Shown here: positions 1 to 64,000 of the stretch, in pieces | How positions within the stretch are numbered: position 1 is the first letter of the stretch | How the letters are laid out: each line of letters starts with the position of its first letter | DNA from: Frigoriglobus tundricola | Lineage (GTDB): Bacteria; Planctomycetota; Planctomycetia; Gemmatales; Gemmataceae | Assembly (NCBI RefSeq): GCF_013128195.2 | Contig: NZ_CP053452.2 | Coordinates: 3,720,001-3,784,000, forward strand | Length of the DNA stretch: 64,000 nucleotides | Reading direction: 5' to 3' | Translations under genes and position numbers: made by a program | The notes under the pieces: model-generated | The model's input: only the letters and a program-made list of their open reading frames with translations | Told to the model about the DNA's origin: nothing | Databases searched by the model: none

Positions 1-1
1 G

Positions 2-1591
2 AAGGACCGCGCCCGGCGGTACGAGACGGCCAACGGGTTCGCGGCGGACGTGCTGCGGTACCTGGCCGGTGAGGCGGTGCAGGCCCATCCGCCGAGCACC
101 GCATACCGCATGAAGAAATTCGTCCGCCGCAACCGCGGGTCGGTGGCGGCGGCGGTGGTACTGGTGCTGGCGCTGACGGTCGGGGCCGCCGGGACGACCG
201 TCGGGTTGGTCCGGGCGGAGGCCCTGAGAGTCGTGGCGGTGGGCGAGCGGGACGAGAAGGACAAGGCCCGGCGCGCGGCGGAGGACGAGCGCGATGCGAA
301 GGAGAAGGCCCGGCGCGCGGAAGAGGCTCAGCGGCTACTGAAAGAAGAGGAGAAGCGGCGGGCGGACGAGGAGCGCGAGGTCGCCGAGGCGGTGAGCCGG
401 TTCCTCCGCGAGGACCTCCTAGGCTACGTGGGCGGGGCAGCAGCGGACGGCGCGTTCCCGGCGGAGGAGAACCTGACCGTCCGGGTCGCCCTGGACCGGG
501 CCGCAATCCGCGTGGGCGAGCGATTCCGCGGCAAGCCGCGCGTCGAGGCGGCCATCCGCCGGACGATCGGCGAAGCGTACACTCGGGTCGGGCAGTCCAA
601 ACAGGCGCTCGATCATCTCAAACGGGCCGTCGCCCTGCTCGTTCCGCCGGCCGACGCGGACCCGACGTCCAAGGCCGTCCAGGACTACGCCGACGCCTGC
701 CGTGCCCTGGCAATCGCGTACCAAGCGGACCGCCAGCACAAGGTGGCGATCGGCGTGTTCAAAGAGGTACTGGCGGCGCGCGAGAAGGCGTTCGGCCCCG
801 ACTCCGCCGAGACCCTCCGGGCCGTGCAAGAGCTGGCCGCGCCGTACGCCTCGCTCGCCGACGGGCAAACCCGGGACCGTCTCTTCCGGCGGGTCGCGGA
901 GGCCCGCGCCCGGACCCTCGGCCCCGACCACCTCGACACCCTGCAGGCCCGATTCGATTGGGCCTGGGCGAACGCCGACTTCACCAAGGTCAAAGAACTG
1001 ATCCCCGCACTGGAGCGCATCCGCGACGAGCGGCTGAAGGCGGTCGACCCGTCCGACCGCCTCGACGACGCCACGCTGCAGGCGATCGTCCAACTTGGCG
1101 GGGCATACCAGGCCGTCGGGCGGATCGATGATGCCGTCGAGCAATTCGAGAGGCACTGGAACGAAACGAAGGTGCTGTACGGCCGGAATCACCGGCTCAC
1201 GCTGAAATCGTTGACGTATCTCGCAGGCGCGTACGACCAGGCCAGAAAGAGAAACAAGTGCATTGAGGCATGTGAAGAAGCGTGGAACGGGTACAAAACG
1301 GGGTTCGGAGAGGAGAGCGTTGAGGCCCTGGGAGCCGCGTTCAACTTGGCCCGGTCGTATTGGTCCGCGGGTCGACTCGCCAAGGGCAACAAGCTACTGG
1401 AGGAGACGCTGCCCTCGGTCCGCAAGGTGGAGGGGCCGCACTCGAGGGCCATGCGCACCCGGCTCGTCCAACTGATCCCGATGTTGAGACGAGAGGGGAA
1501 AGTCGCGCGCGCGGCCGAACTTCAGGTCGAACTCGATACCATTCTGGGCCGGGTTAACGCGGCCCCGGCACCACGGCCGGTCGAGCGCTGA
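2..1591 (+). CDS. Ser/Thr protein kinase with TPR region, C-terminal part (5' end outside window)
   Basis: The reading frame is open from base 2, so the kinase domain must lie upstream of the window. The first visible residues (RYETANGFAADVLRYL) are the linker that follows the kinase domain in planctomycete kinases. Next come a basic stretch and one membrane helix (VAAAVVLVLALTVGAAG), then a charged K/R/E-rich coiled coil, then about 350 residues of TPR-like helix pairs. The TPR part contains the repeated motif (A/G)PDxxxTL seen in this family, for example GPDSAETL, GPDHLDTL and GRNHRLTL. In this family the kinase is cytosolic and the repeats bind unknown partners. The assignment rests on the linker and repeats, because the catalytic residues are not in view. 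Confidence 0.85.
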   Translation, partial: KDRARRYETANGFAADVLRYLAGEAVQAHPPSTAYRMKKFVRRNRGSVAAAVVLVLALTVGAAGTTVGLVRAEALRVVAVGERDEKDKARRAAEDERDAKEKARRAEEAQRLLKEEEKRRADEEREVAEAVSRFLREDLLGYVGGAAADGAFPAEENLTVRVALDRAAIRVGERFRGKPRVEAAIRRTIGEAYTRVGQSKQALDHLKRAVALLVPPADADPTSKAVQDYADACRALAIAYQADRQHKVAIGVFKEVLAAREKAFGPDSAETLRAVQELAAPYASLADGQTRDRLFRRVAEARARTLGPDHLDTLQARFDWAWANADFTKVKELIPALERIRDERLKAVDPSDRLDDATLQAIVQLGGAYQAVGRIDDAVEQFERHWNETKVLYGRNHRLTLKSLTYLAGAYDQARKRNKCIEACEEAWNGYKTGFGEESVEALGAAFNLARSYWSAGRLAKGNKLLEETLPSVRKVEGPHSRAMRTRLVQLIPMLRREGKVARAAELQVELDTILGRVNAAPAPRPVER

Positions 1592-1700
1592 CTCGGCCGC
1601 AGGTACCTTGATCTCCCGCGTCGACCGCTGCCGAGGTCTGGACCGCCAGATGGCGTGATATGACTACCCCAGATCAGCAGTATTGTTTATTGCGCACATA

Positions 1701-4337
1701 TTAGATCAATTGGAGTGTGCCTCTCGTCACTCCGAGTTGGTTGAGCGCACGGAGCTGCCTCCACGTCTCGCGGCCGTCGTCCAATCCGGCAATGACGCGC
1801 AAGTAGCACGTTAGGAGCCGCCCGATTTGGTCCGGTGTCTCTCGCAAGAGATCGATGCGAAAGCGACTAACGCCTAACTCTCGCATTCGGCCGACGTACT
1901 CGGCGCCACTCTGGGGAACCGAGTTGTAGACGGTGTTCCGGCATCCGGTGTCGGCGTGGACCGGGAACAGCACGCCCGTACGGTCCTTCAGTTCGACCCT
2001 GTGCCGGTCGCACGGTCGACCGCATTCGGTGTGGTCGCGCCCGTTCGACAAGAAGCCAGCAAAGACGCACCATTCTGTGTGAAACATGGGCATGTGCTGG
2101 TGGACCACCGGCTCGTACCACTCCGCGACCGACCGCCGGACCATCGACGCGAGCTGGTCCCAGTTCAGATCGTAACTCGGCACGAGTCGGTCCAGGCCGG
2201 CGCGGACGAGTACGTCCGCCGTGAGTTCGTTCGCCACGTTCAGGCTGAAATCACCGACGAGTTGCGCGTTCGGCAACTGGTCGCGGAAGTAGCCGATGGA
2301 CGCCAGGTTTCGAACGAGGACGATGTCCGGTTCCGCACGCACAACGAGCGCCTGAAAGCCGTCCTCGCCGGGCTTCCACACGCGGAGCGGCGCCAGCCCG
2401 ACCGGCACGCCCGCGACGCGGGCCTTCGGCACCGCGTCCTTGTAGCGGCGTAAGTCCTCGAAGTCGCAATACACCGCGGCCGGTTTCGGGAGGCCGTCGG
2501 GCGGCGCCCACGCGAGGACCGCGTCGAGCTGGTCGAGCGAGCGAACGAGAACGGTGAGACGGGCGGCGCGTTCTTGCCCTCTCCCCTTGCGGGAGAGGGT
2601 GGCGAGGCTTTGCGAGCCGGGTGAGGGGTGACATTCCGCGCTCGAAGAGCGCTCTGAGTTGTTCTCATTGCTCAGCGCCCCCTCACCCGGCGGCGAAGCG
2701 CCGCCACCCTCTCCCGCAAGGGGAGAGGGCAAATACATGGCCGCCCGCATCGCACCCAGCGCATCGCCTTCGGCGACCGCGTGCTTGTGCCCCGCGCTGC
2801 GTCGGTCCGCGAGTTCGCTCGCGGCCTGTCGGCGCAGGTCGTTCAGTACGCTCCGGGGCACCATCACGCCCGCCGGAAGGGCGACTTCCAACGCGCCCAA
2901 TTCGAACGGCGTGTCGCCCAGGCGGGAAAGTTGTTCGCGCAGCTCGGCGGCGGAGGTCGGCTGCTTGCGCGCGCGTTCGAGCGGACCGGACCATATCGCG
3001 GTGGCGCTGTGCGTGCCGTCCGAAAGTGCGAGCGTGAGCGCGCCGCCCTCCGTGCCGCTCACGCGGCCGGTGAGCACCGCGCGCCGGGCCGGCTTGTCCT
3101 GCGCGTAGCTCTGTTCGAGGCGCTTCCGCAGCGCCGGGTCGTCGGTCTTGTACACGTCGCATCCGACGGGGATTTGCGAGAAGTCGAGCGCGCCCGCTTC
3201 AAAATGTAGTTCGACGGCCGACCCGGTCGCGTGGACCCGCCACACGCGCCCGCCCGGCTCCTGCGTTTCCGGCTTGCCGAGGTCGAACAGCACCCCGTCG
3301 CCGGGCTTCACCAGGTCCTCGAACGCTTCGCACAACTCGATCCGCACGCCGCCCCGCGTGAAGCCCGCGACCCTCCCGACGCGCACGCCGCGGCTCTTCG
3401 GGAACCGGCCGCGGACGAGCACCTGGTGGTTCACCCCTTCTAGGAAGCCCGGCGTCAGTCCGCGGCTGAACGTCTGCGCGAGGTCGAGCTGCTCGCGCCG
3501 CGGCAGGGCGAAATCGTGCCGAGCGAGCTTCGCGTCGATGGCCTTGCGGTAGGTCTGCGTGGTCGCGGCGACGTACGGGCCGCCCTTCAAGCGGCCTTCG
3601 ATCTTGAACGAGATCACCCCGGCATCAATCAGCGGATCGATGAGATCGAACGCGGCGAGGTCTTGCGGGCTGAGCAGGTACGCGCGGTCGCCGAGGTCGC
3701 GGGGCGTGCCGTCCACGATCATTTCGTAGGGCAGTCGGCACGCCTGCGCGCACTGGCCGCGGTTCGCGCTGCGCCCGCCGAGCGCCTCGCTGGTGAGGCA
3801 CTGCCCGCTGTACGCGACGCACAGCGCCCCGTGTACGAACACCTCCACCGGAGTGGAGGTGTGCGCGGTCACTTTCTGAATGTCCGCGAGCGACAGCTCG
3901 CGCGCGAGGACGACGCGCTCGACACCGAGTTGTGTTACGAATGCGATGCCGCGCGGTTCGGTCAGCGTCATTTGTGTCGAGGCGTGAACCGCGAGCGTGG
4001 GGGCGATGCACTTGATGAGCCGGACCAGCCCCAGGTCCTGAACGATGACGGCATCGGCACCGGCCGCCGCGACCGCCCGCACGAACTCCGCGACCGCCGG
4101 GAGTTCGTCGGAGAAGACAAGCGTGTTGAGCGTGACGAACCCGCGCACGTTCCGGGCGTGCAGGAACTGCATCACGTCCGGCAGCTCTTCGGGCGCGAAG
4201 TTGGTGGCGCGGGCGCGGGCGTTGAAGTTCGACAGCCCGAAGTACACCGCGTCGGCCCCGTTGGCGACGGCCGCGCGCATGGCCTCCCAGTCGCCGGCCG
4301 GGCTGAGCAGTTCGGGCTTTCCTGAGTGAATCGACAT
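1701..4337 (-). CDS. U32 family peptidase / RlhA-like rRNA hydroxylase
   Basis: The 878-residue protein starts at the ATG reading MSIHSGKPELLSPAGDWEAM; the frame is open further upstream, but family similarity begins here. The N-terminal half is a U32 domain with ELLSPAGDWEAMRAAVANGA and the family signature EVFVHGALCVAYSGQC followed by NRGQCAQACRLPY, whose cysteines are conserved. The middle and C-terminal parts resemble the DUF3656-type extension, with a second cysteine motif (ECGRPCDRH). Known relatives, RlhA and TrhP, hydroxylate 23S rRNA or tRNA in an iron-dependent way. E. coli RlhA is about 650 residues, so this copy is long. Around 50 residues of the excess come from a 155-bp palindrome at 2576-2730 that is translated in frame. 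The exact RNA substrate cannot be told from sequence. Confidence 0.87.
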   Translation of the reverse strand: MSIHSGKPELLSPAGDWEAMRAAVANGADAVYFGLSNFNARARATNFAPEELPDVMQFLHARNVRGFVTLNTLVFSDELPAVAEFVRAVAAAGADAVIVQDLGLVRLIKCIAPTLAVHASTQMTLTEPRGIAFVTQLGVERVVLARELSLADIQKVTAHTSTPVEVFVHGALCVAYSGQCLTSEALGGRSANRGQCAQACRLPYEMIVDGTPRDLGDRAYLLSPQDLAAFDLIDPLIDAGVISFKIEGRLKGGPYVAATTQTYRKAIDAKLARHDFALPRREQLDLAQTFSRGLTPGFLEGVNHQVLVRGRFPKSRGVRVGRVAGFTRGGVRIELCEAFEDLVKPGDGVLFDLGKPETQEPGGRVWRVHATGSAVELHFEAGALDFSQIPVGCDVYKTDDPALRKRLEQSYAQDKPARRAVLTGRVSGTEGGALTLALSDGTHSATAIWSGPLERARKQPTSAAELREQLSRLGDTPFELGALEVALPAGVMVPRSVLNDLRRQAASELADRRSAGHKHAVAEGDALGAMRAAMYLPSPLAGEGGGASPPGEGALSNENNSERSSSAECHPSPGSQSLATLSRKGRGQERAARLTVLVRSLDQLDAVLAWAPPDGLPKPAAVYCDFEDLRRYKDAVPKARVAGVPVGLAPLRVWKPGEDGFQALVVRAEPDIVLVRNLASIGYFRDQLPNAQLVGDFSLNVANELTADVLVRAGLDRLVPSYDLNWDQLASMVRRSVAEWYEPVVHQHMPMFHTEWCVFAGFLSNGRDHTECGRPCDRHRVELKDRTGVLFPVHADTGCRNTVYNSVPQSGAEYVGRMRELGVSRFRIDLLRETPDQIGRLLTCYLRVIAGLDDGRETWRQLRALNQLGVTRGTLQLI
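2576..2730. repeat. 155-bp palindromic element inside the U32 coding sequence
   Basis: The outer arms at 2576-2604 and 2702-2730 are inverted copies. Each contains its own short palindrome (CCCTCTCC, loop, GGGAGAGGG). The centre carries a shorter inverted pair (GGGTGAGGGG and CCCCTCACCC). The element is read through without a stop on the minus strand and adds a low-complexity peptide rich in S, P, G and E between two conserved parts of the U32 protein. No target duplication was identified. Confidence 0.8.
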
Positions 4338-4479
4338 GCGGGAATTGTAGCAGGCGGCCGGGAATCCGTTCCGGGGTTGGACCCGCGGCCGATGCTCCGT
4401 GACTCTTTCGCGGGCCAACTGAGCCGGCACTTCAGGCCCCGGCTCTGGGCCGGGTAACACTTACGTTGACGGTCCGGAA

Positions 4480-4521
4480 TCAGGGCTTTAGGACCCGGCC
4501 CATGAACAAGATCGTCCCGTG
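4480..4521 (-). pseudogene. 3' remnant of the IS66-split serpin gene
   Basis: On the minus strand these bases encode HGTILFMGRVLKP and then TGA. That is the canonical serpin C-terminus (ILFMGRVxxP strand). It is in frame with the upstream serpin part once the IS66 element and one copy of the 8-bp duplication are removed. The fragment has no start and is not expressed as a separate protein. Confidence 0.93.
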
Positions 4522-6112
4522 GTAACCGTTCACAGGAGACTGGCCCTGCGTTTTTCAGGGCTTTTTGCATGAGGTCCGTGAGTGGTTGCCTCACATACCC
4601 GTCTTCCGTAATTGAACGGACGCGATGACGCCTGTCCCTCAACCGCCGGAACTCCCGAGCGACCTGCCCCCACAGGTCGTGGCGTATATCCGCATTCTTG
4701 AGGCCACGATTGCCGAACTCACCGCCCAGGTCACCGGGCTCACCACCCGCGTCGCGGAACTCGAGGCCCGTCTCAACCAGAACTCCACCAACTCGTCCAA
4801 GCCCCCTTCGTCCGACGCCCCGCACGTGAAACCGGCCCCGCCCAAGCCGCCCTCGGGCAAGAGACGAGGCGGGCAACCGGGGCACCCCAAAGCCGAACGC
4901 ACCCTGCTGCCGCCCGATGAGATCCGGGCACTTAAGCCGTCCACGTGCCGGGACTGTGCGCACCCGTTGACCGGGGACGACCCACAACCGGCCGTTCATC
5001 AGGTCCACGAGATCCCCGTCATCACGCCTCACGTCACCGAGTATCGGTGCCACCGGCTCCGGTGCCCGCACTGCGGCACGACGACCGCGGCGACGGTGCC
5101 GGCCGAGGCGGCGACCGGATACGGACCCCGGGCTCAGGCGGTGGCCGCGGTGCTCACCGGCTCGTGCCGCCTGGGCAAGCGCGGCACGAGCCAATTGTTC
5201 GCCGACCTGTTCGGCCTGCCCCTGAGCCCGGCGATGGTGTGCAAGCTCCAGCACCGAACCGCGGAGGCGTTGAAGCCGGTGGCCGAGGACGCCCTGATCT
5301 ACACCCGCGGACAACCGGCCAACGTGGACGAGACCGGCTGGACCCAAGGCCGCAAGCGGGCCTGGTTGTGGGTGGCCGTGACCACGTTCGTGGTGGCCTT
5401 CCTGATCCGAAAGACCCGGGGCCGAAGCGCCTTCGATGATCTGCGAGCGGGCTCGACGGCCGTCCACACGACCGACCGGTATCCGGTGTACACGCACCTT
5501 TCCAAGCACACGCGCCAGCTGTGCTGGGCGCACCTGCGTCGCGATTTCCAGGCGATGATCGACCGCGGCGGTTCCGGGACGGCGATCGGTGCGGCTCTGT
5601 TGGCGAGTTCGGACGCCTTGTTCGAGCATTGGTATCGGGTCCGGGACGGAACCCTCGCGCGGTCCACATTCCGATCGAACTACGTCCCCGAATTGCGTCA
5701 CCAGATCGGCGAGCACCTGCGGACCGGGGCTGCGTGCGGCTGCGCCAAGACCGCCGCCACCTGCGGCGACCTGTTGGCCGTCGAGGCGTCGTTGTGGACG
5801 TTCGCGCGGGTCGTCGGTGTGGAACCGACCAACAACGCGGCCGAGCGCGAGGTGCGCCACGCGGTGTGCTGGCGCAAAACCAGCTTCGGGACCGACAGCG
5901 AACGCGGGAGCCGATTCGTGGAACGCATCTTGACGGTCCTCGCCTCGTGCCGCCGGCAGAACCGCAACGTATTGGCATTCCTCACCGACGCCATCCGCGC
6001 ACACCGCAATGGCGAGCCGGCACCGACACTGCTCCCGGCCTAATCCGAATTCCCTCACGGCGTCGGCATATCAATTCGCTGATATGCCGACGTCTCACCT
6101 GTGAACGGCTAC
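4522..6112 (+). mobile_element. IS66-family insertion sequence with exact ends
   Basis: The element is 1591 bp. Its left end begins GTAACCGTTCACAGG and its right end, read inward, begins GTAGCCGTTCACAGG, a 14/15 match. The 5'-GTA start is typical of IS66 ends. The flanks carry a perfect 8-bp direct repeat, GTCCCGTG, at 4514-4521 and 6113-6120, which is the target duplication length known for IS66. A 13-bp-stem hairpin at about 6061-6092 lies just inside the right end and may stop transcription leaving the element. Only the tnpC-type transposase is present, without the small tnpA and tnpB genes, as in other single-ORF members. The identical target duplication and near-identical ends suggest a fairly recent insertion. 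Confidence 0.95.
4625..6043 (+). CDS. IS66-family transposase
   Basis: This 472-residue DDE transposase is the only gene in the surrounding element. Its N-terminus has a heptad helix (IAELTAQVTGLTTRVAELEA) followed by the NSTNSSKPPSSD linker and a basic GKRRGGQPGH motif. A zinc finger of the CxxC type follows (CRDC at about 115 and CPHC at about 147). The catalytic core includes NVDETGW, a TDRYPVY strand, the IS66 hallmark CWAHLRRDF and the C-terminal NNAAEREVR with the catalytic Glu. The frame is intact and full length, so it may still be active. ATG at 4625 follows the left end by 103 bp. Confidence 0.96.
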   Translation: MTPVPQPPELPSDLPPQVVAYIRILEATIAELTAQVTGLTTRVAELEARLNQNSTNSSKPPSSDAPHVKPAPPKPPSGKRRGGQPGHPKAERTLLPPDEIRALKPSTCRDCAHPLTGDDPQPAVHQVHEIPVITPHVTEYRCHRLRCPHCGTTTAATVPAEAATGYGPRAQAVAAVLTGSCRLGKRGTSQLFADLFGLPLSPAMVCKLQHRTAEALKPVAEDALIYTRGQPANVDETGWTQGRKRAWLWVAVTTFVVAFLIRKTRGRSAFDDLRAGSTAVHTTDRYPVYTHLSKHTRQLCWAHLRRDFQAMIDRGGSGTAIGAALLASSDALFEHWYRVRDGTLARSTFRSNYVPELRHQIGEHLRTGAACGCAKTAATCGDLLAVEASLWTFARVVGVEPTNNAAEREVRHAVCWRKTSFGTDSERGSRFVERILTVLASCRRQNRNVLAFLTDAIRAHRNGEPAPTLLPA

Positions 6113-7329
6113 GTCCCGTGCTTCACGTCCCGGATCAGAAACAGAAACGGGCGGTCCGCCCGGAAGTCGAGTTTTGCGGCAGTCTTCATCAGACCCACAG
6201 CCGTTGCGGCGGCGGCCTCGGTTCCCTCCTCGTTCACATCCACGAACGCCTTCTGCACCACGAAATTCACAAACAACGCTTCAGTACTTGTGTGCATCCC
6301 GGTGAAGTCGGCACCGGCCGGATCAAAGGCCCGGCGCATTCCGAGCGCCTGAAGCGGCTCTCTCATCATCATGGCGCCGGTTTCGAGTTTGAACTTGGGC
6401 AGATACAAGCCGGTGTCGTTTGCGTTCTGCGCCTTGATCAGCCAGCCGTCGAGGGCGGGAGCGGACAACCTGGCCTCCAGGGCCGGGAGGCCATCGTGTG
6501 TTCCGGGCACCAGTACGACCATCGATAGCTCGGCCCCCTTGTAGGGCAGTTCCGCGACCTGGAACTCCGGTTCCCACCGACCGGCACGCTGATCGGCGGG
6601 CGCGAACTCGGCGTAGTGCCGGAACCCGCCCTCCCGGCGCATCATCGGAACCGGGACCGTTGTGGCGTCGGCGAGCGTGAACGGGAGCGAGGTCGTATGT
6701 TTGGGATCGAACTGTGACTGCCACGCTCCTTTGAAGTAGATGGCGTTGGCTAACACCATCTGCTGCGTCTTGGTGACCAGACCGGGAGGGACGAGTTCCT
6801 TGACTTGGTCGCGGGTCTTCTCCGCGGCCCATTGGTTGATTCGCTGCCGCTCGCCGTCCGGGTCGGTCGCGAAATCGGCGTCCTGGAACCCGCTCCCGAA
6901 GCGGTCCGTTTGCCCATTCAAAAACTCGGGGCGCCACGGGAACCCCTTTTGGCCCCAAATGGCGTTCGCGACCGACAGCTCGTAGTCTTTCCGTGGGTGG
7001 GCGTAATACCGCGCGAGGTCTCCGGCCGCGGCGACTTGTTGTTCATCGGTCGGGAGGTGGAGCACCGCGACCATCTCGTCCCGGGTCGTCCCCCGCGCTC
7101 CGGTGGCGGTCATCGCCAGAGCGGTGTGGGCGCTGTACGGAGAGAAGAACAGGTTCCCCTTCTCCCGGTCGCAGAGTTTCGCGTACAGATCGAAGGCGAA
7201 CTGGTTGTTCCCGTCGGCCACCGCTTGCATGTCCGCCGACCACGGGACCGGTGGGCCGGGATCCTTGGCCCGGCACCCGGTCAATCCAGACAGCACGCCC
7301 AGGACGACGAGAAGAGGGAGACGCGGCAC
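6113..7329 (-). pseudogene. Serpin lipoprotein, truncated by IS66
   Basis: This is a serine-protease inhibitor of the serpin fold. It starts at a GTG with AAGGAG about 8 nt upstream. The first residues form a lipoprotein signal with lipobox LTGC, so the protein would be membrane-anchored outside the cytoplasm. Serpin motifs include NAIYFKGAW and the hinge EEGTEAAAATAV, which is the small-residue pattern of inhibitory members. By spacing to alpha-1-antitrypsin, P1 falls at Thr in GLMKTAA, although the neighbouring Lys or Met could serve. The IS66 insertion replaces the last 11 residues with a stop made by the IS end, after FLFLIRDVKHGT. Removing the element restores a 417-codon frame. Loss of the terminal strand should destabilise the fold, but weak function cannot be excluded. 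Confidence 0.93.
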
Positions 7330-7390
7330 ACGGCACTCCTTCGATAAGGTGCGAGGCGGAATGTCCTATGCTACTCCATCGTCGATCCGA

Positions 7391-8638
7391 TTACGCGAAC
7401 ACCTCAACCGGTTTGAACCCGTCGCCCACGATCGGCTTGCTGTCCACGCCGAGCCACTTCTCGAGTACCGCCGCGTACACCTGTCGGAAGTCGGTGCCGT
7501 GGACCAGGTTTCCTTCCTTCAGACCGGTCAGGCTGGGGTGCGTGCCGTTCACACCCGCCTTCACGGTTCCGCCGACGAGGAGCATCGGCGCGCCGGCCCC
7601 GTGGTCGGTGCCCTTGCTGCCGTTCTCGTAGGAGCGGCGCCCGAACTCGGAGAACGTCATCACGCACACGCGGTCCTTGTGCCCCCGGCCGGCGAGGTCG
7701 CGGTAGAACGCCGAGATCGATTCGGACACCTGTGTGAGCAGGTTGGCGTGCGCGCCGGTCGCCCCGCCCTGGCCGGCGTGGGTGTCGAAGCCGTCGATGG
7801 AGACGTAGAACAGCCGCGCGCCGATGCCGGCGTCGATGAGCTGCGCCGCGAGTTTCAGTTTGTTGGCGAGTGCCGAGTTCGGGTACGGCACCTTCGGCGT
7901 GTAGTTCTTGCCGATCGACGCCAGCTTTTCGCTGCTCGCGTAGGTGTTCATTTGCGTGCGCGCGACGAAGTCGAGCAGGTTCGGCGTGCCGGCCTTGGGG
8001 TCGGGCGCTTTCGGGTCCGCGACCGCCGTGATGACGCCCTTTTGCGCCGCGGTGTCGGCCCCGGTCGCGCCGATCGTTTTCAGCTTGAAGTCGTCGAGCG
8101 AGGTGACGCTCGGCACCCGCACCGGCGCGCCGGCGAGGGCCAGCGGGGCGACCTCGTTGCCGCCCGCGAGGTGGAACCCCGGCACGGGCCGCTTCTTCAG
8201 CGCCTTACCGAGCCAGCCTTCCGTCAGCGTCTCCGCGGTGGAGGCCGCGTGCCAAATGTCCATGCTCCGGAAGTGCGACTGGTTCGGGTTCGGGTAGCCG
8301 ACGCCCTGCACCACGCACACCGCGCCCTCGTCGGTGTAGAGCTTCGCCAGCTCGCCCATCGCGGGGTGGAACCCGATGTCGTCGGTGAGCTTCTTCACCT
8401 GGTCCTTGGCGATGGCGATGGTCGGCCGGAGCTTGTAGTAGTCGGGGCTCGTGAACGGCACGACGGTGTTCAGGCCGTCGTTACCGCCGGTCAGCTGCAC
8501 CACGACGAGGACCGTGTCCTTTGCGCCGGGCTTGTCGGCGTTGGGCGCGGCGAGCGCCGTGCGGCCGAGGAACCCCGGCACCGTGGCGCCGAAGCCGAGC
8601 AGGGAGGAACCGCGAAGGAAATCACGGCGCGTCGTCAT
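7391..8638 (-). CDS. DUF1501 family secreted protein
   Basis: The protein has 415 residues. The chosen ATG gives MTTRRDFLRGSSLLGFG, a twin-arginine signal, so export by Tat in folded form is likely. DUF1501 motifs follow: LVVVQLTGGNDGLNTVVP near the start, IGARLFYVSIDGFDTHAGQ in the middle and VCVMTFSEFGRRSYENGSKGTDHG near the end. The fold is related to the alkaline phosphatase/sulfatase superfamily, but no substrate is established. It lies 129 bp downstream of the DUF1800 gene on the same strand. This pair is widespread in planctomycetes and the two are probably co-transcribed. The gap between them carries CACAAAGG-type repeats. Confidence 0.95.
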   Translation of the reverse strand: MTTRRDFLRGSSLLGFGATVPGFLGRTALAAPNADKPGAKDTVLVVVQLTGGNDGLNTVVPFTSPDYYKLRPTIAIAKDQVKKLTDDIGFHPAMGELAKLYTDEGAVCVVQGVGYPNPNQSHFRSMDIWHAASTAETLTEGWLGKALKKRPVPGFHLAGGNEVAPLALAGAPVRVPSVTSLDDFKLKTIGATGADTAAQKGVITAVADPKAPDPKAGTPNLLDFVARTQMNTYASSEKLASIGKNYTPKVPYPNSALANKLKLAAQLIDAGIGARLFYVSIDGFDTHAGQGGATGAHANLLTQVSESISAFYRDLAGRGHKDRVCVMTFSEFGRRSYENGSKGTDHGAGAPMLLVGGTVKAGVNGTHPSLTGLKEGNLVHGTDFRQVYAAVLEKWLGVDSKPIVGDGFKPVEVFA

Positions 8639-8639
8639 G

Positions 8640-8767
8640 TTGAGCCTCCGAAGACGCCACCACAAATTCACAAATATCCCAACAAAGAAACACAAAGAAT
8701 AAATTTAAATTGTTCTTGCATTTGTGTTACTTTGTGTGGACCTTTGTGCCTTTGTGGTGAGGTGCAT
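8640..8767. repeat. AT-rich CACAAAGG-type repeats between DUF1800 and DUF1501
   Basis: This short gap has lower GC than its surroundings. It holds repeats of CAAAGAAACACAAAG on the plus strand and of TTTGTGTTACTTTGTGTGG with CCTTTGTGCCTTTGTGG, which form an imperfect inverted pair. Related CACAAAGG runs occur inside the palindrome at 15853-16135. No promoter can be argued with confidence. Confidence 0.6.
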
Positions 8768-10165
8768 TCAATTCAGTTGGTATTCCGGTAGCGTCAGTGC
8801 CAGGTGCGTGACGGCCCGCGTGCGGTGCGCCGCGAGGTCGTCCCCGGTCCAGTACGCGGGGTACTTCACGTCCTTCGTGGACCTCAGGTAGTCGAGCAGC
8901 TTGTTGCGCGTGGCCGGCGGGGCGTCGCCCTGGAGGAACAGGCCGAGCAAGAAATCCACCGTCTCCGCGTCGCCCTTGATCCCGTGCTTCGCGAGCAGTT
9001 CGGCCGGGTCGCAGCGCGCGCCGAAGCGGCCGTCCTCGGTGGAGGTGAGCGCCAGAGCGATGTTGTTGCGGCCGAGAAGCGTTTGGGCGTTGAGCCACGC
9101 CGGGCCGCCGTCCCAACCCTTCACGGAGGGCGGTGCGAACAGCACCTGCCCCAGACTGTCGAGCGCGTCCGCGAGCGGTAGGGCGCCGGTGCCACCTTCC
9201 AGTGTGCGAACGGTGCCCACCACGAACTCGACCGGCGATTTGATCTTCGCCCGGTACGCGGTCGGTGAGAAGAACACATTTGAGCGCAGGATCGTGGACA
9301 CCAGGGTGCCGGTATTGAAGCCACTGGCCCGGTACTCTTCCGCGAGCGGGTCGATCAGCTCCGCCGGAGGGGTGTCCGTGTCGCTGACCAGGAACCGGTA
9401 GAGCTTGCGAACGATGAACCGCGGGCACGCGGGGTGGTCGAGGCACAGTTTCGCGACGTCCTCGCCGGTGAACGCACCCTTTTTGCCGAACACGGTCTTT
9501 TCGCCCGCGTCGTGCTGTCGGGGGTTGAGCGCGCCCTTGCCGTCCCGGATCTCGTACCCGGTGAACGCCTTCGCGGCCTCGCGGATGTCGGTCTCGGTGT
9601 AGTTGCCGACGCCGAGCGAGAACAGCTCCATCACCTCGCGGGCGTAGTTCTCGTTCGGCGCGGCCTTCGTGCTGGTGTTCGTGTCGAGCCACACGAGCAT
9701 GGCGGGATCGGTGCCCATCGCCGTGAGCAGGTCCGCGAAACAGCCGAGCGCGTGCGTCTGGATCAGCCGGTACTGGCCGAGCATGAAGCGGGCGTTCAGC
9801 ACCTTCGCGTTACTGGTGGCGAAGTGGTTGTGCCAGAACAGCGTCATCTTCTCGCGCAGCGGGTGCCGGGTCTTCAGCATCCGGTCGATCCACCACGCCG
9901 AAAGCCGCTGCTGCGGCGCGCCGGTCGGCATCGAGCGTGCGCTCGCCATGAAGTCGGACGTGCGCGTGAAGTCGTCCGTTTCAGATGCGCCGGTCAGTAC
10001 GCGGTCGAGCGCCTTCGCGGGCCCGTCTTTCACGCCCGCGTCGAGTTCCGCGGCCGTCGCGCCGAACCCGGCGCGGCGGTACAGGTGCCCGACCGCCTTG
10101 CGGTCCCACGGGGCGTCGGTGCGGGGCGTGTACGGCTGCCAGGCGGTCTTGGGGTCCACGGCCAT
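8768..10165 (-). CDS. DUF1800 family protein
   Basis: The protein has 465 residues. The ATG giving MAVDPKTAWQPYTP is chosen over an in-frame ATG 16 codons upstream because family similarity starts here. DUF1800 features seen are HLYRRAGFGATAAELDAGV near the start, LREKMTLFWHNHFATS, NENYAREVMELFSLGVGNYTE, and the C-terminal VKGWDGGPAWLNAQTLLGRNN. The protein is helical and has no clear signal peptide. The biochemical role of the family is unknown, but it is nearly always encoded next to DUF1501, as here, with this gene first. A hairpin separates it from the upstream secreted-protein gene. Confidence 0.94.
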   Translation of the reverse strand: MAVDPKTAWQPYTPRTDAPWDRKAVGHLYRRAGFGATAAELDAGVKDGPAKALDRVLTGASETDDFTRTSDFMASARSMPTGAPQQRLSAWWIDRMLKTRHPLREKMTLFWHNHFATSNAKVLNARFMLGQYRLIQTHALGCFADLLTAMGTDPAMLVWLDTNTSTKAAPNENYAREVMELFSLGVGNYTETDIREAAKAFTGYEIRDGKGALNPRQHDAGEKTVFGKKGAFTGEDVAKLCLDHPACPRFIVRKLYRFLVSDTDTPPAELIDPLAEEYRASGFNTGTLVSTILRSNVFFSPTAYRAKIKSPVEFVVGTVRTLEGGTGALPLADALDSLGQVLFAPPSVKGWDGGPAWLNAQTLLGRNNIALALTSTEDGRFGARCDPAELLAKHGIKGDAETVDFLLGLFLQGDAPPATRNKLLDYLRSTKDVKYPAYWTGDDLAAHRTRAVTHLALTLPEYQLN

Positions 10166-10204
10166 TGTGTTCTCCGCGTCCACGGTCCACAGGGTCGCAG
10201 GGCC

Positions 10205-10235
10205 ACAGGGCACACAGGGCGGGAGCCCTGTGCCC
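10205..10235. terminator. Hairpin between DUF3352-like and DUF1800 genes
   Basis: An inverted repeat pairs AGGGCACACAGGGC with GCCCTGTGCCCT around a GGGA loop. It lies directly after the stop of the upstream gene on the minus strand. There is no long U tract, so it may be a weak terminator, an mRNA-stabilising stem or a copy of an intergenic palindrome. Confidence 0.5.
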
Positions 10236-10240
10236 TCTGG

Positions 10241-11962
10241 CTAGCGCACGTCCCACACCAGATCGAACTTGTATTCCTTCTCGGCGATGTCGAGTTCGAG
10301 GCGCACGGTGCCGAGCGACTGGATCCACGCCACCAACTGAGCGACTTCCTTCCGTGCGGTCTCCAGGCCGATGCCGCGGCCCAGGATCGCGTCCGTGATG
10401 AGCGGGTCCGGGAGCGACGCGAGCGCATCGGCCCCGCCCTTCGCGGAGACGACGCTGCGGAAGACGGCCCGGCTCGCCGGCCGCTTCTCGACGCGCTTCA
10501 GCTCGGTGATGAGGTTCTTGCCCAGCTCGACGGTACTCGCGACGACGAGTTCGCTGCCGACGAGCGCGAAACACGGCTCGAAGTTGAAGCGGACGCCGTC
10601 CGCGTCGTTCGCGAGGTCCTTGTTCTCCGGGAACCGGTACGCGACGAGCTCGACGCCCTCGTGGGTGTGTTGGACCATTTTCAGCCCGAACTGCAAGCTG
10701 CCGATGAGCGCGGCGGCGCGCAGCGCCGGTTCGACGGACTTGGCGAACTTCGGGTCGCGGCCGGTCGCGACGTACCCGAACGCCGGGAGCCGCTGGCCGG
10801 GCTCCTTCGAGTACGGCAGGGCGTTATGGTTCGCAACGACGAAGCGGTGGTGCGGCCCCCACATTTCGAGCAGCTCGCCGAACTTCGCGCTCCCGGGCAG
10901 CACCTTGGAGATGTCCTTATCGGCCTTCTCTAAGCCCGTGCGAATTTCGTCGTTCGCCAGCGTCTTGCGGTTCTTCCAGAGGTAGCCGATGTCGAGGTGG
11001 AAGCTCTGACTGTAAAGGGTGCCGGGCGGTTCGAGCAGCGGAAGGGTGCCGGGTTCGCTCGTCGGCGGGACGTGCAGTTGGTACTCCGCGGGGAACTCGC
11101 TCCGCCCGGCCGGGAGCCGCACCGCCAGCCGGAAGCCGGCCGGTTCCCGGTACAGCCCCGCGGCGATGTAGTCGGCCCGCTTCAGGCAGTCGATCGTTCC
11201 GCCCGCGGCGAGCGTTTGCACGAAATCTTTCCGGGTCGCGTCGAAGAAGTCCTTGGACGCTTTCGACTCCTTTACGGAAGCGAAATCGAGCCACAGCCAC
11301 GCCAGCGCGCCTTTCGGGAGCAACGCGAAGGCGTCGCGGCGGGCTTTGGGCTCTAGCGATTTCGCGCGGTCGGTCGTGGCGTCGGCCACGGCGAGTTGCA
11401 CAGCGGTTTTGAGCACCGCCTCGGTATTCGAAACGATTGTGGTCGCGCCGACGCGGGCGGTATAAAAGTCGCCGATCTGCACCGCATCGGTGCCGGCGAG
11501 GTCATAGCGCTTCACCACGCCCTTCGCCCCCTGCCGGGCGAGTTCCTCCTCGACGGTCTTGAGCGCCAGCTCCGTAGCCTTTTTCACCTGCTCCGCGTCC
11601 GTGCCCTCCAGCACGAGAACCGCGGGCGCCGGGTCGGGACCGAACCGGAAGCCGAGCGCAACCCCTTTGCCGGCGAGCTGATCGAGCAGGCCCGGCCACT
11701 TCGCTCCCAGTTCCGTTTCGAACAGCGCAAGGAGTTGGAACCCGCGCCGGGCGGTGGCGGAATCGTAAATCGGCCGATACTGGGGGAGCTTTTGTGCTGC
11801 CCGAAGCGCTTCGAGCCCTGTGACCGCCTCAGCGAGCTTGCGGGGGGTGTCGGAGACGAGAACGACCTGGGCCGTGGGGGGCACGCAGCGGAGCGGATCG
11901 GCCCGCGTCGCGGGGGCGGCCACGAATAGAGTCACGCCGGCCAGAAGCGGGATGCGAAACAT
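10241..11962 (-). CDS. Secreted DUF3352-like protein
   Basis: The protein has 573 residues and begins with a Sec signal peptide (MFRIPLLAGVTLFVAAPATRA). The mature part starts CVPPTAQVVLVSD. It has alternating alpha/beta segments and repeated motifs such as AVLVLEGTDAEQVKKATELA and GALAWLWLDFASVKES. This pattern resembles DUF3352-type periplasmic proteins of unknown function, but the match is from overall layout rather than a diagnostic motif. It is the first gene of a same-strand run leading into DUF1800 and DUF1501, so the three may form one secreted system. No catalytic residues are recognised. Confidence 0.6.
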   Translation of the reverse strand: MFRIPLLAGVTLFVAAPATRADPLRCVPPTAQVVLVSDTPRKLAEAVTGLEALRAAQKLPQYRPIYDSATARRGFQLLALFETELGAKWPGLLDQLAGKGVALGFRFGPDPAPAVLVLEGTDAEQVKKATELALKTVEEELARQGAKGVVKRYDLAGTDAVQIGDFYTARVGATTIVSNTEAVLKTAVQLAVADATTDRAKSLEPKARRDAFALLPKGALAWLWLDFASVKESKASKDFFDATRKDFVQTLAAGGTIDCLKRADYIAAGLYREPAGFRLAVRLPAGRSEFPAEYQLHVPPTSEPGTLPLLEPPGTLYSQSFHLDIGYLWKNRKTLANDEIRTGLEKADKDISKVLPGSAKFGELLEMWGPHHRFVVANHNALPYSKEPGQRLPAFGYVATGRDPKFAKSVEPALRAAALIGSLQFGLKMVQHTHEGVELVAYRFPENKDLANDADGVRFNFEPCFALVGSELVVASTVELGKNLITELKRVEKRPASRAVFRSVVSAKGGADALASLPDPLITDAILGRGIGLETARKEVAQLVAWIQSLGTVRLELDIAEKEYKFDLVWDVR

Positions 11963-12260
11963 GGTGGCGCTCCGGTGCGGGGGCTTGCCCGGAGTTACTT
12001 CCGCCGCGGGCGTCGAGTTTCAGAAATTGGCAAACGGACCGCAAATGGCCGCCGAACCGTAAGAGTAAGAGGCGACAGATAACGCAGAAGACGCGGACCG
12101 GAAGAAGAACAAATGGCTGGGTTCTGATCTGCGTTCCCGGCGTTGGTCCGCGGCGGCTTTCTCTTCTGCCTGGAATCGCGCCCGCGCGGGGCCGGTGGCG
12201 GCACACGACCTTACCGCCCCCTGAACGTGTCGGAGTCGGGTTGCCGTCCGCTGCCGGGGC

Positions 12261-13910
12261 TCAATCCTTCTTCGGCGGGCGGTGCGGGCCGCGGAGCTGT
12301 TCCAGTGCGGGTTCGAGCTTCGCCTTGCCCAGATTGGCGGCGTTGCGATTGAGCGCGTCTGCGACGGCGACGTTCAGGTCCGGGAACCGGAGCAGGAGCC
12401 AGCTCACCGTCGCGGCCGAGCGGTCGGGGGCTTTCGGGGGGAACTTCGGCACGGTCTCGGTCGCCACTTCCAGGAACAGCTTGTGGGACGCCTCCGCCTT
12501 GTTCTCGTGGGCCAGCACGACCGCTTGTCCCAGGCGCCCGGTCACATATGCCGACCGGCCGAGCGGTTCGCGCCACTCGGTGCGCTTGTTCGTCAGCTTG
12601 ATGAACCGGTCGGCCGCTTCCGGGAGCCGACGCTCCTTCAGGTAGAGCAGCCCCAGTTCGACGGACGCCTTGAACGCGTCCTCCTGCCTGGTCCCTTCGG
12701 CGTTCAGAAGGGCCAGCAGTTCGCGCTCGCGGGTGGTCGTGAGCTTTTCCGGCGGGCGCACGTCGGGCAGTCCCGGCCCCGGCGCGGCGGCTGCCGCGGG
12801 CGGCGGCGGGGCATCGGGTGGCGGGGTCCGGCGCGCGGACACGAACATGCCGCCGAGCGTCGCGAACAAGCACGCGACCCCGGCGACCGCCCCGCGCCAC
12901 CAGCGCACCGGTGGGGCCGGCGCCGGTACCGTGGCGATCGACCCGGATTGGGACAGCGACAGCGCGGCATCGGCCGCGAGCAACGCCCCCCCGCCCGTTC
13001 CGGCGTGGGTCGTCGCCAGAACCCCGGTGGTCGCCACCGCCGCTTCCCGCATCTTCACCAGCTCGCGGAGAACGTCCCGCGCGGACTGGTAGCGGTCGTC
13101 CGGGCCTTTCGCCATCATTTTGTGGATCATGGCGCACAGGTCCGGGGGCAGGTCGGGCCGCAGATCGGACAGGGGCCGGGGCTGCTCCTGGACGTGCTTC
13201 AGCGCCACGTCGAAGGCGCTGGCCCCGCGGAACGGCGGCTCCCCGGCGAGCAGGTGGTAGCAGGTCACGCCGAACGAGTAGATGTCGCTGCGGTTATCGA
13301 CGGCGTGGCCCTGCACCTGCTCCGGCGACATGTAGAGCGGCGTGCCGAGCGTGACCCCGCTCTGGGTGAGGTTGTTCGCCGGCACGTCGCCGCTGAAGAA
13401 GCGGCTCAGGCCGAAGTCCGTTACCTTCACCTCGACCTTCCGCGTCACCAGGATGTTTTCCGGCTTGATGTCGCGGTGGACGATGCCCTCCTCGTGCGCC
13501 TTCTGGAGCGCGAGCGCCACCTGGCGCATGACGCTGAGCGTGACGGGCAGGTCCGGCGGCCCCTTGCGGGCGAGGTAGTCGCGCAGGTTGCGGCCGTCCA
13601 CGTACTCCAGCACCATGTACCGGAGCCCGTCGGCCTCGCCGATCTGGTGGATGTGGACGATGTTCGGGTGATTGAGTTTGGCGACGGCCTGGGCCTCGGC
13701 CTCGAAGCGGGCGAGGGCCGTGAGGTTCTCGTTGAGTTCGTTGCGGAGGAGCTTGAGCGCCACGTCGCGCTTGAGGGACGTCTGCCGGGCGAGGTACACC
13801 TGCCCCATCCCGCCGGTGCCGAGCTTCCGCAGGATGTGAAAGTCACCGAGCGTGCGGCCGGTCAGGTCCGGCTGCGGTTCCGGGGCGGCTTTCGGTCGAG
13901 CATCCGGCAT
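12261..13910 (-). CDS. Membrane-anchored Ser/Thr protein kinase
   Basis: The 549-residue Hanks-type kinase has its glycine loop at residues 30-38 (LGTGGMGQV), the catalytic Lys in VALKLL, HRDIKPEN near residue 145, DFGLSRF, and SPEQ in the activation segment. The kinase domain spans roughly 24-285. A single membrane helix (AVAGVACLFATLGGMF) lies near residue 345, followed by an Ala/Pro-rich linker and a helical external domain of about 170 residues with TPR-like content. All catalytic residues are present, so it should be active. It presumably relays an outside or envelope signal to cytosolic targets. It is divergent from the LRR gene at 14198, with which it shares a 287-bp intergenic region. 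Confidence 0.95.
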   Translation of the reverse strand: MPDARPKAAPEPQPDLTGRTLGDFHILRKLGTGGMGQVYLARQTSLKRDVALKLLRNELNENLTALARFEAEAQAVAKLNHPNIVHIHQIGEADGLRYMVLEYVDGRNLRDYLARKGPPDLPVTLSVMRQVALALQKAHEEGIVHRDIKPENILVTRKVEVKVTDFGLSRFFSGDVPANNLTQSGVTLGTPLYMSPEQVQGHAVDNRSDIYSFGVTCYHLLAGEPPFRGASAFDVALKHVQEQPRPLSDLRPDLPPDLCAMIHKMMAKGPDDRYQSARDVLRELVKMREAAVATTGVLATTHAGTGGGALLAADAALSLSQSGSIATVPAPAPPVRWWRGAVAGVACLFATLGGMFVSARRTPPPDAPPPPAAAAAPGPGLPDVRPPEKLTTTRERELLALLNAEGTRQEDAFKASVELGLLYLKERRLPEAADRFIKLTNKRTEWREPLGRSAYVTGRLGQAVVLAHENKAEASHKLFLEVATETVPKFPPKAPDRSAATVSWLLLRFPDLNVAVADALNRNAANLGKAKLEPALEQLRGPHRPPKKD

Positions 13911-14197
13911 CGTCCGGCTCCGGCGGCGGGTCCCACGAGAACGGCCGCGTCTTCGGTCCCCGCGGCCGCTCCGAGTTACAAGCGGAACGAGGGGGTGGGG
14001 GCGACCACGAGCGAACCTGTGTGGGGGAAGGCGCTGGCGGACGAGAGTGACGCGGTCGCCAACGCACTCATCTTATCTCAGGGCGCGAAAAAGAAAAATG
14101 AGAACGCCGCGCCCGTCGATCCGACCGCGGTCTTTCTCTCGTGTCGCTTCGTCTTATAATTGAACCCCGCCACCGCACCCGCCTGACGGAGCCGCCC
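13911..14197. promoter_or_regulatory. Divergent intergenic region with TATAAT for the LRR gene
   Basis: This 287-bp gap separates two divergent genes. A perfect TATAAT at 14155-14160 stands out in high-GC DNA and lies 37 bp before the ATG at 14198, a sensible -10 position for that gene. No good -35 box is visible at the expected spacing. Nothing comparable is seen for the kinase on the other strand. Confidence 0.5.
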
Positions 14198-14890
14198 ATG
14201 CGTCTTGCTGTTTTGGGAGCACTGATTTTTGGTCTGACCGTGTGCACGCCTCGGACCCGGGCCGCCGATTCGGCCCCGACCGACGACGAGAAAAAGGCCA
14301 TCGATCTCGTCGCGAAAGCGGGCGGGAAGGCCGACCTCGACCCGAAGCTTCCGGCCCCCGCCCGCGTGTCCGCGAAGTTCGATTCCGCGACCGACCTCGT
14401 ACTCATCGGACTGAAGAAGACCCCGACGATCGGTGCCCTCGACGTGTTCGACGCCACCCGCGTGACCGAGAGGGGATTGGGGGCGCTCAAGGACCTCCCG
14501 AACCTGCGCAAACTCACTCTCGGTAAGTCGGAAATGACCCTGCCCAAAACGACCGCGATCGGGCGCTGTAAGGACCTCCGGGCCCTCTTCCTCGGCGGTT
14601 CGGGCCTGACGGACGCTAGCCTCGCCGGGCTGAAGCCGCTGTCCCATCTGGAATCGCTCGACATCTCCGACAACCCACAAGTAACCGACAAGGGGATGGT
14701 GACCGTGAAGGCCTTGGAGCGCCTTCAGATGCTCCACCTCGGCAAGACCGGTGTGGGTGACAAGGGGCTGATGACGCTGGCGGGCCTGGACGGGTTGCGG
14801 TCGCTGAACGTGACCGGGTCCAAAGTGACCGCCGACGCGGCCGAGAAGTTCGCCGACGACATGCCCAATTTGCGCGGCGTCCGGCGGTAA
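14198..14890 (+). CDS. Secreted leucine-rich-repeat protein
   Basis: The 230-residue protein has an N-terminal signal peptide (MRLAVLGALIFGLTVCTPRTRA). About six repeats follow of the form L(x)2L(x)LGxxxxTDxxLAxLKxLxxL, for example GLTDASLAGLKPLSHLESLD and TGVGDKGLMTLAGLDGLRSL. They match the cysteine-free bacterial LRR type common in planctomycetes. Such repeats form a curved protein-binding surface; the partner is unknown. The ATG at 14198 is chosen because the signal peptide starts there and a TATAAT box lies 37 bp upstream. It is divergent from a Ser/Thr kinase gene, which could be linked functionally, but this is only inference. Confidence 0.85.
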   Translation: MRLAVLGALIFGLTVCTPRTRAADSAPTDDEKKAIDLVAKAGGKADLDPKLPAPARVSAKFDSATDLVLIGLKKTPTIGALDVFDATRVTERGLGALKDLPNLRKLTLGKSEMTLPKTTAIGRCKDLRALFLGGSGLTDASLAGLKPLSHLESLDISDNPQVTDKGMVTVKALERLQMLHLGKTGVGDKGLMTLAGLDGLRSLNVTGSKVTADAAEKFADDMPNLRGVRR

Positions 14891-14961
14891 CTCGTTGATG
14901 GGGGCGGCGGCGCGTTGCGCCCCGCCTCACACGTGCGCCCCGTGCCCCGGACCGAGCGCGC

Positions 14962-15705
14962 TCACTCGGCCGCCATGTCTTCGGTGAGCACGGCGTCGAT
15001 GTAGACGTTTTGCACGTCGTCGTGATCGTCCAGCGCGTCCATGAACCGGATCACCTTCTTGCCCGTTTCCACGTCGATCTCTTTCTGCGCCTTGGGCAGG
15101 TACTTCACTTCGGCCTCGGTCGTTTCCACGCCGGCTTTTTTGAGCGCGTCCTGAACGGCCGAGAAGCTGGACGGGTCGCACACGATCTCGAAGGTGTCGC
15201 CCTCGCGCTTCAGGTCGTCGGCCCCGGCCTCGAGCGCGACGGCCATGAGCGCGTCCTCGTCGGGGTGCTTGGCCGCGTCGATGGCGAAGAACCCCTTGCG
15301 GTCGAACAGGTACAGGACGCTACCCGGTTTGCCGGGCTCGGTGCCCGCCCGCTCCAGGATCTTCTTGATCTCGCCGTTGGTCCGGTTGCGGTTGTCGGTA
15401 AGGACGTCGACCAGCACCGCGACGTTGCCCGGCCCGTAGCACTCGTACAGCACCTCGGCGTAGTTGACGCCGTCCAGCTCGCCGGTGCCGCGCTTGATGG
15501 CCCGCTCGATGTTCTCCTTGGGCATCGAGACCGACCGCGCCTTGTCGATGGCGTACCGGAGCCGGAGGTTCATCGCCGGGTCGCCGCCGCCGGCCTGGGC
15601 GGCAATGATGATGTACCGGCTGAGTTTGCTGAACAGCTTGCCCCGCTTGGCGTCCACGGCATTCTTGTGCCGGACCATGTTCTTGTAGTGGCTGTGCCCT
15701 GCCAT
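14962..15705 (-). CDS. yebC: YebC/PmpR-family protein
   Basis: The 247-residue protein has the family start MAGHSHYKNMVRHKNAVDAKRG (canonical MAGHSKW). It continues with FSKLSRYIIIAAQAGGGDP, RLRYAIDKARSVSMPKENIERAIKRG, and NRNRTNGEIKKIL. Length and domain order match the three-domain YebC fold. Members were long annotated as transcription regulators; recent work on YebC paralogues points to a role in translating proline-rich stretches. Which role applies here cannot be decided from sequence. The gene is monocistronic in this view and its upstream side carries a 283-bp palindromic element. Confidence 0.95.
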   Translation of the reverse strand: MAGHSHYKNMVRHKNAVDAKRGKLFSKLSRYIIIAAQAGGGDPAMNLRLRYAIDKARSVSMPKENIERAIKRGTGELDGVNYAEVLYECYGPGNVAVLVDVLTDNRNRTNGEIKKILERAGTEPGKPGSVLYLFDRKGFFAIDAAKHPDEDALMAVALEAGADDLKREGDTFEIVCDPSSFSAVQDALKKAGVETTEAEVKYLPKAQKEIDVETGKKVIRFMDALDDHDDVQNVYIDAVLTEDMAAE

Positions 15706-15852
15706 GTCGTACCCCCTCGGAAGCCTATGATGTGACCAGTATAGCGGACGGGCCGAGATGTGTCGGACCGTGAACGAGTCACGGAAAATGACTTGAACCG
15801 GGAGCGGTCGATCGAGTTCGCCCGCCCGCTCCCGGCCTGAAATGCGTGGTGT

Positions 15853-16135
15853 GTAACCGGTCGGGCTCGGCGCCGCTCGTGTTCGAAGGTTTCACCACAA
15901 CAGAGGGTCCCCGTGCAGCGGGGGGAAGGTCGCACAAAGGGCACAAAGGCGAGCACGATCGAGACCAGACCGCAGGGACTTGATTGCTTTCTCTGTAGCC
16001 CCGGGCTTCTCAATTCTTGTCTCAATCATTGCCTTCTGTGTTCTTTGTGTCCCTTTGTACGACCTTCCCCCCGCTGCACGGGGACCCTCTTTGTGGTGAA
16101 ACCTTCGGTCTTTGCGACTGAGCCCGACCGGTTAC
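15853..16135. repeat. 283-bp nested palindromic element with CACAAAGG motifs
   Basis: The outer tips (GTAACCGGTCGGGCTC and its complement) lie at 15853-15868 and 16120-16135. The inner arms pair over about 50 bp, from 15884 (CGAAGGTTTCACCACAA...) to 16106, and include a GTCCCCGTGCAGCGGGG segment. The arms end in CACAAAGGGCACAAAGG on one side and CTTTGTGTCCCTTTGT on the other. The loop of about 90 bp encodes nothing recognisable. The layout is like a MITE or large REP element. It lies between yebC and the broken histidine kinase. Confidence 0.8.
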
Positions 16136-16168
16136 GCTCAACTGAATACCCCCCGCGCGGTTTCGAAC

Positions 16169-18061
16169 TCACTTCGCCTTTCCGTCGGTGAGCGGCGGCC
16201 AGTACACCCTTACCTGCGTGCCCCACCCGACCTCCGACTCCACCTCGATGTGCCCGCCCGCCGCGGTCACCGCTTCGTGAACCATCGCCAGCCCGAGGCC
16301 GGTGCCGCGCTCGCCCTTCGTGGTGAAGAACAGCTCGAACATCTTGGCCCGCACCTCTTCCGGCATGCCGCACCCGGTGTCGGCCACCGTGACCGCGACG
16401 TACCGGCCGGGCGGGCGGTCCCGCGGCCAGCCGGCGCGCCCCGGCTCGATGACCGCCGTCGTCGCGCGCACGGTGATCGTGCCCCGCGTGGTCGCGTCGC
16501 GCGTTCAGCACCAGGTTGAGGACCACCCGGTCGAACTGGGTGGCGTCGGAACACACCAGCGGCAGGTCCGGTGCGAGATCGAGGACGAGCGGGACCGGCG
16601 CCCCGACCAGCCGGCGCAGGACCGGTTCCAGGGCGCGGAGCGCCGCCGCCGTGTCCAGCGGCACGCCGTGCGACGAACCCGGCTTGCTGACGGCCAGGAG
16701 CTGGCGGCTCACCCCGGCCACGGTCTGCGCGGTCTGGGCGATCGTCTCGGCCGTTTCCCGGTGCGGGTGGCCGACCGGGAGCGCCGCGCGAGGATCAGGT
16801 CGGCGTTCCCGACGATCACCCCGAGCAGGTTCTGGAAGTCGTGCGCGATGCCGGCGGCCATGCGCCCGGCCGTCGCGAGGTTGGCCGCGCCGCGCGCGCG
16901 CCGCCTCGGCCGCGCGGGCGCGCCGCTCGGCGGCGGCGCGGCGCGCCTCCGGGTCCGCCCCCGGCCGGGTCGTCGCCGCGGGCCAGTTCCACCGCGGCCC
17001 GCGGCGCGAGCGCCTTCAGCACCACCCGGACGTCGGACTCGGCCCCGAACGGGCGGTCGTCGGCCACCGCGAGGAACCCCAGCAGCCGCCCGGTCCCGTC
17101 GGCCAGCGGTTCGGCGGCGAACGCCTCGGCGCGCAGTTTCACCAGGAGCGGGTCGCCCGGGTGGCGGTCGCGCGCGGCGGCGGGCAGGAGCACCCCGCCG
17201 CCGGAGAGGAGGTCGCGCACGAGCCCGGCCGCCGGCAGCGCGAACGGCTCGGCGCTGCGCCCGTCGCTCCACACGGCCGCCGCCCGGGCGGCCCCGGGGT
17301 CGAGCGGGTGCGGTTCCACGACCACCGCCGCGCGGCACCCGCACACCGCACAAAGGTGCTGTGTCAGCTTGGCGAGAAACGCGCTGCCGGTCGTCGCGCC
17401 CACGCCTTCGAGGGCGTCGAGGACCGCCGCCCCGCGTCCGCCCCGGCGCGTGACGTCGGTGGTCGTGCCGTCCACGCGCAGCGGGCGGCCGTCGCGGTCC
17501 CGGACGAGCTTCCCGCGGGTCACCGCCCAGCGGTCCCCCCGGCCGGGTGCGCGACCCGGTGCTCCAGGGCGAAGGTGTCCGCGTCCGGCAGGCGGGCGAG
17601 CGCGGCGCGCATCCGCTCGCGGTCGGCGGCGGGCAGCGCGTCGAGCCAGCGCCCGGGCGCGTCGAGCAGTTCGTGGGCCGTCACCCCGTAGAGCCGCTCG
17701 ACCGCGCCGGCGGCGAAGAACACCAGTTGCCCGTCCGGCCACGGACCAGACCACGTCGTCGAGCGACGCGAGTACGGCGTGCGGCGCGACGGCCGCCGCG
17801 GCCGGGGCGGGCTCGGGTGCGGGTGCGGGGGGCGCGGGGGCGCGCTCGTCGCCGGACCCGCGCCGGGGGGCGCGGGCCGACGGGCGTCTCCGCGGCCCAC
17901 GGGGTCGGGGTCTGTGTGAGGGGGTGCGGGGGGAGGGCGAGAACAGTGGGCGGGGCGTCGAGGAGCACGGCCTCGAGTGCGGCCGTCCGCTGCTCCTGTC
18001 GGCGCAGCCGGTCCAACGTCTCACGCAGCAGTTCTTCGATCGCGTCGGGGGAGGTGGTCAT
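16169..18061 (-). pseudogene. PAS-GAF-histidine kinase, multiply frameshifted
   Basis: All parts of a sensor kinase can be read, but in changing frames. The N-terminus is MTTSPDAIEELLRETLDRLR (coiled coil). A PAS-like region follows (QLVFFAAGAVERLYGVTAHE, 17.6-17.7 kb), then a GAF-like region (16.98-17.45 kb). HisKA has its phospho-acceptor in GRMAAGIAHDFQNLL (about 16.84 kb). HATPase has its N box in FDRVVLNLVLNAR (about 16.52 kb) and its G boxes in ADTGCGMPEE and RGTGLGLAM (16.2-16.4 kb). About six frame changes are needed, near 17.88, 17.75, 17.54, 16.96, 16.78 and 16.50 kb. The sequence is extremely GC rich with long G/C runs. Motifs are intact and stops are rare, so sequence error is at least as likely as decay. 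Confidence 0.72.
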
Positions 18062-18135
18062 CGGGCGCGCTCCCACGCGGGCGAAGTGCCGGCGGAGGAA
18101 GAGCGGGAACCGGAGGGCGCCCTTGGTCTTCCACT

Positions 18136-18166
18136 CCGCGTTCCGCGCTCCGCGTTCCGCGCTCCG
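18136..18166. repeat. 14-bp tandem direct repeat
   Basis: Two complete copies of CCGCGTTCCGCGCT are followed by a partial third. They lie in the gap between the divergent histidine kinase and esterase genes. The function is unknown. Confidence 0.6.
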
Positions 18167-18258
18167 ACCGAAGGGAGGGTCGGTGCTTGCTTCCCCCCCG
18201 CCCCGCGCGGTACGCTCTCATCCTCAACTTGCGCCCGCCACTCCGAAAGGCTCCCCCC

Positions 18259-19149
18259 ATGCGCCGATTGCTGCCGCTCGTCGCCCTTCCCGGTCTGATC
18301 GCTGCCCTCGTGCCGTTCGCTCCCGTCTCCGCAGCCGACGACTACACCTACGGTCCCGATTCGGTCCCGCACCCGGGCGTGCCCAAGGGGAAGGTGGCCC
18401 CGTTCAAGTGGAACGCGAGTAAGGTGTTTGAGGGTACCGAACGCGACTGCTGGCTGTACGTCCCCGAGCAGTACGACGGGAAGACCCCCGCGTGTGTGAT
18501 GGTGTTCCAGGACGGCGGGAGCTATGTGAGCGAGAAGGGGGCGTTCCGCGTGCCGGTCGTGTTCGACAACCTGATTCATAAGAAAGAGATGCCGGTGACG
18601 ATCGGCATCTTCCTCAATCCAGGGTCGTTCCCGTCCGCCGACTCCACGGGGGCGGCGCGGTCCAATCGCAGCTTCGAGTACGACACGCTTTCTGATCAGT
18701 ATGCCAACTTCCTTGCGAAGGAGATCCTGCCTGAAGTGGGAAAATCGATCAAACTTCGCACCGACGCGGCCGGTCGTGCCATCTGCGGGATCAGTTCCGG
18801 CGGCATCTGCGCGTTCACGGCCGCGTGGGAGCGCCCGGACCTGTTCGGGAAGGTGCTGTCGCACGTCGGGAGCTTCACCAACATCCGCGGCGGCGACGTG
18901 TACCCCGGCCTGATCCGCAAGACCGAGAAGAAGCCGATCCGGGTGTTCCTCCAGGACGGCAGCGGCGACCTCGACAACCTGCACGGGAACTGGCCGCTCG
19001 CGAACCTTCAGATGGCGTCCTCGCTGCGGCAGATGGGGTACGACTACAAGCTCGTCTTCGGTGACGGCGGGCACAACGGTAAGCACGGCGGGGTGATCCT
19101 TCCCGATTCGCTCCGGTGGCTGTGGCGCGACACCCCGGCTGCGAAGTAG
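18259..19149 (+). CDS. Secreted esterase, enterochelin-esterase/CE1-like
   Basis: The 296-residue protein has a Sec signal ending near PFAPVSAAD. The alpha/beta-hydrolase body shows the nucleophile elbow GISSGG (Ser near residue 180), a DGSGDLDN loop bearing the likely acid, and GGHNGKHGG with the likely catalytic His. CWLYVPEQYDGKTPACVMVFQDGG is typical of the family that includes enterochelin esterase and feruloyl or acetyl-xylan esterases. Substrates in this family are ester-linked sugars or siderophores, and this member's substrate is not identifiable. The next gene, 108 bp downstream, encodes an SMP-30-like protein. Esterase plus lactonase-like neighbours suggests carbohydrate or ester breakdown outside the cytoplasm. 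Confidence 0.88.
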   Translation: MRRLLPLVALPGLIAALVPFAPVSAADDYTYGPDSVPHPGVPKGKVAPFKWNASKVFEGTERDCWLYVPEQYDGKTPACVMVFQDGGSYVSEKGAFRVPVVFDNLIHKKEMPVTIGIFLNPGSFPSADSTGAARSNRSFEYDTLSDQYANFLAKEILPEVGKSIKLRTDAAGRAICGISSGGICAFTAAWERPDLFGKVLSHVGSFTNIRGGDVYPGLIRKTEKKPIRVFLQDGSGDLDNLHGNWPLANLQMASSLRQMGYDYKLVFGDGGHNGKHGGVILPDSLRWLWRDTPAAK

Positions 19150-19257
19150 GGCGATCCCTCGAACCTCCGATTATCGGGGGAACCTCCCACACGTTCTCCC
19201 GCGCCCCCCCGATTTATCAGGTGGGAACATCCCGATTATTCGCACCGGGTCAACCCA

Positions 19258-19812
19258 ATGAAGCGATTTTTCATGGCCGCCGCGCTGGCACTCGCGGCCT
19301 CTTCCCCCGCGTTTGCGCAGGACATGCCGCTTTCGCAAATCCTCATCGACGGCGAGGGGTGGAAGAAGGTAGCGGGCAAGCCAGAAAAGCCGAAGAAAGC
19401 GGACCCGACCGAACTCCCCGGGAACAAACCGGGCGAGCCGCCGCTGTTCTCCACCGTGCGGTCGGCGTCGGGCGGCACCATCTACGTCAGCGGATTGGAC
19501 ACGAACTACCTGTGGGCCTACCCGGCAAACGCGAAGGGCGTGGCCGGAATCGGTGCCCGGTACTGTCCACTGCGGACCCGGCCCGGTGAACCGGGTGCGC
19601 CCTGTAGTCTCACCGCGGACAAGGGCGGGCGGATCTACGCCGCGACCGAGATCGGTGTGCAGGTCTTCGATCCGGACGGCCGGCTGTGCGGCGTGATGAC
19701 ACCCGCCGCGGAGGGTAAGCCGGAGAACCTCGCGTTCGAGGGCGACACGCTCACGCTCTGGATCGGCGACACGAAGTACGCGCGGAAGTTAAACACGACC
19801 GGCGCGAAGTGA
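19258..19812 (+). CDS. Short secreted SMP-30/gluconolactonase-like protein
   Basis: The protein has 184 residues and begins with a signal peptide (MKRFFMAAALALAASSPAFAQ). The remainder matches the C-terminal blades of SMP-30-type lactonases: SLTADKGGRIYAATEIGVQV, PDGRLCGVMTP and ENLAFEGDTLTLWIGDTKY. Full-length relatives have about 300 residues and six blades, so this one lacks several blades and probably the full metal site. It may be a degenerate or minimal binding form. It is downstream of the esterase on the same strand. Its last 24 bases overlap the 3' end of the convergent hydrolase gene. Confidence 0.75.
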   Translation: MKRFFMAAALALAASSPAFAQDMPLSQILIDGEGWKKVAGKPEKPKKADPTELPGNKPGEPPLFSTVRSASGGTIYVSGLDTNYLWAYPANAKGVAGIGARYCPLRTRPGEPGAPCSLTADKGGRIYAATEIGVQVFDPDGRLCGVMTPAAEGKPENLAFEGDTLTLWIGDTKYARKLNTTGAK

Positions 19813-20781
19813 CCCCGCCATCCAGTCACTCACCCAATCTGTGACGGTGTCGAGTCGCGCGAAGAACAAGAAGTGCCCGGCGCCGGGATCGCGGTGCTGG
19901 GTGACCCGCACGCCGGCCGCTTCCATCAGCCCGGTGGCGGCATCGACCGTGCGCGGGTGAACGTTGTGATCGCGCCCGCCCTGGATCACAAGCACCGGCC
20001 GCCCGCGCCACCCGGCCGCGAACGCCGGTGAGCCGATCACGCTCGGCTCCATTGTGGGCGAAATGTAGATCAGGCCCGCGAACCGGTCGCGAAGAGCCGC
20101 ACCGGCCCGGCTCACGCCCGCGCCGCCCTGGGAATAGCCCCCGAGGTACACGCGGTTCGGGTCCACGTCAGGCATCGCGAGACCGAACCGCGTCGCGCGG
20201 TCAACGGCCTCGACACCTCCGGGCGCTTCCCAGTTCCCGTACCCGAACGACGGAGCCACGAGGCACAGCCGCATCCGGTCGCACAGCGGGCGCAGTGCCT
20301 CGAGGGCGAACAGGAGGTTCAACCCGTGGCCGTGCAAGAACACGAGCAGCCCGAACCGTTCGCCCGGTTCGCGCGGCTCGGGCCGGTAGCTGTAGCAGTG
20401 GTGCGGATCGAGTTCGCCGCGCAATAACCGCCGGATCTGTCTGCCGCTGATGCGAGCGAGCCCCCGGTAATCAGGCCGCTCGTCCACGGCGGCAAGTAAC
20501 TCGGCGACCCGCACGCGAGTGTCGCGGGCCTCCGCGCGGGGCATAAGCGGGTCGCACCGGGTCACGAGTTGAATCAGGAACCAGACCAATGTGTCTTCCG
20601 CGTCGAGCCGGGCGACTGGTGCGGGCGGAGTCCTCTGGAAGAAGTGCGACCCGACTGGAGTCGTTCGGGATGTACGTGCCCGCCTGCGCGGGGCGCGCCG
20701 GGTCAGAATCAGAACCGGCACGGTGACGAGTACGAACGCAAACGCCCCGAGCGCCACGAGTACGGCCTTGACGCGGACCAT
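19789..20781 (-). CDS. Alpha/beta hydrolase, membrane-anchored
   Basis: The 330-residue protein starts with a hydrophobic helix (VLVALGAFAFVLVTVPVLIL) that probably anchors it. The hydrolase domain starts near residue 135 with FGLLVFLHGHGLN (oxyanion region). The nucleophile elbow is GGYSQGGAG, the acid is likely in VIQGGRDHNVHP, and the His in PGAGHFLFF. All three triad positions are therefore present. The form resembles phospholipase/carboxylesterase-type hydrolases, with an extra helical N-terminal region of unknown role. Its 3' end overlaps the convergent SMP-30-like gene by 24 bp. Confidence 0.8.
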   Translation of the reverse strand: MVRVKAVLVALGAFAFVLVTVPVLILTRRAPRRRARTSRTTPVGSHFFQRTPPAPVARLDAEDTLVWFLIQLVTRCDPLMPRAEARDTRVRVAELLAAVDERPDYRGLARISGRQIRRLLRGELDPHHCYSYRPEPREPGERFGLLVFLHGHGLNLLFALEALRPLCDRMRLCLVAPSFGYGNWEAPGGVEAVDRATRFGLAMPDVDPNRVYLGGYSQGGAGVSRAGAALRDRFAGLIYISPTMEPSVIGSPAFAAGWRGRPVLVIQGGRDHNVHPRTVDAATGLMEAAGVRVTQHRDPGAGHFLFFARLDTVTDWVSDWMAGSLRAGRV

Positions 20782-20967
20782 TGGTACCCTCGCGATCCGC
20801 CCGGCGTCTTAACCCGCCCTTCACTTCAATCGGGGTAGACGAGCTTTCGTTCTGCGGTACGATATATTATTGATTTCCGCCGACGCTCCTTGACCCAATT
20901 TGGTGGGTGCGAGGGAAGGGGTTCGAAGCCACGAACCCCTTTCCTTTCTGCGGCGTCTAACTTGGAG

Positions 20968-21059
20968 CGGCCGTGAAGCCCGGCTCTGCGGGCGACAGGT
21001 CGCGAGGCCCGATGGAAGCGGCCGTGAAGCCCGGCTCTGCGGGCGACAGGTCGCGAGGC
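20968..21059 (+). repeat. Two tandem hairpin repeats in the EF-G leader
   Basis: Two identical 41-nt units start at 20968 and 21019, 51 bp apart. Each can fold with an outer stem CGGCC/GGTCG and an inner stem GCCCG/CGGGC around GCTCTG. The same framework with a different inner stem recurs five times at 42966-43197 before a sigma factor gene. The repeats sit 79-170 bp before the EF-G ATG. An AT-rich stretch at 20860-20875, upstream of them, could hold a promoter. Confidence 0.8.
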
Positions 21060-21137
21060 AAACAGCGCCGCTCGCGTGGGCGGTGATCCGTTCTCCCCTT
21101 TGTGAAGGAGCCGGCTTCGACCCCGGCCGCAACGACG

Positions 21138-23297
<2,160 letters not shown>

Positions 23298-23327
23298 CCT
23301 CGTGCTGAGCGCCACGCGCTGAGCCAG

Positions 23328-23357
23328 AACCGGCGGCCTTCGGGCCGCCGGTTTTTT
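23328..23357 (+). terminator. Intrinsic terminator after EF-G
   Basis: The stem CCGGCGGCC / GGCCGCCGG with a TTCG loop is followed by six Ts, 30 bp after the EF-G stop. This is a textbook Rho-independent terminator. Confidence 0.93.
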
Positions 23358-23438
23358 CGTGCGCGGCGCGTCGATTGCAGACCGCCGCCACCGCCGGTAG
23401 AGCGCAGGTAGATATTTCGCCCGAAGTGAGGTGCCGCG

Positions 23439-23666
23439 ATGGCCCCGACCACACTTGCCACCGCCCCCCTCGCGACGACACCCCCACCGGCCGCGGCGCC
23501 CACCGTCGATTTGCTTTCGGAGCCGACGTTCGAGGAGTGCATCGAGGAGTGGAACCGGTATCACGACGACGTGGCGGCCGGGCGCCTCAACGGCGCGAAC
23601 GTCCCCGTCAACAACTACTTCGCCTATCACGGCGGTCGGATCATCGACTACGATCCGGATTTTTAG
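23439..23666 (+). CDS. Small hypothetical protein (75 aa)
   Basis: The protein starts MAPTTLATAPLATTPPPAAA, a low-complexity Ala/Pro/Thr tail. It then has a compact part, PTFEECIEEWNRYHDDVAAG and NYFAYHGGRIIDYDPDF. No family is recognised. Codon use (high GC3) and a clear start fit a real gene. Before the IS1595 insertion, its stop would have been about 100 bp ahead of the retropepsin-like gene on the same strand. The two may thus have been a pair, but nothing in the sequence proves it. Confidence 0.6.
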   Translation: MAPTTLATAPLATTPPPAAAPTVDLLSEPTFEECIEEWNRYHDDVAAGRLNGANVPVNNYFAYHGGRIIDYDPDF

Positions 23667-23742
23667 GTCCTTCAGCACCGCGCGGCGGCGAAAGCCGGCG
23701 TCCATTGGGCGCGGCTGGTCATTCGCTACTGCCAAAGAATAT

Positions 23743-24794
23743 GGCTCATGAGGCCGTCGGGGTGGAACTGGTCTTTTCCCATTCCCCGGTCGAGCGTTAG
23801 AGTACGCCGGTGTTGGGTAGCCGTGGTTTTGGAGGCCGGGAGATGGACTTCCCGATCGTGGACCTGATGGACCCAGGCGCGTGCTACCGGTATCTGGTCG
23901 ATTTGCTGCACCCCGACGGTCTGTCGTGCCCGCGGTGCCACCGGTCCGATGGGATGGGGGTTCAGGCCCGGCATCGGGCACCGGTCCTGGACTACCGATG
24001 CACCCATTGCGGTCGGGTGTTCAATGCGTACACCGGAACCCCGCTCCACGGCACCCGTCGGCCCCCGGCCCAGTGGGTTCTGATCTTCCGCGGGTTCGCG
24101 CAAGGAACCCCGACCGCTCAACTGGCGCGAGAACTGGGGTGCGATCGGATGCACCTGCTGGATCTGCGGCACCGGTTCCAGGAACGCGCCGCGGGAGCCG
24201 CCACGCAGGTCGGCGCGATCCCCGGCTCGGAGACCGAAGCGGACGAGATGTTCCAGAATGCGGGGGAAAAAAGGGGTCCGGCACCCGAACCCGGACGACC
24301 CGCCCCGACGCCGGGCCAACAAGCGGCGCGGGCACGGGAACTTCGCCAACGACCGCCCGCCGGTGGTCGGGGTGGTGAGCCGGGACACCGGGGCCATCGT
24401 CCTGGAGGTCGTCGAACGAACGGACCAGGAGACCCTGATCGCGTTCGTGACCGAACATACCGATGATGGCGCGACCGTATACACGGATGAGTGGTCGGGG
24501 TACGCGCGGCTGTCCGCGGAGGGCCGCGGGCATGCCACGGTGAACCACACCCCGGGCCAACGGGAGTGGGCTCGGGATGACGACGGGGACGGGATCCGCG
24601 AGGTCCACGATAACACGCTCGAGGGCCTGTGGGCGGCCCTCCGCACGTTCCTGCGACCGTTCCGCGGGATCAGCAAGCACTACCTCCACCAGTACGTTGC
24701 CGTCTTCCAATGGGCATACAACAAGGTCGGCGTTGCGGGCATGGTCCGCACACTACTGGGCCTGCCCCTGTCCACCCCGACGGCCTCATGAGCC
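23743..24794 (+). mobile_element. IS1595-family insertion sequence with exact ends
   Basis: The 1052-bp element has perfect terminal inverted repeats of 24 bp beginning GGCTCATGAGGCCGTCGGGG. The flanks carry the 8-bp direct repeat AAGAATAT at 23735-23742 and 24795-24802, the duplication length known for IS1595. It contains one transposase gene, which is split by a one-base frame change in a G5A6G4 run. The element lies between the 75-aa ORF and the retropepsin-like gene. It interrupts no identifiable gene. Confidence 0.94.
23843..24791 (+). pseudogene. IS1595-family transposase, frame change at an A6 run
   Basis: The N-terminal part starts MDFPIVDLMDPGACYRYLVD, the usual IS1595 start. A zinc ribbon follows (CPRCH ... 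CTHCGRVF), then the helical region LARELGCDRMHLLDLRHRFQ and the first catalytic motif ETEADEMFQNAGEK. The frame then leaves register at 24267-24272 (A6). The other frame continues with the expected PPRRRANKRRGHG, RPPVVGVVSRD, YTDEWSGY and HDNTLEGLWAALR, and it ends at 24791. With A5 in place of A6 the protein would be one 315-residue DDE transposase. It could be a real mutation, a sequence error, or slippage-dependent expression. Confidence 0.88.
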
Positions 24795-24826
24795 AAGAAT
24801 ATTGGTTCTGACGCGAGGATTCGGAC

Positions 24827-25350
24827 GTGCCCGCACTGGAGCTGTTTGTCGATCCGCCCGCCCACTTTTTACCGAATGACGGCAACCTCAATATCACCCC
24901 ATCTGTACCCGGCTTGAGCCGCGTCCTCATCCGCGAACTGTCCTGTTCGCTGTGGGTTCCGCCGATACCGGGCGCGTACCAAGCCGTTCTCGACACCGGT
25001 GCGCCGCTCACGATCTTCCCGTACAACATCTGGCATCATCAATTCGGTTGGCGGGCCGGGCGGGACTTCGACGAACTGTCAGTCGCGGGCGTCGGAAGCA
25101 CCCTCCAGGGGCAAGTGCTCGGTCACCGCTATTCGTGCCGACTGGTGGGCTGCGCGTGTCGGTCGAACTCGCGGGCCGTGATCCGAAGGGCGACCGGTTA
25201 CGACTCGACTCGCTCGTGTGTCAACTCGCCGACATCAGCGGGCCGCCGTTCGTCCTCTTGGGGCTCTGGGGCGGGGCACTGACCGGGCGCCGGCTCGCCA
25301 TCGAACCGCGGTCGAACTCGGACGACCTCGACGCGCGCCTGGAGTTCTGA
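24827..25350 (+). pseudogene. Retropepsin-like aspartic protease gene with one frameshift
   Basis: The GTG start gives MPALELFVDPPAHFLPN. The diagnostic segment AVLDTGAPLTIFPYNIW near residue 63 carries the D-T/S-G motif of retroviral-type aspartic proteases, including the flanking hydrophobic residues. Near 25145 the frame changes. The other frame then reads GLRVSVELAGRDPKGDRLRL, LADISGPPFVLLGLWGG (matching the usual ILG(R/L)xx strand) and ends at 25350. Total length is two bases over a multiple of three, so one base appears to be missing. Intact, it would be a single-domain protease of about 174 residues, which would act as a dimer. Its substrate is unknown. Confidence 0.7.
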
Positions 25351-25458
25351 CGCCCGGCTATTCGTTCACTCGCACTGGACTTCGGACACCGCACACTTTA
25401 CGCTTCCTAATGCGACGAGGCTCGCACCCGCCTGACCTCACCGCCCAGAGGGAAAGGG

Positions 25459-26016
25459 ATGAGCCACACCTCTCCGACCGACGGCTCCCGAAGCGAACAC
25501 CTCGACGCCGGGCCGCTGTCCCACTGCGCCGTCACCCTGCTCGAAGGGCGCTCGGTGGCGTATTGGACCTGCCCGCGGGCCGATGTCGCGGACCGCACGG
25601 CCGTGAACGAGCTCCCGGGCGCGTTCGCCGAACTGGCGCTGTGCCTGGCCCCGGAGCGGCTCGTGGTGGTCGGCCGGTCCACGGGGCGCAGTCCGGTCCC
25701 CTATCTCGACCCGGCGTACCGCGCGACCCCGGTCCTGCCCGACACCCAGCAGACGGTTCTGATGGGCGACGACCACACCGACGGGTGGGTGAGCCGGGCG
25801 CACTTCACGCTCCGCGGCGCGGCGGACGGGGGTGTCGTGTTCACGAACGGCGTGCCGGGCGCGGGTGGCGGGGTGCGCCCGCCAACGAACGGGACGTGGC
25901 TCGTGGCGCCCGCGGTGCGGGCCCTCGGCCCCGGCGAAGAGGTGCGGATCGGGTGCGGCGAAACGGTCACGATTCGGCTGCCCAACCACTGCGTGCTGCA
26001 ACTGAAGGCGCGGTGA
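25459..26016 (+). CDS. FHA-like domain protein
   Basis: The 185-residue protein begins MSHTSPTDGSRSEHLDAG. The first 60 residues are unassigned. From about residue 70, VVVGRSTGRSPVPYLDP begins an FHA-like beta sandwich. It has the hallmark SRAHFTLR near residue 116, then GVVFTNGVPG, NGTWLVAPAV and ALGPGEEVRIGCGETVTIRL, which matches the FHA order G-R, S-x-x-H, N-G-T. FHA domains bind phosphothreonine, and planctomycetes carry many Ser/Thr kinases that could supply it. It is a stand-alone domain without an obvious effector part. No partner gene is adjacent. Confidence 0.75.
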   Translation: MSHTSPTDGSRSEHLDAGPLSHCAVTLLEGRSVAYWTCPRADVADRTAVNELPGAFAELALCLAPERLVVVGRSTGRSPVPYLDPAYRATPVLPDTQQTVLMGDDHTDGWVSRAHFTLRGAADGGVVFTNGVPGAGGGVRPPTNGTWLVAPAVRALGPGEEVRIGCGETVTIRLPNHCVLQLKAR

Positions 26017-26069
26017 CGGTGCGCACTCGGGTTATGCTCCAGACGGTGTGGGTTGAGCCGTTTTGGTTT

Positions 26070-26202
26070 TCAGCCTGAAAGGCTGGGATTCGTCAGCCCG
26101 GGGCAACGCCCTGGGTGACCGACCGCGTTCGCGTGGCCTACGGATTCCATCGCACGCCCAGGGCGTTGCCCCGGGCTGACGAATCCCAGCCTTTCAGGCT
26201 GA
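26070..26202. repeat. Perfect 46-bp inverted repeat, 41-bp loop
   Basis: The arms at 26070-26115 and 26157-26202 are perfect complements. Each arm contains two smaller palindromes, AGCCTGAAAGGCT and a CCCGGGGCAACGCCCTGGG-type segment. The RNA would form a very stable cruciform-like hairpin. It lies downstream of the FHA-like gene and about 90 bp before xisI. Confidence 0.92.
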
Positions 26203-26294
26203 ATACCCAGACACGGAACCCATCACCAAATGGCTCATTCCTGGCCGCGCTCGGATCAATCTTGAGGGGCGCAGTGGTGACGGGAGGTCGTGAT

Positions 26295-26631
26295 ATGGGT
26301 TCGTTGAACCACTACCGTAAGACAATCCGGCATGTACTCGAAGACTACGCGGCATGGGTCACGAAGCCGGGAGGGCCGGTTCGGGCCGAAGTGGTGTTCG
26401 ACCCCGTACTCGATCACTTCGAACTCGTGCGTCTCGGGTGGGAGGGCACCGGCGCGTTCACGCCGTGATGTTCCACCTCGACATCATCGACGGCAAGATT
26501 TGGATCCAGTACGACGGCACCGACCGGCCGATCGCCGAGGAACTCGTGCGCGCCGGGGTGCCGAAGGAAGACATCGTTCTGGCCGAACAGCCGCCGGAAG
26601 TGCGGCCCACACCGGTTACGGCGTCGCCTGA
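26295..26631 (+). pseudogene. xisI: XisI-like protein gene with two frameshifts
   Basis: The frame starts with RBS GGGAGG 8 bp before an ATG giving MGSLNHYRKTIRHVLEDYA, then VVFDPVLDHFELVRLGWEG. Around 26440 it must change frame to read HRRVHAVMFHLDIIDGKIWI and GVPKEDIVLAEQPPEVR. A second change near 26605 gives HTGYGVA and a stop at 26631. The combined 112 residues match XisI (fdxN element excision controlling factor) along the whole length. Two bases are missing overall, both in G/C-rich runs. XisI was first described with XisH in cyanobacterial heterocyst DNA rearrangement. No xisH lies next to this copy. Its real role outside cyanobacteria is unknown. Confidence 0.82.
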
Positions 26632-26640
26632 TTCACTGCA

Positions 26641-27654
26641 TCACATCGTTCTTCCGAACGCCGGCGCCAGTGCTTTTAGCCGAGCCAGCAGAGCGTCCAG
26701 CGCGGCGAAGTCGAGCGACTGCGCGCCGTCGGACATCGCGTGGTCCGGTTCGGGGTGGGCTTCCAGAAGGAGGCCGTCGGCGCCGGCGGCCAGGGCCGCG
26801 AGCGACATCGCCGGCACGTAGGCGCGCTTACCGGTGCCGTGGCTCGGGTCCACGAAGATCGGCAGGTGGCACAGGGCCTTCGCCGGCGGGATCACCGACA
26901 GGTCGAGCGTGTTGCGGCTGTGGTCGGAGAAGGTCCGCACGCCGCGCTCGCACAGGATCACCTGGTAGTTGCCCCCGGCCATCACGTACTCGGCCGCCAT
27001 CAGCCACTCTTCCAGCGTCGCGCTCATCCCGCGCTTCAGCAGCACCGGCTTGCGGCACTTGCCTACTCGCTTGAGGAGCGCGAAGTTCTGCATGTTCCGC
27101 GTGCCGATCTGAATGATGTCGCACGCCTCCTCTACCGCGCTCGCGTGTTCCGTGTCCATCAACTCGGTCACGATCGCGATACCCGTCTTCTCGCGGCACT
27201 TCTGAAGGATGCGGAGCCCTTCGAGGCCCAACCCCTGGAAACTGTACGGGCTGCTCCGCGGCTTGAACGCGCCCGCACGCAGGAACTTCACCCCGCGGCT
27301 CACGAGGTGTTCGGCCGTCGCGAGTGTCAGCGCTTCGGTTTCAACCGAACACGGACCCGCAATCAGCGTGAACGTTTTCGGCCCGATGGTACCCTGCGCG
27401 AGCGGAATGACGGTGTCGTCGTGCTTCATCTCGCGGCTGGCGAGCTTGTACGGCTTGGTCACGCGGATCGCTTCTTCGACGCCCGGCAGCACCTCGAACA
27501 GTGACTTGTCCACGGCCCCCGTGTTGCCCGTAATGCCGATGGCCGTTCGCGTCGCGCCGGGCATCACGTGCGCGGTCAGCCCCTGCCCCTCGATCACTTT
27601 CACCACTTTGTCGATTTGCGAAGTGGCGGCGTGGGACTGCATAACGACGAGCAC
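26641..27654 (-). CDS. aroF: 3-deoxy-7-phosphoheptulonate synthase (DAHP synthase)
   Basis: The 337-residue enzyme condenses phosphoenolpyruvate and erythrose-4-phosphate in the first step of the shikimate pathway. The GTG at 27654 is preferred over an ATG four codons later because of the AGAGGG RBS and because it gives the length of the Thermotoga type (338). Residues 1-75 form a ferredoxin-like regulatory domain (VVKVIEGQGL, GITGN, VTKPYKLASRE). The barrel has TLIAGPCSVET, LRAGAFKPRSSPYSFQGLG, DIIQIGTRNMQNF, KPVLLKRGM, ILCERGVRTF, DPSHGTGKR and LEAHPEPDHAMSDGAQSL. The N-terminal domain usually mediates feedback by Tyr or Phe. No other aro genes are nearby. Its 3' end lies 10 bp beyond the end of the convergent xisI. 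Confidence 0.95.
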   Translation of the reverse strand: MLVVMQSHAATSQIDKVVKVIEGQGLTAHVMPGATRTAIGITGNTGAVDKSLFEVLPGVEEAIRVTKPYKLASREMKHDDTVIPLAQGTIGPKTFTLIAGPCSVETEALTLATAEHLVSRGVKFLRAGAFKPRSSPYSFQGLGLEGLRILQKCREKTGIAIVTELMDTEHASAVEEACDIIQIGTRNMQNFALLKRVGKCRKPVLLKRGMSATLEEWLMAAEYVMAGGNYQVILCERGVRTFSDHSRNTLDLSVIPPAKALCHLPIFVDPSHGTGKRAYVPAMSLAALAAGADGLLLEAHPEPDHAMSDGAQSLDFAALDALLARLKALAPAFGRTM

Positions 27655-27771
27655 GGGGAAAACCCTCTGCGGAATACCAGCGCGCGGTGGCCCGGCCGCA
27701 CCGGTTTGTTGGCGAAGTTCGACGGACTGGGGTATTATACGAATCACGGGCTTTCCCTTCGTGAGGGCCGC

Positions 27772-28596
27772 ATGAACCTGTCCGGCGACGACCACCTCGA
27801 ACGCGCGGTGACCGAACTGGGCGAGCCGGACGCGCTTTTCCGCATTAACGGAGGGCGGTTCCTCGCGAAACTGGCCCTGGGCGTGTTGCTGCTCGTTCTC
27901 GGCGGGGCCGCGAATTACCTGTGGTGGGTTCACGGGCCGGCCACGTTCGAACACTTCATGATGTTCGTTCTGGTCGGCCTGCCGCTGTCCGGGGTGTCGC
28001 TGCTGCTGCACATGTACCGCAACCGCGGGCTGCTCATTCTGGTTTACCCCAACGGCCTGTTGCGCTTACGCCGCGGCGAGGTGGACTCGTTCCCCTGGGC
28101 CGAGGTCGAGCGCGTGCGACTGCGGATCCAGCGCTCCGACGTGGCGTTCGCGCGCGACGACGCGGGCGAACCGGCCGCCTGCTGGCTCCCGGTCGATGTG
28201 CCGACGTTCAAGCTGGGCGACGCCGGGGTCACCGTCGTGCGTGGCGACGGGGTGGAGGTCCATTTCGGCGCGGCCCTTTCCGACTACGAGGCGCTCGCCG
28301 AGGACGTGCAGAAGCGGACGTTCGCGGTTCTGTGGGGCGGTGTGCGCGACCGGTTCCGCGCCGGCGACCGGATCGCGTTCGGTGAGTTGGAGGCGGACAC
28401 GACCGGCCTGCGGCACAACGGGAAGCTGCTCCCGTGGCACGAACTAAAGGAACTCGTTGTCGCACAGGGCAAACTGAGCGTGAAGCAGTCGGGCAAGTGG
28501 CTGCCGTGGGCCCTGGTGGAAATGGGCGACGTGCCCAACCCGCACGTGCTGTTCGCTCTCGCGGACGAGGCCCAGCGTAAAGTCGGTCGTTCGTAA
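27772..28596 (+). CDS. Membrane protein with two N-terminal helices, DUF6585-like
   Basis: The 274-residue protein starts MNLSGDDHLERAVTELGEPD. Two membrane helices lie near residues 30-50 (LALGVLLLVLGGAANYLWWV) and 60-80 (MMFVLVGLPLSGVSLLLHMY). A cytosolic part follows that looks PH-like: GLLILVYPNGLLRLRRGEVD, FPWAEVERVRLRI, and later FGELEADTTGLRHNGKLLPW. The arrangement resembles DUF6585-type proteins found in planctomycetes, though I am not certain of the family. It is divergent from aroF with 117 bp between starts, and ends in a perfect hairpin shared with the convergent gene. Confidence 0.7.
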   Translation: MNLSGDDHLERAVTELGEPDALFRINGGRFLAKLALGVLLLVLGGAANYLWWVHGPATFEHFMMFVLVGLPLSGVSLLLHMYRNRGLLILVYPNGLLRLRRGEVDSFPWAEVERVRLRIQRSDVAFARDDAGEPAACWLPVDVPTFKLGDAGVTVVRGDGVEVHFGAALSDYEALAEDVQKRTFAVLWGGVRDRFRAGDRIAFGELEADTTGLRHNGKLLPWHELKELVVAQGKLSVKQSGKWLPWALVEMGDVPNPHVLFALADEAQRKVGRS

Positions 28597-28662
28597 AATC
28601 CGCACGTCGTAACGTCGAAGACCTCAATGGTTTGGGTCTTCGACGTTACGACGTGCGGATTT
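28596..28662. terminator. Long bidirectional hairpin between convergent genes
   Basis: Arms of about 28-29 bp (AAATCCGCACGTCGTAACGT... and its complement) surround a 10-bp loop. It starts at the last base of the DUF6585-like stop codon and ends 22 bp before the end of the convergent propeller gene. A/T tails at both ends fit termination in both directions. Confidence 0.85.
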
Positions 28663-28683
28663 ATGACCGGAGACTGAAGACGA

Positions 28684-29748
28684 TCAAGGCAGCGGAACGG
28701 TCTTCAGGTTGAAGCCGGTGCCCGCCTTCACGAGGACGAGCGCGTTCCCGTCGTTCAGTTTGTCGAGTTGCATCACGTCCGTCAGTTCCTTGACCGTCTC
28801 GAACTTGACGCCGGCGGTGTCGCCGTTGGCCACCGCGGCGGTGAGCGGGGCGGCGGAGCCGAACTCGGCCGTCGGGATCTTCATCACCCCGCGGTTGTTG
28901 TTCGACATCAGGATGTAATCCTTTCCGTCTTTCGTGTAGACGATCATGTCCAGCGGGTTGTTGCGGTTGCCCAGTTCGCCGATCGTCTTGCCCTTCACCT
29001 TCGCGCCCGGCTTCAGGTCGGCGACCGGGATCTTCACCAGCGGGGTGCAGGTGTAAGCGGCCATGATGTTGTCTTCCGAGCCGATCTTGTACGCGACGAA
29101 CGTGCGGATCGGCGAGTGCGTTTCCAGCGCCCCGTTGTGCGCGGCGTGGAAGATCTGGATGCCGGTTCCCTTGTCAGCGTCCTTGAACGGGTACGGGATC
29201 ACCCGCAGGGTGCTGGCGAACTCCTCGCTCGACAGCCCGGCGACGATCAGCTTGCCGTCCACGAACGCCATCTGGGTGATGACGGCGGGGGCGCCCTTGG
29301 CCGTGGTGGCCGGGTTCGGCAGCTTCACGCTGGCGAACGGCACGTCCTTGAGCGAGACGGCGGTCACGGTGCCGTCGCGGGCCACCTTGACGAGCGCCGG
29401 GGTGGTCGAGGTGGGGCTCCGGGTCGCGCTCAGGTACACGTTGCCGGACGCCGGGTTCACCTTCATGTCGGTGACCTTCACGTCCTTGGCCGCCACGCCC
29501 AGCACGGCGGCGACCTTCGAGTCGATCTGCTCGACGTTCAGCGCCTTGTCGCCGGCCGGTTTGGTGTCGCCGGTGTCGATGGCGTAGATGGTGGCGGCAG
29601 CGGAGTCGCCGACGAACAGCAGCCCCTTCGGCCCGAAGGCCAGGGCGGTCGCCGATTTCAGCTCCGGGGTGCCGGTCTTCAGATCTTCGGCCCGGCCGGT
29701 GGCGGCCGACGCCAGCAGTAGCGCGGCCACGAGCAGCTTGGTGCGCAT
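28684..29748 (-). CDS. Secreted beta-propeller-like protein
   Basis: The 354-residue protein has a signal peptide (MRTKLLVAALLLASAATGRA). The mature part has propeller-like repeats: LAFGPKGLLFVGDSAAATIY, DMKVNPASGNVYLSATRS, QMAFVDGKLIVAGLSSEE and DMIVYTKDGKDYILMSNNN. Similar planctomycete proteins are annotated only as hypothetical or NHL/SMP-like. No catalytic motif is seen. The start is placed at the signal peptide rather than at an upstream in-frame start. It is monocistronic, with a 422-bp gap to the FKBP genes on its 5' side. Confidence 0.65.
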   Translation of the reverse strand: MRTKLLVAALLLASAATGRAEDLKTGTPELKSATALAFGPKGLLFVGDSAAATIYAIDTGDTKPAGDKALNVEQIDSKVAAVLGVAAKDVKVTDMKVNPASGNVYLSATRSPTSTTPALVKVARDGTVTAVSLKDVPFASVKLPNPATTAKGAPAVITQMAFVDGKLIVAGLSSEEFASTLRVIPYPFKDADKGTGIQIFHAAHNGALETHSPIRTFVAYKIGSEDNIMAAYTCTPLVKIPVADLKPGAKVKGKTIGELGNRNNPLDMIVYTKDGKDYILMSNNNRGVMKIPTAEFGSAAPLTAAVANGDTAGVKFETVKELTDVMQLDKLNDGNALVLVKAGTGFNLKTVPLP

Positions 29749-30170
29749 CGCAGTCCTCTGGTGGAACCGCCCCGTTCCGCGGAAGGAACGGGGCATTTGG
29801 AAAGGGGAGGCGAACCGGGGGCGAGAGCCGCCCCACGGAGATGCATCATCCGGCGCGCCGCGGCAGAAGCAAGGAGAAACCGAATCGTGAGTTCAAGGGG
29901 AAAAATGAAAAATGAAAGACGGAAAGACATGATGGGCCGCGAGTTGGGCCGCGTATCCGGTCGTGCCGCCTGTCGATTTTCATTTTTGCTCTTTTCATCG
30001 ATTGGTGGTGCGGATCGCGGGTCGGTGTGTTGGCCGACGGGCGGAACGCGGATAGGTTGGTAAAGCTGGAATTGCCCGCGATGCGGCTCTGCTCGCGGGC
30101 CGTGAGAACCGCGTGCGTCGGTTCCAAACGCACCGGGTTCGGGTCGGACACTCAAAAGGAGGAACGGAAA
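29749..30170. other. 422-bp intergenic gap between divergent genes
   Basis: It holds a hairpin at about 29770-29793 (CCCCGTTCC/GGAACGGGG) close to the propeller start. It also has an A-rich stretch near 29905 with a repeated AAAAATGAA motif, and an AAAAGGAGGA ribosome site at 30154-30163 for the FKBP gene. No credible ORF or RNA gene is seen. Confidence 0.6.
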
Positions 30171-30611
30171 ATGAGGATGGTATCCGCGTTCGCGCTGGCC
30201 GCGGCGTTCGTCGCCGCGCCGTTCGCCGCCGGCGAGGACAAGAAGCCGGAGCGCCCGGCGCTGGACGCGAAAGAGTGGAAGAAGACCGACTCCGGCCTGG
30301 AAATCTGGGACGTGAAGGTCGGCAAGGGCGACGCGGTGAAGCCCGGCGCGACGGTCGTGATCCACTACACCGGCTGGCTGACCGACGACAAGGCGACCAA
30401 GTTCGACAGCAGTCTGGACCGCGGCAAGAAAGCCGAGTTCCCGCTGGAAAATCTCATTAAGGGGTGGCAGGAGGGGATTCCGGGCATGAAACCGGGCGGC
30501 GTCCGCCGCCTCAAGATCCCCGCCGAACTCGCGTACGGTAAAGCGGGCCGCCCCGGCATTCCCGGCGGCGCCACCCTCGTGTTCGAGATCGAGCTGTTTG
30601 AGAGCAAGTAG
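30171..30611 (+). CDS. FKBP-type peptidyl-prolyl isomerase, exported
   Basis: The 146-residue protein is preceded by a strong AAGGAGG site 8 bp before the ATG. A signal peptide (MRMVSAFALAAAFVAAPFAAG) leads into one FKBP domain: SGLEIWDVKVGKGDAVKPG, VIHYTGWL, FDSS, LIKGWQEGIPGMKPGGVRRL, IPAELAYG and LVFEIELFE. The active-site aromatic and acidic residues (HYTGWL, FDSS, WQEG) are present. It should catalyse proline isomerisation outside the cytoplasm. The next gene is a cytosolic copy, and the two share a nearly identical central stretch at DNA level. Confidence 0.95.
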   Translation: MRMVSAFALAAAFVAAPFAAGEDKKPERPALDAKEWKKTDSGLEIWDVKVGKGDAVKPGATVVIHYTGWLTDDKATKFDSSLDRGKKAEFPLENLIKGWQEGIPGMKPGGVRRLKIPAELAYGKAGRPGIPGGATLVFEIELFESK

Positions 30612-30689
30612 CGACGCCGTTCTCAGTGTTCGGTTCTCCGCCGACTACGACGGAGACTCAACACGGAACAACTCACCAGGAGACGCATC

Positions 30690-31049
30690 ATGGCGATGCC
30701 GCAAGTGGACGCCGCGGAGTGGAAGAAGCTCCCGTCCGGGTTGGAAGTTTGGGACTCGAAAGAGGGCGACGGCGACGCGGTGAAGCCGGGCGGTACGGTC
30801 ACCGTTCACTACACGGGCTGGCTGACCAACGGCAAGCAGTTCGATTCGAGCGTCGGCAGCCGGCCGATCACGTTCCCGCTCGGGCGCGTCATCAAGGGGT
30901 GGCAGGAGGGGATTCCGGGCATGAAGCCGGGCGGCGTCCGCCGCCTCAAGATCCCCGCCGACCTCGGTTACGGGGCCGCTGGCGCCGGTGCCGACATCCC
31001 GCCCAACTCCGTGCTCATCTTCGAAGTGGAACTGATGTCCGCGAAATAG
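30690..31049 (+). CDS. FKBP-type peptidyl-prolyl isomerase, cytosolic
   Basis: The 119-residue single FKBP domain has no signal peptide and starts MAMPQVDAAEWKKLPSGLEV. Active-site motifs are VHYTGWL, FDSSVGS, VIKGWQEGIPGMKPGGVRRL, IPADLGYG and LIFEVELM. It lies 78 bp downstream of the exported paralogue on the same strand, and the two are likely co-transcribed. At 30894-30961 its DNA is almost identical to 30460-30527 of the paralogue, although the rest has diverged. This indicates a duplication followed by gene conversion or strong constraint. Confidence 0.95.
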   Translation: MAMPQVDAAEWKKLPSGLEVWDSKEGDGDAVKPGGTVTVHYTGWLTNGKQFDSSVGSRPITFPLGRVIKGWQEGIPGMKPGGVRRLKIPADLGYGAAGAGADIPPNSVLIFEVELMSAK

Positions 31050-31160
31050 TGGGCAGTGAACAGTGGATCGTGGCCCCTCGCGATCGACGACCCGCGGACC
31101 ACTCGTACACGTACCCGTTGATGCGTGCGCATCAACGGGCCGTGTACCAGGGCGGAGTCG

Positions 31161-32393
31161 CTACCGGCGCAACAGGCGCCACGTCAGGACGAGCCCGACC
31201 GTGCCCATGATGATGTCGGCCGCCCAACAGCCGAGGCCGAGCGGGACGCGGCCGTTCTTGCCCATGTCCGAGCCGGCCAACAGGAGCGGGTAGTAGGCGA
31301 CCAGTGTGGGCAGGAAGCAGATCACGAACGTGCTCAGGTAGTCGGCGCGGTTGGCCCAGATGCCGACGGGGCACCCGATGAGCGCGAAGACGAGGCAGCT
31401 CACCGCCAGCGCCGGCCGCGCGTATAGTTCGGCCTGAAGGTTCCGGACCATCCGGTCCTTGAACTCGAGCTGGTACTTGTACTGTTGCAGTTCGTTCAAG
31501 CCGTTGGCGCGGACGTTGGGGTCGGTCGTGGTGGCGATTTCCGCCGCCCGCGCGTCGCGCCGGCGGACGACCTCGTCTCGCTCCGCGGCCAGCTCGGCGA
31601 TGCGCGGCGGCAGGTCGTCCCACGTCAGCGCGGTGATCCGCACCCGCGCCTCCTTGCCGCTGACCGAGTCCGGCAGGGCCATGACGAACGGCCCGACGCC
31701 GCCGGGGGAGCCGTTCGCGTTCTTGTCGTCGATCACGAACCGGTTCGAGGTGGAGGTGATCGACATGGACCCCGCGGCCGGGTCCACGTGCAACTGGGCC
31801 TCGTGGGCGCGGGCGATGGACCCGTAGGCGAGCGGCACGTCCGCCCCGGACTTGTCTTTCAGCCGCTTCTTGATGACCACGTCCAACAGCCGCTTGCCCT
31901 GCACGTCCCGCACGTACAGCACGTAGGGCAGGTTGGGGTGCCGCAGGCACCGGTCGCGGCGCAGCATGTTGTAGAGCACCTCCTCCGGGTCGGAGAGGAT
32001 CTGCGCGTACAACTGCTGTTGGGTGGCCGGGATGGTGGTGTGGTACAGGGCCGCGGTCGTGACGGTGGTGAGGACGCCGAGCAGCACCGCCGGCGAGATG
32101 ATGCGGTACAGGTGGACGCCGGCCGCCTTCAGGGCCACCACCTCGTTGTCGTGCGACAGCCGGCCGTACACCACGCACGACGCGAACAGCGTCGTCGCGG
32201 GGATGGTGAGCGGCAGCGTGCTCGGTACGAACAGCGGGATCGCGTTCAGCACCTGCGTGAGCGTCAGGCCCATTTGCGACGCCTGCTGGATCAGCCCGAC
32301 GATCAGGAACAGGCCCGTGAGCGTGCCGAGCGACAGCAGGAACACGCGCACCAGTTCCCAGAAGATCATCCGGTTCAGTGTGGTGCCGATCAC
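31161..32393 (-). CDS. LptF/LptG family permease
   Basis: The 410-residue protein starts at a GTG with GAGGAG 5 bp upstream (MIGTTLNRMIFWELVRVFLL). An ATG 8 codons later is the alternative. Three helices come first (FLLSLGTLTGLFLIVGLIQQ, IPLFVPSTLPLTIPATTLFA, ISPAVLLGVLTTVTTAALY). A periplasmic beta region and a coiled coil (ERDEVVRRRDARAAEI) follow, and the protein ends with three more helices (ALAVSCLVFALIGCPVGIW to the C-terminus). This is the LptF/LptG topology. LptF and LptG move lipopolysaccharide from the inner membrane with the ATPase LptB. Only one permease is present here, and it follows an AsmA-like gene on the same strand. Confidence 0.9.
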   Translation of the reverse strand: MIGTTLNRMIFWELVRVFLLSLGTLTGLFLIVGLIQQASQMGLTLTQVLNAIPLFVPSTLPLTIPATTLFASCVVYGRLSHDNEVVALKAAGVHLYRIISPAVLLGVLTTVTTAALYHTTIPATQQQLYAQILSDPEEVLYNMLRRDRCLRHPNLPYVLYVRDVQGKRLLDVVIKKRLKDKSGADVPLAYGSIARAHEAQLHVDPAAGSMSITSTSNRFVIDDKNANGSPGGVGPFVMALPDSVSGKEARVRITALTWDDLPPRIAELAAERDEVVRRRDARAAEIATTTDPNVRANGLNELQQYKYQLEFKDRMVRNLQAELYARPALAVSCLVFALIGCPVGIWANRADYLSTFVICFLPTLVAYYPLLLAGSDMGKNGRVPLGLGCWAADIIMGTVGLVLTWRLLRR

Positions 32394-32538
32394 GTCTGCT
32401 CCTCGCCAGCGGCGGGGAGGGCGCGAGTGTCCGGTACGTGAGCGCGTGAGTGGAAGACGAAAGCCGTCGGGTCGCCCCGCTCGTCTGCCCGGCACTCGCA
32501 CTCACACGTTCCGATCGCTCGCGCGCCCCTCGGGTCCG

Positions 32539-35500
32539 CTATCTCCCTAACACTTTGGCCCCGGCCCGTTTGAGCCGATCGAGCACCGCCTTGGTCGGTT
32601 CGGTGACCAGGGGCACCGGCACCGCCCTGTATTTCAGCTCGCCGTTTTCCCGCGTCAACTTGATGGTGAACAGGCTCTTGCTGAAAAATTCCGTCAGGTC
32701 GCCCACCACCGGCTGGTTGGTCATCTGCTTGAGGACCTGCGACAAGACGGTGTAGAACTCGAACTTCACGTACTCGCCCGTGAGGTCCAGTTCCCCCGCC
32801 CCCCCGACGCAGACGGCCCGGCCGATCAGGTCGAGCTGATCGACCTTCAGCCGGTCGCCCTGGACGCGGAACACGACGTGGGCCTGCTCGAACGCGGTCT
32901 TGTCCGGCGCCGAGCCTTTGAACAGCTTCACCAGGTCGAGCATGATCGGCAGGTTGTACATCCGCCCGGTGGGCACGTCGATCTTGCCCTTCCCCTCGAC
33001 GACCAGGCGCCCGGACTTGGGATCGGGCCGGTTGTAGACGAGGATCTGGGCCTGCGCGATGCCCTTCAGGTCGGCGTCGGAGCCGAGCTTGTAGTGCCGG
33101 GCCACCTCCTCGAGGTTCGCGTCGGTCACCGTGAGCCACACCTCGTAGCGGGTCGGGTCGGAGAGGACGAGGTGCGCCTGCCCGCCGAGTTCGCCGTGGA
33201 ACAGCCACCCGGTCACCTTCTGGAACTGGAGCGTGGTCGGCAGGAACTGGCCGGGCCGGGCCGGGTCGGGCTGCTGCTCGTCGGCGGCGAGCTGGCACTT
33301 CGCCCCGGTCACGGGCATGCGCGAGATGATCGCCCGGTCCAGCCAGACGTTCCCGCGGACCATCCCGACGTGCGTGCCCTCGTACCGCCCGCAGCAGGCG
33401 ATCGAGCCGTGCGCGTCCTCCCACTCCACCCCGGTGTCGAGGGCCGCCCCGGACAGCTTCAGTTCCGCGTCCCAGTACACGACGGGGTCGGGGCGGAGGA
33501 CCGGGGCCGCGGCCGGGGCGGCGGCCAGTTGCCCGCGGGCGACCGGGGCGTTCGGGCCCGGCGGCGCGGGGCGCCTCGGGCGGGGTCAGCACCACCATGT
33601 GCTTCACCCGGAGCGCCGCCCGGCCCTTGAGCTGTAAATCGTCGAGGGCCGTGCCGAGCCGCCCGGGCAGCGCCTTTTTCAGCGCCGCGTCCGGGACGAG
33701 CGGCGCCATCTCGATGTCGCCGAGGTTGGCCCACACGGCGCCATTGGGGTAGAACCGCACGTCGGCCGCCGAGAGCTTCACTTCCGCTGCGCCGTGTCGC
33801 GCGGTGACGTGGGCCAGATCCAGTCGGTCGTTCTCGTACCGCAACCAGCCCTTGAGGCCGGTCAGTTCGTAGGGGAAGAACGCGGGCGTCACCGTCGGCC
33901 CGGAGAACTGGAACGTGATTTTCAGGTCCTTCGCCGGATCGAACGGCAGTTCGTCCGGTGCGGCCCGGCCCCCGACCGGGTTCGCGGGCGGGCGGGCGAT
34001 CACCTCCACGTCGGCGGTGCAGGAGGTGAGTTTGCCCTTGGGCGCGAGCGCGTCCCACAACGTGTCCACCTTTGCGGCCGCGAGCGCGGCCTTCAGTTCG
34101 CCGTCCAGCGGCACGTCGGCCCCCTCGACGTGGAGCGTCAATTTGTAGTCGGTGCCGCCCGGCACCGGGCGCCGGGCGCCGTGAATCCGCAACTGCGCGG
34201 GCGCGCCCGCGCCCGACTTGCCGGCGTGGACCGCGGTGAAGTCGTCGAACACCACCTCGTCGCCCTCGGCGGGCGCCTCTTTCGGTTCGCCCGGCCGGCC
34301 CGGCCGCACCGGCCGGTCGGGGTCGGTGGACGTGGTGCGGATCACCAGCCGGCCCTTCAGCTTCTCCAGCGGGTACGGGAACGCGGTGTAGTTCAGCTTC
34401 CCCTCGTTGACGACGATGCGGAACTCGTTCTCGGTCAGGTTCACGCCGGCCCGCCGGGTGATCTTCGCCATGAAGTTGCCGCGGCCGGAGGCGCGGAACT
34501 CGCGCACCAGCGCGGCGTACTGCGGCGGCAGGGCGCTGTACAGTTGCTCGTCGATCGGCACGTTCGACCCGGTGATCTGGAGGGCGACGGCCGGGTCGTC
34601 GCCCGCCCCGTCGATATGCCCGCTCACCGTGATGAGCTGTCCGGCGGCGGTGCCGATCAGGTTCACGCTGGTGGTCTCGCTCCCGGTGTGGGTGACCGTC
34701 CTCTTGACCAGCCCGCGCACGTCCGAGACCGGGTAGCGGAACTTTTCGTAACTCATGGCGGCCTGTTTCGGCCGCACCTCCATCTCGCGCCGCCACCCGG
34801 CCCCGTCCCGGGTAAACTTGTACCCGAGATCGACCTGCCCGCTCGGGCTAAACATGTGCCGCCCGCGCTTCAGTTTGTCCGGCAGCCGGTTGAACAGGTC
34901 GTCGTCCAGCGCGATGCCCGTCGCGGCGACGTCGAGCTTTTGCAGGTTGTCCTCGAACCGCCGCAGCGGGTCGTCCGCCGGCCCCTTGGCCGGGGGGAGC
35001 GCGGGGGCGTCCGTTCGCGTCTCCAGCGACACCCGCACCTTCGCCTGTCCGATCTGCGCGGACGCGTCCTCGACTTTGACCCGCCCGTCGACGCTGCGCA
35101 CCGTGGCCGCGATTTTTTCGACCGGCCACGGCAGTTCCGGGTGCTCGAACCGCGCGTCTTTCACCTCGAGCCGCACGTCGTGTTGCCACTGCGGCACCCG
35201 GTCCGGGGCGTAGTTGAGGTCGGCTTTCACGTTCGCGTTCGCGGTCAGCCGGGCCAGGTGCGTGACCAGTTCCGGGGCGAACCGTTCCGCCGTCGGCACG
35301 GCGGCCGCGCCGAGCGGGAAGTCGCTCAGTTCGACCGACAGGGCCAGGTGGTTGTTGATCCGGTTCAGCCGCCCGCGGACGGTCAACGGGCCGTAGCCCT
35401 TCGCGTTCGCGGTCGCCTGAACGGTCAGCGCGGACAGCGGGTCGTTGAGCAGCGTGAGGTGGACGTCGGAGAGCGTGGTCGGGGGCAGCGCGCCGCGGGC

Positions 35501-35965
35501 CCGGTCGGTGACTACGACGGTGGCGTTCTTGAGCACGAACGTCGGGATCGGCTGGTCCGCCGGACTGGGTTTGAGCACCTCCCCCAGGTTCCACTTGCCG
35601 TCCGCCGAGCGCTCGACGCGGAACGTCGGGCCGTCCATTTCCACCTTGCGGATGAACAGTATACCGCGGTTCAGTCGCTCTTTGTCGTGGTACAGAACGG
35701 CGTTCGGGACGAGGAGGAACGGCTGGCCGGTGGGGTCGCCCTGGCGGGTCAGCCGGAGGTCGGTGACGGCGATCCCGCCCAGAATGCGCATCCGGGCCGA
35801 ACCGACGTGGATGTCCACGCCCTCGAACTGTTTGCTCAGGGTGTCGACGACCTGCTCCCGGACCCGGTCCGGGCTGATCCACGAATTGGCGACCCACGCG
35901 CAGGCGGCGAGAGCCGCCACGCCGGCGAGGATCAGCCCGCGGATCAACCAACTGCGAACGCGCAT
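32539..35965 (-). pseudogene. AsmA-like envelope protein with one frameshift
   Basis: The protein would have about 1141 residues. It starts MRVRSWLIRGLILAGVAALA, an N-terminal membrane helix. AsmA-type features follow: DTLSKQFEGVDIHVGSARMR, FLLVPNAVLYHDKERL, VEMDGPTFRVERSADGKWNL and SDVHLTLLNDPLSALTVQAT, then long beta-rich repeats. Near 33550 one extra base shifts the frame. The new frame continues with PVLRPDPVVYWDAELKLSGA, GRMYNLPIMLDLVKLFKG and VLDRLKRAGAKVLGR to the stop at 32539. Length is one base over a multiple of three. AsmA/TamB/YhdP proteins bridge the periplasm and carry phospholipid to the outer membrane. The LptF-like gene begins 146 bp later on the same strand. The shift lies in a GC-rich run and may be a sequence error. 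Confidence 0.82.
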
Positions 35966-36209
35966 CCGTGCCCGTCCCGAAGCCACTCTTAACCGCCGCC
36001 GGCCGGACACCCCGTTCCGGGGGGGCGGTAAGAAGTGGGACCATACGCAGAGCCCGGTGGCTGGTCAATTCCGACTCGGGAGCCGCGTTTCGGTCTTGAG
36101 TCTGTGGCTTCGGAAGGGAATAGGGACGCCCGGACTCAACCTTTCGCGCGGGTCCCGCGATTGGTACCATCAACTACCCCCTCAATTTTCACTCGCTCCG
36201 AGGCGAATC

Positions 36210-36737
36210 ATGAAAGCCCTCATTCTGGCGGCCGACCGGTTCGAGGATTTGACCCTGTTCCTGCCGTGGTACCGGCTCCGCGAAGAAGGTGTGGAGGTGA
36301 CGGTGGCCGCGCCGTTCCTGCACGCGGTCACCGGGACGCACGGGTACGCGGTCGAGCCGGATACGGCGATCCACGAGGTGAACCCGGCCGAATACGACCT
36401 GTTATTCGTGCCCGCCGGGCCGGCCGCGGAACACCTGCGGCAGCGCGAGGAGGCCGTGGACGTGGCCCGCACATTCATTGAGGACGGGCGCAAGGTCGCG
36501 GCCATCGGACACGGGGCGCAGCTGCTCATCAGTGCCGGCGTTCTTGACGGCCGCCGCGTCACCTGTTCACCGGGCATTCGCGACGACGTGCGCGCCGCCG
36601 GGGCCGTGTACAGTGATGAGGCCACCGTGACCGATGGCATTCTGCTCACCGGCCGCGGGCCCGACGATCTGCCGGCGTTCGCGCAGGCGATGATGGCGCT
36701 GCTCGGCGCGGCGCGAAAGGTGCTGAGCGTGAGGTGA
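36210..36737 (+). CDS. DJ-1/PfpI-fold protein lacking the catalytic Cys
   Basis: The 175-residue protein has the DJ-1/PfpI layout: MKALILAADRFEDLTLFLPW (with the conserved Glu after AD-R-F), AEYDLLFVPAGPAAEHLRQ, the elbow KVAAIGHGAQLLISAGVLDG, VTCSPGIRDDVRAAGAVYSD, VTDGILLTGRGPDDLPAFAQ and a C-terminal helix. In active members the elbow reads AICHG, but here the nucleophilic Cys is Gly (AIGHG). The protein is therefore unlikely to act as a classical cysteine hydrolase or glyoxalase, and may be structural or regulatory. It is convergent with clpS and separated from it by a hairpin. Confidence 0.9.
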   Translation: MKALILAADRFEDLTLFLPWYRLREEGVEVTVAAPFLHAVTGTHGYAVEPDTAIHEVNPAEYDLLFVPAGPAAEHLRQREEAVDVARTFIEDGRKVAAIGHGAQLLISAGVLDGRRVTCSPGIRDDVRAAGAVYSDEATVTDGILLTGRGPDDLPAFAQAMMALLGAARKVLSVR

Positions 36738-36759
36738 GTACAGGGCGGAAGCCCTGTAC
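36738..36759. terminator. Hairpin between convergent PfpI-like and ClpS genes
   Basis: GTACAGGG pairs with CCCTGTAC around CGGAAG, starting right after the PfpI-like stop and ending 11 bp before the clpS stop. It probably serves as a shared terminator, although T tracts are short. Confidence 0.65.
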
Positions 36760-36769
36760 CCTTGTGTGC

Positions 36770-37069
36770 TTATGCCGGCTCGATGCTCGCGGGCAGCCCG
36801 CGGTCGGCGAACTGTTCGACGAACAGTTCGGCGCGCTCCAAGTGGGTGACCAGCACGAGCGACCGGCCGCGGTGGTGGGCCTCCCACATCCGGTACTCGG
36901 CTTCCGCGGACCCGAACCGGGTGAGTTCCATTACGACGCGCGCCACGAACATCAAATCGGTGTTGGTGGCTTTGTGCAAAACGACTTTGAACCGGCGGGC
37001 GGGAAACGAACCGCCGTGGGCCAGAAGATTGGGGCGGTCGTTCCGCCGGGACGGGGGGCGGATGGACAT
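36770..37069 (-). CDS. clpS: ATP-dependent Clp protease adaptor ClpS-like
   Basis: The 99-residue protein starts MSIRPPSRRNDRPN; an in-frame ATG 6 codons upstream is the alternative. The ClpS core runs FKVVLHKATNTDLMFVARVV, then YRMWEAHHRGRSLVLVTHLE and AELFVEQFADRGLPASIEP, which follow the family helix and strand order. ClpS delivers N-degron substrates to ClpA or ClpC. The canonical pocket motif NDDxT after the VxLHN strand is replaced by KATNTD, so substrate choice may differ. The His of the second motif (H-x-x-G-R) is kept. No clp gene is adjacent. Confidence 0.85.
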   Translation of the reverse strand: MSIRPPSRRNDRPNLLAHGGSFPARRFKVVLHKATNTDLMFVARVVMELTRFGSAEAEYRMWEAHHRGRSLVLVTHLERAELFVEQFADRGLPASIEPA

Positions 37070-37349
37070 GGCGGCCTCGTGTTGCACCGGCCCGCCGCGT
37101 GAGGTGATCGCCTCACGAGCGGGCGGGCGACGCGGCCTGGGCGGGAGAGGTCGACTTCCCAGGCAGCCTGATCCCCGAACTCACTCCAACGTACCGCACC
37201 GGGTGCGGGGCGGTCAAACCGGGAAGTGTGCGGATGTGAAGCGCACAAGAATCGGTGAGGCGGGCGCGACGGTTGTAACGAATTTGGCGACCCGGGGGCC
37301 GACGGGCGGCCGCGCACCTCGCATGTGTTATTTTTCCGCGCTGCCGAGA

Positions 37350-37833
37350 AATCCCGGACGGGTCTGCCGGCCGGCCTGTAAGCCGGGTTTTGTCTCCGCC
37401 CTTCGGGCGGACGACGGTCATTTATCTAGCCCCGCCGTTGCCGGCGGGATCGAGCGGTCTACCCGAGGATCGTAACGGGCCGGGCCGGCCCTGTCCTCTG
37501 CTTGACCTTGCTTCCGGTGGGGTTTGCCGAGCCGGCGGGTCACCCCGCCGCTGGTGCGCTCTTACATTAAGGGCTTGCGCCCCGCACCTTTTCACCCTTA
37601 CCTCCAGCGCGGAGCGCGGGGTGCGAAACTCGGAACGAAAGAAACCGGCGTAACTCCGAGTTCCGCACACCGCGCGCCGCGCTGGATCGGCGGTACACTT
37701 TCTGTTGCACTTTCCCGCCCGTTGGCGGTGCGAGCCGGGACGCCCGCGACCGTTACCGGGGGTGGACGTTATCCACCACCGCGCCCTGTGAAGCCCGGAC
37801 TTTCCTCCGTGGGCGGTGGCCAGTTGTCCGTGT
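37350..37833 (-). ncRNA. rnpB: RNase P RNA
   Basis: Read on the minus strand, the conserved 5' core GGAGGAAAGTCCGGGCTTC lies near 37790-37808. The 3' core includes GTGAAAAGGTGCGGG and GTAAGAGCGCACCAGCGG (37555-37595), then GGCAAACCCC (about 37521), CGTTACGATCCTCGGGTAGA (37454-37473) and AAACCCGGCTTACAGGCC near the 3' end. These are diagnostic of bacterial type A RNase P RNA, which matures tRNA 5' ends. P1 is placed by pairing CAC-GGAC (about 37826-37832) with GTCCGGG (37353-37359), so the ends are approximate. P12 is long, with arms from 37604 to 37685. No promoter can be assigned. Confidence 0.93.
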
Positions 37834-38090
37834 CCCGTTGGCAGCCGAACATTCAACCGGAGGCGCCTCCGTTGCCTGCTTCTTGACTGCGAACCGATCA
37901 CCGACAACTGACCACCGCACCCAGGCGACCGTCCGGCCGACCGACAGACCCGAACCGCCATCATAGCTCTCGGCTACTGGCAAGAGAAGGGACACGGCCC
38001 GCGGAGAAAGGTTCGACCGGCCCACGTGAAGAGGTCGCGAGTGCCCTACGGACGTGCGCCCGGCACGGAGCCGCGACCGGAACCGCGGTA

Positions 38091-39401
38091 TCACGCGTGC
38101 GCGTGCGCCTTCACCCGGCGGCCCCGCACGCTGTGGGGGAACAGTTTCTCCTGGATCAGATTGCCGGTCGCATCGAAGGGCAGCGCGATCGGTTCGCCGA
38201 CGAACTCCAGGTGCGGACGGCCCCTCATGTCGGCCGCGAGCGGCGCCGACACCCACACCTCCGCGACCTCCAGCGTGTTCGGGATCACGCAGAACTTGAC
38301 CTGATCGTAGTCCGGCTGCCAGCACGTCTCCATGCACCGCTCCAACACCTCGCGGTCGGTGTCGAACCCGAACGGCAGCTTCGAGCGCCACAGCGACCGC
38401 GCCGTGAAGTTGTTCATCCGGAACGGGACCGGATCGATCGAACCGAGCGCGCGGGTGGTGGTGATGTCCGCCAGGCCGATGCCGGTGGCGTTCCCGTGGC
38501 ACTCCGGCGACACGTCCAGTACGGCGAGGCGCACGACCCGCGGGTCGTTCGTCTCGGCCTCCGGGGTGGCCTCGATGAGCATCCGGCCGATCACGTTCGG
38601 GTCCATCCCGGCCCCGGAGTAGTTCTTGCCGCACTCGCCGACCACCAGCACGTCCGCGCCCTTGAACGGGAGGCGGCCCATCATCTTGCTCGCCTGAACC
38701 AGCAGTTCCGGTTCGCGGGCGTACAGGTCGTCGCGGTCCAGCACTTCGAGGTGCGCGGTTTCCTCGTTCGCGTTCTCCAGCGTCGCGAGGCCGCCGAGGA
38801 ACGGCGTCCGCTCCAGAATCACCTTGCCCGATTCGGGGATCATGTCCCGCAGGCCCCGGGTGCCGAAGCTGTGGACCTGATCGGCGCCGTGCCGCTTGCC
38901 GAAGCCGATCACGAGCATCTTCAGGACGCCGCTCTCGAACGTGCCGCGGAAGTCGGTGTGCGGCTTCACCCGCGACACCGTCACCACGCCGTCCGCGGCG
39001 AGCGCGTTCTTGTCGAACCAGACCGGCTGGCCCCAGGAGTTCGCGCCGATGTTCTCCGCGTCCATGTCCGTAACGACGGGCACGCCCAGGTGCGCCTCGT
39101 CGATGTGGTAGCCGGCGAGCAGCTCGCGCTGGCCGGCGGCGGTGGCCCCGCCGTGCGAGCCCATCGCCGCCACGACGAACGGCACCGCGCCGAGTTCCTT
39201 CAGCGCCTCAACGGTGGCCTTTGCGAGCGTGAGGTAGTTCGCGAGACCGCGGCTACCACACCCGACGGCGATGCGCATGCCGGGCCGGATGCGCTTCGCG
39301 GTTTTGGAGGAGAGCCACTGCCGTCGCACGGCGCCGGCCACGTCGCGGATCGGGGACGGCGGGGTGATCTGACGCACTAGCTGAACGCGGGGAAGGTCCA
39401 C
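38091..39401 (-). CDS. LarA/DUF2088-type nickel-racemase family protein
   Basis: The 436-residue protein resembles the lactate racemase (LarA) and DUF2088 superfamily. Visible features are RPGMRIAVGCGSRGLANYLT, FVVAAMGSHGGATAAGQREL, DGVVTVSRVKPHTDFRGTFE and SGVLKMLVIGFGKRHGADQ. Later come ADVLVVGECGKNYSGAGMDP and SPECHGNATGIGLADITT. LarA uses a pincer nickel cofactor held by a Lys and two His. Candidate His and Lys residues occur in KPH and GFGKRHG, but alignment is needed to confirm them. The larB, larC and larE genes for cofactor synthesis are not adjacent. The substrate is unknown and need not be lactate. Confidence 0.75.
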   Translation of the reverse strand: MDLPRVQLVRQITPPSPIRDVAGAVRRQWLSSKTAKRIRPGMRIAVGCGSRGLANYLTLAKATVEALKELGAVPFVVAAMGSHGGATAAGQRELLAGYHIDEAHLGVPVVTDMDAENIGANSWGQPVWFDKNALAADGVVTVSRVKPHTDFRGTFESGVLKMLVIGFGKRHGADQVHSFGTRGLRDMIPESGKVILERTPFLGGLATLENANEETAHLEVLDRDDLYAREPELLVQASKMMGRLPFKGADVLVVGECGKNYSGAGMDPNVIGRMLIEATPEAETNDPRVVRLAVLDVSPECHGNATGIGLADITTTRALGSIDPVPFRMNNFTARSLWRSKLPFGFDTDREVLERCMETCWQPDYDQVKFCVIPNTLEVAEVWVSAPLAADMRGRPHLEFVGEPIALPFDATGNLIQEKLFPHSVRGRRVKAHAHA

Positions 39402-39428
39402 GGCTGTCTCGGTTTGGAAGAGGATGAG

Positions 39429-39555
39429 TGTTTTATCCGCAGATTACGCAGATAAACACAGATTGAAGACAGAAGGCAAATTGAGTGAGAATTGTTTACA
39501 ATTCCTCTTCACGTGTCTTTAATCTGCGTCTATCTGCGTAATCTGCGGATAAACA
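39429..39555. repeat. Inverted repeat with CCGCAGATTACGCAGAT motif
   Basis: Arms of about 41 bp (39429-39469 and 39515-39555) contain TTATCCGCAGATTACGCAGAT and its complement, with a few mismatches and a 45-bp AT-rich loop. It lies in the 160-bp gap between the M28 peptidase stop and the LarA-like start, both on the minus strand. Neither coding sequence is touched. Confidence 0.85.
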
Positions 39556-39561
39556 CCGTCT

Positions 39562-41463
39562 TTACTTCAACTCGGCTTTCAGGGTGAGCTTCTTGCCCTT
39601 CCGCTCCACGACCACGTCGATCGTGGTGCCGGCCTTCTGGCCGCTCATCGCGGTCATGTAGGCGGTGATGTTGGGCGTCGGCTTGCCGGCGATCTCGACG
39701 ATCACGTCGCCCTCCTTGAGGCCGGCCTTTTCGGCCACGCCGCCGGGGGACACGCCTTCGAGCCGCAGCCCGCCGCCGTCGTAGTTGTAGTCCGGGAGGA
39801 CGCCGAGGCGCGGACCCGTCGGCCGGGCCGTCGCCTCCGGCGCGGTCGGGTCGCCGAACCCGCCGGGAACGACGAGGTACCTCGGCCGGGAGTCACGGGT
39901 GATCATGTCGGTGGCCAGGACCTGCGCGAAATCGACCACCTTCTTCATCCCGGTCACGTTGATCTTCTCCGGCACGTCGGCCGGCTTGTGGTAGTCGGGG
40001 TGCAGGCCGGTGTAGAGGAACAGCACCGGCACGCCCTTGCGGTAGAACGAGTCGTGGTCGCTCGGGCCGGTGCCGGCGGCCATCGGGAGCACCTTGAAGT
40101 CGGCCTTCCGGGTCGTCTCGTCCACCAGTTTGGTGAAGTTGTCGCCGGTGCCGGTGCCGTACACGAGGAGCCGCTCCTTCTTCTCGAACAGCCCGGTCCA
40201 GTCCACCGGCACCGACTTGGCGCGGCCGATCATGTCCAGGTTGAGCATCGCGGCCGTCGTGTTGAGCGGGAACAGCGGCTCCTTGCAGTAGTACTGGGAG
40301 CCGAGCAGCCCGCGCTCCTCGCCGCTGAACGCGACGAACACGATCCGCCGCCCCACCCGGTTCTTCTGCGCGCCGAACCGGCGGGCCAGTTCGATCAGCC
40401 CGGTGGTGCCGCTGGCGTTGTCGTCGGCGCCGTAGTGGATCTTCCCGGCCGCGGCCTTGCCGCCGGTGCTGCCCCACAGCCCGTAGCCGACGTGGTCGTA
40501 GTGCGCGCCGAGAACCACCGTTTCGTCCTTCAGCGGGCCGGAGCCTTCCAGCACGCCGACCACGTTCTTCACCTTCAGTTCGTCGCGGGCCACGGTGACC
40601 TCGGCGTCCGCCTTCCAGCCCTTCAACTCAAATGATTGCGGCTTGAGTTTGTCGTTGATGCCGTCCTCGAGTTCTTTCAGCGACTTCCACGGCCCGGCCT
40701 TGAGGATGTCGTCGAGCAGTTCCCGCTTCATGAACAGCACCGGGAACGTGGCGGGCGTGGTGCCGCTGGCGTGCATCGCGTACTGCGCGATCGGGTCGTT
40801 CCGCCCGGCCGCGGTGGCGTCGTTCACGATGATGAGGCCCGCGGCCTTGTGCTTCGCGGCCAGTTCGATCTTGGTGTCGAACGCCGCGTGGGTGCTGTCC
40901 TCGCCCTCGGGCACGGTGGTGTCGAACCGCTTGTCGCCCTTGGCCCCGTACCGCGGGCTGCGGCGCAGGACCACGACGACCTTCCCCTCGACGTTCAGCC
41001 CCGCGTAGTCGTCGTACTTGAGCTTGGGGGCCGTGATGCCGTAGCCGGCGAACACGAGGTCGCCCGCCATCTTGCTCGTGGGGCTGAAGCCCATCGGGCT
41101 GTACTCGCTGCCGAGCCGCGGCTCCTTCTTGGCCCCGTCCGGGCCGGTCAGCGTGAACGCGTTCGGCTTGCCGAGCTTGGCCGACATGACAATGGTAAAG
41201 GGCTGGAAGTACGACCCGTCCTTCATCGCCGGCTTCAGTCCGGCCTTCTCGAACGCCGCCGCGACGTAATCCGCCGCCTTGTTGATGCCCTTGGTCTCGA
41301 TCCCGCGGCCCTCGCAGTCCGGGCTGGCGAGGAAGAAGATGTCCTTCTGCATCCGGTCGAGGATCGGATCATCGAAAGGCTTCTGAGCGGCGGACGGGCT
41401 GGACAGAGCGAGGATGGCGCCGAAGGTGAGCGTGGCCGCGAGCGGCCGGAACGAGCCTGACAT
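39562..41463 (-). CDS. Secreted M28 family metallopeptidase with PA and PDZ domains
   Basis: The 633-residue protein has a signal peptide (MSGSFRPLAATLTFGAILAL...SAAQ). A PA-like insert (VFAGYGITAPKLKYDDYAGL) precedes the peptidase core. Zinc ligands follow the M28 pattern: VVLGAHYDHVG (His), YGADDNASGT (Asp bridging both zincs), FSGEERGLLGS (Glu-Glu), LNLDMIGR (Asp) and LHPDYHKPADV (His). The last about 90 residues form a PDZ domain (RLGVLPDYNYDGGGLRLEGV, GLKEGDVIVEIAGKP). All catalytic ligands are present, so it is probably an active aminopeptidase in the periplasm or outside. It is upstream of the LarA-like gene on the same strand, with a palindrome between. Confidence 0.94.
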   Translation of the reverse strand: MSGSFRPLAATLTFGAILALSSPSAAQKPFDDPILDRMQKDIFFLASPDCEGRGIETKGINKAADYVAAAFEKAGLKPAMKDGSYFQPFTIVMSAKLGKPNAFTLTGPDGAKKEPRLGSEYSPMGFSPTSKMAGDLVFAGYGITAPKLKYDDYAGLNVEGKVVVVLRRSPRYGAKGDKRFDTTVPEGEDSTHAAFDTKIELAAKHKAAGLIIVNDATAAGRNDPIAQYAMHASGTTPATFPVLFMKRELLDDILKAGPWKSLKELEDGINDKLKPQSFELKGWKADAEVTVARDELKVKNVVGVLEGSGPLKDETVVLGAHYDHVGYGLWGSTGGKAAAGKIHYGADDNASGTTGLIELARRFGAQKNRVGRRIVFVAFSGEERGLLGSQYYCKEPLFPLNTTAAMLNLDMIGRAKSVPVDWTGLFEKKERLLVYGTGTGDNFTKLVDETTRKADFKVLPMAAGTGPSDHDSFYRKGVPVLFLYTGLHPDYHKPADVPEKINVTGMKKVVDFAQVLATDMITRDSRPRYLVVPGGFGDPTAPEATARPTGPRLGVLPDYNYDGGGLRLEGVSPGGVAEKAGLKEGDVIVEIAGKPTPNITAYMTAMSGQKAGTTIDVVVERKGKKLTLKAELK

Positions 41464-42033
41464 GCCGGTATCCTTCGATGAGGGGGCGGTGGGCTGCGAC
41501 CGGGAGGTTGAGTGAAGATATTATGCGGTGCCGGCGCGACATCGGGCAAGGGGCAGCGCGACGTTCGGAGCAGGTCGGGAGTCCGGAAGCGAAACGGGGC
41601 GCGGCGGCAGAATTGGGGCGGGTCTCGTTCCCGTTTGTGGTCGGGTTTTTCAACACTGCGCTCGATTTTCGCGGGCTTCCGCCCCACGAATCCCTTGAAA
41701 TTCCGACTGACGAAAAAAAAAGGGGCCGAATTCCAAAAAGTGCGCGAACCCGCGGGACGAGGTCTGTGTCAGAGAGAAGTAACCGCACCGGGAGTCCACC
41801 CGGTATCGGGTATTGGATGCGAGGCGAAACTCGAAAAAAATCGGCGAGAGTCGGTTGTCAGCCGGGCCGAAACTGGTTACTGTTACCAGTCAGAGCCGGG
41901 CGACCCCTGGCTCCTGTCTTTTTGTGTTTCCCTTAACCCTTATTCACCCCTAACCGTTCGAGAATGACCTCTTAACTTTCATCATGGCGATTCCCCGCAC
42001 GGGGTTTCACCGCAACGTCCGCTGGAGGTGTGT
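41464..42033. other. 570-bp gap of lower GC, no confirmed gene
   Basis: The stretch has noticeably lower GC than its neighbours, with an A9 run near 41714. Open frames exist but show no GC3 bias or known motif. It lies in front of the M28 peptidase start and could carry its promoter. The segment CACGGGGTTTCACCGCAACGT with GGAGG just before 42034 may be a leader for the next short frame. Confidence 0.5.
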
Positions 42034-42520
42034 GATGAGCCTGACCAACCTGACGACCGTGACGACGAAGACCGCGACCGTGGCCAGCGCGAAGCTGACC
42101 ACGCCGGCCGATCGCATCGGTCTGGGGTTCGGCGCGGCCCTCGCCTATCCGGCGGATTCTTCCCTGTCCCTGGGGCAATTCCCAACGCCCCACAATCCGG
42201 AACCCGAACAGGTCCGGTCACGACAGGGTCGGTCCGCAACGCAGATGCGAAAGCAGATGCGGGCGGGCGGACCCGACGCCGTGCCCCCGACCGGTTCGGT
42301 CGGATGTCTACCCCCTGGTCCCCGCGCTGCCCGCGTCGCGTGGCCGCTTACCGCCGGCGAGAGCTGGTTGGTACGCCCCACAGACCACAGCCGGAACCAC
42401 CTCCCAGAGGTTCGTGTCGTCAGAAGCCGAATCGGCCGCGACTGCCAATCGCCCGACCGGCAAGACGATAAACGCGCCTTACTGCGGGAAGTGGTCCTGG
42501 CGACGGCAGCCGGAAAGTGA
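42034..42520 (+). CDS. Doubtful short gene or 5' gene fragment
   Basis: The ATG follows GGAGGTGTGTG and gives MSLTNLTTVTTKTATVASAK. The first 40 codons have the near-complete G/C third positions expected of genes here, but the bias fades after about 42155. The rest is basic and Pro/Arg rich with no recognisable family. This could be a small real gene followed by a frame slip, or the 5' end of a gene that was cut. The end coordinate is the stop of the open frame and may not be meaningful. Confidence 0.3.
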
Positions 42521-42965
42521 GGTGACCATTGGCTTAAACGCACCGCGCATCCGGATTGACCACGAGAGCCTGCCCTCGGTCCTCGCGACCTGGCGCCCGC
42601 AGGCTTAGATGAACAACCGTAGTCGTTATGCGTTTCGGCTGATGGTTACGCTCCCGACCAGCCCCCGCGAAACATCGTGTTCCGCTGCACGGGCTCGTCG
42701 GACCAGGTGTCTTAGTTCAACCGCGCTGGTGCCTGACAGGCGTTAGTCGGTTCGGCGTCGCCGTTCGCACGGTGTGCCGGTGCCACGAAGCAGACGGGTG
42801 TCCCATGCACCCAGTCGCTTCGGGATCACCGCCGTCACATGTGACGAACAGCCGCGTACCACTATCCGCCCGGGACGGGCAAAAAGCCGCCGCGGCTTTC
42901 CACGGTTTTGGTTCCCGACGATCGTTCGCGCCGATGTCCCTTGTTGAAACGAGGGGCGCTTGGAG
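42521..42965. other. 445-bp stretch without a supported gene
   Basis: Between the doubtful frame ending at 42520 and the hairpin array at 42966 I see no gene, RNA or strong promoter. Open frames crossing it on either strand lack codon bias. Confidence 0.5.
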
Positions 42966-43197
42966 CGGCCGTGAAGCAGCGCTTCGCTGCGACAGGCCGC
43001 GAGGCCAACCTTCCGGCCGTGAAGCAGCGCTTCGCTGCGACAGGCCGCGAGGCCAACCTTCCGGCCGTGAAGCAGCGCTTCGCTGCGACAGGCCGCGAGG
43101 CCAACCTTCCGGCCGTGAAGCAGCGCTTCGCTGCGACAGGCCGCGAGGCCAACCTTCCGGCCGTGAAGCAGCGCTTCGCTGCGACAGGCCGCGAGGA
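42966..43197 (+). repeat. Five 48-bp tandem hairpin repeats before a sigma factor gene
   Basis: Units start at 42966, 43014, 43062, 43110 and 43158. They are identical, with a constant CAACCTTC spacer. Each unit folds as an outer stem CGGCC/GGCCG and an inner stem GCAGCG/CGCTGC around CTT. The array ends about 150 bp before the sigma factor ATG. It is not a CRISPR array, because unit and spacer are both constant and the unit is palindromic. The same framework occurs in two copies before EF-G at 20968-21059. Confidence 0.92.
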
Positions 43198-43347
43198 CCG
43201 AAGGTGCGAGTCGGTGAGCCGCGACCGCGAGCCGCCCGGACCGGGAACACGTCGGCCCCCTTCTCTGATCCGGGGAGGGCCGCGTTCCCGCCGGAGGTGC
43301 CGCGCCAGCAACAACATAAGGGAATGGATCGGGACAGGAACCCTACC

Positions 43348-43944
43348 ATGAGCTGGACCGAGATCACTGTTCTCGTTGAGCGGGCGAAGACGGGCGACCG
43401 GGAGGCGTACGGCGAGCTGGTCACCCGGTTCCAGAGCAGCGTGTACGCGATGGCGCTGGGCCGGGTCCGGGACCCGCTCGAGGCGCAGGAGCTGGCCCAG
43501 GACGTGTTCGTGCACGCGATGCGGAAGCTGCCGCAACTGCGTGACGCCCGGTGCTTCGCCGGCTGGTTGCGGCGGATCACCGCGCGGATGGCGATCAACC
43601 GGCTGACCCGGCGCGGCCCGCTCTTCGGGGCCGACCCGGAGCTGTTGGACGCGGTGGAGGCGAAGAGCCGGACCGCGGAGGAGAACTTCGCCGTCGGCGA
43701 GGCCGTGGAGCAGCTCAAGGCGGGGCTGGCCGAGATGAAGCCGCTGGACCGGCAGACCCTGGAGGCGTTCTACATCCGGGGCCGGAGCCTGAAGCAGATC
43801 GCGCGGGAGTTCGCCGTCCCGACCGGCACCGTCAAGCGGCGGTTGCACGTCGCCCGGCTGCGACTGAAGGAGGTCCTGGCGGGCATCGACCCGTCGCTGG
43901 CGGAGCGGTTCGCCGGCGACGGGGCGGAACTGGCCGGGGTGTAA
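43348..43944 (+). CDS. ECF-type RNA polymerase sigma factor
   Basis: The protein has 198 residues from the ATG giving MSWTEITVLVERAKTGD; an in-frame ATG at 43324 is the alternative. Region 2 has LVTRFQSSVYAMALGRVRDP and EAQELAQDVFVHAMRKLPQL. Region 4 has LDRQTLEAFYIRGRSLKQIA and the helix-turn-helix REFAVPTGTVKRRLHVARLR. It directs RNA polymerase to a specific promoter set. No anti-sigma gene lies beside it. The C-terminal tail (IDPSLAERFAGDGAELAGV) is short. The long leader with five hairpins suggests post-transcriptional control. Confidence 0.93.
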   Translation: MSWTEITVLVERAKTGDREAYGELVTRFQSSVYAMALGRVRDPLEAQELAQDVFVHAMRKLPQLRDARCFAGWLRRITARMAINRLTRRGPLFGADPELLDAVEAKSRTAEENFAVGEAVEQLKAGLAEMKPLDRQTLEAFYIRGRSLKQIAREFAVPTGTVKRRLHVARLRLKEVLAGIDPSLAERFAGDGAELAGV

Positions 43945-43974
43945 CGGAATGATCTGACGCGAACCCGAATCGCA

Positions 43975-44009
43975 CGCCGGGGGCTCTCGCCTCCGGCGTT
44001 TCTCTTTGC
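43975..44009 (+). terminator. Terminator-like hairpin after the sigma factor gene
   Basis: CGCCGGGGGC pairs imperfectly with GCCTCCGGCG around a TCTC loop, followed by TTTCTCTTT. It lies 31 bp after the sigma factor stop. A wider inverted repeat (CGAACCCGAATCGCA ... TGCGATTCGGGTGCG) encloses it. Confidence 0.75.
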
Positions 44010-44642
44010 GCTGCGATTCGGGTGCGATGAGTTGTGGAGGAACGCCCGATGCCGCTGCGCGACCATTTCCGTCCGCCGCTTAGTGGCCCGTTTCAGAAAT
44101 AACGTCGGAGCTGGCGTGGACTTTGGCTGGGGCAGTTTTCGCTGCCAAATGCGGACCGACTCGTCGTAACCACTCCGCCATTTTTTCGAGAGTGAATTTC
44201 CACTGCTCTTTCCGCGATTTCCGCGATTTCCGCGATTTCCTTATCGCGCATGGGGTCCGTCACGCTTTCCGCTGCGGCCCGAATTTCCGGCTCGGTCAAG
44301 CCCTGTTGGTGATCGTGTACCAGTTCCCGCGGAAGCGGACGGCGTTCCGGCAGCCGAGGAGATTCCCAGCTCGACCGGCTCCCGCCCGAGCGCCTGAACC
44401 GCTACTCAGCCCACCTCCCCGCCGAGCTAGCCACGGAGGTACGCTCGAATGCCTGCGGACGGGACACTCTCAGAACGCCCTGAATTCGAATTCGAGCAGT
44501 TTAGGAATACCGTAAGCTATCTATAACTATCGCTCCGAGTCACGGGTTCAGCACCGGCACTGGCTACTGTGCCCCGTGCACCTACGGTTGCTCCTTGCGC
44601 GAATGCCGCAGCGGTTTCGGAACCCCGCGATGAGGACAAGGC
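44010..44642. other. 633-bp gap without a confirmed gene
   Basis: It contains a short tandem TTCCGCGATT repeat near 44212-44240 and a 68-codon minus-strand frame over the same bases that looks spurious. Base composition is mixed. The promoter of the hybrid kinase at 44643 should lie at its right end, but no box is convincing. Confidence 0.5.
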
Positions 44643-47021
44643 ATGAGCCACGATCGCGCCCTACCGAATCCCGAAGCGCTGGCCCTTCAATCAACTGCGA
44701 CGGCTGATAATCGCCACCCGCCGACCGCCGACGGGCGGCCGCTCGGGCTCCTCCTCGTCAAGGACTCGGCCGACGACACCGAGCTGCTGCTTCTTGCTCT
44801 CGGGCGGGGCGGCCTCGACCCGGCGTATGAGCGGGTCGAGAGCGCCGACGGGCTGCGGGGGGCGCTCGCCGCCCGCCCCTGGGATGCCGTTATATCGGAC
44901 TACGACCTCTGCGGTTTCGGCGCACCCGCCGCCCTCGCCATCGTCCGGGCGGCCGACCCCGACCTCCCGTTCATCGTCGTGTCCGGGGCCGTCGGCGAGG
45001 ACGCGGCCGTCGAGATGATGCGGGCCTCCGCGAACGATTACATTCTCAAGCGGGACCTCACGCGCCTCGCGCCGACGGTCGAGCGTGAGGTCCGTGAGGC
45101 CGGGAACCGGCGGGCCCGGCGAGCGGCCGACCGGGCCGCCGCGCACCTGGCCGCCGTGGTCGAATCGTCGGACGACGCCATCGTCTCGAAGACCCTGGCC
45201 GGGGTCATCAACTCCTGGAACCGGGCCGCCGAACGGCTCTACGGGTGGACCGCGGCCGAGGCGGTGGGCCGGAACGTGTCCTTCCTCATCCCCCCGGACA
45301 AGTCCGCTGAGTGGGCCCGGAACATGGGCCGGCTGCAAGCCGACGAGCCGGTCGGGTACTTCGAGACGGTCCGGTTGCACCGCGACGGGCACCGGATCGA
45401 TGTGGCGCTGACCATGTCGGCCATCCGCGGCCCGGACGGACGGATGGTCGGGCTGTCGAAAACCGCCCGCGACATACGCGACCGGAAGCGGGCCGAGGAG
45501 GCCCTGCGGGCGATGGCGGAGCGGTATCAGACCCTGGTCGCGGCGACCGCCGAGATCGTGTGGGACTCGCCCCCGTCCGGGGCGTTCGATTCGGACCAGC
45601 CGGGGTGGACCACGTTCACCGGGCAGACCCGCGACCAGCACCAGGGGATGGGTTGGCTCGACGTCGTCCACCCGGACGACCGCGAGAAGAGCGGCCGGGC
45701 GTGGGCGGCGGCCGTGGCGGGCCGGTCAGTGTACCGGGTGGAGCACCGGCTCCGGCGGGCCGACGGGGCGTACCGGCACATGTCGGTACGGGCAATCCCG
45801 ATCCTCAGTGCGGGCGGCGACCTCAAGGGCTGGGTCGGGGTCCACACCGACGTCACCGAGCGCAAGGCCCTGGAGGAGCAGCTCCGCCAGGTGCAGAAGA
45901 TGGAGGCCGTCGGGCAACTCGCGGGGGGCGTGGCCCACGACTTCAACAACCTGCTCACCATCATCAACGGGTACAGCTACCTCCTCCTCCAGAACCTCCC
46001 GGCGACCGACCCGTCCCGGGAACTGATCGCTGAGATCTTCAAGGCCGGCGAGCGGTCGGCCGGTCTCACCCGACAGCTCCTGGCGTTCAGCCGGCAGCAA
46101 GTCCTCGCCCCCCGGGTTCTGGAACTGAATGACGTGGTGACCGACACCGGGAGCATGCTCCGTCGGCTGATCGGCGAGGGCGTGCGGCTGACCGTCGTCC
46201 CGGCCGCCGGGCTGTGGCCCGTGCGGGCCGATCCCGGGCAGATCGAGCAGGTGCTGATGAACCTGGCGGTGAACGCACGGGACGCCATGCCACAGGGCGG
46301 CAAGCTCACCATCGAGACCCGGAACGTCGAGTTGGACGAGGCGTATGCCCGGTCCCACCCGGACGCCCGCCCCGGGCCGCACGTCCTGGTGGCCGTGTCC
46401 GATACGGGGACCGGGATGCCGCCGGAGGTGCTGCGGCGCGTGTTCGAGCCGTTCTTCACCACCAAGGGGGTGGGCAAGGGGACCGGGCTCGGGCTGGCGA
46501 CCGTGCACGGGATCGTCAAGCAGAGCGGCGGGCACATCGCCGTGTACTCCGAGGCCGGAGTCGGGACGACGTTCAAGGTGTACCTGCCCCGGACGGATCC
46601 GCCCCCCGGCGGGTCGAAGATCGTCCGCGCGCCGGCGGTGGCGGCGCAGGGGACAGAGACGATCCTGGTCGTCGAGGACGAAGACGGGGTGCGGGCGCTG
46701 ACCTGCCACGTCCTGGTCGGCTGCGGGTACTTGGTGCTTGAGGCGGGTGATGCCGTGGAAGCGGCACGAGTCGCCACGGGGCACAGCGGCCCGATCCACC
46801 TTCTGATTACCGACGTCGTCCTGCCCGGGGCGGGCGGGCGCGCCGCGGCGGAGGTGATCGCCACCGGGCACCCAGAAGTGCAAGTGCTGTTCGTCTCCGG
46901 GTACACGGACGACGCGGTCATCCGGCACGGGGTGCTCGCCGAAGGAGTGAACTTCTTACAGAAGCCGTTTTCGCCAGCGGCACTGAGTTTCAAGGTGCGG
47001 GAGGTTCTCGATCGCCGGTAA
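44643..47021 (+). CDS. Hybrid sensor histidine kinase (REC-PAS-PAS-HisKA-HATPase-REC)
   Basis: The 792-residue protein has an N-terminal receiver at about 34-150 with acceptor Asp86 (AVISDYDL). Two PAS domains lie at about 165-285 and 290-410. HisKA has His432 in LAGGVAHDFNNLL. HATPase spans about 530-650 with N box NLAVNARDAM and G boxes SDTGTGMP and GKGTGLGLAT. A C-terminal receiver has acceptor Asp724 (LLITDVVLPG) and Lys in LQKPF. There are no membrane helices, so it is cytosolic and could sense a small molecule or redox state through PAS. All phosphotransfer residues are present. No separate response regulator is adjacent, so output may come from the terminal receiver. Confidence 0.95.
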   Translation: MSHDRALPNPEALALQSTATADNRHPPTADGRPLGLLLVKDSADDTELLLLALGRGGLDPAYERVESADGLRGALAARPWDAVISDYDLCGFGAPAALAIVRAADPDLPFIVVSGAVGEDAAVEMMRASANDYILKRDLTRLAPTVEREVREAGNRRARRAADRAAAHLAAVVESSDDAIVSKTLAGVINSWNRAAERLYGWTAAEAVGRNVSFLIPPDKSAEWARNMGRLQADEPVGYFETVRLHRDGHRIDVALTMSAIRGPDGRMVGLSKTARDIRDRKRAEEALRAMAERYQTLVAATAEIVWDSPPSGAFDSDQPGWTTFTGQTRDQHQGMGWLDVVHPDDREKSGRAWAAAVAGRSVYRVEHRLRRADGAYRHMSVRAIPILSAGGDLKGWVGVHTDVTERKALEEQLRQVQKMEAVGQLAGGVAHDFNNLLTIINGYSYLLLQNLPATDPSRELIAEIFKAGERSAGLTRQLLAFSRQQVLAPRVLELNDVVTDTGSMLRRLIGEGVRLTVVPAAGLWPVRADPGQIEQVLMNLAVNARDAMPQGGKLTIETRNVELDEAYARSHPDARPGPHVLVAVSDTGTGMPPEVLRRVFEPFFTTKGVGKGTGLGLATVHGIVKQSGGHIAVYSEAGVGTTFKVYLPRTDPPPGGSKIVRAPAVAAQGTETILVVEDEDGVRALTCHVLVGCGYLVLEAGDAVEAARVATGHSGPIHLLITDVVLPGAGGRAAAEVIATGHPEVQVLFVSGYTDDAVIRHGVLAEGVNFLQKPFSPAALSFKVREVLDRR

Positions 47022-47122
47022 CGGACCGCTCCCTCCGCATTACCTATGCGGGGCCTCACGGCATTCGGCCGGAACCCGTTCTACACTTTGGCGTCGCCAA
47101 CCGGCCCCACCAAGTGTGAACC

Positions 47123-48319
47123 ATGCCGACTGCCCCGGCCGCACCACTTTCGGCGCCCGCCGCGCCGGCGGAAACGCCCCCGCCGGTCCGATCGCTTCGA
47201 CCGTGTGGCTTCTTCCAGCGCCGGTGGCCGGTCGCGCTGATCCTCGCCGCGTTCCCGGGGGTCGCGCTCCCGATGGCCGCGGCCGTGTTGTATTCCGCTG
47301 ACAACCTGCTGCTCTGGACTTACGTCTGGCTGTTCGGGATGACGCACTTCGTCGTCACGTTCGCGCTGTACGCGCGGTCCGAGAACCTTCGCTACTTCGC
47401 GTCCTCGCCCGGTAACCGGTTGGTGTTCTTCCTCGTTCCCGTGACCCTGTTTGTTACCTTCGACCTGTACCACGCGCTGCGGGTCGGGGCCGTGTTCCCG
47501 CTGATCGGCGTGTTCGTCCTGGCGGCGGTGCGGCTCGCGGACTTCAACCACTTCAACCGGCAGTCGTTCGGCGTGTTGCAACTGTTCAAGGCGCGAACGG
47601 GAGTGAAGACGGCACCGGCCACGAAACGGGTCGAGAACCTGTACTTCCTCTCGCTCACGGGGCTGCTGTACGTCACCTTTCTTGCCGGCGGACGGTGCCC
47701 GCTCATCCAGCCGGGTGGGGCGCTCACTGTCGCGCCATTCGCCGGGGACAGCTACTTTCCGGCGCTCCTACCGCTGTCCGCGGTGCAGGTTGTCTGGGCC
47801 GGGTGGGCGGTTGTCGCGACGGGCCTGTTCGGCGCGGTGCTGGCCGGGTTGTGGAAAGCGGCCGGCGCTCACAACGGGTTCGGCGCGGCCGTCGCCTACG
47901 TGCTCGTGCAAACGGCCGCCGCGCTGATGGCGGCCGTTTACTTCCCACTGTACCTCGCGGCGCTCGCCGTCCATTACGTCGAATACCATGTGTTGATGGC
48001 CCCGCGCTGCTTCCGGGCCGCGCTCGATCCCGCGAGCCGCCTCGACCGCGTGTACGGCGCGGTGCGGTCGCAACCGGTCGCGTTCTACCTGCTCGTACTG
48101 GCGGTCGCGGGACTGGTCACGCTGGGCGCTCGCGCCGGGATGGGGATGATGGGCCACGACCCCGGCGACGCGGGGCGCTCGTTCGAGTACCTCGCACTGA
48201 TCGCCGTGTTCGACGGCCTGTTCGTGTTCCACTATTTCGTCGAGATGTTTGTTTGGCGATTCGGCAACGCGCACTTTCGCAGGGAACTATCCGGGCTGTA
48301 CTTCGCGGCGGGGAAGTAA
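47123..48319 (+). CDS. Polytopic membrane protein with conserved-looking His motifs
   Basis: The 398-residue protein has an Ala/Pro-rich cytosolic start (MPTAPAAPLSAPAAPAETPP) and about eight membrane helices. His-containing motifs lie at or near helix ends: FGMTHFVVTFALYARSENL, FDLYHALRV, DFNHFNRQSFGVLQLF, HYVEYHVLMAPRCF and FVFHYFVEMFVWRFGN. Such His and Glu clusters can bind metal or haem, as in membrane desaturases and Brp/Blh oxygenases, but I cannot assign a family. It is convergent with the ferredoxin gene downstream. A redox link between the two is possible and unproven. Confidence 0.65.
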   Translation: MPTAPAAPLSAPAAPAETPPPVRSLRPCGFFQRRWPVALILAAFPGVALPMAAAVLYSADNLLLWTYVWLFGMTHFVVTFALYARSENLRYFASSPGNRLVFFLVPVTLFVTFDLYHALRVGAVFPLIGVFVLAAVRLADFNHFNRQSFGVLQLFKARTGVKTAPATKRVENLYFLSLTGLLYVTFLAGGRCPLIQPGGALTVAPFAGDSYFPALLPLSAVQVVWAGWAVVATGLFGAVLAGLWKAAGAHNGFGAAVAYVLVQTAAALMAAVYFPLYLAALAVHYVEYHVLMAPRCFRAALDPASRLDRVYGAVRSQPVAFYLLVLAVAGLVTLGARAGMGMMGHDPGDAGRSFEYLALIAVFDGLFVFHYFVEMFVWRFGNAHFRRELSGLYFAAGK

Positions 48320-48345
48320 AAAGCGCGGGTCAATGCTGACCGGGC

Positions 48346-48660
48346 TCACGAGGGCGTAGCAGTCGCGTCCCGCAGTCGAATGGCATCGACCGGACACACG
48401 AGTTCGCACGCGGAACACGACACGCAATCACGGGGGCGCGGGAGCCACGGCCGCGGGCCGCTCATGGCGAGGCAGTCCGTCGGGCACACGGCCACGCAGT
48501 CGCCGCACCCCGTGCAGCGGGCCGCGTTCAGTACCGGCAGTTCGCCCAGTGGGTTCAAGTGTACAGCTCTTGAGTGGGTGCCGGGTGGCACTCTTCTTTC
48601 GGGTGGGTCGCTGCCTCCGACGGCGACGGCGCGCGTGTGCCGGTTCGAGAACCGGATCAC
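48346..48660 (-). CDS. Ferredoxin with two 4Fe-4S clusters
   Basis: The protein has up to 104 residues. The C-terminal 60 carry two cluster motifs, CTGCGDCVAVCPTDCLAMSG and CVSCSACELVCPVDAIRL, each CxxCxxCxxxCP. The start is uncertain: the GTG at 48660 adds an unassigned basic tail, and a TTG giving MNPLGELPVLNAARC would yield a more typical ferredoxin of about 70 residues. It would carry electrons between cytosolic or membrane enzymes. It is last in a same-strand series after the pseudo-receiver gene, with a 57-bp gap from the longer start. Confidence 0.88.
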   Translation of the reverse strand: MIRFSNRHTRAVAVGGSDPPERRVPPGTHSRAVHLNPLGELPVLNAARCTGCGDCVAVCPTDCLAMSGPRPWLPRPRDCVSCSACELVCPVDAIRLRDATATPS

Positions 48661-48717
48661 GTCCTCTGGGGAGCGACCCCGACTGTCGGAGGCCGTCGGC
48701 CACCCGACAGACCCATT

Positions 48718-49230
48718 TCACTCGTGCAGTTCCTCGTCGGCGAGGTCGATCACCTCGTCTGCCGGCTGCGGGCGCTTCGGCTTCGGCGCGGGCGCGATCG
48801 CGGGCGCAGGGGCCGCGCCGACCACGCGGCGGATCGCCGCGGCCATCAGGCCGCTCATCACGTCCTCGAGAACGGGCTTGGTCAGAGGGGGGAAGAGAAC
48901 GTACCGCGCCCCCAGGTCGATCAGCGCCGCGGTCCACGCGACGCGGTCGGCATCGGAGAGCTTCACGTCGCTCACCGCCACCACCGGCACGTCGGGACAG
49001 GCGGTGCGCGCGTCGGCGATCAGGCGCAGGGCCGCCAGGTTGTCTTCCGCCAGCTCCACCTGAACGACCAGTACGCACGGGCGCCGCTCGCGGGCCAGCG
49101 CCAGCCCGGCTTCGACGCTCCGCGTGCCGCGGACCAGCCACGCGCCTTCGGCCGCGATGTCGCCCAGGTGCCGGGCGATCCACCCGTCGTACTCGACCAC
49201 CACGAGTTGCGGCGCGCGCACGGCGGTCAC
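48718..49230 (-). CDS. Pseudo-receiver domain protein
   Basis: The protein has 170 residues from a GTG (MTAVRAPQLVVVEYDGWIAR). The CheY-like fold can be followed: strand 1 LVVVEYDG (acidic pocket reduced), strand 3 RRPCVLVVQVELAEDN, strand 4 VPVVAVSDV with its Ser, and strand 5 GARYVLFPPLTKP with the conserved Lys-Pro. The phospho-acceptor Asp at the end of strand 3 is Gln, so normal phosphorylation is not expected. A proline-rich tail ends in an acidic DLADEELHE. Its start overlaps the stop of the AAA+ regulator gene by 4 nt (GTGA), so the two are translationally coupled and probably work together. Confidence 0.78.
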   Translation of the reverse strand: MTAVRAPQLVVVEYDGWIARHLGDIAAEGAWLVRGTRSVEAGLALARERRPCVLVVQVELAEDNLAALRLIADARTACPDVPVVAVSDVKLSDADRVAWTAALIDLGARYVLFPPLTKPVLEDVMSGLMAAAIRRVVGAAPAPAIAPAPKPKRPQPADEVIDLADEELHE

Positions 49231-50611
49231 TCCTCCGCTTTCTTCCGCGGCTTCGGCGGCTGGGGCGGAACGGGAATACCCAGCGCGTCGAGCCGGCGCG
49301 CCAGCCGCGCGCGGAACACGCCCAGGAGGTCGGCCGCCTCCGTCTGGTTGTTGTTGGTCTTCCGGAGCGCGAGCAGGATCAGCCGTTTCTCGACCGCTTC
49401 GAGGACCGCGTCCAGGTTCAGCGGTTTCAGGGGCTGCGCGCGCGGCAGGTCGGCGCGGACCCGCAGGTCGAGCGGCAGGTGGTCACGCAGGATCGGCCCT
49501 GTGGGGCTGACGGCGGCGGCTGCGGTCAGCACGTCGATCAGTTCGCGGACGTTCCCGGGCCAGGAGTGCGCCCGAAGCACCGGCAGCGCGGCGGCGTCGA
49601 TGGGGCGGTTCGGGACGATCCGCGCCGCGAGCCGCGGGAGGTCATCGAGCCGGTCGCGGAGGGGCGGCACCCGTACCTCGAGCGCCGAAAGCGCGGTCTG
49701 GAAGACCGGCACGAGCGCACCGGCCGCGACCGCCTCCTGCGCCGTTCGCACCGACCCGCAGATCAGCCGCATGTCCGGCTGGTTGTGGTAGTGGTCGGCG
49801 AGCCGCTGTTGCAGGTCGCGCGGCAGGTCGGTGGGCTCCTTCAGGTACACGGTGCCGACGCGGTCCGACTCGGACAACCCGCCGTGGCCGAACAGCAGGC
49901 TCTCGATGAGGTAGGGCTGGAGCCCGGCACAGTCGATGGCGAGGAACGCGCGGTCGCGGAGCCGGCCGGTGGAGTGAACGGCGCGGGCGACCGTTTCCTT
50001 ACCCGCGCCCGGTTCGCCCACGATCCAAACGGGTGCGGACACTTCGGCCGCGAGCCGCACCTGTGCGACGAGCCGCGCGGAGGCGAGCGACTCGCCGGCG
50101 AGCCGGTCGGGGCCGAAGTGGTTCGCGTGGCGGTCCCGCAGCGCGGCCACACCGGGCGGAATCCGCCGGGCCGCGGCCGGGACCGGCTCGCCCACCACCG
50201 CGACGAAACCGACGACCCCGAACAGCTCTCGTTTACCACCCATCTCCGTTGGCGGTTCGGGCGCCCGGCTGACGAGGGGAGCAAATATCACGTCCCACCA
50301 CGGCGGGCCGCTGCGGTTGGGCGGGGCGGGGCGGCGTGCGCGGTCGGCGCGGCCGGCGAGCGCTTCGGGGTCGGCGCGAGGGCCGCCTGGAGCGGCGTGC
50401 TGCTCCGCCGGGCGGTACACACCATGCCGAGCGCGTCTTCGAGCTTCACGCCGGTGAGTTCCTCCCACGCGGCGTTCGCGAACCGTAACCGCTTGCCCTT
50501 CCCGAGAACGAAAACCGGTGTCGCACTCTGGTGGAAGAACGCGCGCCACCCGAACCCGCCCGACCCGCGCGGGCGGCCCTTTCCAGAAGGTGGCGAAGGA
50601 GGCGTAGCCAT
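49227..50611 (-). pseudogene. Degenerate NtrC-like regulator (PAS, AAA+, Fis HTH), one frameshift
   Basis: The frame from the ATG at 50611 reads MATPPSPPSGKGRPRG and a PAS-like FHQSATPVFVLGKGKRLRFA and AAWEELTGVKLEDALG. Near 50370 one C appears missing. The other frame continues with PPWWDVIFAPLVS, an AAA+ core with Walker A VGEPGAGKETV, LLFGHGGLSESD and VYLKEPTDLPRDLQQRL, arginine-finger region VPPLRDRLDDLPRLA, HSWPGNVRELIDV and a Fis-type HTH (NNNQTEAADLLGVFRARLAR). The GAFTGA loop that contacts sigma-54 is absent and the Walker B Asp is Lys (LKEP for LDEI). It may bind DNA without sigma-54 or ATP hydrolysis. It is coupled to the pseudo-receiver gene. Confidence 0.78.
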
Positions 50612-50757
50612 GTCGAGCCGCGGAACCCGAGACGTGACGCCGGCGCGTTTTCAGAAAGTCGGTCACTCGCTCCGCGGGTGACACCCGCCACCGACCCCAA
50701 GCAGAAAGGGCGCGACTCGCCGGCTTTGTCGGTCACTCGCTGCGCGAGGCGTCTACT

Positions 50758-50952
50758 TCACAGATAGGTGGAGAGCAGGTACAGCACAACGCCGATGGCG
50801 ACGAGGAAACCGGTGATGCGGAGCCCCCACCCGGTCGCCTCCTGGACGATCTTGTCCCACCGGTCGTGGCGGGTGGCCGCGTACACGAGGCTGACAACCA
50901 CCAGCAGGACCGGCAGGTCCCAGTAGATGCTCACGGCCAGAAGCGGAAGCAT
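50758..50952 (-). CDS. Small membrane protein (64 aa)
   Basis: Its start overlaps the upstream stop as TAATG, so it is translationally coupled to the DUF6677-like gene. The sequence MLPLLAVSIYWDLPVLLVVV forms a first helix, followed by a charged loop (RHDRWDKIVQEATGWG) and a second helix (LRITGFLVAIGVVLYLLSTY). The two-helix hairpin is typical of small subunits or tethering peptides. No family is assigned. The tight overlap and clear codon bias support a real gene. Confidence 0.8.
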   Translation of the reverse strand: MLPLLAVSIYWDLPVLLVVVSLVYAATRHDRWDKIVQEATGWGLRITGFLVAIGVVLYLLSTYL

Positions 50953-51632
50953 TACGCGCCCCCCAGTTGCTGAGGAACGGGACCCTGGGCCGTTGCGGCC
51001 GGAACGAGCGGTGGCGGCCCCCCCTGCGCGGCCGTTGCGGCCGGAACAGGCGGCGGCGGGACCTCCAGTTCGGCGGCATCGAACGCCGACTCCGCGGGCG
51101 GGTCGCGGAACATCGGGCCGGCGAACGCGTCGTAGATCACGAGCAGATTGAGGACGCCGGCTATGACGGTGTACACCCAGCCGAGGTCCCACCGCTTGTT
51201 CCCGTTCCGCTGGAGTTCGTTCAGCTCCCTCTCGTCGGGCGTGCGCTCGAACTTCCCGAAGATCGGGCCGGAATCCTTGGTGCGGTCGAACACGACGTAC
51301 TGGTACACGGCCGGCCACGCGGCGGTCCCGATCCAGAACTGGCCCAGGAACTGCGGGCGGTAGGAGACGGCCTTCGCCGCACCGCCGAGGGTCTGGCCCG
51401 CGATCGCCACATCGGGCAGGCCGTCCGCGTCCGGCAGCCACACGTTCCGCCACTGCCCCATCCACATGCCGTAGAAGAACAGCACGTACAGGCCGCCGAA
51501 AAAGAGGAGCCCCTTCCCCACCCGCCCCTGGTAGATCTGCCCGAGGCCGGGGATGACGTAGCTCAGGAGGCCTGCGAGCGGGTCGAACTTGACCGGCGGG
51601 AGCGGCAGATCGGCGGTCATCGGGGACGCCAT
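50952..51632 (-). CDS. DUF6677-like membrane protein
   Basis: The protein has 226 residues from the ATG giving MASPMTADLPLPPVKFDPLA. The first helix region LLSYVIPGLGQIYQGRVGKG contains the PGLGQxYxG motif shared with DUF6677 and TM2-type proteins. Further helices are LLFFGGLYVLFFYGMWMG and WVYTVIAGVLNLLVIYDAFA. The C-terminal tail is Pro/Ala-rich, with a duplicated VPAATA(A)QG segment. The role is unknown. It precedes the coupled 64-aa membrane protein, and the AAA+ regulator gene follows 146 bp after that, all on the minus strand. Confidence 0.8.
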   Translation of the reverse strand: MASPMTADLPLPPVKFDPLAGLLSYVIPGLGQIYQGRVGKGLLFFGGLYVLFFYGMWMGQWRNVWLPDADGLPDVAIAGQTLGGAAKAVSYRPQFLGQFWIGTAAWPAVYQYVVFDRTKDSGPIFGKFERTPDERELNELQRNGNKRWDLGWVYTVIAGVLNLLVIYDAFAGPMFRDPPAESAFDAAELEVPPPPVPAATAAQGGPPPLVPAATAQGPVPQQLGGA

Positions 51633-51745
51633 CAGGAGCCTCGGCGCACAATAATCAGCGGACAAACGACACACGAGGCCGCGACAATCAGTCATTCGCC
51701 AACGGGCACCCGGGATTGTCGATTCCCCTGATTATACGAGCCGCG

Positions 51746-52479
51746 TCACCGAGGCCAAGGGACCTGCACGGGCAGCGTGATCAACCCCTTAATCTGGCCG
51801 ACGTGGGCGGCCGTGTAGACGAGCAGCCCGAGCCCGATCGCTCCGTAGACTTGTTTGAACAAACCGGAACACAGCAGCCGGCCGGGCGGTCCCAACAGCC
51901 CGCAGGCCCCGTCGAACAGCGCGTTCAACGCCACCAGCGGCAGCAGCGGGAACGGCACCGGCGGCGCGGTCGGCGCCGGGGTCAGTCCCGTGGTCGAGGT
52001 CGGAACGGGTGTCAGTCCCGTGGTCGAGGTCGGCGCGGGTGTCAGCGCCGCAGGGGGTTCGGGTGCCGGTGACGCCGCAGCGACCGGCTCCTCCGCCGGA
52101 TCGGGTGCCGGGGGCGGGGGTTCGGGTGCGGGGGGCGCCTTCGCTACCGGTCGCGCCGCGTCGGGAGGAGGTGGAACGGCCGTCGGTTTGGAACGGACCG
52201 GCGGAGCCGGCGCCGCTGCGGGGGCGCCGGAACCGCTTCCAGCGCCAGGGCCAGCGACGGCGGCATCACGGGCGGCGGGGCCGGCGGCGCGGGCACCTCC
52301 GCGGGCGGTACCGGCGGCTCGGCCCGCCACGCCGTCGGCTGTGGGCGCGCCCCGGGGCGGTTCGCCGGCACGGGCGTTTCCGCGGGTGTGAGCGGCACCG
52401 ACAGCATCCGCTGGAGCAGCGCGTCGAGTTCGTCGAGCTGCTGGCGGGTCAGGTCGTTCGGGCTGGGGGCGGTGGCCAT
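51746..52479 (-). pseudogene. Proline-rich protein with C-terminal hydrophobic segments, one frameshift
   Basis: The frame starts MATAPSPNDLTRQQLDELDA and LLQRMLSVPLTPAE, a short helical part, then a long Pro/Ala tract. Around 52220 the frame must change to read APPVRSKPTAVPPPPDAARP. A tandem TSTTGLTPVP repeat follows, then FPLLPLVALNALFDGACGLL and AIGLGLLVYTAAHVGQIKGL, to the stop at 51746. One base is missing overall, in a C/G-rich run. The hydrophobic C-terminal part and the helical N-terminus suggest a membrane-tethered scaffold or linker protein. No family is recognised. It is divergent from the zinc-ribbon propeller gene. Confidence 0.65.
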
Positions 52480-52683
52480 GAGCTTCCTTCCGCGGCCAAA
52501 CCGCGCCAAGTGCGCGGCGCGGCATCCTGCCGGTCGTGGTGCACCGGAAGCGGAGTCTAGCCCGGGGGGAAGCGGGAAAAAAGAGCAAGTCGGGGGGTAC
52601 GGGCCGACCCGCGGTGCTTGCACTCGCGGTCCGGATTCGGAACAATAACAACACCTCAACACCCCCTCCCAGGTGTTCCGCCG

Positions 52684-54195
52684 ATGCCGCAAGACGCGAA
52701 GTGCCCGAAGTGTGCGCACCTGTTTCCGGTCACCGAGGCGCGGCAGGCGTTCACCGTCGCGTGCCCCAGGTGCGACGCCGACATGACGGTGGAGTTCAAG
52801 AAGCCGGCCGCCCCGCCCGACGCCGGCCAGGCACCGTATGACGTGGTCGTCAAGCCCGGCGCGCTGCCCGACGGGACCGCCAGCCTGAAAGCGGCGCGGA
52901 GGCGGTCCGATGACGACGATTCCGAGTCCGCGGGCGGCGGTGGGGGCGGATCGGTCCTCATCGTGGTCTTCAGCGGCGTGCTGGGCCTGCTGTTCGTGAT
53001 CGGCGGCTTGGGTGCGACCGGTTGGGTTCTGTTCACACAGATCGACACTTCCGAGACCACATCGAACTGGTCGAGTAATCGAAACAACAACAAGGGCAAC
53101 AGCAGTCCCGGGAATAACAATCAGGGACACCCGGGGAACAATACAGGAAAAACGGGCGGCGGTGAAACAGCCCCTCCGCTTCCACTGAGGGGGCAGACCG
53201 GGTTCGACCTCCGGCCGGTTTCGGGCGGCGGGCCGAGTATCACCCCGCCGCCCCTGACCGACAACGTGACCCCCCTCGACCTGCCCGGTCGGGTCGGACA
53301 GATCGCCGTCGGCGGCGGCGGGCGGTACATCGTCATGCACTTCCCGGACAAGGGCCAGCTCGGGGTCCTCGACGTGGCCACGGCCGTGAGTCAGTTCGTG
53401 GAGGCCGACCGCGGCGACCGGGTGCGGATCGCCGCGGGCCAGTCCCGCGTGGTTCTGTTCTCGCCCGACACGAACGCGGTGCAGGTCTTCGCCCTGCCCG
53501 ATCTGAACAAGGTGGCCGAAACCCCGTTTCCCATGAGCAACTGCCAGTCGATCGCGATGGGGAGTCGGACGAACGGCCCGGTGTTGGCCGTCTCCACGTC
53601 CGGTGACGTGGTTCTCGCGGACGTGACCGCCGGCGGCGTGAAGCTCATCGAGGGGAGTTCGGAGAAACTGGGCGTCAGCTCCAACAACCTCCGGGCGGCC
53701 CCCGACGGCACCGCGTTCACCGCGTTCGACGGGGTTGGTGCCAACAAGGTGAAGGTGCTAACCGAGTTGGGCCGGAAGTGGAAGGTGACCGAGATGGGGC
53801 CGGCCCCGTTCCCCGGCGGGGACGGGCACTTCTACGGAAACGGGACCGCGTTCAACCGGACCGCACTGCCCGTTATCCCCACTGCGAGTGGCACGTGGTA
53901 CGTTCCGGCCATCAGCGGGTCCGGGGGCGACTTCGTGAAACTGGCCGCCTCCGACACGGCAACGGGCAAGCGGGTCGCGCTCACGTTCCACGCCGGCCGC
54001 AACCCGAACTCCCCCGTTCCCGGCACGCCGCTCATGGTCGGGCCGGAAATCGACAACCTGATGGACGCCCGGGGCAACATTGCGCCGGACAAAGCGCCCG
54101 ATCAGCACCTGTTCTATTCCCCGGAGGCCAAGCTCCTCGTCCTCCTCGCCGGGAACAGGACCCGCTTCCTGTTGCGGAAGACGAATGCCAACTGA
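52684..54195 (+). CDS. Zinc-ribbon membrane protein with propeller-like external part
   Basis: The 503-residue protein begins with a zinc ribbon (CPKCAHLFPVTEAR ... CPRCDADM, residues 7-40). An acidic linker is followed by a membrane helix (VLIVVFSGVLGLLFVIGGLG) near residue 105. A low-complexity Asn/Gly stretch comes next (NRNNNKGNSSPGNNNQGHPG). The last about 320 residues have repeated propeller-like strands: VGQIAVGGGGRYIVMHFPDK, VRIAAGQSRVVLFSPDTNAV, NCQSIAMGSRTNGPVLAVST and HLFYSPEAKLLVLLAGNRTR. This arrangement is common in planctomycetes and its function is unknown. The inside ribbon and outside propeller suggest a sensor or adaptor. Confidence 0.75.
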   Translation: MPQDAKCPKCAHLFPVTEARQAFTVACPRCDADMTVEFKKPAAPPDAGQAPYDVVVKPGALPDGTASLKAARRRSDDDDSESAGGGGGGSVLIVVFSGVLGLLFVIGGLGATGWVLFTQIDTSETTSNWSSNRNNNKGNSSPGNNNQGHPGNNTGKTGGGETAPPLPLRGQTGFDLRPVSGGGPSITPPPLTDNVTPLDLPGRVGQIAVGGGGRYIVMHFPDKGQLGVLDVATAVSQFVEADRGDRVRIAAGQSRVVLFSPDTNAVQVFALPDLNKVAETPFPMSNCQSIAMGSRTNGPVLAVSTSGDVVLADVTAGGVKLIEGSSEKLGVSSNNLRAAPDGTAFTAFDGVGANKVKVLTELGRKWKVTEMGPAPFPGGDGHFYGNGTAFNRTALPVIPTASGTWYVPAISGSGGDFVKLAASDTATGKRVALTFHAGRNPNSPVPGTPLMVGPEIDNLMDARGNIAPDKAPDQHLFYSPEAKLLVLLAGNRTRFLLRKTNAN

Positions 54196-54228
54196 CCGAA
54201 CGCGGGCCCCCAACGCGAGCGTCTCTTC

Positions 54229-54296
54229 TGTAGCCGGCCTCTGTGAGGCCGGGGCGGCACGCCACCCGTAGCCCGGACTCACAGAGGCCGGCTACA
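54229..54296. repeat. 19-bp perfect inverted repeat between convergent genes
   Basis: TGTAGCCGGCCTCTGTGAG at 54229-54247 and its exact complement at 54278-54296 enclose a 30-bp loop. It sits between the convergent ends of the propeller and lipoprotein genes and could act as a bidirectional terminator. It also looks like a dispersed palindromic element. Confidence 0.85.
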
Positions 54297-54320
54297 GTCA
54301 GCAACCTGCGAGGTTCGGGC

Positions 54321-55088
54321 TCACTTCACGCGCTGCGGGTTGACCGGGACCGGCACGGCCGACGGCTCGGCCGCTGCGGGCACCTTCGGCTTCATGTGTT
54401 CGGCCAGCTCGAACGGGTCGGGGATCGCCACCTTGACGAACTCGCTCGCCCCCAGCGACACCCGCACCGTTCCGGCCACGACCTGCGCGTTACCGACCTC
54501 GCTCGTCGGATCGTCCAGGCTCACGCGGTCGGTTACTTGGCGCCCCAGAACCGGCGCGGGCGGCGGCAGGTTCACGTCGCGGGCGATCTCGGTCGCCGCG
54601 GCCGCAACCGGGAGGACCGGTTTCACGGGCACGGCCGCGGCCCCGAAGATCGGCACCGTTTCCGGCGGTGCGACCGGCTTCACCGCCGGAACGGGCGGTC
54701 CCGAAACGGGCCGCGGGGTGAAGCCGACGCGAGGGGGGACGTCCGGGTCGAGCACCTTGGCCGGAACGGGGCGGGGCTTCGGCACGTGGCCGAACCGTTC
54801 GACCGGAAGCGCCGCGGCCGAACCCGGTGCGCCCACGCGGGCCAGTTCCTTGCCGGCCAGGTCTTCGGGGAACTGGGACGTTGGTGCAGCGGGTGAGGTC
54901 CGTTCCGTGGGCGCCGGTGTCGTGTCGGGCTGCGGCGTCGGGTCGGGGGCCGGTTGCGGTGCGACCACCACCGCGACCGGGTCCGAGACCGCTTCGGGCA
55001 CGGGCCGTGCGCAGCCGCTCGCGAAGAACGTCAGGAGCGTGGAACAGGGGGCCAGAAAACGGGCGACGCGTCGGCTACGAGACTTCAT
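54321..55088 (-). CDS. Proline-rich lipoprotein
   Basis: The 255-residue protein starts MKSRSRRVARFLAPCSTLLT with lipobox FASGC, so the mature N-terminal Cys is lipidated. The mature chain is dominated by Pro, Val and Ala (PAPDPTPQPDTTPAPTERTS), which should be extended and flexible. A more ordered C-terminal part reads VTDRVSLDDPTSEVGNAQVV and FVKVAIPDPFELAEHMKPKV. No family is recognised. It is the last of three same-strand genes behind the PQQ propeller and YdjY genes, with a 38-bp gap to YdjY. Confidence 0.75.
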   Translation of the reverse strand: MKSRSRRVARFLAPCSTLLTFFASGCARPVPEAVSDPVAVVVAPQPAPDPTPQPDTTPAPTERTSPAAPTSQFPEDLAGKELARVGAPGSAAALPVERFGHVPKPRPVPAKVLDPDVPPRVGFTPRPVSGPPVPAVKPVAPPETVPIFGAAAVPVKPVLPVAAAATEIARDVNLPPPAPVLGRQVTDRVSLDDPTSEVGNAQVVAGTVRVSLGASEFVKVAIPDPFELAEHMKPKVPAAAEPSAVPVPVNPQRVK

Positions 55089-55126
55089 TGCGGTTCTCCG
55101 GTCGGATGGCGGGCACGCACCGAACG

Positions 55127-55825
55127 CTATTTCGCTTCGATCACCAGCTTCACCGGGCTGCCCTCTTTCGGCAGCACGTCGGGCCGGACCTCGAGTTTGA
55201 GGAACTTCTCTTCCTTCATGGTCCAGGCGGTCTGGAGCACCACCTCGTCCGTCACGGGGAACAGGGCGATGAGGCTGCCGGTCAGGTCCGCGCCGTACTT
55301 CTTCTCGTCCGGCTTGTTCGGATCGACGGCGCTCAGCACGGAGCCGGTGAACACGAACGTCATTTTCGGCGGCGCCTTCTTTGTCTTGGGGTCCATCAAC
55401 ACTTTGTCGAGCGACAGGCGCTTGGCGCCGCCGGCGCCGTCGGGCACCTCGATGAACACGTTCACCTCCGGCCCCTCGGCCTTCGGGTCCGGGGCGCCCT
55501 CCTTCACGGCCGCGCCGCGGGCCGGCTTACCCGGCTTCAGCCCGACCTGTTCCAACCCCTTGTGAACCTCTGACGGGTTGGCCTCAATCGTGACCACGGT
55601 CTCGTGCGCCTTTTTGCCCCGCGGGTGCCCCCACGACGCGATCAGTTCGATCGGGTACACCTCGCCCTTGAGGTGTTCCAGTTTCCGCGGGGCCACCTTG
55701 GCCTCGATGGACACGGACCTCTTTTTCACGTCCACCGTGACCCCGGACTTGTTCTCCTCGGCCGTTGCCAGCCCCACGAGGGTCAGGAGTGCGAGGCAGC
55801 CGAAGGCGAGCGCGAGCGTCTTCAT
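55127..55825 (-). CDS. YdjY-domain secreted protein
   Basis: The 232-residue protein has a signal peptide (MKTLALAFGCLALLTLVGLATA). The YdjY domain is seen from VTVDVKKRSVSIEAKVAP, then KAHETVVTIEANPSEVHKGL and EQVGLKPGKPARG, the family's central motif. VNVFIEVPDGAG, KMTFVFTGSVLSA and DLTGSLIALFPVTDEVV follow. The domain's function is not established. In planctomycetes it often accompanies PQQ-type or cytochrome-like secreted proteins, as here with the propeller gene 46 bp upstream. Confidence 0.88.
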   Translation of the reverse strand: MKTLALAFGCLALLTLVGLATAEENKSGVTVDVKKRSVSIEAKVAPRKLEHLKGEVYPIELIASWGHPRGKKAHETVVTIEANPSEVHKGLEQVGLKPGKPARGAAVKEGAPDPKAEGPEVNVFIEVPDGAGGAKRLSLDKVLMDPKTKKAPPKMTFVFTGSVLSAVDPNKPDEKKYGADLTGSLIALFPVTDEVVLQTAWTMKEEKFLKLEVRPDVLPKEGSPVKLVIEAK

Positions 55826-55870
55826 GGGTGAATCCTGAGGAGAAATATTTCGTCGCGCGGTCGGCGCGAA

Positions 55871-57283
55871 TCACTTCGACCCGATACACACCAGTACGGT
55901 TTCCTTGTTCGCGAACGGGCCGTCGAGGTTGCACGTCGCGACGATCAGCTTGCCCCCGTGGACGGTCACGCCGCCGTACACCATGCCCGGCGCGCCGGTC
56001 TCCTTCGCGAGGGCGAACGTCCACTTCGCCGTTCCCGTCTTCAGATCGATGGCGTGAACGGTGCCGCCCAGGTCCGCGGCGTAGGCCACCCCGCCGACCA
56101 CGGCAGGCGGGGCGAAGAACGGCACCTTCGCGTCGTAGAGCCAGGACCGTTCGCCGTCGGCCACTTTGAACGCCCGCACCTTGCCGTCGGTCGCGGTGCA
56201 GACCGCGAGCCCGTCGCTCACGGCCACGCAGCCCAGCACGCCGCCGGTCGGAATTTCCTTCCGCCATTTCTGCGCGCCGGTCTTGAGGTCCAGCGCGGTG
56301 ACGTCGCCCTTCGCGCCTCTCAGTTCCTTGTAGTAGTAGCCCACGGAGCTACCGGGCACGATCACGAGGTCGCCCGCGACCGTCGCCCCGCCCCACGGGT
56401 TGTACGTCAGCTCCTTCTTCCATGCGGTCTCACCGGTCGCGGCCTTGAGCGCGTACAGCGCCCGCTCGCCGACCTTCTCTTTGTCCAGGTACGAGGTGGG
56501 GACGAACACCAGATCGCCCGCGACGTTCACCGGGGCGTCGACGTGCCACTTGCCCTCGCCCTTCTGCCACGCCTTCTTGGGCACGAACTTCAAAAGCTGG
56601 CTGTCGTCCGGCGGGATGGCGAAGTCGTCCTTCTTCGCCTTCGCCTCCTCGTACTTCGCGACGAGCTCCTTCCACTTGGCCTCCTGCATCTTGACCACGT
56701 CCGCGAGGCCGTACTCCTTTCCCTCGAGCGTGGCCTTGTCGAGTTCGACGCAGAACGCGCCCGCGGCGCCGCCGCCCATGAACACCCTTTCGCCCGCGAC
56801 GGTCGGGGCGCCTTCCAGGTGGATCAGGGTGCCGGGCATGACGAGTTGCCACAACGGCTTGCTGGTGGTCGCGTTCACGCAGTGCAGCACGCCGCCGGAG
56901 TCCTGGTGGAGGCCGTCACCGAAGACGAGCAACTCGCCCGCGACGGCCGGCGAACTGACCGACGCGAGCTTCAGGTACGGCGCCGACTTCACCCACGTCG
57001 CGGTCGGGGCGGCCTTGCCGGCGAACGGGTACAGGAAGGCCGACGGCCGGTTGAACGCGCCGATCCCCGCGACGTAGACGCCGTCCTTCACCGGCACCGG
57101 CGCCGCGAGGAAGTGGTCGGTCGATTTCACCGACCAGAGGATCGCGGGCTTCTCGGGACCGGCCGCGCCGTCGGTGTTGCCGGTGCGCTGCGGGGTGCCG
57201 CGGTACGTCGCCCACGGGCCGGGCTCGGCGGCGCGAGCGGTCGCCGGCAAGAGAAACGCCAACGAAAGCAGAGCCAATCGCAT
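55871..57283 (-). CDS. Secreted PQQ-binding-like beta-propeller protein
   Basis: The protein has 470 residues from the ATG at the signal peptide (MRLALLSLAFLLPATARAAE). The propeller begins PWATYRGTPQRTGNTDGAAG, the usual PQQ-like opening. Blade motifs recur: SSPAVAGELLVFGDG, YALKAATGETAWKKELTYNP, TALDLKTGAQKWRKEIPTGG and HAIDLKTGTAKWTFALAKET. A charged insert of about 40 residues (KMQEAKWKELVAKYEEAKAK) interrupts the propeller, probably as a surface helix pair. No catalytic Asp or PQQ ligands can be confirmed, so an enzyme role is not claimed. It leads a short run with YdjY and the lipoprotein. Confidence 0.88.
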   Translation of the reverse strand: MRLALLSLAFLLPATARAAEPGPWATYRGTPQRTGNTDGAAGPEKPAILWSVKSTDHFLAAPVPVKDGVYVAGIGAFNRPSAFLYPFAGKAAPTATWVKSAPYLKLASVSSPAVAGELLVFGDGLHQDSGGVLHCVNATTSKPLWQLVMPGTLIHLEGAPTVAGERVFMGGGAAGAFCVELDKATLEGKEYGLADVVKMQEAKWKELVAKYEEAKAKKDDFAIPPDDSQLLKFVPKKAWQKGEGKWHVDAPVNVAGDLVFVPTSYLDKEKVGERALYALKAATGETAWKKELTYNPWGGATVAGDLVIVPGSSVGYYYKELRGAKGDVTALDLKTGAQKWRKEIPTGGVLGCVAVSDGLAVCTATDGKVRAFKVADGERSWLYDAKVPFFAPPAVVGGVAYAADLGGTVHAIDLKTGTAKWTFALAKETGAPGMVYGGVTVHGGKLIVATCNLDGPFANKETVLVCIGSK

Positions 57284-57290
57284 CAGTACA

Positions 57291-57447
57291 CCTCGGCGAG
57301 CGGCGGGCGTGAGCCCCCCGAGCAATAATGAACGTTTGCGGTTCTTCAGGAACGACCCAGCCATTTGCGTTTCTCTCACTCCGCGCTCGCCGAGATCGTC
57401 TTCGGGGCCGGTTTGCTCGGGGGGCTTACGCCCCCCGCTCGCCGAGG
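57291..57447. repeat. 157-bp palindromic element with GGGGGGC motif
   Basis: The arms at 57291-57324 and 57414-57447 pair over 34 bp with few mismatches (CCTCGGCGAGCGGCGGGCGT... and its complement). The loop of about 90 bp has no gene. It lies between the FG-GAP protein stop and the propeller start on the minus strand, only 8 bp from the propeller ATG, so it must be in that gene's leader. Confidence 0.85.
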
Positions 57448-57463
57448 TCTTCTCAAACTGCGC

Positions 57464-59938
57464 TTACTGGGCCTTCACCTGCATCGGCGTGGCGGTCACG
57501 GTCACGTCCTTCACGGTGGCCTTGCCGTCGGAGCCGATCAGTTCGAACGTGTACGCCCCCGGCGCCAGCACGAACCGCGGGGACAGGCCGCTCTGACCGC
57601 CGCGGCCGTCGCCGCCGCACACGGCACTGCACGCGACCCGCGCGCCGGTCGTGTCCTTCACAACCACCTTGCCGCCGTTCAGTGAGATCGTGCCGTTGAG
57701 CGCGACCGTCACCGGCGTCTTCGCGCCGCCCGGCGTCTGCACGCCGAACAGCACGCACGACTCCTGCCCCTCGTTCGCGAGGATCAGGTCGAGTTGCCCG
57801 TCGCCGTTCAGATCGGCAAACGCCGCGGCCTGCGAGTTGAACACCTTCTGACCGAGACCGAGTTCCTTCGTCCTTTCGACGAACTTCCCACCGCCCTCGT
57901 TCTTGAAGTACCGGTTCGGCCCCTTGAGGCAGCACACGAGCAGGTCCGGCCGCCCGTCGTTGTCGAAGTCGCCCCACGCGGCCGATACCGCGTTGGGAAC
58001 GCCCCGCGCCAGATCGCCCGCGTCCGCCGCCACGTCGGTGAACGTGCCGGTGCCGTTGTTGCGGAGCAACTGGCACCGCCCGTTGGCCTGCGGGATGAAG
58101 AGATCGAGGTGGCCGTCGCCGTCGAAATCGCACACCGCCGGGCCGACCTTGCCGGGCTTGTAGCTGATGCCGCAGTCGGGCTTGATGGCGAACGTCCCGC
58201 CCTGGTTGACGAGCAGAACGCCGGTGCCGGCGCCGTAAAGCATGTCGGGCTTACCGTCGCCGGTGAAGTCCGCAACGGCGAGCGTGTCGCCCTTCGTGTC
58301 GGCACACAGCCCGTCCGGGCCGAAGCCCCACGCCGTCGAAACGTCCCGGAACCACGGCCCCGGCGGGCCGCTGTCGCCGGTCCCGACCGCGAACGAGAAC
58401 ACCTGCGGCAACTCCGCGTTGCACATCTTCACGAGAAGCGTGTTCTTGCCCCGCTTCAGTTTCAGATCGAGGGCCGTCGGTTCGGGCTTCCCCTTTTCCT
58501 CACCGTAAACCTTCTCGTCGTTCACCCAGACGGTGAGCGTGTTCCCACCGGTCCCGATGGACACCGGCACTTCGGCGTCCGCGGGCATGTCCAGTTCGGT
58601 GCGCATGTAGGTCGCGCAGTTGGCGCCCATTTCGGGCAGCGGCGTCGGCTGTCCGGGCGGCACGTCCTTCTTCGCCCACTTGGTGGGCAGGTTCCGTTTG
58701 CCCTTGTACTCCTTTTGCGGCGTGAACTTGTCCGATTCGACCGGGAAGGCGGTCTTGAAGTTGTCCGCGGGGTTCTGGGCGCGGAAAATGCCGATCGCCT
58801 GCCACTCACCCACTTGCGGCAGCACGATCTTCGGCGCTTCGGGCCGAACGTTCTGGTACACGCGGAGGCCGTGGAAGCCGTTGGCGAGGACGATGTCGGG
58901 CTTGCCGTCGCCATCGATGTCGCCCCAGGCGGCGGCCGTGAGGTTGTACGCGAGTTCCCTCGGCAGGCGCCGGGTTTCGTCGCGGAACTGCGCCTTGCCG
59001 AGGTTCACGTACAGGCGCGGGCCGGTCGGCGTGGCCAGGAGGAGGTCGGGCAGGCCGTCGCCGTTGCAGTCGGCCCACACCGCGGCGCGGGCGCCGCCGG
59101 TGAGCCCGGGCAGCGCGACCTCAATGAAACCGTCGCCGCCGTTCTGGAGCAGCACGACCTTGTTCGCCCCGACGAGGCAGATGTCCGGCTTGCCGTCGTT
59201 ATCGAAATCGACGGTGGTGACCGACTGCGCCTCCGCTTCCAGCTTCGAGAGGGCCGCGTAGCGGTCGAAGCCGGGCACGCCCTGGAGCCGGCGGATGTCC
59301 TCGCCCCCCCAGCCGACGAAGTCGCGCTTCGGGTTGTAATCGACGAGCTTCAGGCTCGCCTTGAGGCGCTGGATGCGGGCGGTCTTCTTGTGGATCGCCT
59401 CCTTGTCGCCGTCCACCATGCACGGGACGATCACCTCTTTGTCCGCGAGCATGTCCGCGAGGACGCCGGGGAGCTTATCGACCTTGCCGGCGTAGCTGCG
59501 GAGCAGGAACGGCTCGCCGTGGGACATGCCCCACCACTCGCCCTGCGGGTACGCCTGGTACCACGAGGTGCCGAAGTAGGTCTCGCTGGCGCCGCCGTTG
59601 TGGAAGAAGGTGGCGACCTTGCCGACCTCCGCCCACTTCATGATCTCCTCCCACTCGCCCGGCCGCAGGCCGCCGCGGCCGATGTTGTGTTTGATCTCGG
59701 TCTGCGGGTGCTTGCCTTTGATGTCCTGGAGCTTGGTGTAGATGATGAGGTTCTTCTCGCGGTCCACCTTCGTGACCTGCATCTGCACGATGTTGGTGGA
59801 CTGGCGGACCACGTCGCCGAGGCTCATGGGCACCTCGACGTAGGCGCGCGCCGGTTGCGGGACCGACCACGCCAAGAGCGCGGCCGCACCCAGCGCGACC
59901 CCGAACCACACGCGGCGAAAAACGGAACGGTTGCTCAT
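57464..59938 (-). CDS. Secreted FG-GAP/VCBS repeat protein
   Basis: The 824-residue protein starts MSNRSVFRRVWFGVALGAAA with a signal peptide ending near PQPARA. Residues about 25-190 form an unassigned domain (YVEVPMSLGDVVRQSTNIVQ, WAEVGKVATFFHNGG). FG-GAP repeats with calcium-type loops follow: VDFDNDGKPDICL, ADCNGDGLPDLLL, GDIDGDGKPDIVL, ADFTGDGKPDML, CDFDGDGHLDLFI, GDFDNDGRPDLLV and ADLNGDGQLDLIL. A carbohydrate-binding-like insert (NTLTVWVNDEKVYGEEKGKP) separates the two repeat sets. Such proteins are surface or periplasmic adhesion or binding proteins. A palindromic element follows on each side of the gene. Confidence 0.9.
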   Translation of the reverse strand: MSNRSVFRRVWFGVALGAAALLAWSVPQPARAYVEVPMSLGDVVRQSTNIVQMQVTKVDREKNLIIYTKLQDIKGKHPQTEIKHNIGRGGLRPGEWEEIMKWAEVGKVATFFHNGGASETYFGTSWYQAYPQGEWWGMSHGEPFLLRSYAGKVDKLPGVLADMLADKEVIVPCMVDGDKEAIHKKTARIQRLKASLKLVDYNPKRDFVGWGGEDIRRLQGVPGFDRYAALSKLEAEAQSVTTVDFDNDGKPDICLVGANKVVLLQNGGDGFIEVALPGLTGGARAAVWADCNGDGLPDLLLATPTGPRLYVNLGKAQFRDETRRLPRELAYNLTAAAWGDIDGDGKPDIVLANGFHGLRVYQNVRPEAPKIVLPQVGEWQAIGIFRAQNPADNFKTAFPVESDKFTPQKEYKGKRNLPTKWAKKDVPPGQPTPLPEMGANCATYMRTELDMPADAEVPVSIGTGGNTLTVWVNDEKVYGEEKGKPEPTALDLKLKRGKNTLLVKMCNAELPQVFSFAVGTGDSGPPGPWFRDVSTAWGFGPDGLCADTKGDTLAVADFTGDGKPDMLYGAGTGVLLVNQGGTFAIKPDCGISYKPGKVGPAVCDFDGDGHLDLFIPQANGRCQLLRNNGTGTFTDVAADAGDLARGVPNAVSAAWGDFDNDGRPDLLVCCLKGPNRYFKNEGGGKFVERTKELGLGQKVFNSQAAAFADLNGDGQLDLILANEGQESCVLFGVQTPGGAKTPVTVALNGTISLNGGKVVVKDTTGARVACSAVCGGDGRGGQSGLSPRFVLAPGAYTFELIGSDGKATVKDVTVTATPMQVKAQ

Positions 59939-60004
59939 GGGAACATCCTTCACGGAAACGCAGCGCGTCTTTATGTCTTCAGCCCCGGAGGGGCGGGGTC
60001 TGAG

Positions 60005-60233
60005 TAGCCCCGGAGGGGCGACCGATAGTAGCCAGGGGTGGAGCGAGCGCTTCGCGAGCGCAACCCCTGGTGAACGTCAAGAGAAACCAGAAGCCCCGGA
60101 GGGGCGGCAGACCGAATCGCCAATGCTCTGTCGCCCCTCCGGGGCTTCTTTCTTCTTCCCGTCGGTTCCAGGGGTTGCGCTCGCGAAGCGCTCGCTCCAC
60201 CCCTGGCTACCATCGGTCGCCCCTCCGGGGCTA
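60005..60233. repeat. 229-bp nested palindromic element, AGCCCCGGAGGGGC type
   Basis: Outer arms of 66 bp (60005-60070 and 60168-60233) match except for one base. Each arm contains a CCCCGGAGGGG tip and a GAGCGAGCGCTTCGCGAGCG core. A second inverted pair of about 16 bp lies inside (60091-60107 and 60132-60147). A further copy of the tip motif lies at 59981-59995. The element is between two minus-strand genes and overlaps neither. Confidence 0.93.
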
Positions 60234-60238
60234 ATAGC

Positions 60239-60646
60239 TCACCCATTCTCATTGGCGCGTTGATCCGCCATCGTTCGTTCGAGTTCATCGAAACACCGCG
60301 CGATGCGGCGTTTCGCGGCCAGTAATCGCTTACGTGCCGCTGCTCCGCGGCGCTCGTGTCGAAGCCCGGGCCAATTCGGAGTTTCATCCACAACTTGCTC
60401 CCACACCGAGCGAAATTTGGAGCGTTCCTCGCCGAGAGTGATGGACGCCCGATACGCGATAAGGAACCGGTACGCGCAATCCAACGAAACCACTCCCCGC
60501 TCAGGTGAACCCACTTGTGGACGCTCGTCCGGCCACATCAGCCCGCCCGACAACAATTCATACGAATCCCTCGCAGCCTGGTCGTATTGCAGGCTGTTGA
60601 GTACCGCCAGCGCGACCGGCGAGAACAGGCAGTCGCTGACGTCCAT
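60239..60646 (-). CDS. Small hypothetical protein (135 aa)
   Basis: The protein starts MDVSDCLFSPVALAVLNSLQ and continues YDQAARDSYELLSGGLMWPD, DCAYRFLIAYRASITLGEER, VWEQVVDETPNWPGLRHERR and RRIARCFDELERTMADQRAN. It is all-helical and cytosolic with no known family. The start lies 9 bp after the stop of the TPR gene on the same strand, so the two are probably one operon. Its stop abuts a palindromic element. Confidence 0.72.
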   Translation of the reverse strand: MDVSDCLFSPVALAVLNSLQYDQAARDSYELLSGGLMWPDERPQVGSPERGVVSLDCAYRFLIAYRASITLGEERSKFRSVWEQVVDETPNWPGLRHERRGAAARKRLLAAKRRIARCFDELERTMADQRANENG

Positions 60647-60654
60647 CGGGCACC

Positions 60655-63600
60655 TCACTTCTTCTTGATCTTGTCCATCTGCTCCTGGGCGGCCTTCGCC
60701 CATTTGCTGTCTTTGGGAGCGTCCGTCAGGACGCGGTCGAGGAGCTTCGTGGCCGCTTCCGGCTTCTTGTCCTTCACCAGCACGCGGGCGTGTTCGAGCA
60801 TGGCCGGAAGCTTCAGATCCGGCAAGTCGTACCCGAAGTACACCGCTTCGAACGACTTGCCCGCCTCGGCCCACTTCGACTGCGCCGCCCGGCACAGCCC
60901 GATTTGTAGGTGCGCGCGGCCGGCGCGGTCGTCGGTGGTGGCCTGGGTCACCAGGGCGTAGGCGCTCGCCGCGTCGTCGTGGCGGCCCTGGTTCTGGTAC
61001 GCCCAACCCATCCCGTACCGGGCGTCGATGGCCCAGGTGTTGTTGTTGCCGTAGCGGTCGATGACGGTCTGGAACGTCTGCCGGGCCGGCTCCCACTGCT
61101 TCAGTTGCGCGTACGCGGAGCCCAGGCGGAGCAGCGCGCGGTCGCTCACGCCGGCGACGTTGTGGAACGCCCCGTTGTCGCGGAAGATCACGAGCTTCTT
61201 CTGCGCCTCGTCGGCCTTGCCGAGCGCGAGCAGGCACTCCGCCGAGCGGTACAGGCCGTGCGCCCGGTGCGGCGACTTCTCGTTGTTGCCCACCGCGTCG
61301 AACTGGCCCTGCGCCGCCGCGTAGTCCTTCTTGTCGAACAGCGCCGCGCCCAGCCGGATGCGGATGCGGTCGATGGTCTCCGGCGGGGTCGGCTTGTCGG
61401 TCGGCTCCCGGTCGATCGCCTCTTTCAAGAGCTTGATCGCCACGTCGGGGGTTTTCTCCGCGACCAGTTCGGCCAGTTCCAGTCGCGCCTCGACCGCGAG
61501 CGCGAGGTCGGCGAACTGCCCGAGGAGTTTGGTGTACGCCCCGGTCGGGTCGGCCCCGGCGGCGCGGTACGTCCAGGCCGCGTCGTAGAGCATCCGGGCA
61601 CGGGCCTCGCTCTGCGGGTGCGTCGGGCGGTAGGTCTCCGCCCGCTGCTCGAACAGCTTGCCCACGTTCGCGAGGTCGCCCCGGGCGGCCTTGATCCGGT
61701 TCTCGAACTCGGCGGCCCGCTCGGGCTTCGGGTTGGGTTGCAGCTGGCGCTGTTTCTCGATGTCCGCGATCTTGGCCTTCGCTTCCTCCGCCTGGCACTG
61801 TGTCCCCTTCAGGGTGGCTTCGACGGCGACGGGCAGATCGGGCGCGGCCTGGGCGGCCTGATCGAACGCCGCGCGGGCGTCCGCCGGCTTGTTGTCCTCG
61901 AAGAGCGCGACGCCGTGGTGGTAGCGGAGCAGCGCGACCCATTCCGATTTCTGCGCCGCGTTCAGGCCCCCCTCGAACTTGTTGCGCGCGTCCTGAAGCG
62001 CCTGGGCGGCCTCGGCGGGCTGGTTCTGCTCGCGGAGCAGCGTGGCGAGGTAGATGTAGCCCAGCGGAGCGGCCGGCGACTTCTGGAGCGGGTCGGTCGC
62101 GAACTGGCGCAGCGCGTTGATCGCGTTCCCCTTGTCGCCCTGAAGGGCCAGCACCTTCGCGCGCTCCAGGTGCGCGGTGCCCACGAGCGGGGACCGCTTG
62201 AACTCGTTATCGAGCTTCTCGAACGCGGCGCGGGCCTTGCTGAGCGCCTCGTTCCGCTCGTTGCCCGGCTGCAACTGGATCGCCAGCCGCTTGTGGCAGT
62301 AGCCCTGCTTCAGAACGGCGTCGGCGGTCTGCTCGGCCCGCGGGTTGGCCGCGACGAAGGCGTCGAGCAGCGCCACGGCGGCGCCGAGCTTCTCGCGGAG
62401 CATGTTGTCCTGGAGCGCGTCTTCGGCCTTCGCGGGCGCGGTGCGGATGAGGCAGTCCGCCAGGACGTAGGGCACCGGCGCGAGGTCGCCGCTGCGCTCC
62501 GCGGCCGGGACCGACTCCAGCACCTTGATCGCCTTCTCCCAGTCCTCGACCGCGACGGCGCAGAGCGCCTGGCCGAACTTCGCCCGGTTCACGCGGTCGA
62601 ACTCGGGGTACTTCGTAACGACTTCTGTGTACCGGGTCGCGGCGTCGGCGAACGCGGTCTTCGCGTCGGCGGGCTTGTTCTCCTTCACAAAGCCTTCCGC
62701 TTTTGCGTAGGCGTTTTCGGCGGCGCGGAACAGCACCAGCGGCATGAGGGTGCTGTTCGGGAACTGCTGCTTGAAGAGCGCGATGCGGGCCTCGGAAGCG
62801 GAGAGGTCGCCCGCGAGGTGGTAGGCGGCGATGAGCCGCTGGAGCGTCTCCTCTGCTTTAGCGGGCAGCAGTTTCTCGTTCCAAATGGTCTCGTAGATGC
62901 CTGCCGCGTCCTTGGGGAGCTTCGCGGCGAGGTGCGTGTCGGCGAGTTCGAGGAGCATCTCGGCGCGGCGGGCCTTGGCCTCGGCGTCGCCCTGATTGGC
63001 CCTGTCGGTCGCGGCGCGGAGCGTGCCGATCGCGGTGTTGTACGCGTGCGCGCGCTGGTCCCGGTTGTTCGGATCGACCTGCGCGGCGAGCCCGGCTTGC
63101 GCTTTGCCGGTCCAGAAGAGCGCCTGGTCCGCGAGCCGCGCGTGGCCCGTCAGCGGGTGCAGCGTCTTCACCGCCGGCTCGAATTGCTTCGTTTGCACCT
63201 GGCAGAAGCCGAGCCGGAGCTTCGCGTCGTCCTTCAGCGGCGACGCCGAGTAGTCCCGGCCGAACGCCTCGAACTTGAGCTGCGCCTCGCCGAACTTACC
63301 GGCCTCGTAGTTGAGGCACGCGCCGTAGAACGCGCTGCCCGCGACGTAATCCGGGGCCGGCTTGTGCGCCAGTTGTTCGAGCCGGGCCTTTTCGAACGGG
63401 TCGTTCTTGAGGCGCTCGGGGTGCTTCAGCGCCTCGACGGCCGCGTCCTTCTGCCTGGCGTACTCGGCGATGACGGCGTCGAACGCGGCCGCGGCCTCGG
63501 CGCTTTCGCCCTGCGCCGCGTGGACCCGGCCGAGGAGGTAGCGCGCGTGCGGCCCGTAGGGCCGGTCGAACGGGGCGAGTTGACCGAGCGCCTTGCCGGC

Positions 63601-64000
63601 CCCCGGGATGTCGTTCAGAAGGAAACTCGCGGTGCCGTAGTAGTACAGGCCGAGCGGGCGGGACGTGCTCTTGGCGTAGGTCGCGTCCTTCACGAACGGT
63701 TCCGCGGTCGCTCGCGCCTCCTTCACTTTTCCGACGCGCAGTTCCATCTCGGCGCTGTCGCACCGCGCGCGGGCGGCCCACTCGGTATCCGGGGGGCTCT
63801 TCTTTTCGAACGCCTCGCGGGCCCGGGTGAAGAGTTTCGCGGCCTCGGTGAATTTGCCGTTGGCGGCCTGCGTGCGCTGCGGCATCTCGTTGGAGTGCGC
63901 GGCGCCTTCGGCGAGGTCCTTGTGCCCCAGCCCGCGCTGGCACACGCCGGCGTAGTAGAGCGCGAGCGCCCGGTCCGGGAACTTCGCGTCGCCGGCCGGG
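60655..64000 (-). CDS. Large TPR protein (5' end outside window)
   Basis: More than 1110 residues are visible and the frame is open to the window edge. Helix-turn-helix repeats of about 34-40 residues run through the whole length, for example KFTEAAKLFTRAREAFEKKS, SAEAAAAFDAVIAEYARQKD, RYTEVVTKYPEFDRVNRAKF, QPAEAAQALQDARNKFEGGL and RHDDAASAYALVTQATTDDR. The C-terminus is Lys-rich (KAAQEQMDKIKKK). The layout resembles YbgF/BamD-type TPR proteins on a larger scale. No signal peptide is visible because the start is missing. It probably scaffolds a multi-protein assembly. A small unknown gene follows in the same operon. Confidence 0.85.
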   Translation of the reverse strand, partial: PAGDAKFPDRALALYYAGVCQRGLGHKDLAEGAAHSNEMPQRTQAANGKFTEAAKLFTRAREAFEKKSPPDTEWAARARCDSAEMELRVGKVKEARATAEPFVKDATYAKSTSRPLGLYYYGTASFLLNDIPGAGKALGQLAPFDRPYGPHARYLLGRVHAAQGESAEAAAAFDAVIAEYARQKDAAVEALKHPERLKNDPFEKARLEQLAHKPAPDYVAGSAFYGACLNYEAGKFGEAQLKFEAFGRDYSASPLKDDAKLRLGFCQVQTKQFEPAVKTLHPLTGHARLADQALFWTGKAQAGLAAQVDPNNRDQRAHAYNTAIGTLRAATDRANQGDAEAKARRAEMLLELADTHLAAKLPKDAAGIYETIWNEKLLPAKAEETLQRLIAAYHLAGDLSASEARIALFKQQFPNSTLMPLVLFRAAENAYAKAEGFVKENKPADAKTAFADAATRYTEVVTKYPEFDRVNRAKFGQALCAVAVEDWEKAIKVLESVPAAERSGDLAPVPYVLADCLIRTAPAKAEDALQDNMLREKLGAAVALLDAFVAANPRAEQTADAVLKQGYCHKRLAIQLQPGNERNEALSKARAAFEKLDNEFKRSPLVGTAHLERAKVLALQGDKGNAINALRQFATDPLQKSPAAPLGYIYLATLLREQNQPAEAAQALQDARNKFEGGLNAAQKSEWVALLRYHHGVALFEDNKPADARAAFDQAAQAAPDLPVAVEATLKGTQCQAEEAKAKIADIEKQRQLQPNPKPERAAEFENRIKAARGDLANVGKLFEQRAETYRPTHPQSEARARMLYDAAWTYRAAGADPTGAYTKLLGQFADLALAVEARLELAELVAEKTPDVAIKLLKEAIDREPTDKPTPPETIDRIRIRLGAALFDKKDYAAAQGQFDAVGNNEKSPHRAHGLYRSAECLLALGKADEAQKKLVIFRDNGAFHNVAGVSDRALLRLGSAYAQLKQWEPARQTFQTVIDRYGNNNTWAIDARYGMGWAYQNQGRHDDAASAYALVTQATTDDRAGRAHLQIGLCRAAQSKWAEAGKSFEAVYFGYDLPDLKLPAMLEHARVLVKDKKPEAATKLLDRVLTDAPKDSKWAKAAQEQMDKIKKK

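Follow-up and report, generated by a model that had tools for sequence, protein, structure and literature searches.

A PAS-containing degenerate NtrC-type regulator and an Asp-less receiver as a probable unphosphorylated gene switch in Frigoriglobus tundricola and its relatives

A regulator gene of Frigoriglobus tundricola, encoding a PAS-pseudo-bEBP, and the pseudo-receiver gene that overlaps its end probably constitute an unusual type of gene switch that does without phosphorylation; we regard the pair as a probable working switch because it is kept in many relatives, often beside genes for Fe-S or electron-transfer proteins. As judged from sequence, the regulator is probably no longer able to act as a sigma-54 activator. 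It is likely to be independent of both sigma-54 and phosphorylation, with a receiver partner acting in trans, and perhaps serves the Fe-S/redox economy of the cell. The locus lies on the minus strand of the window (the whole stretch of 64,000 nucleotides that was analyzed) and comprises the following features:

49227-50611, minus strand: regulator gene overall, with its PAS part and its AAA+/HTH part in two frames
50371-50611, minus strand: PAS region of the regulator, read from the ATG at 50611 in the other frame (PF13188, 3.6e-7; in one frame in congeners)
49227-50366, minus strand: AAA+ (pseudo-bEBP) region and Fis-type HTH of the regulator, read in the frame that ends with the stop at 49227 (Pfam, orthologue alignment)
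49995-50018, minus strand: intact Walker A, GEPGAGKE (window sequence)
49854-49889, minus strand: site of the absent L1 loop/GAFTGA, reading GHGGLSESDRVG (orthologue and reference alignment)
49833-49853, minus strand: degenerate Walker B, TVYLKEP, with Asp replaced by Lys and Glu kept (orthologue and reference alignment)
49281-49349, minus strand: Fis-type helix-turn-helix (PF02954, 2.2e-9, and alignment)
48718-49230, minus strand: separate pseudo-receiver gene, 170 aa (AlphaFold2 model, Foldseek, profile matches, 70-sequence alignment)
48346-48660, minus strand: 2[4Fe-4S] ferredoxin (PF12838, 7.8e-14), its start codon uncertain and its sequence conserved from about residue 35
50758-50952, minus strand: 64-aa membrane protein coupled to DUF6677, a neighbor found upstream in 21 of 60 f1 loci
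50952-51632, minus strand: DUF6677 membrane protein (PF20382, 1.5e-22), a neighbor that is near-universal in the class

Domains and motifs of the regulator

Pfam searches recovered in the regulator an AAA+ domain (PF14532, 1.4e-18; PF00158, 4e-16), a lid (PF25601) and the HTH_8 domain listed above, and the AAA+ fold is borne out by the model of the AAA+ part and its fold matches. The 485-aa AAA+ open reading frame has a spurious N terminus, some 105 residues long and out of frame, the true one being the PAS domain. An earlier sequence-only reading of the window was right in its domain call for the AAA+ protein and wrong about the N terminus, as the frame break, at about 50366-50371, made it miss the PAS domain. 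A programmed frameshift in the window gene is ruled out by the congeners, which read through PAS and AAA+ in a single unbroken frame. The window has a second frame break, which interrupts the proline-rich gene (51746-52480) that precedes DUF6677, and another region of the assembly contains a split sigma-54 activator domain. Both point to assembly errors, short of proof, and the break in the regulator gene is probably one of them.

For the comparative analysis we assembled 103 family loci, one per genome, of which 97 were inspected among the matches listed (at least 150) and 6 came from another search; the search profile was built from degenerate members and so favors degenerate matches, and 53 of the listed matches, none of them from f1, lie outside the set. 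Here f1 denotes the window's family, and f2, f3, f4, f5, f13 and f20 are other lineage codes. Each genome has one copy of the regulator among the matches listed. In a separate narrow-alignment search of named genomes we obtained 21 loci, which served solely to place the genus: 2 weak ones in other bacteria (L179, L180) and 19 strong ones, 9 of which are labeled Gemmata or Gemmataceae and the rest Planctomycetota/Planctomycetia and the like, Singulisphaera, Limnoglobus or plain bacterium.

The sequence-only reading had described the GAFTGA loop and the Walker B Asp as gone and the Walker A and Fis-type HTH as intact, all of which is seen in the window sequence, where the Walker B reads TVYLKEP versus T-[LI]-F-L-D-E in the references. 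Nine canonical bEBPs served as references, and eight of these are the top PF00158 matches of the window's own genome. A GAFTGA-like motif is present in all nine and in none of the 103 family loci. The references also uniformly possess both Walker B acids, versus 4 family loci with the Asp, 38 with the Glu and just 1 with both, so that homologues with intact GAFTGA and Walker B, which would have spoken against the earlier reading, did not turn up. Both arginine fingers are likewise found in 9/9 references versus 2/103 family loci, at least one of the two being gone in the other 101. The Walker A lysine, constant in the references, is present in 76 of 102 family loci, including the window, with Arg in 22, and it is nearly always present in f1 and f3. 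The HTH is retained across the family in the sequence alignment, and the PAS region lies in cis in 96 of the 103 loci, the remaining 7 comprising 5 truncated or frame-broken copies and both f2 copies. Because the same losses recur over 103 orthologues, they go beyond chance. The role of the GAFTGA motif of the L1 loop in bEBPs is set out in the part of PMC7175178 drawn on here.

In a tree of 112 sequences, made by a quick method with SH-aLRT as the only support measure, the family is split from the references by a branch with support 100, and a single branch likewise sets off each of f1, f2, f3 and f4 (support 98, 100, 97 and 96, respectively). As the family is thus separate from the references and its tree tracks the lineage codes, the pseudo-bEBP family appears to be old and retained rather than decaying.

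The pseudo-receiver and its association with the regulator

The regulator stop (49227-49229) and the GTG start of the receiver gene (49230) share 4 nt, and residue 57 of the receiver, the phospho-Asp site, is Gln (codon 49060-49062). The overlap and the Asp-to-Gln change had both been noticed from the sequence, and the coordinates, the residue and the modeled fold bear them out. The AlphaFold2 model of the window copy (pLDDT 87) displays the (beta-alpha)5 receiver fold devoid of the catalytic residues, and its Foldseek matches are the receivers of KdpE, PhoP and NtrX. At the profile level, the window receiver has no match in Pfam, including the receiver profile PF00072, up to E = 1, and its best NCBIfam match is a weak one to NtrX (20.7 bits). 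In an alignment of 70 partner receivers, from which L191, split by an insertion, was excluded, the catalytic sites have Asp in 0/70 and Lys in 0/70. Hence, the partner is predicted to be a pseudo-receiver, or Asp-less receiver, without the phospho-acceptor Asp and conserved Lys of a two-component response regulator. The earlier suggestion of a signaling module using neither sigma-54 nor phosphorylation is supported in part, by the motif losses over 103 loci and by the conservation of the gene pair.

The gene pair is conserved, contrary to what would have undermined that suggestion: the receiver is linked to the regulator in 48 of 60 f1 loci, 2 of 2 f2 loci and 10 of 11 loci of other families, yet a linked receiver was found in 0/11 f3 and 0/19 f4 loci. 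Among these 48 f1 loci, 29 have a receiver match whose start coincides with or precedes the regulator end. Two f1 genomes stand outside the 60-locus set: G018, with a 3' fragment of the regulator only (L038), adjoined by receiver and ferredoxin, and G007, 82% complete and with no family match. Across f1, 60 of the 61 regulator-bearing genomes also have the receiver (linked in 48, elsewhere in 11, and linked in G091, the last having joined the count after its divergent copy was noticed), and a profile search did not find it in any of the 12 genomes without the regulator; presence of the one thus matches presence of the other in 72 of 73 f1 genomes. Even when unlinked, the f1 receivers are still beside the ferredoxin in 9 of 11 cases. 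An unlinked receiver was not found in three f3 and four f4 genomes, a weak negative, given that the linked receiver known from G047 escaped the same profile. Weak receiver matches, of 30 bits or less, were seen in G138, G195, G236 and G253.

Genomic neighborhoods, proposed mechanism and alternatives

The ferredoxin after the receiver, and DUF6677 with its coupled 64-aa membrane protein before the regulator, had been recognized from the sequence; both calls are upheld by the Pfam matches, which identify the former as 2[4Fe-4S] type, and by the single base (50952) that the DUF6677 gene and the 64-aa frame share. A same-strand ferredoxin lies downstream of the regulator in 41 of 60 f1 loci and neighbors it in both f2 loci, and is not linked in the other 19 f1 loci. 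Same-strand neighbors in f3 are SufT (9/11), SufE (6/11) and a Rieske protein (6/11), and in other families an Mrp/NUBPL-type Fe-S carrier (8/11) and a NuoM/NuoN-like pair (5/11), with at least one of these in 9/11. None of the tested Fe-S neighbors was found in f4 (19 loci) or in the single loci of f5, f13 and f20. As some families are devoid of the tested Fe-S neighbors, and f3 and f4 of a linked receiver, neither is needed everywhere. The same queries returned 0/19 near canonical bEBPs, a weak control, as the genes on the list were chosen once the loci had been seen; this set had numbered 20 until L202, a family member without the tested Fe-S neighbors, was removed. A scan of neighbors by shared open reading frames was crowded by antisense frames and served as a lead only.

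Of the earlier idea of a link to redox or membrane state, the redox part gains some support from the neighbors in three lineages, whereas the membrane part is not supported: within the class, 242 of 248 genomes have DUF6677, among them 11 of the 12 from f1 that lack the regulator. The DUF6677 gene precedes the regulator in 21 of 60 f1 loci and in none of the 43 others; being near-universal and, like the 64-aa protein, mostly unlinked to the regulator, it is rejected, together with that protein, as a part of the module. A role for the regulator as a replacement of Rrf2/IscR is unsupported, Rrf2-family regulators being present in 117 of 119 genomes. A comparison of the regions preceding the regulator in 11 genomes of the same genus, limited to exact dyads of 5-7 bases, found no conserved operator.

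Taking the motif pattern as a guide, we see about an even chance that the PAS-pseudo-bEBP is a DNA-binding transcription factor on an NtrC-type AAA+ scaffold that works as follows. It would use the Fis-type domain to bind DNA in dimeric form and, as the loss of GAFTGA suggests, might act at sigma-70-type promoters. The AAA+ domain could bind a nucleotide or other ligand without hydrolysis, or could be a scaffold only, while the PAS domain would take a signal in cis. The pseudo-receiver, for its part, would dock in trans onto either the PAS or the AAA+ part, as the cis receiver of NtrC/NtrX does, and would be controlled by abundance or protein contact rather than by phosphate. More speculatively, the output or the signal might concern Fe-S clusters or electron transfer, because ferredoxin, SUF-type, or NuoMN-like and Mrp-type carrier genes adjoin in three lineages. 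An extended version, which we offer tentatively and hold to be doubtful, is that the PAS-pseudo-bEBP and the free-standing pseudo-receiver, the one unable to do sigma-54 work through ATP hydrolysis and the other unable to accept phosphate, make up a "dead two-component" system that is inherited vertically throughout the class. Together they would be dedicated to sensing the state of Fe-S clusters or of the respiratory chain and regulating in response, and the ferredoxin, the SUF-type genes, or the complex-I-like genes and Fe-S carrier would be either their targets or the source of the signal.

These neighborhoods might instead be coincidental, and the protein a sigma-54-independent regulator of something else. 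The Fe-S genes do differ by lineage, none of those tested is found in f4 or the single f5, f13 and f20 loci, and their list is post hoc; they are, however, on the same strand in three lineages, kept within each, and absent from the canonical controls, and we regard coincidence as somewhat unlikely. It is unlikely, too, that regulator and receiver are separate in action and merely co-transcribed, with the receiver working with the ferredoxin, a kinase or another off-locus partner: such an arrangement would suit the f3 and f4 regulators without a linked receiver, and the retention of the ferredoxin by displaced f1 receivers, but it fits poorly with the near-complete co-occurrence of the two in f1 and with the recurrence of the pair in distant families without the ferredoxin (10/11).

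Another alternative is that the pseudo-bEBP modulates true bEBPs, through mixed oligomers or shared sites, tuning sigma-54 promoters and activating none itself. Co-dependent bEBPs such as HrpR/HrpS offer a parallel, apart from the pseudo-bEBP, PF00158 has 20 strong matches in this genome, and the AAA+ fold persists in the regulator model; yet with at least one arginine finger gone in 101 of 103 loci and the sigma-54-touching loop in all 103, we hold this to be quite unlikely. Far less probable again is a decaying bEBP or pseudogene, of which the frame break in the window copy and the motif losses would be signs of loss: we reject it given the tree and the 103 loci across the class, in which the PAS domain, Walker A glycines, lid and HTH are conserved, and given the unbroken frames of the congeners.

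If the sigma-54-independent regulator with a partner in trans is the correct reading, it suggests that a bacterial class can retain both proteins throughout its depth after joint loss of receiver phosphorylation and of the parts of the sigma-54 power stroke, namely the L1 loop, Walker B and the arginine fingers. A stand-alone pseudo-receiver with a conserved partner would also be a case open to structure and genetics, and, were the Fe-S link true, a regulator could be named for Fe-S or respiratory genes of the group. A survey restricted to GAFTGA proteins, as in the part of PMC12316311 drawn on here, overlooks such regulators.

Comparison with known systems

Several parallels are offered by other GAFTGA-less proteins. 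VpsR of Vibrio cholerae, which is among the solved relatives by profile and fold, carries its receiver in the same polypeptide and is a c-di-GMP-binding protein. Its bEBP scaffold without L1 loop resembles the present one; unlike VpsR, the regulator described here has PAS in cis, and its Asp-less receiver is a separate gene. As presented in the portion of PMC10274813 that we draw on, VpsR acts at sigma-70 promoters, needs neither ATP nor phosphorylation, and uses its conserved Asp in phosphate sensing. The same portion describes the NtrC proteins of Rhodobacter capsulatus and Caulobacter as response regulators in which the Asp of the cis receiver is important, with the L1 loop and its GAFTGA deleted and with action at sigma-70 promoters, where R. 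capsulatus NtrC requires ATP binding and not hydrolysis. The deletion is shared by our regulator, a likeness that covers the L1 loop; unlike these NtrC proteins, it has its receiver in trans and none in cis.

NtrX of Brucella abortus (5m7n/o/p) is the top Foldseek match of the AAA+ model; NtrX is also the third NCBIfam match of the AAA+ part and is among the PDB matches of both the regulator and receiver profiles. It combines receiver and AAA+ in one protein, has the kinase partner NtrY and is not known to have a PAS domain, unlike the present regulator with PAS in cis and the receiver encoded apart. The ntrY-ntrX pair is named, and Caulobacter NtrX noted as without GAFTGA, in that portion of PMC10274813. 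The TyrR model of NCBIfam matches the AAA+ protein at 64 bits, and the architectures are alike in their PAS, GAFTGA-less AAA+ and HTH. TyrR acts at sigma-70 promoters, binds aromatic amino acids via an ACT domain and, unlike our regulator, is not known to have a receiver partner.

As for the receiver, it resembles known pseudo-receivers in having the fold without the phospho-Asp, and differs from them in being stand-alone, paired with a pseudo-bEBP and, in the window copy, invisible to the Pfam receiver profile. Control of Asp-less receivers (ALR) by protein contact or expression level is discussed in the part of PMC12632262 drawn on here, where the switching of bacterial pseudo-receivers is called still a mystery. 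The pairing of a bEBP with a separate partner protein instead of phosphorylation is reminiscent of FleQ-FleN and NifA-NifL, complexes of which are among the AAA+ fold matches. FleN is a MinD-like ATPase and NifL a PAS-kinase-like flavoprotein, unlike the partner here, which is a receiver. The sequence-only reading knew of no described system of this make-up; this holds, as far as the literature was searched, for the combination, which looks new, and does not hold for the parts, which have precedents in VpsR, R. capsulatus NtrC and NtrX.

The regulator locus and its frame break

The regulator, which combines a PAS domain, a degenerate NtrC-like AAA+ domain and a Fis-type HTH, is encoded in the window within a row of minus-strand genes, where its stop overlaps the start of the receiver-like gene by 4 nt.

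Genes of the row, in order (window positions)
52480-51746, minus strand: proline-rich protein with a C-terminal membrane segment, first in the row
51632-50952, minus strand: DUF6677 protein, after the proline-rich gene
50952-50758, minus strand: 64-aa membrane protein, after DUF6677
50611-49227, minus strand: regulator, after the 64-aa gene
49230-48718, minus strand: receiver-like protein of 170 aa, after the regulator
48660-48346, minus strand: 2[4Fe-4S] ferredoxin, after the receiver-like gene

Two genes past the ferredoxin, a plus-strand hybrid protein (44643-47021) shows, by eye, receiver, PAS, histidine-kinase and receiver parts.

The sequence-only reading described the AAA+ motifs accurately, with Walker A (GEPGAGKE) and the Fis-type HTH kept, the L1 loop gone and Walker B reduced to TVYLKEP, but it overlooked the PAS domain: the 485-aa ORF is incomplete as the regulator gene, and its first ~105 residues are out of frame. 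The gene really starts with a PAS domain (PF13188), read in a different frame from the ATG at 50611; in congeners the PAS, AAA+ and HTH domains form a single uninterrupted frame, and the break falls at about 50366-50371 when the window's DNA is aligned with four of them. The proline-rich gene (51746-52480, minus strand), whose product bears an N-terminal motif, TRQQLDELDALL, besides its membrane segment, has a separate frame break and is intact in three relatives (L043, L048 and L057). Further, a sigma-54 activator domain elsewhere in the same assembly is divided between two open frames (G000:C1:9740077-9740486). Given these two other interruptions, we consider an assembly (indel) error a likelier source of the regulator break than a real lesion.

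The DUF6677 membrane protein (PF20382) and its 64-aa companion, which had been proposed as parts of the regulatory unit, appear to be mere neighbors. Of the 248 class genomes, 242 carry DUF6677, among them 11 of 12 genomes of the window's family (f1) that lack the regulator, and no score among 14 control genomes passes the cut-off; within the stretches examined, the two genes lie upstream of the regulator in 21/60 f1 loci and 0/43 others. We accordingly rejected them as module components. Upstream of the regulator, a comparison of 11 same-genus genomes for exact dyads showed no conserved operator. Rrf2 regulators occur in 117 of 119 genomes.

A family of degenerate NtrC-like regulators

To gather the family, we searched 59 relatives at the protein level and scanned 248 genomes of the class with a profile; the latter gave at least 150 matches, and the 150 listed, down to 2e-93, each come from a different genome. 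We examined 103 loci, one per genome (97 of these 150 matches and 6 from the protein search): 60 from f1, two from f2 of the same order, 11 from f3, 19 from f4 and 11 belonging to further families of the class (f6, f8, f9, f13, f14, f17, f18 and f20). Homologues with intact GAFTGA and Walker B, which the sequence-only reading had named as evidence against its view, were not found among them: although the counts call for caution, as the loci were chosen with a profile built on degenerate members, none of the 103 has a GAFTGA-like motif, and Walker B retains the Asp in four, the Glu in 38 and both acids in only one. Both arginine fingers are present in two, and the Walker A residue is Lys in 76/102 and Arg in 22 (11 in f4, seven in other families and two each in f1 and f2). 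All these motifs are intact in 9/9 reference bEBPs, namely, the window genome's eight best PF00158 matches and one more. The PAS region is covered in 96/103, the seven misses being five truncated or frame-broken copies and two f2 copies. One locus from the intended controls (L202, genome G046, lineage f5) encodes another divergent PAS-pseudo-bEBP without GAFTGA; as it was found outside the counted set, the family extends beyond those 103 loci.

In a quick tree of 112 sequences with SH-aLRT support only, one branch (support 100) parts the family from the references, and f1, f2, f3 and f4 are each split off by a branch of their own (98, 100, 97 and 96, respectively; 69 for the mixed remainder). 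This split and the lineage-wise grouping fit an old, vertically inherited single-copy gene that would not be decaying. An AlphaFold2 model of a congener regulator (pLDDT 84) matches the folds of NtrX, ZraR (1ojl), DmpR, PspF, FleQ and VpsR, and the closest solved relatives by sequence profile are ZraR, NifA, FleQ, an NtrC-family protein and NtrX.

The pseudo-receiver and its pairing with the regulator

The window receiver has no Pfam match up to E = 1 and only a weak NtrX receiver match in NCBIfam. Its model (pLDDT 87) has the receiver-type beta-alpha order and matches the KdpE, PhoP, DivK and NtrX receivers; by sequence profile, too, it finds PDB receivers (best E 1.4e-5). In an alignment of 70 family receivers with two canonical ones, the absence of the phospho-acceptor Asp noted earlier in the window extends to 70/70, with Q in 29, R in 14, E in 10, K in eight, V in four, A in two and L, W and T in one each; the conserved Lys is likewise found in 0/70. 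An acidic C-terminal tail resembling VIDLADEE (residues 160-170 of the window sequence, P0003, in alignment A2) is kept in the window's genus and at L049 and is missing from deeper members; it could be a docking peptide.

Conservation of the linked pair holds for some lineages and not for others: a same-strand downstream receiver is found in 48/60 f1 loci, 2/2 in f2 and 10/11 in other families, but in 0/11 in f3 and 0/19 in f4. Among the 48 f1 cases, 45 lie within 200 bases of the regulator, and in 29 the match starts at or before its end. Twelve f1 genomes lack a linked receiver, and 11 of these carry one elsewhere (best match at least 71.9 bits; ~15 kb away in G010), with the ferredoxin still adjoining it in 9/11; in the twelfth, G020, which is 75% complete, a receiver was found neither linked nor elsewhere. 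Conversely, the 12 regulator-less f1 genomes yielded no receiver of the family, with scores of at most 38.7 bits and weaker matches in four of them; the 38.7-bit match (G019), when inspected, proved to be an ordinary receiver that retains its Asp. G091, at first taken as regulator-less, turned out to carry consecutive genes for a divergent regulator, receiver and ferredoxin. Presence of the two genes is hence concordant in 72/73 f1 genomes (60, G091 and the 12, leaving out G007 and G018). The f1 receiver profile gave no match in three f3 and four f4 genomes, but because the linked receiver known from G047 escaped it as well, these non-matches do not establish the lack of an unlinked receiver.

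Judged from their sequences, the regulator lacks the residues needed for sigma-54 work (roles as set out in PMC7175178) and the receiver those for phosphate, while both are kept and co-occur in f1.

Iron-sulfur neighbors and a possible mode of action

The suggested redox link finds some backing in the neighbors of three lineages but not in the rest. The ferredoxin lies downstream in 41/60 f1 and 2/2 f2 loci, and in G091 a class-V aminotransferase, NifS/IscS-like by eye, comes next. Upstream genes at the 11 f3 loci encode SufE (six), a Rieske protein (six), SufT/FeS_assembly_P (nine) and an HTH-S24 regulator (eight), one example of each type being identified by Pfam and the remainder by tblastn. 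In other families, 5/11 loci have a NuoM/NuoN-like pair (PF00361; subunit names by eye) immediately upstream and 8/11 an Mrp/NBP35-type Fe-S carrier (PF10609 and PF01883; Pfam check on four of the eight) downstream, always on the regulator's strand; 9/11 have at least one of the two. None of the tested Fe-S neighbors occurs at the 19 f4 loci or at the single loci of f13, f20 and f5 (L202); the same queries, from a list compiled after the loci were inspected, found none near 19 canonical bEBPs. Since loci within a lineage inherit their neighbors together, these amount to about three independent observations for the link and up to four against, and an Fe-S or redox role is no more than suggested by them, as a weaker inference than the mode of action set out below. 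By eye, a PfkB-type sugar kinase-like gene lies immediately upstream on the same strand at three f4 loci (L133, L136 and L140), and an LpxB-like gene lies downstream at four f3 loci (L060, L061, L124 and L125) and follows on the opposite strand at f4 L132.

In the mechanism that we consider likeliest, the regulator would bind DNA as a dimer at sigma-70-type promoters, with a signal sensed by its PAS domain, and perhaps also a nucleotide in the Walker A pocket, and with the pseudo-receiver acting as its partner in trans. There are precedents for steps of this mechanism: according to PMC10274813, R. capsulatus NtrC requires ATP binding but not hydrolysis, VpsR is independent of both ATP and phosphorylation, and Caulobacter NtrX lacks GAFTGA; pseudo-receivers may work via protein contact or expression level (PMC12632262). 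The earlier view that no system of this make-up had been described agrees with the titles and abstract openings of the open-access papers retrieved in targeted searches, where no description of the family or the pair was found; one of these papers retains only GAFTGA-bearing bEBPs (PMC12316311). The regulator and the receiver each have known relatives of the same sort, while their combination, spread and Fe-S surroundings look new.
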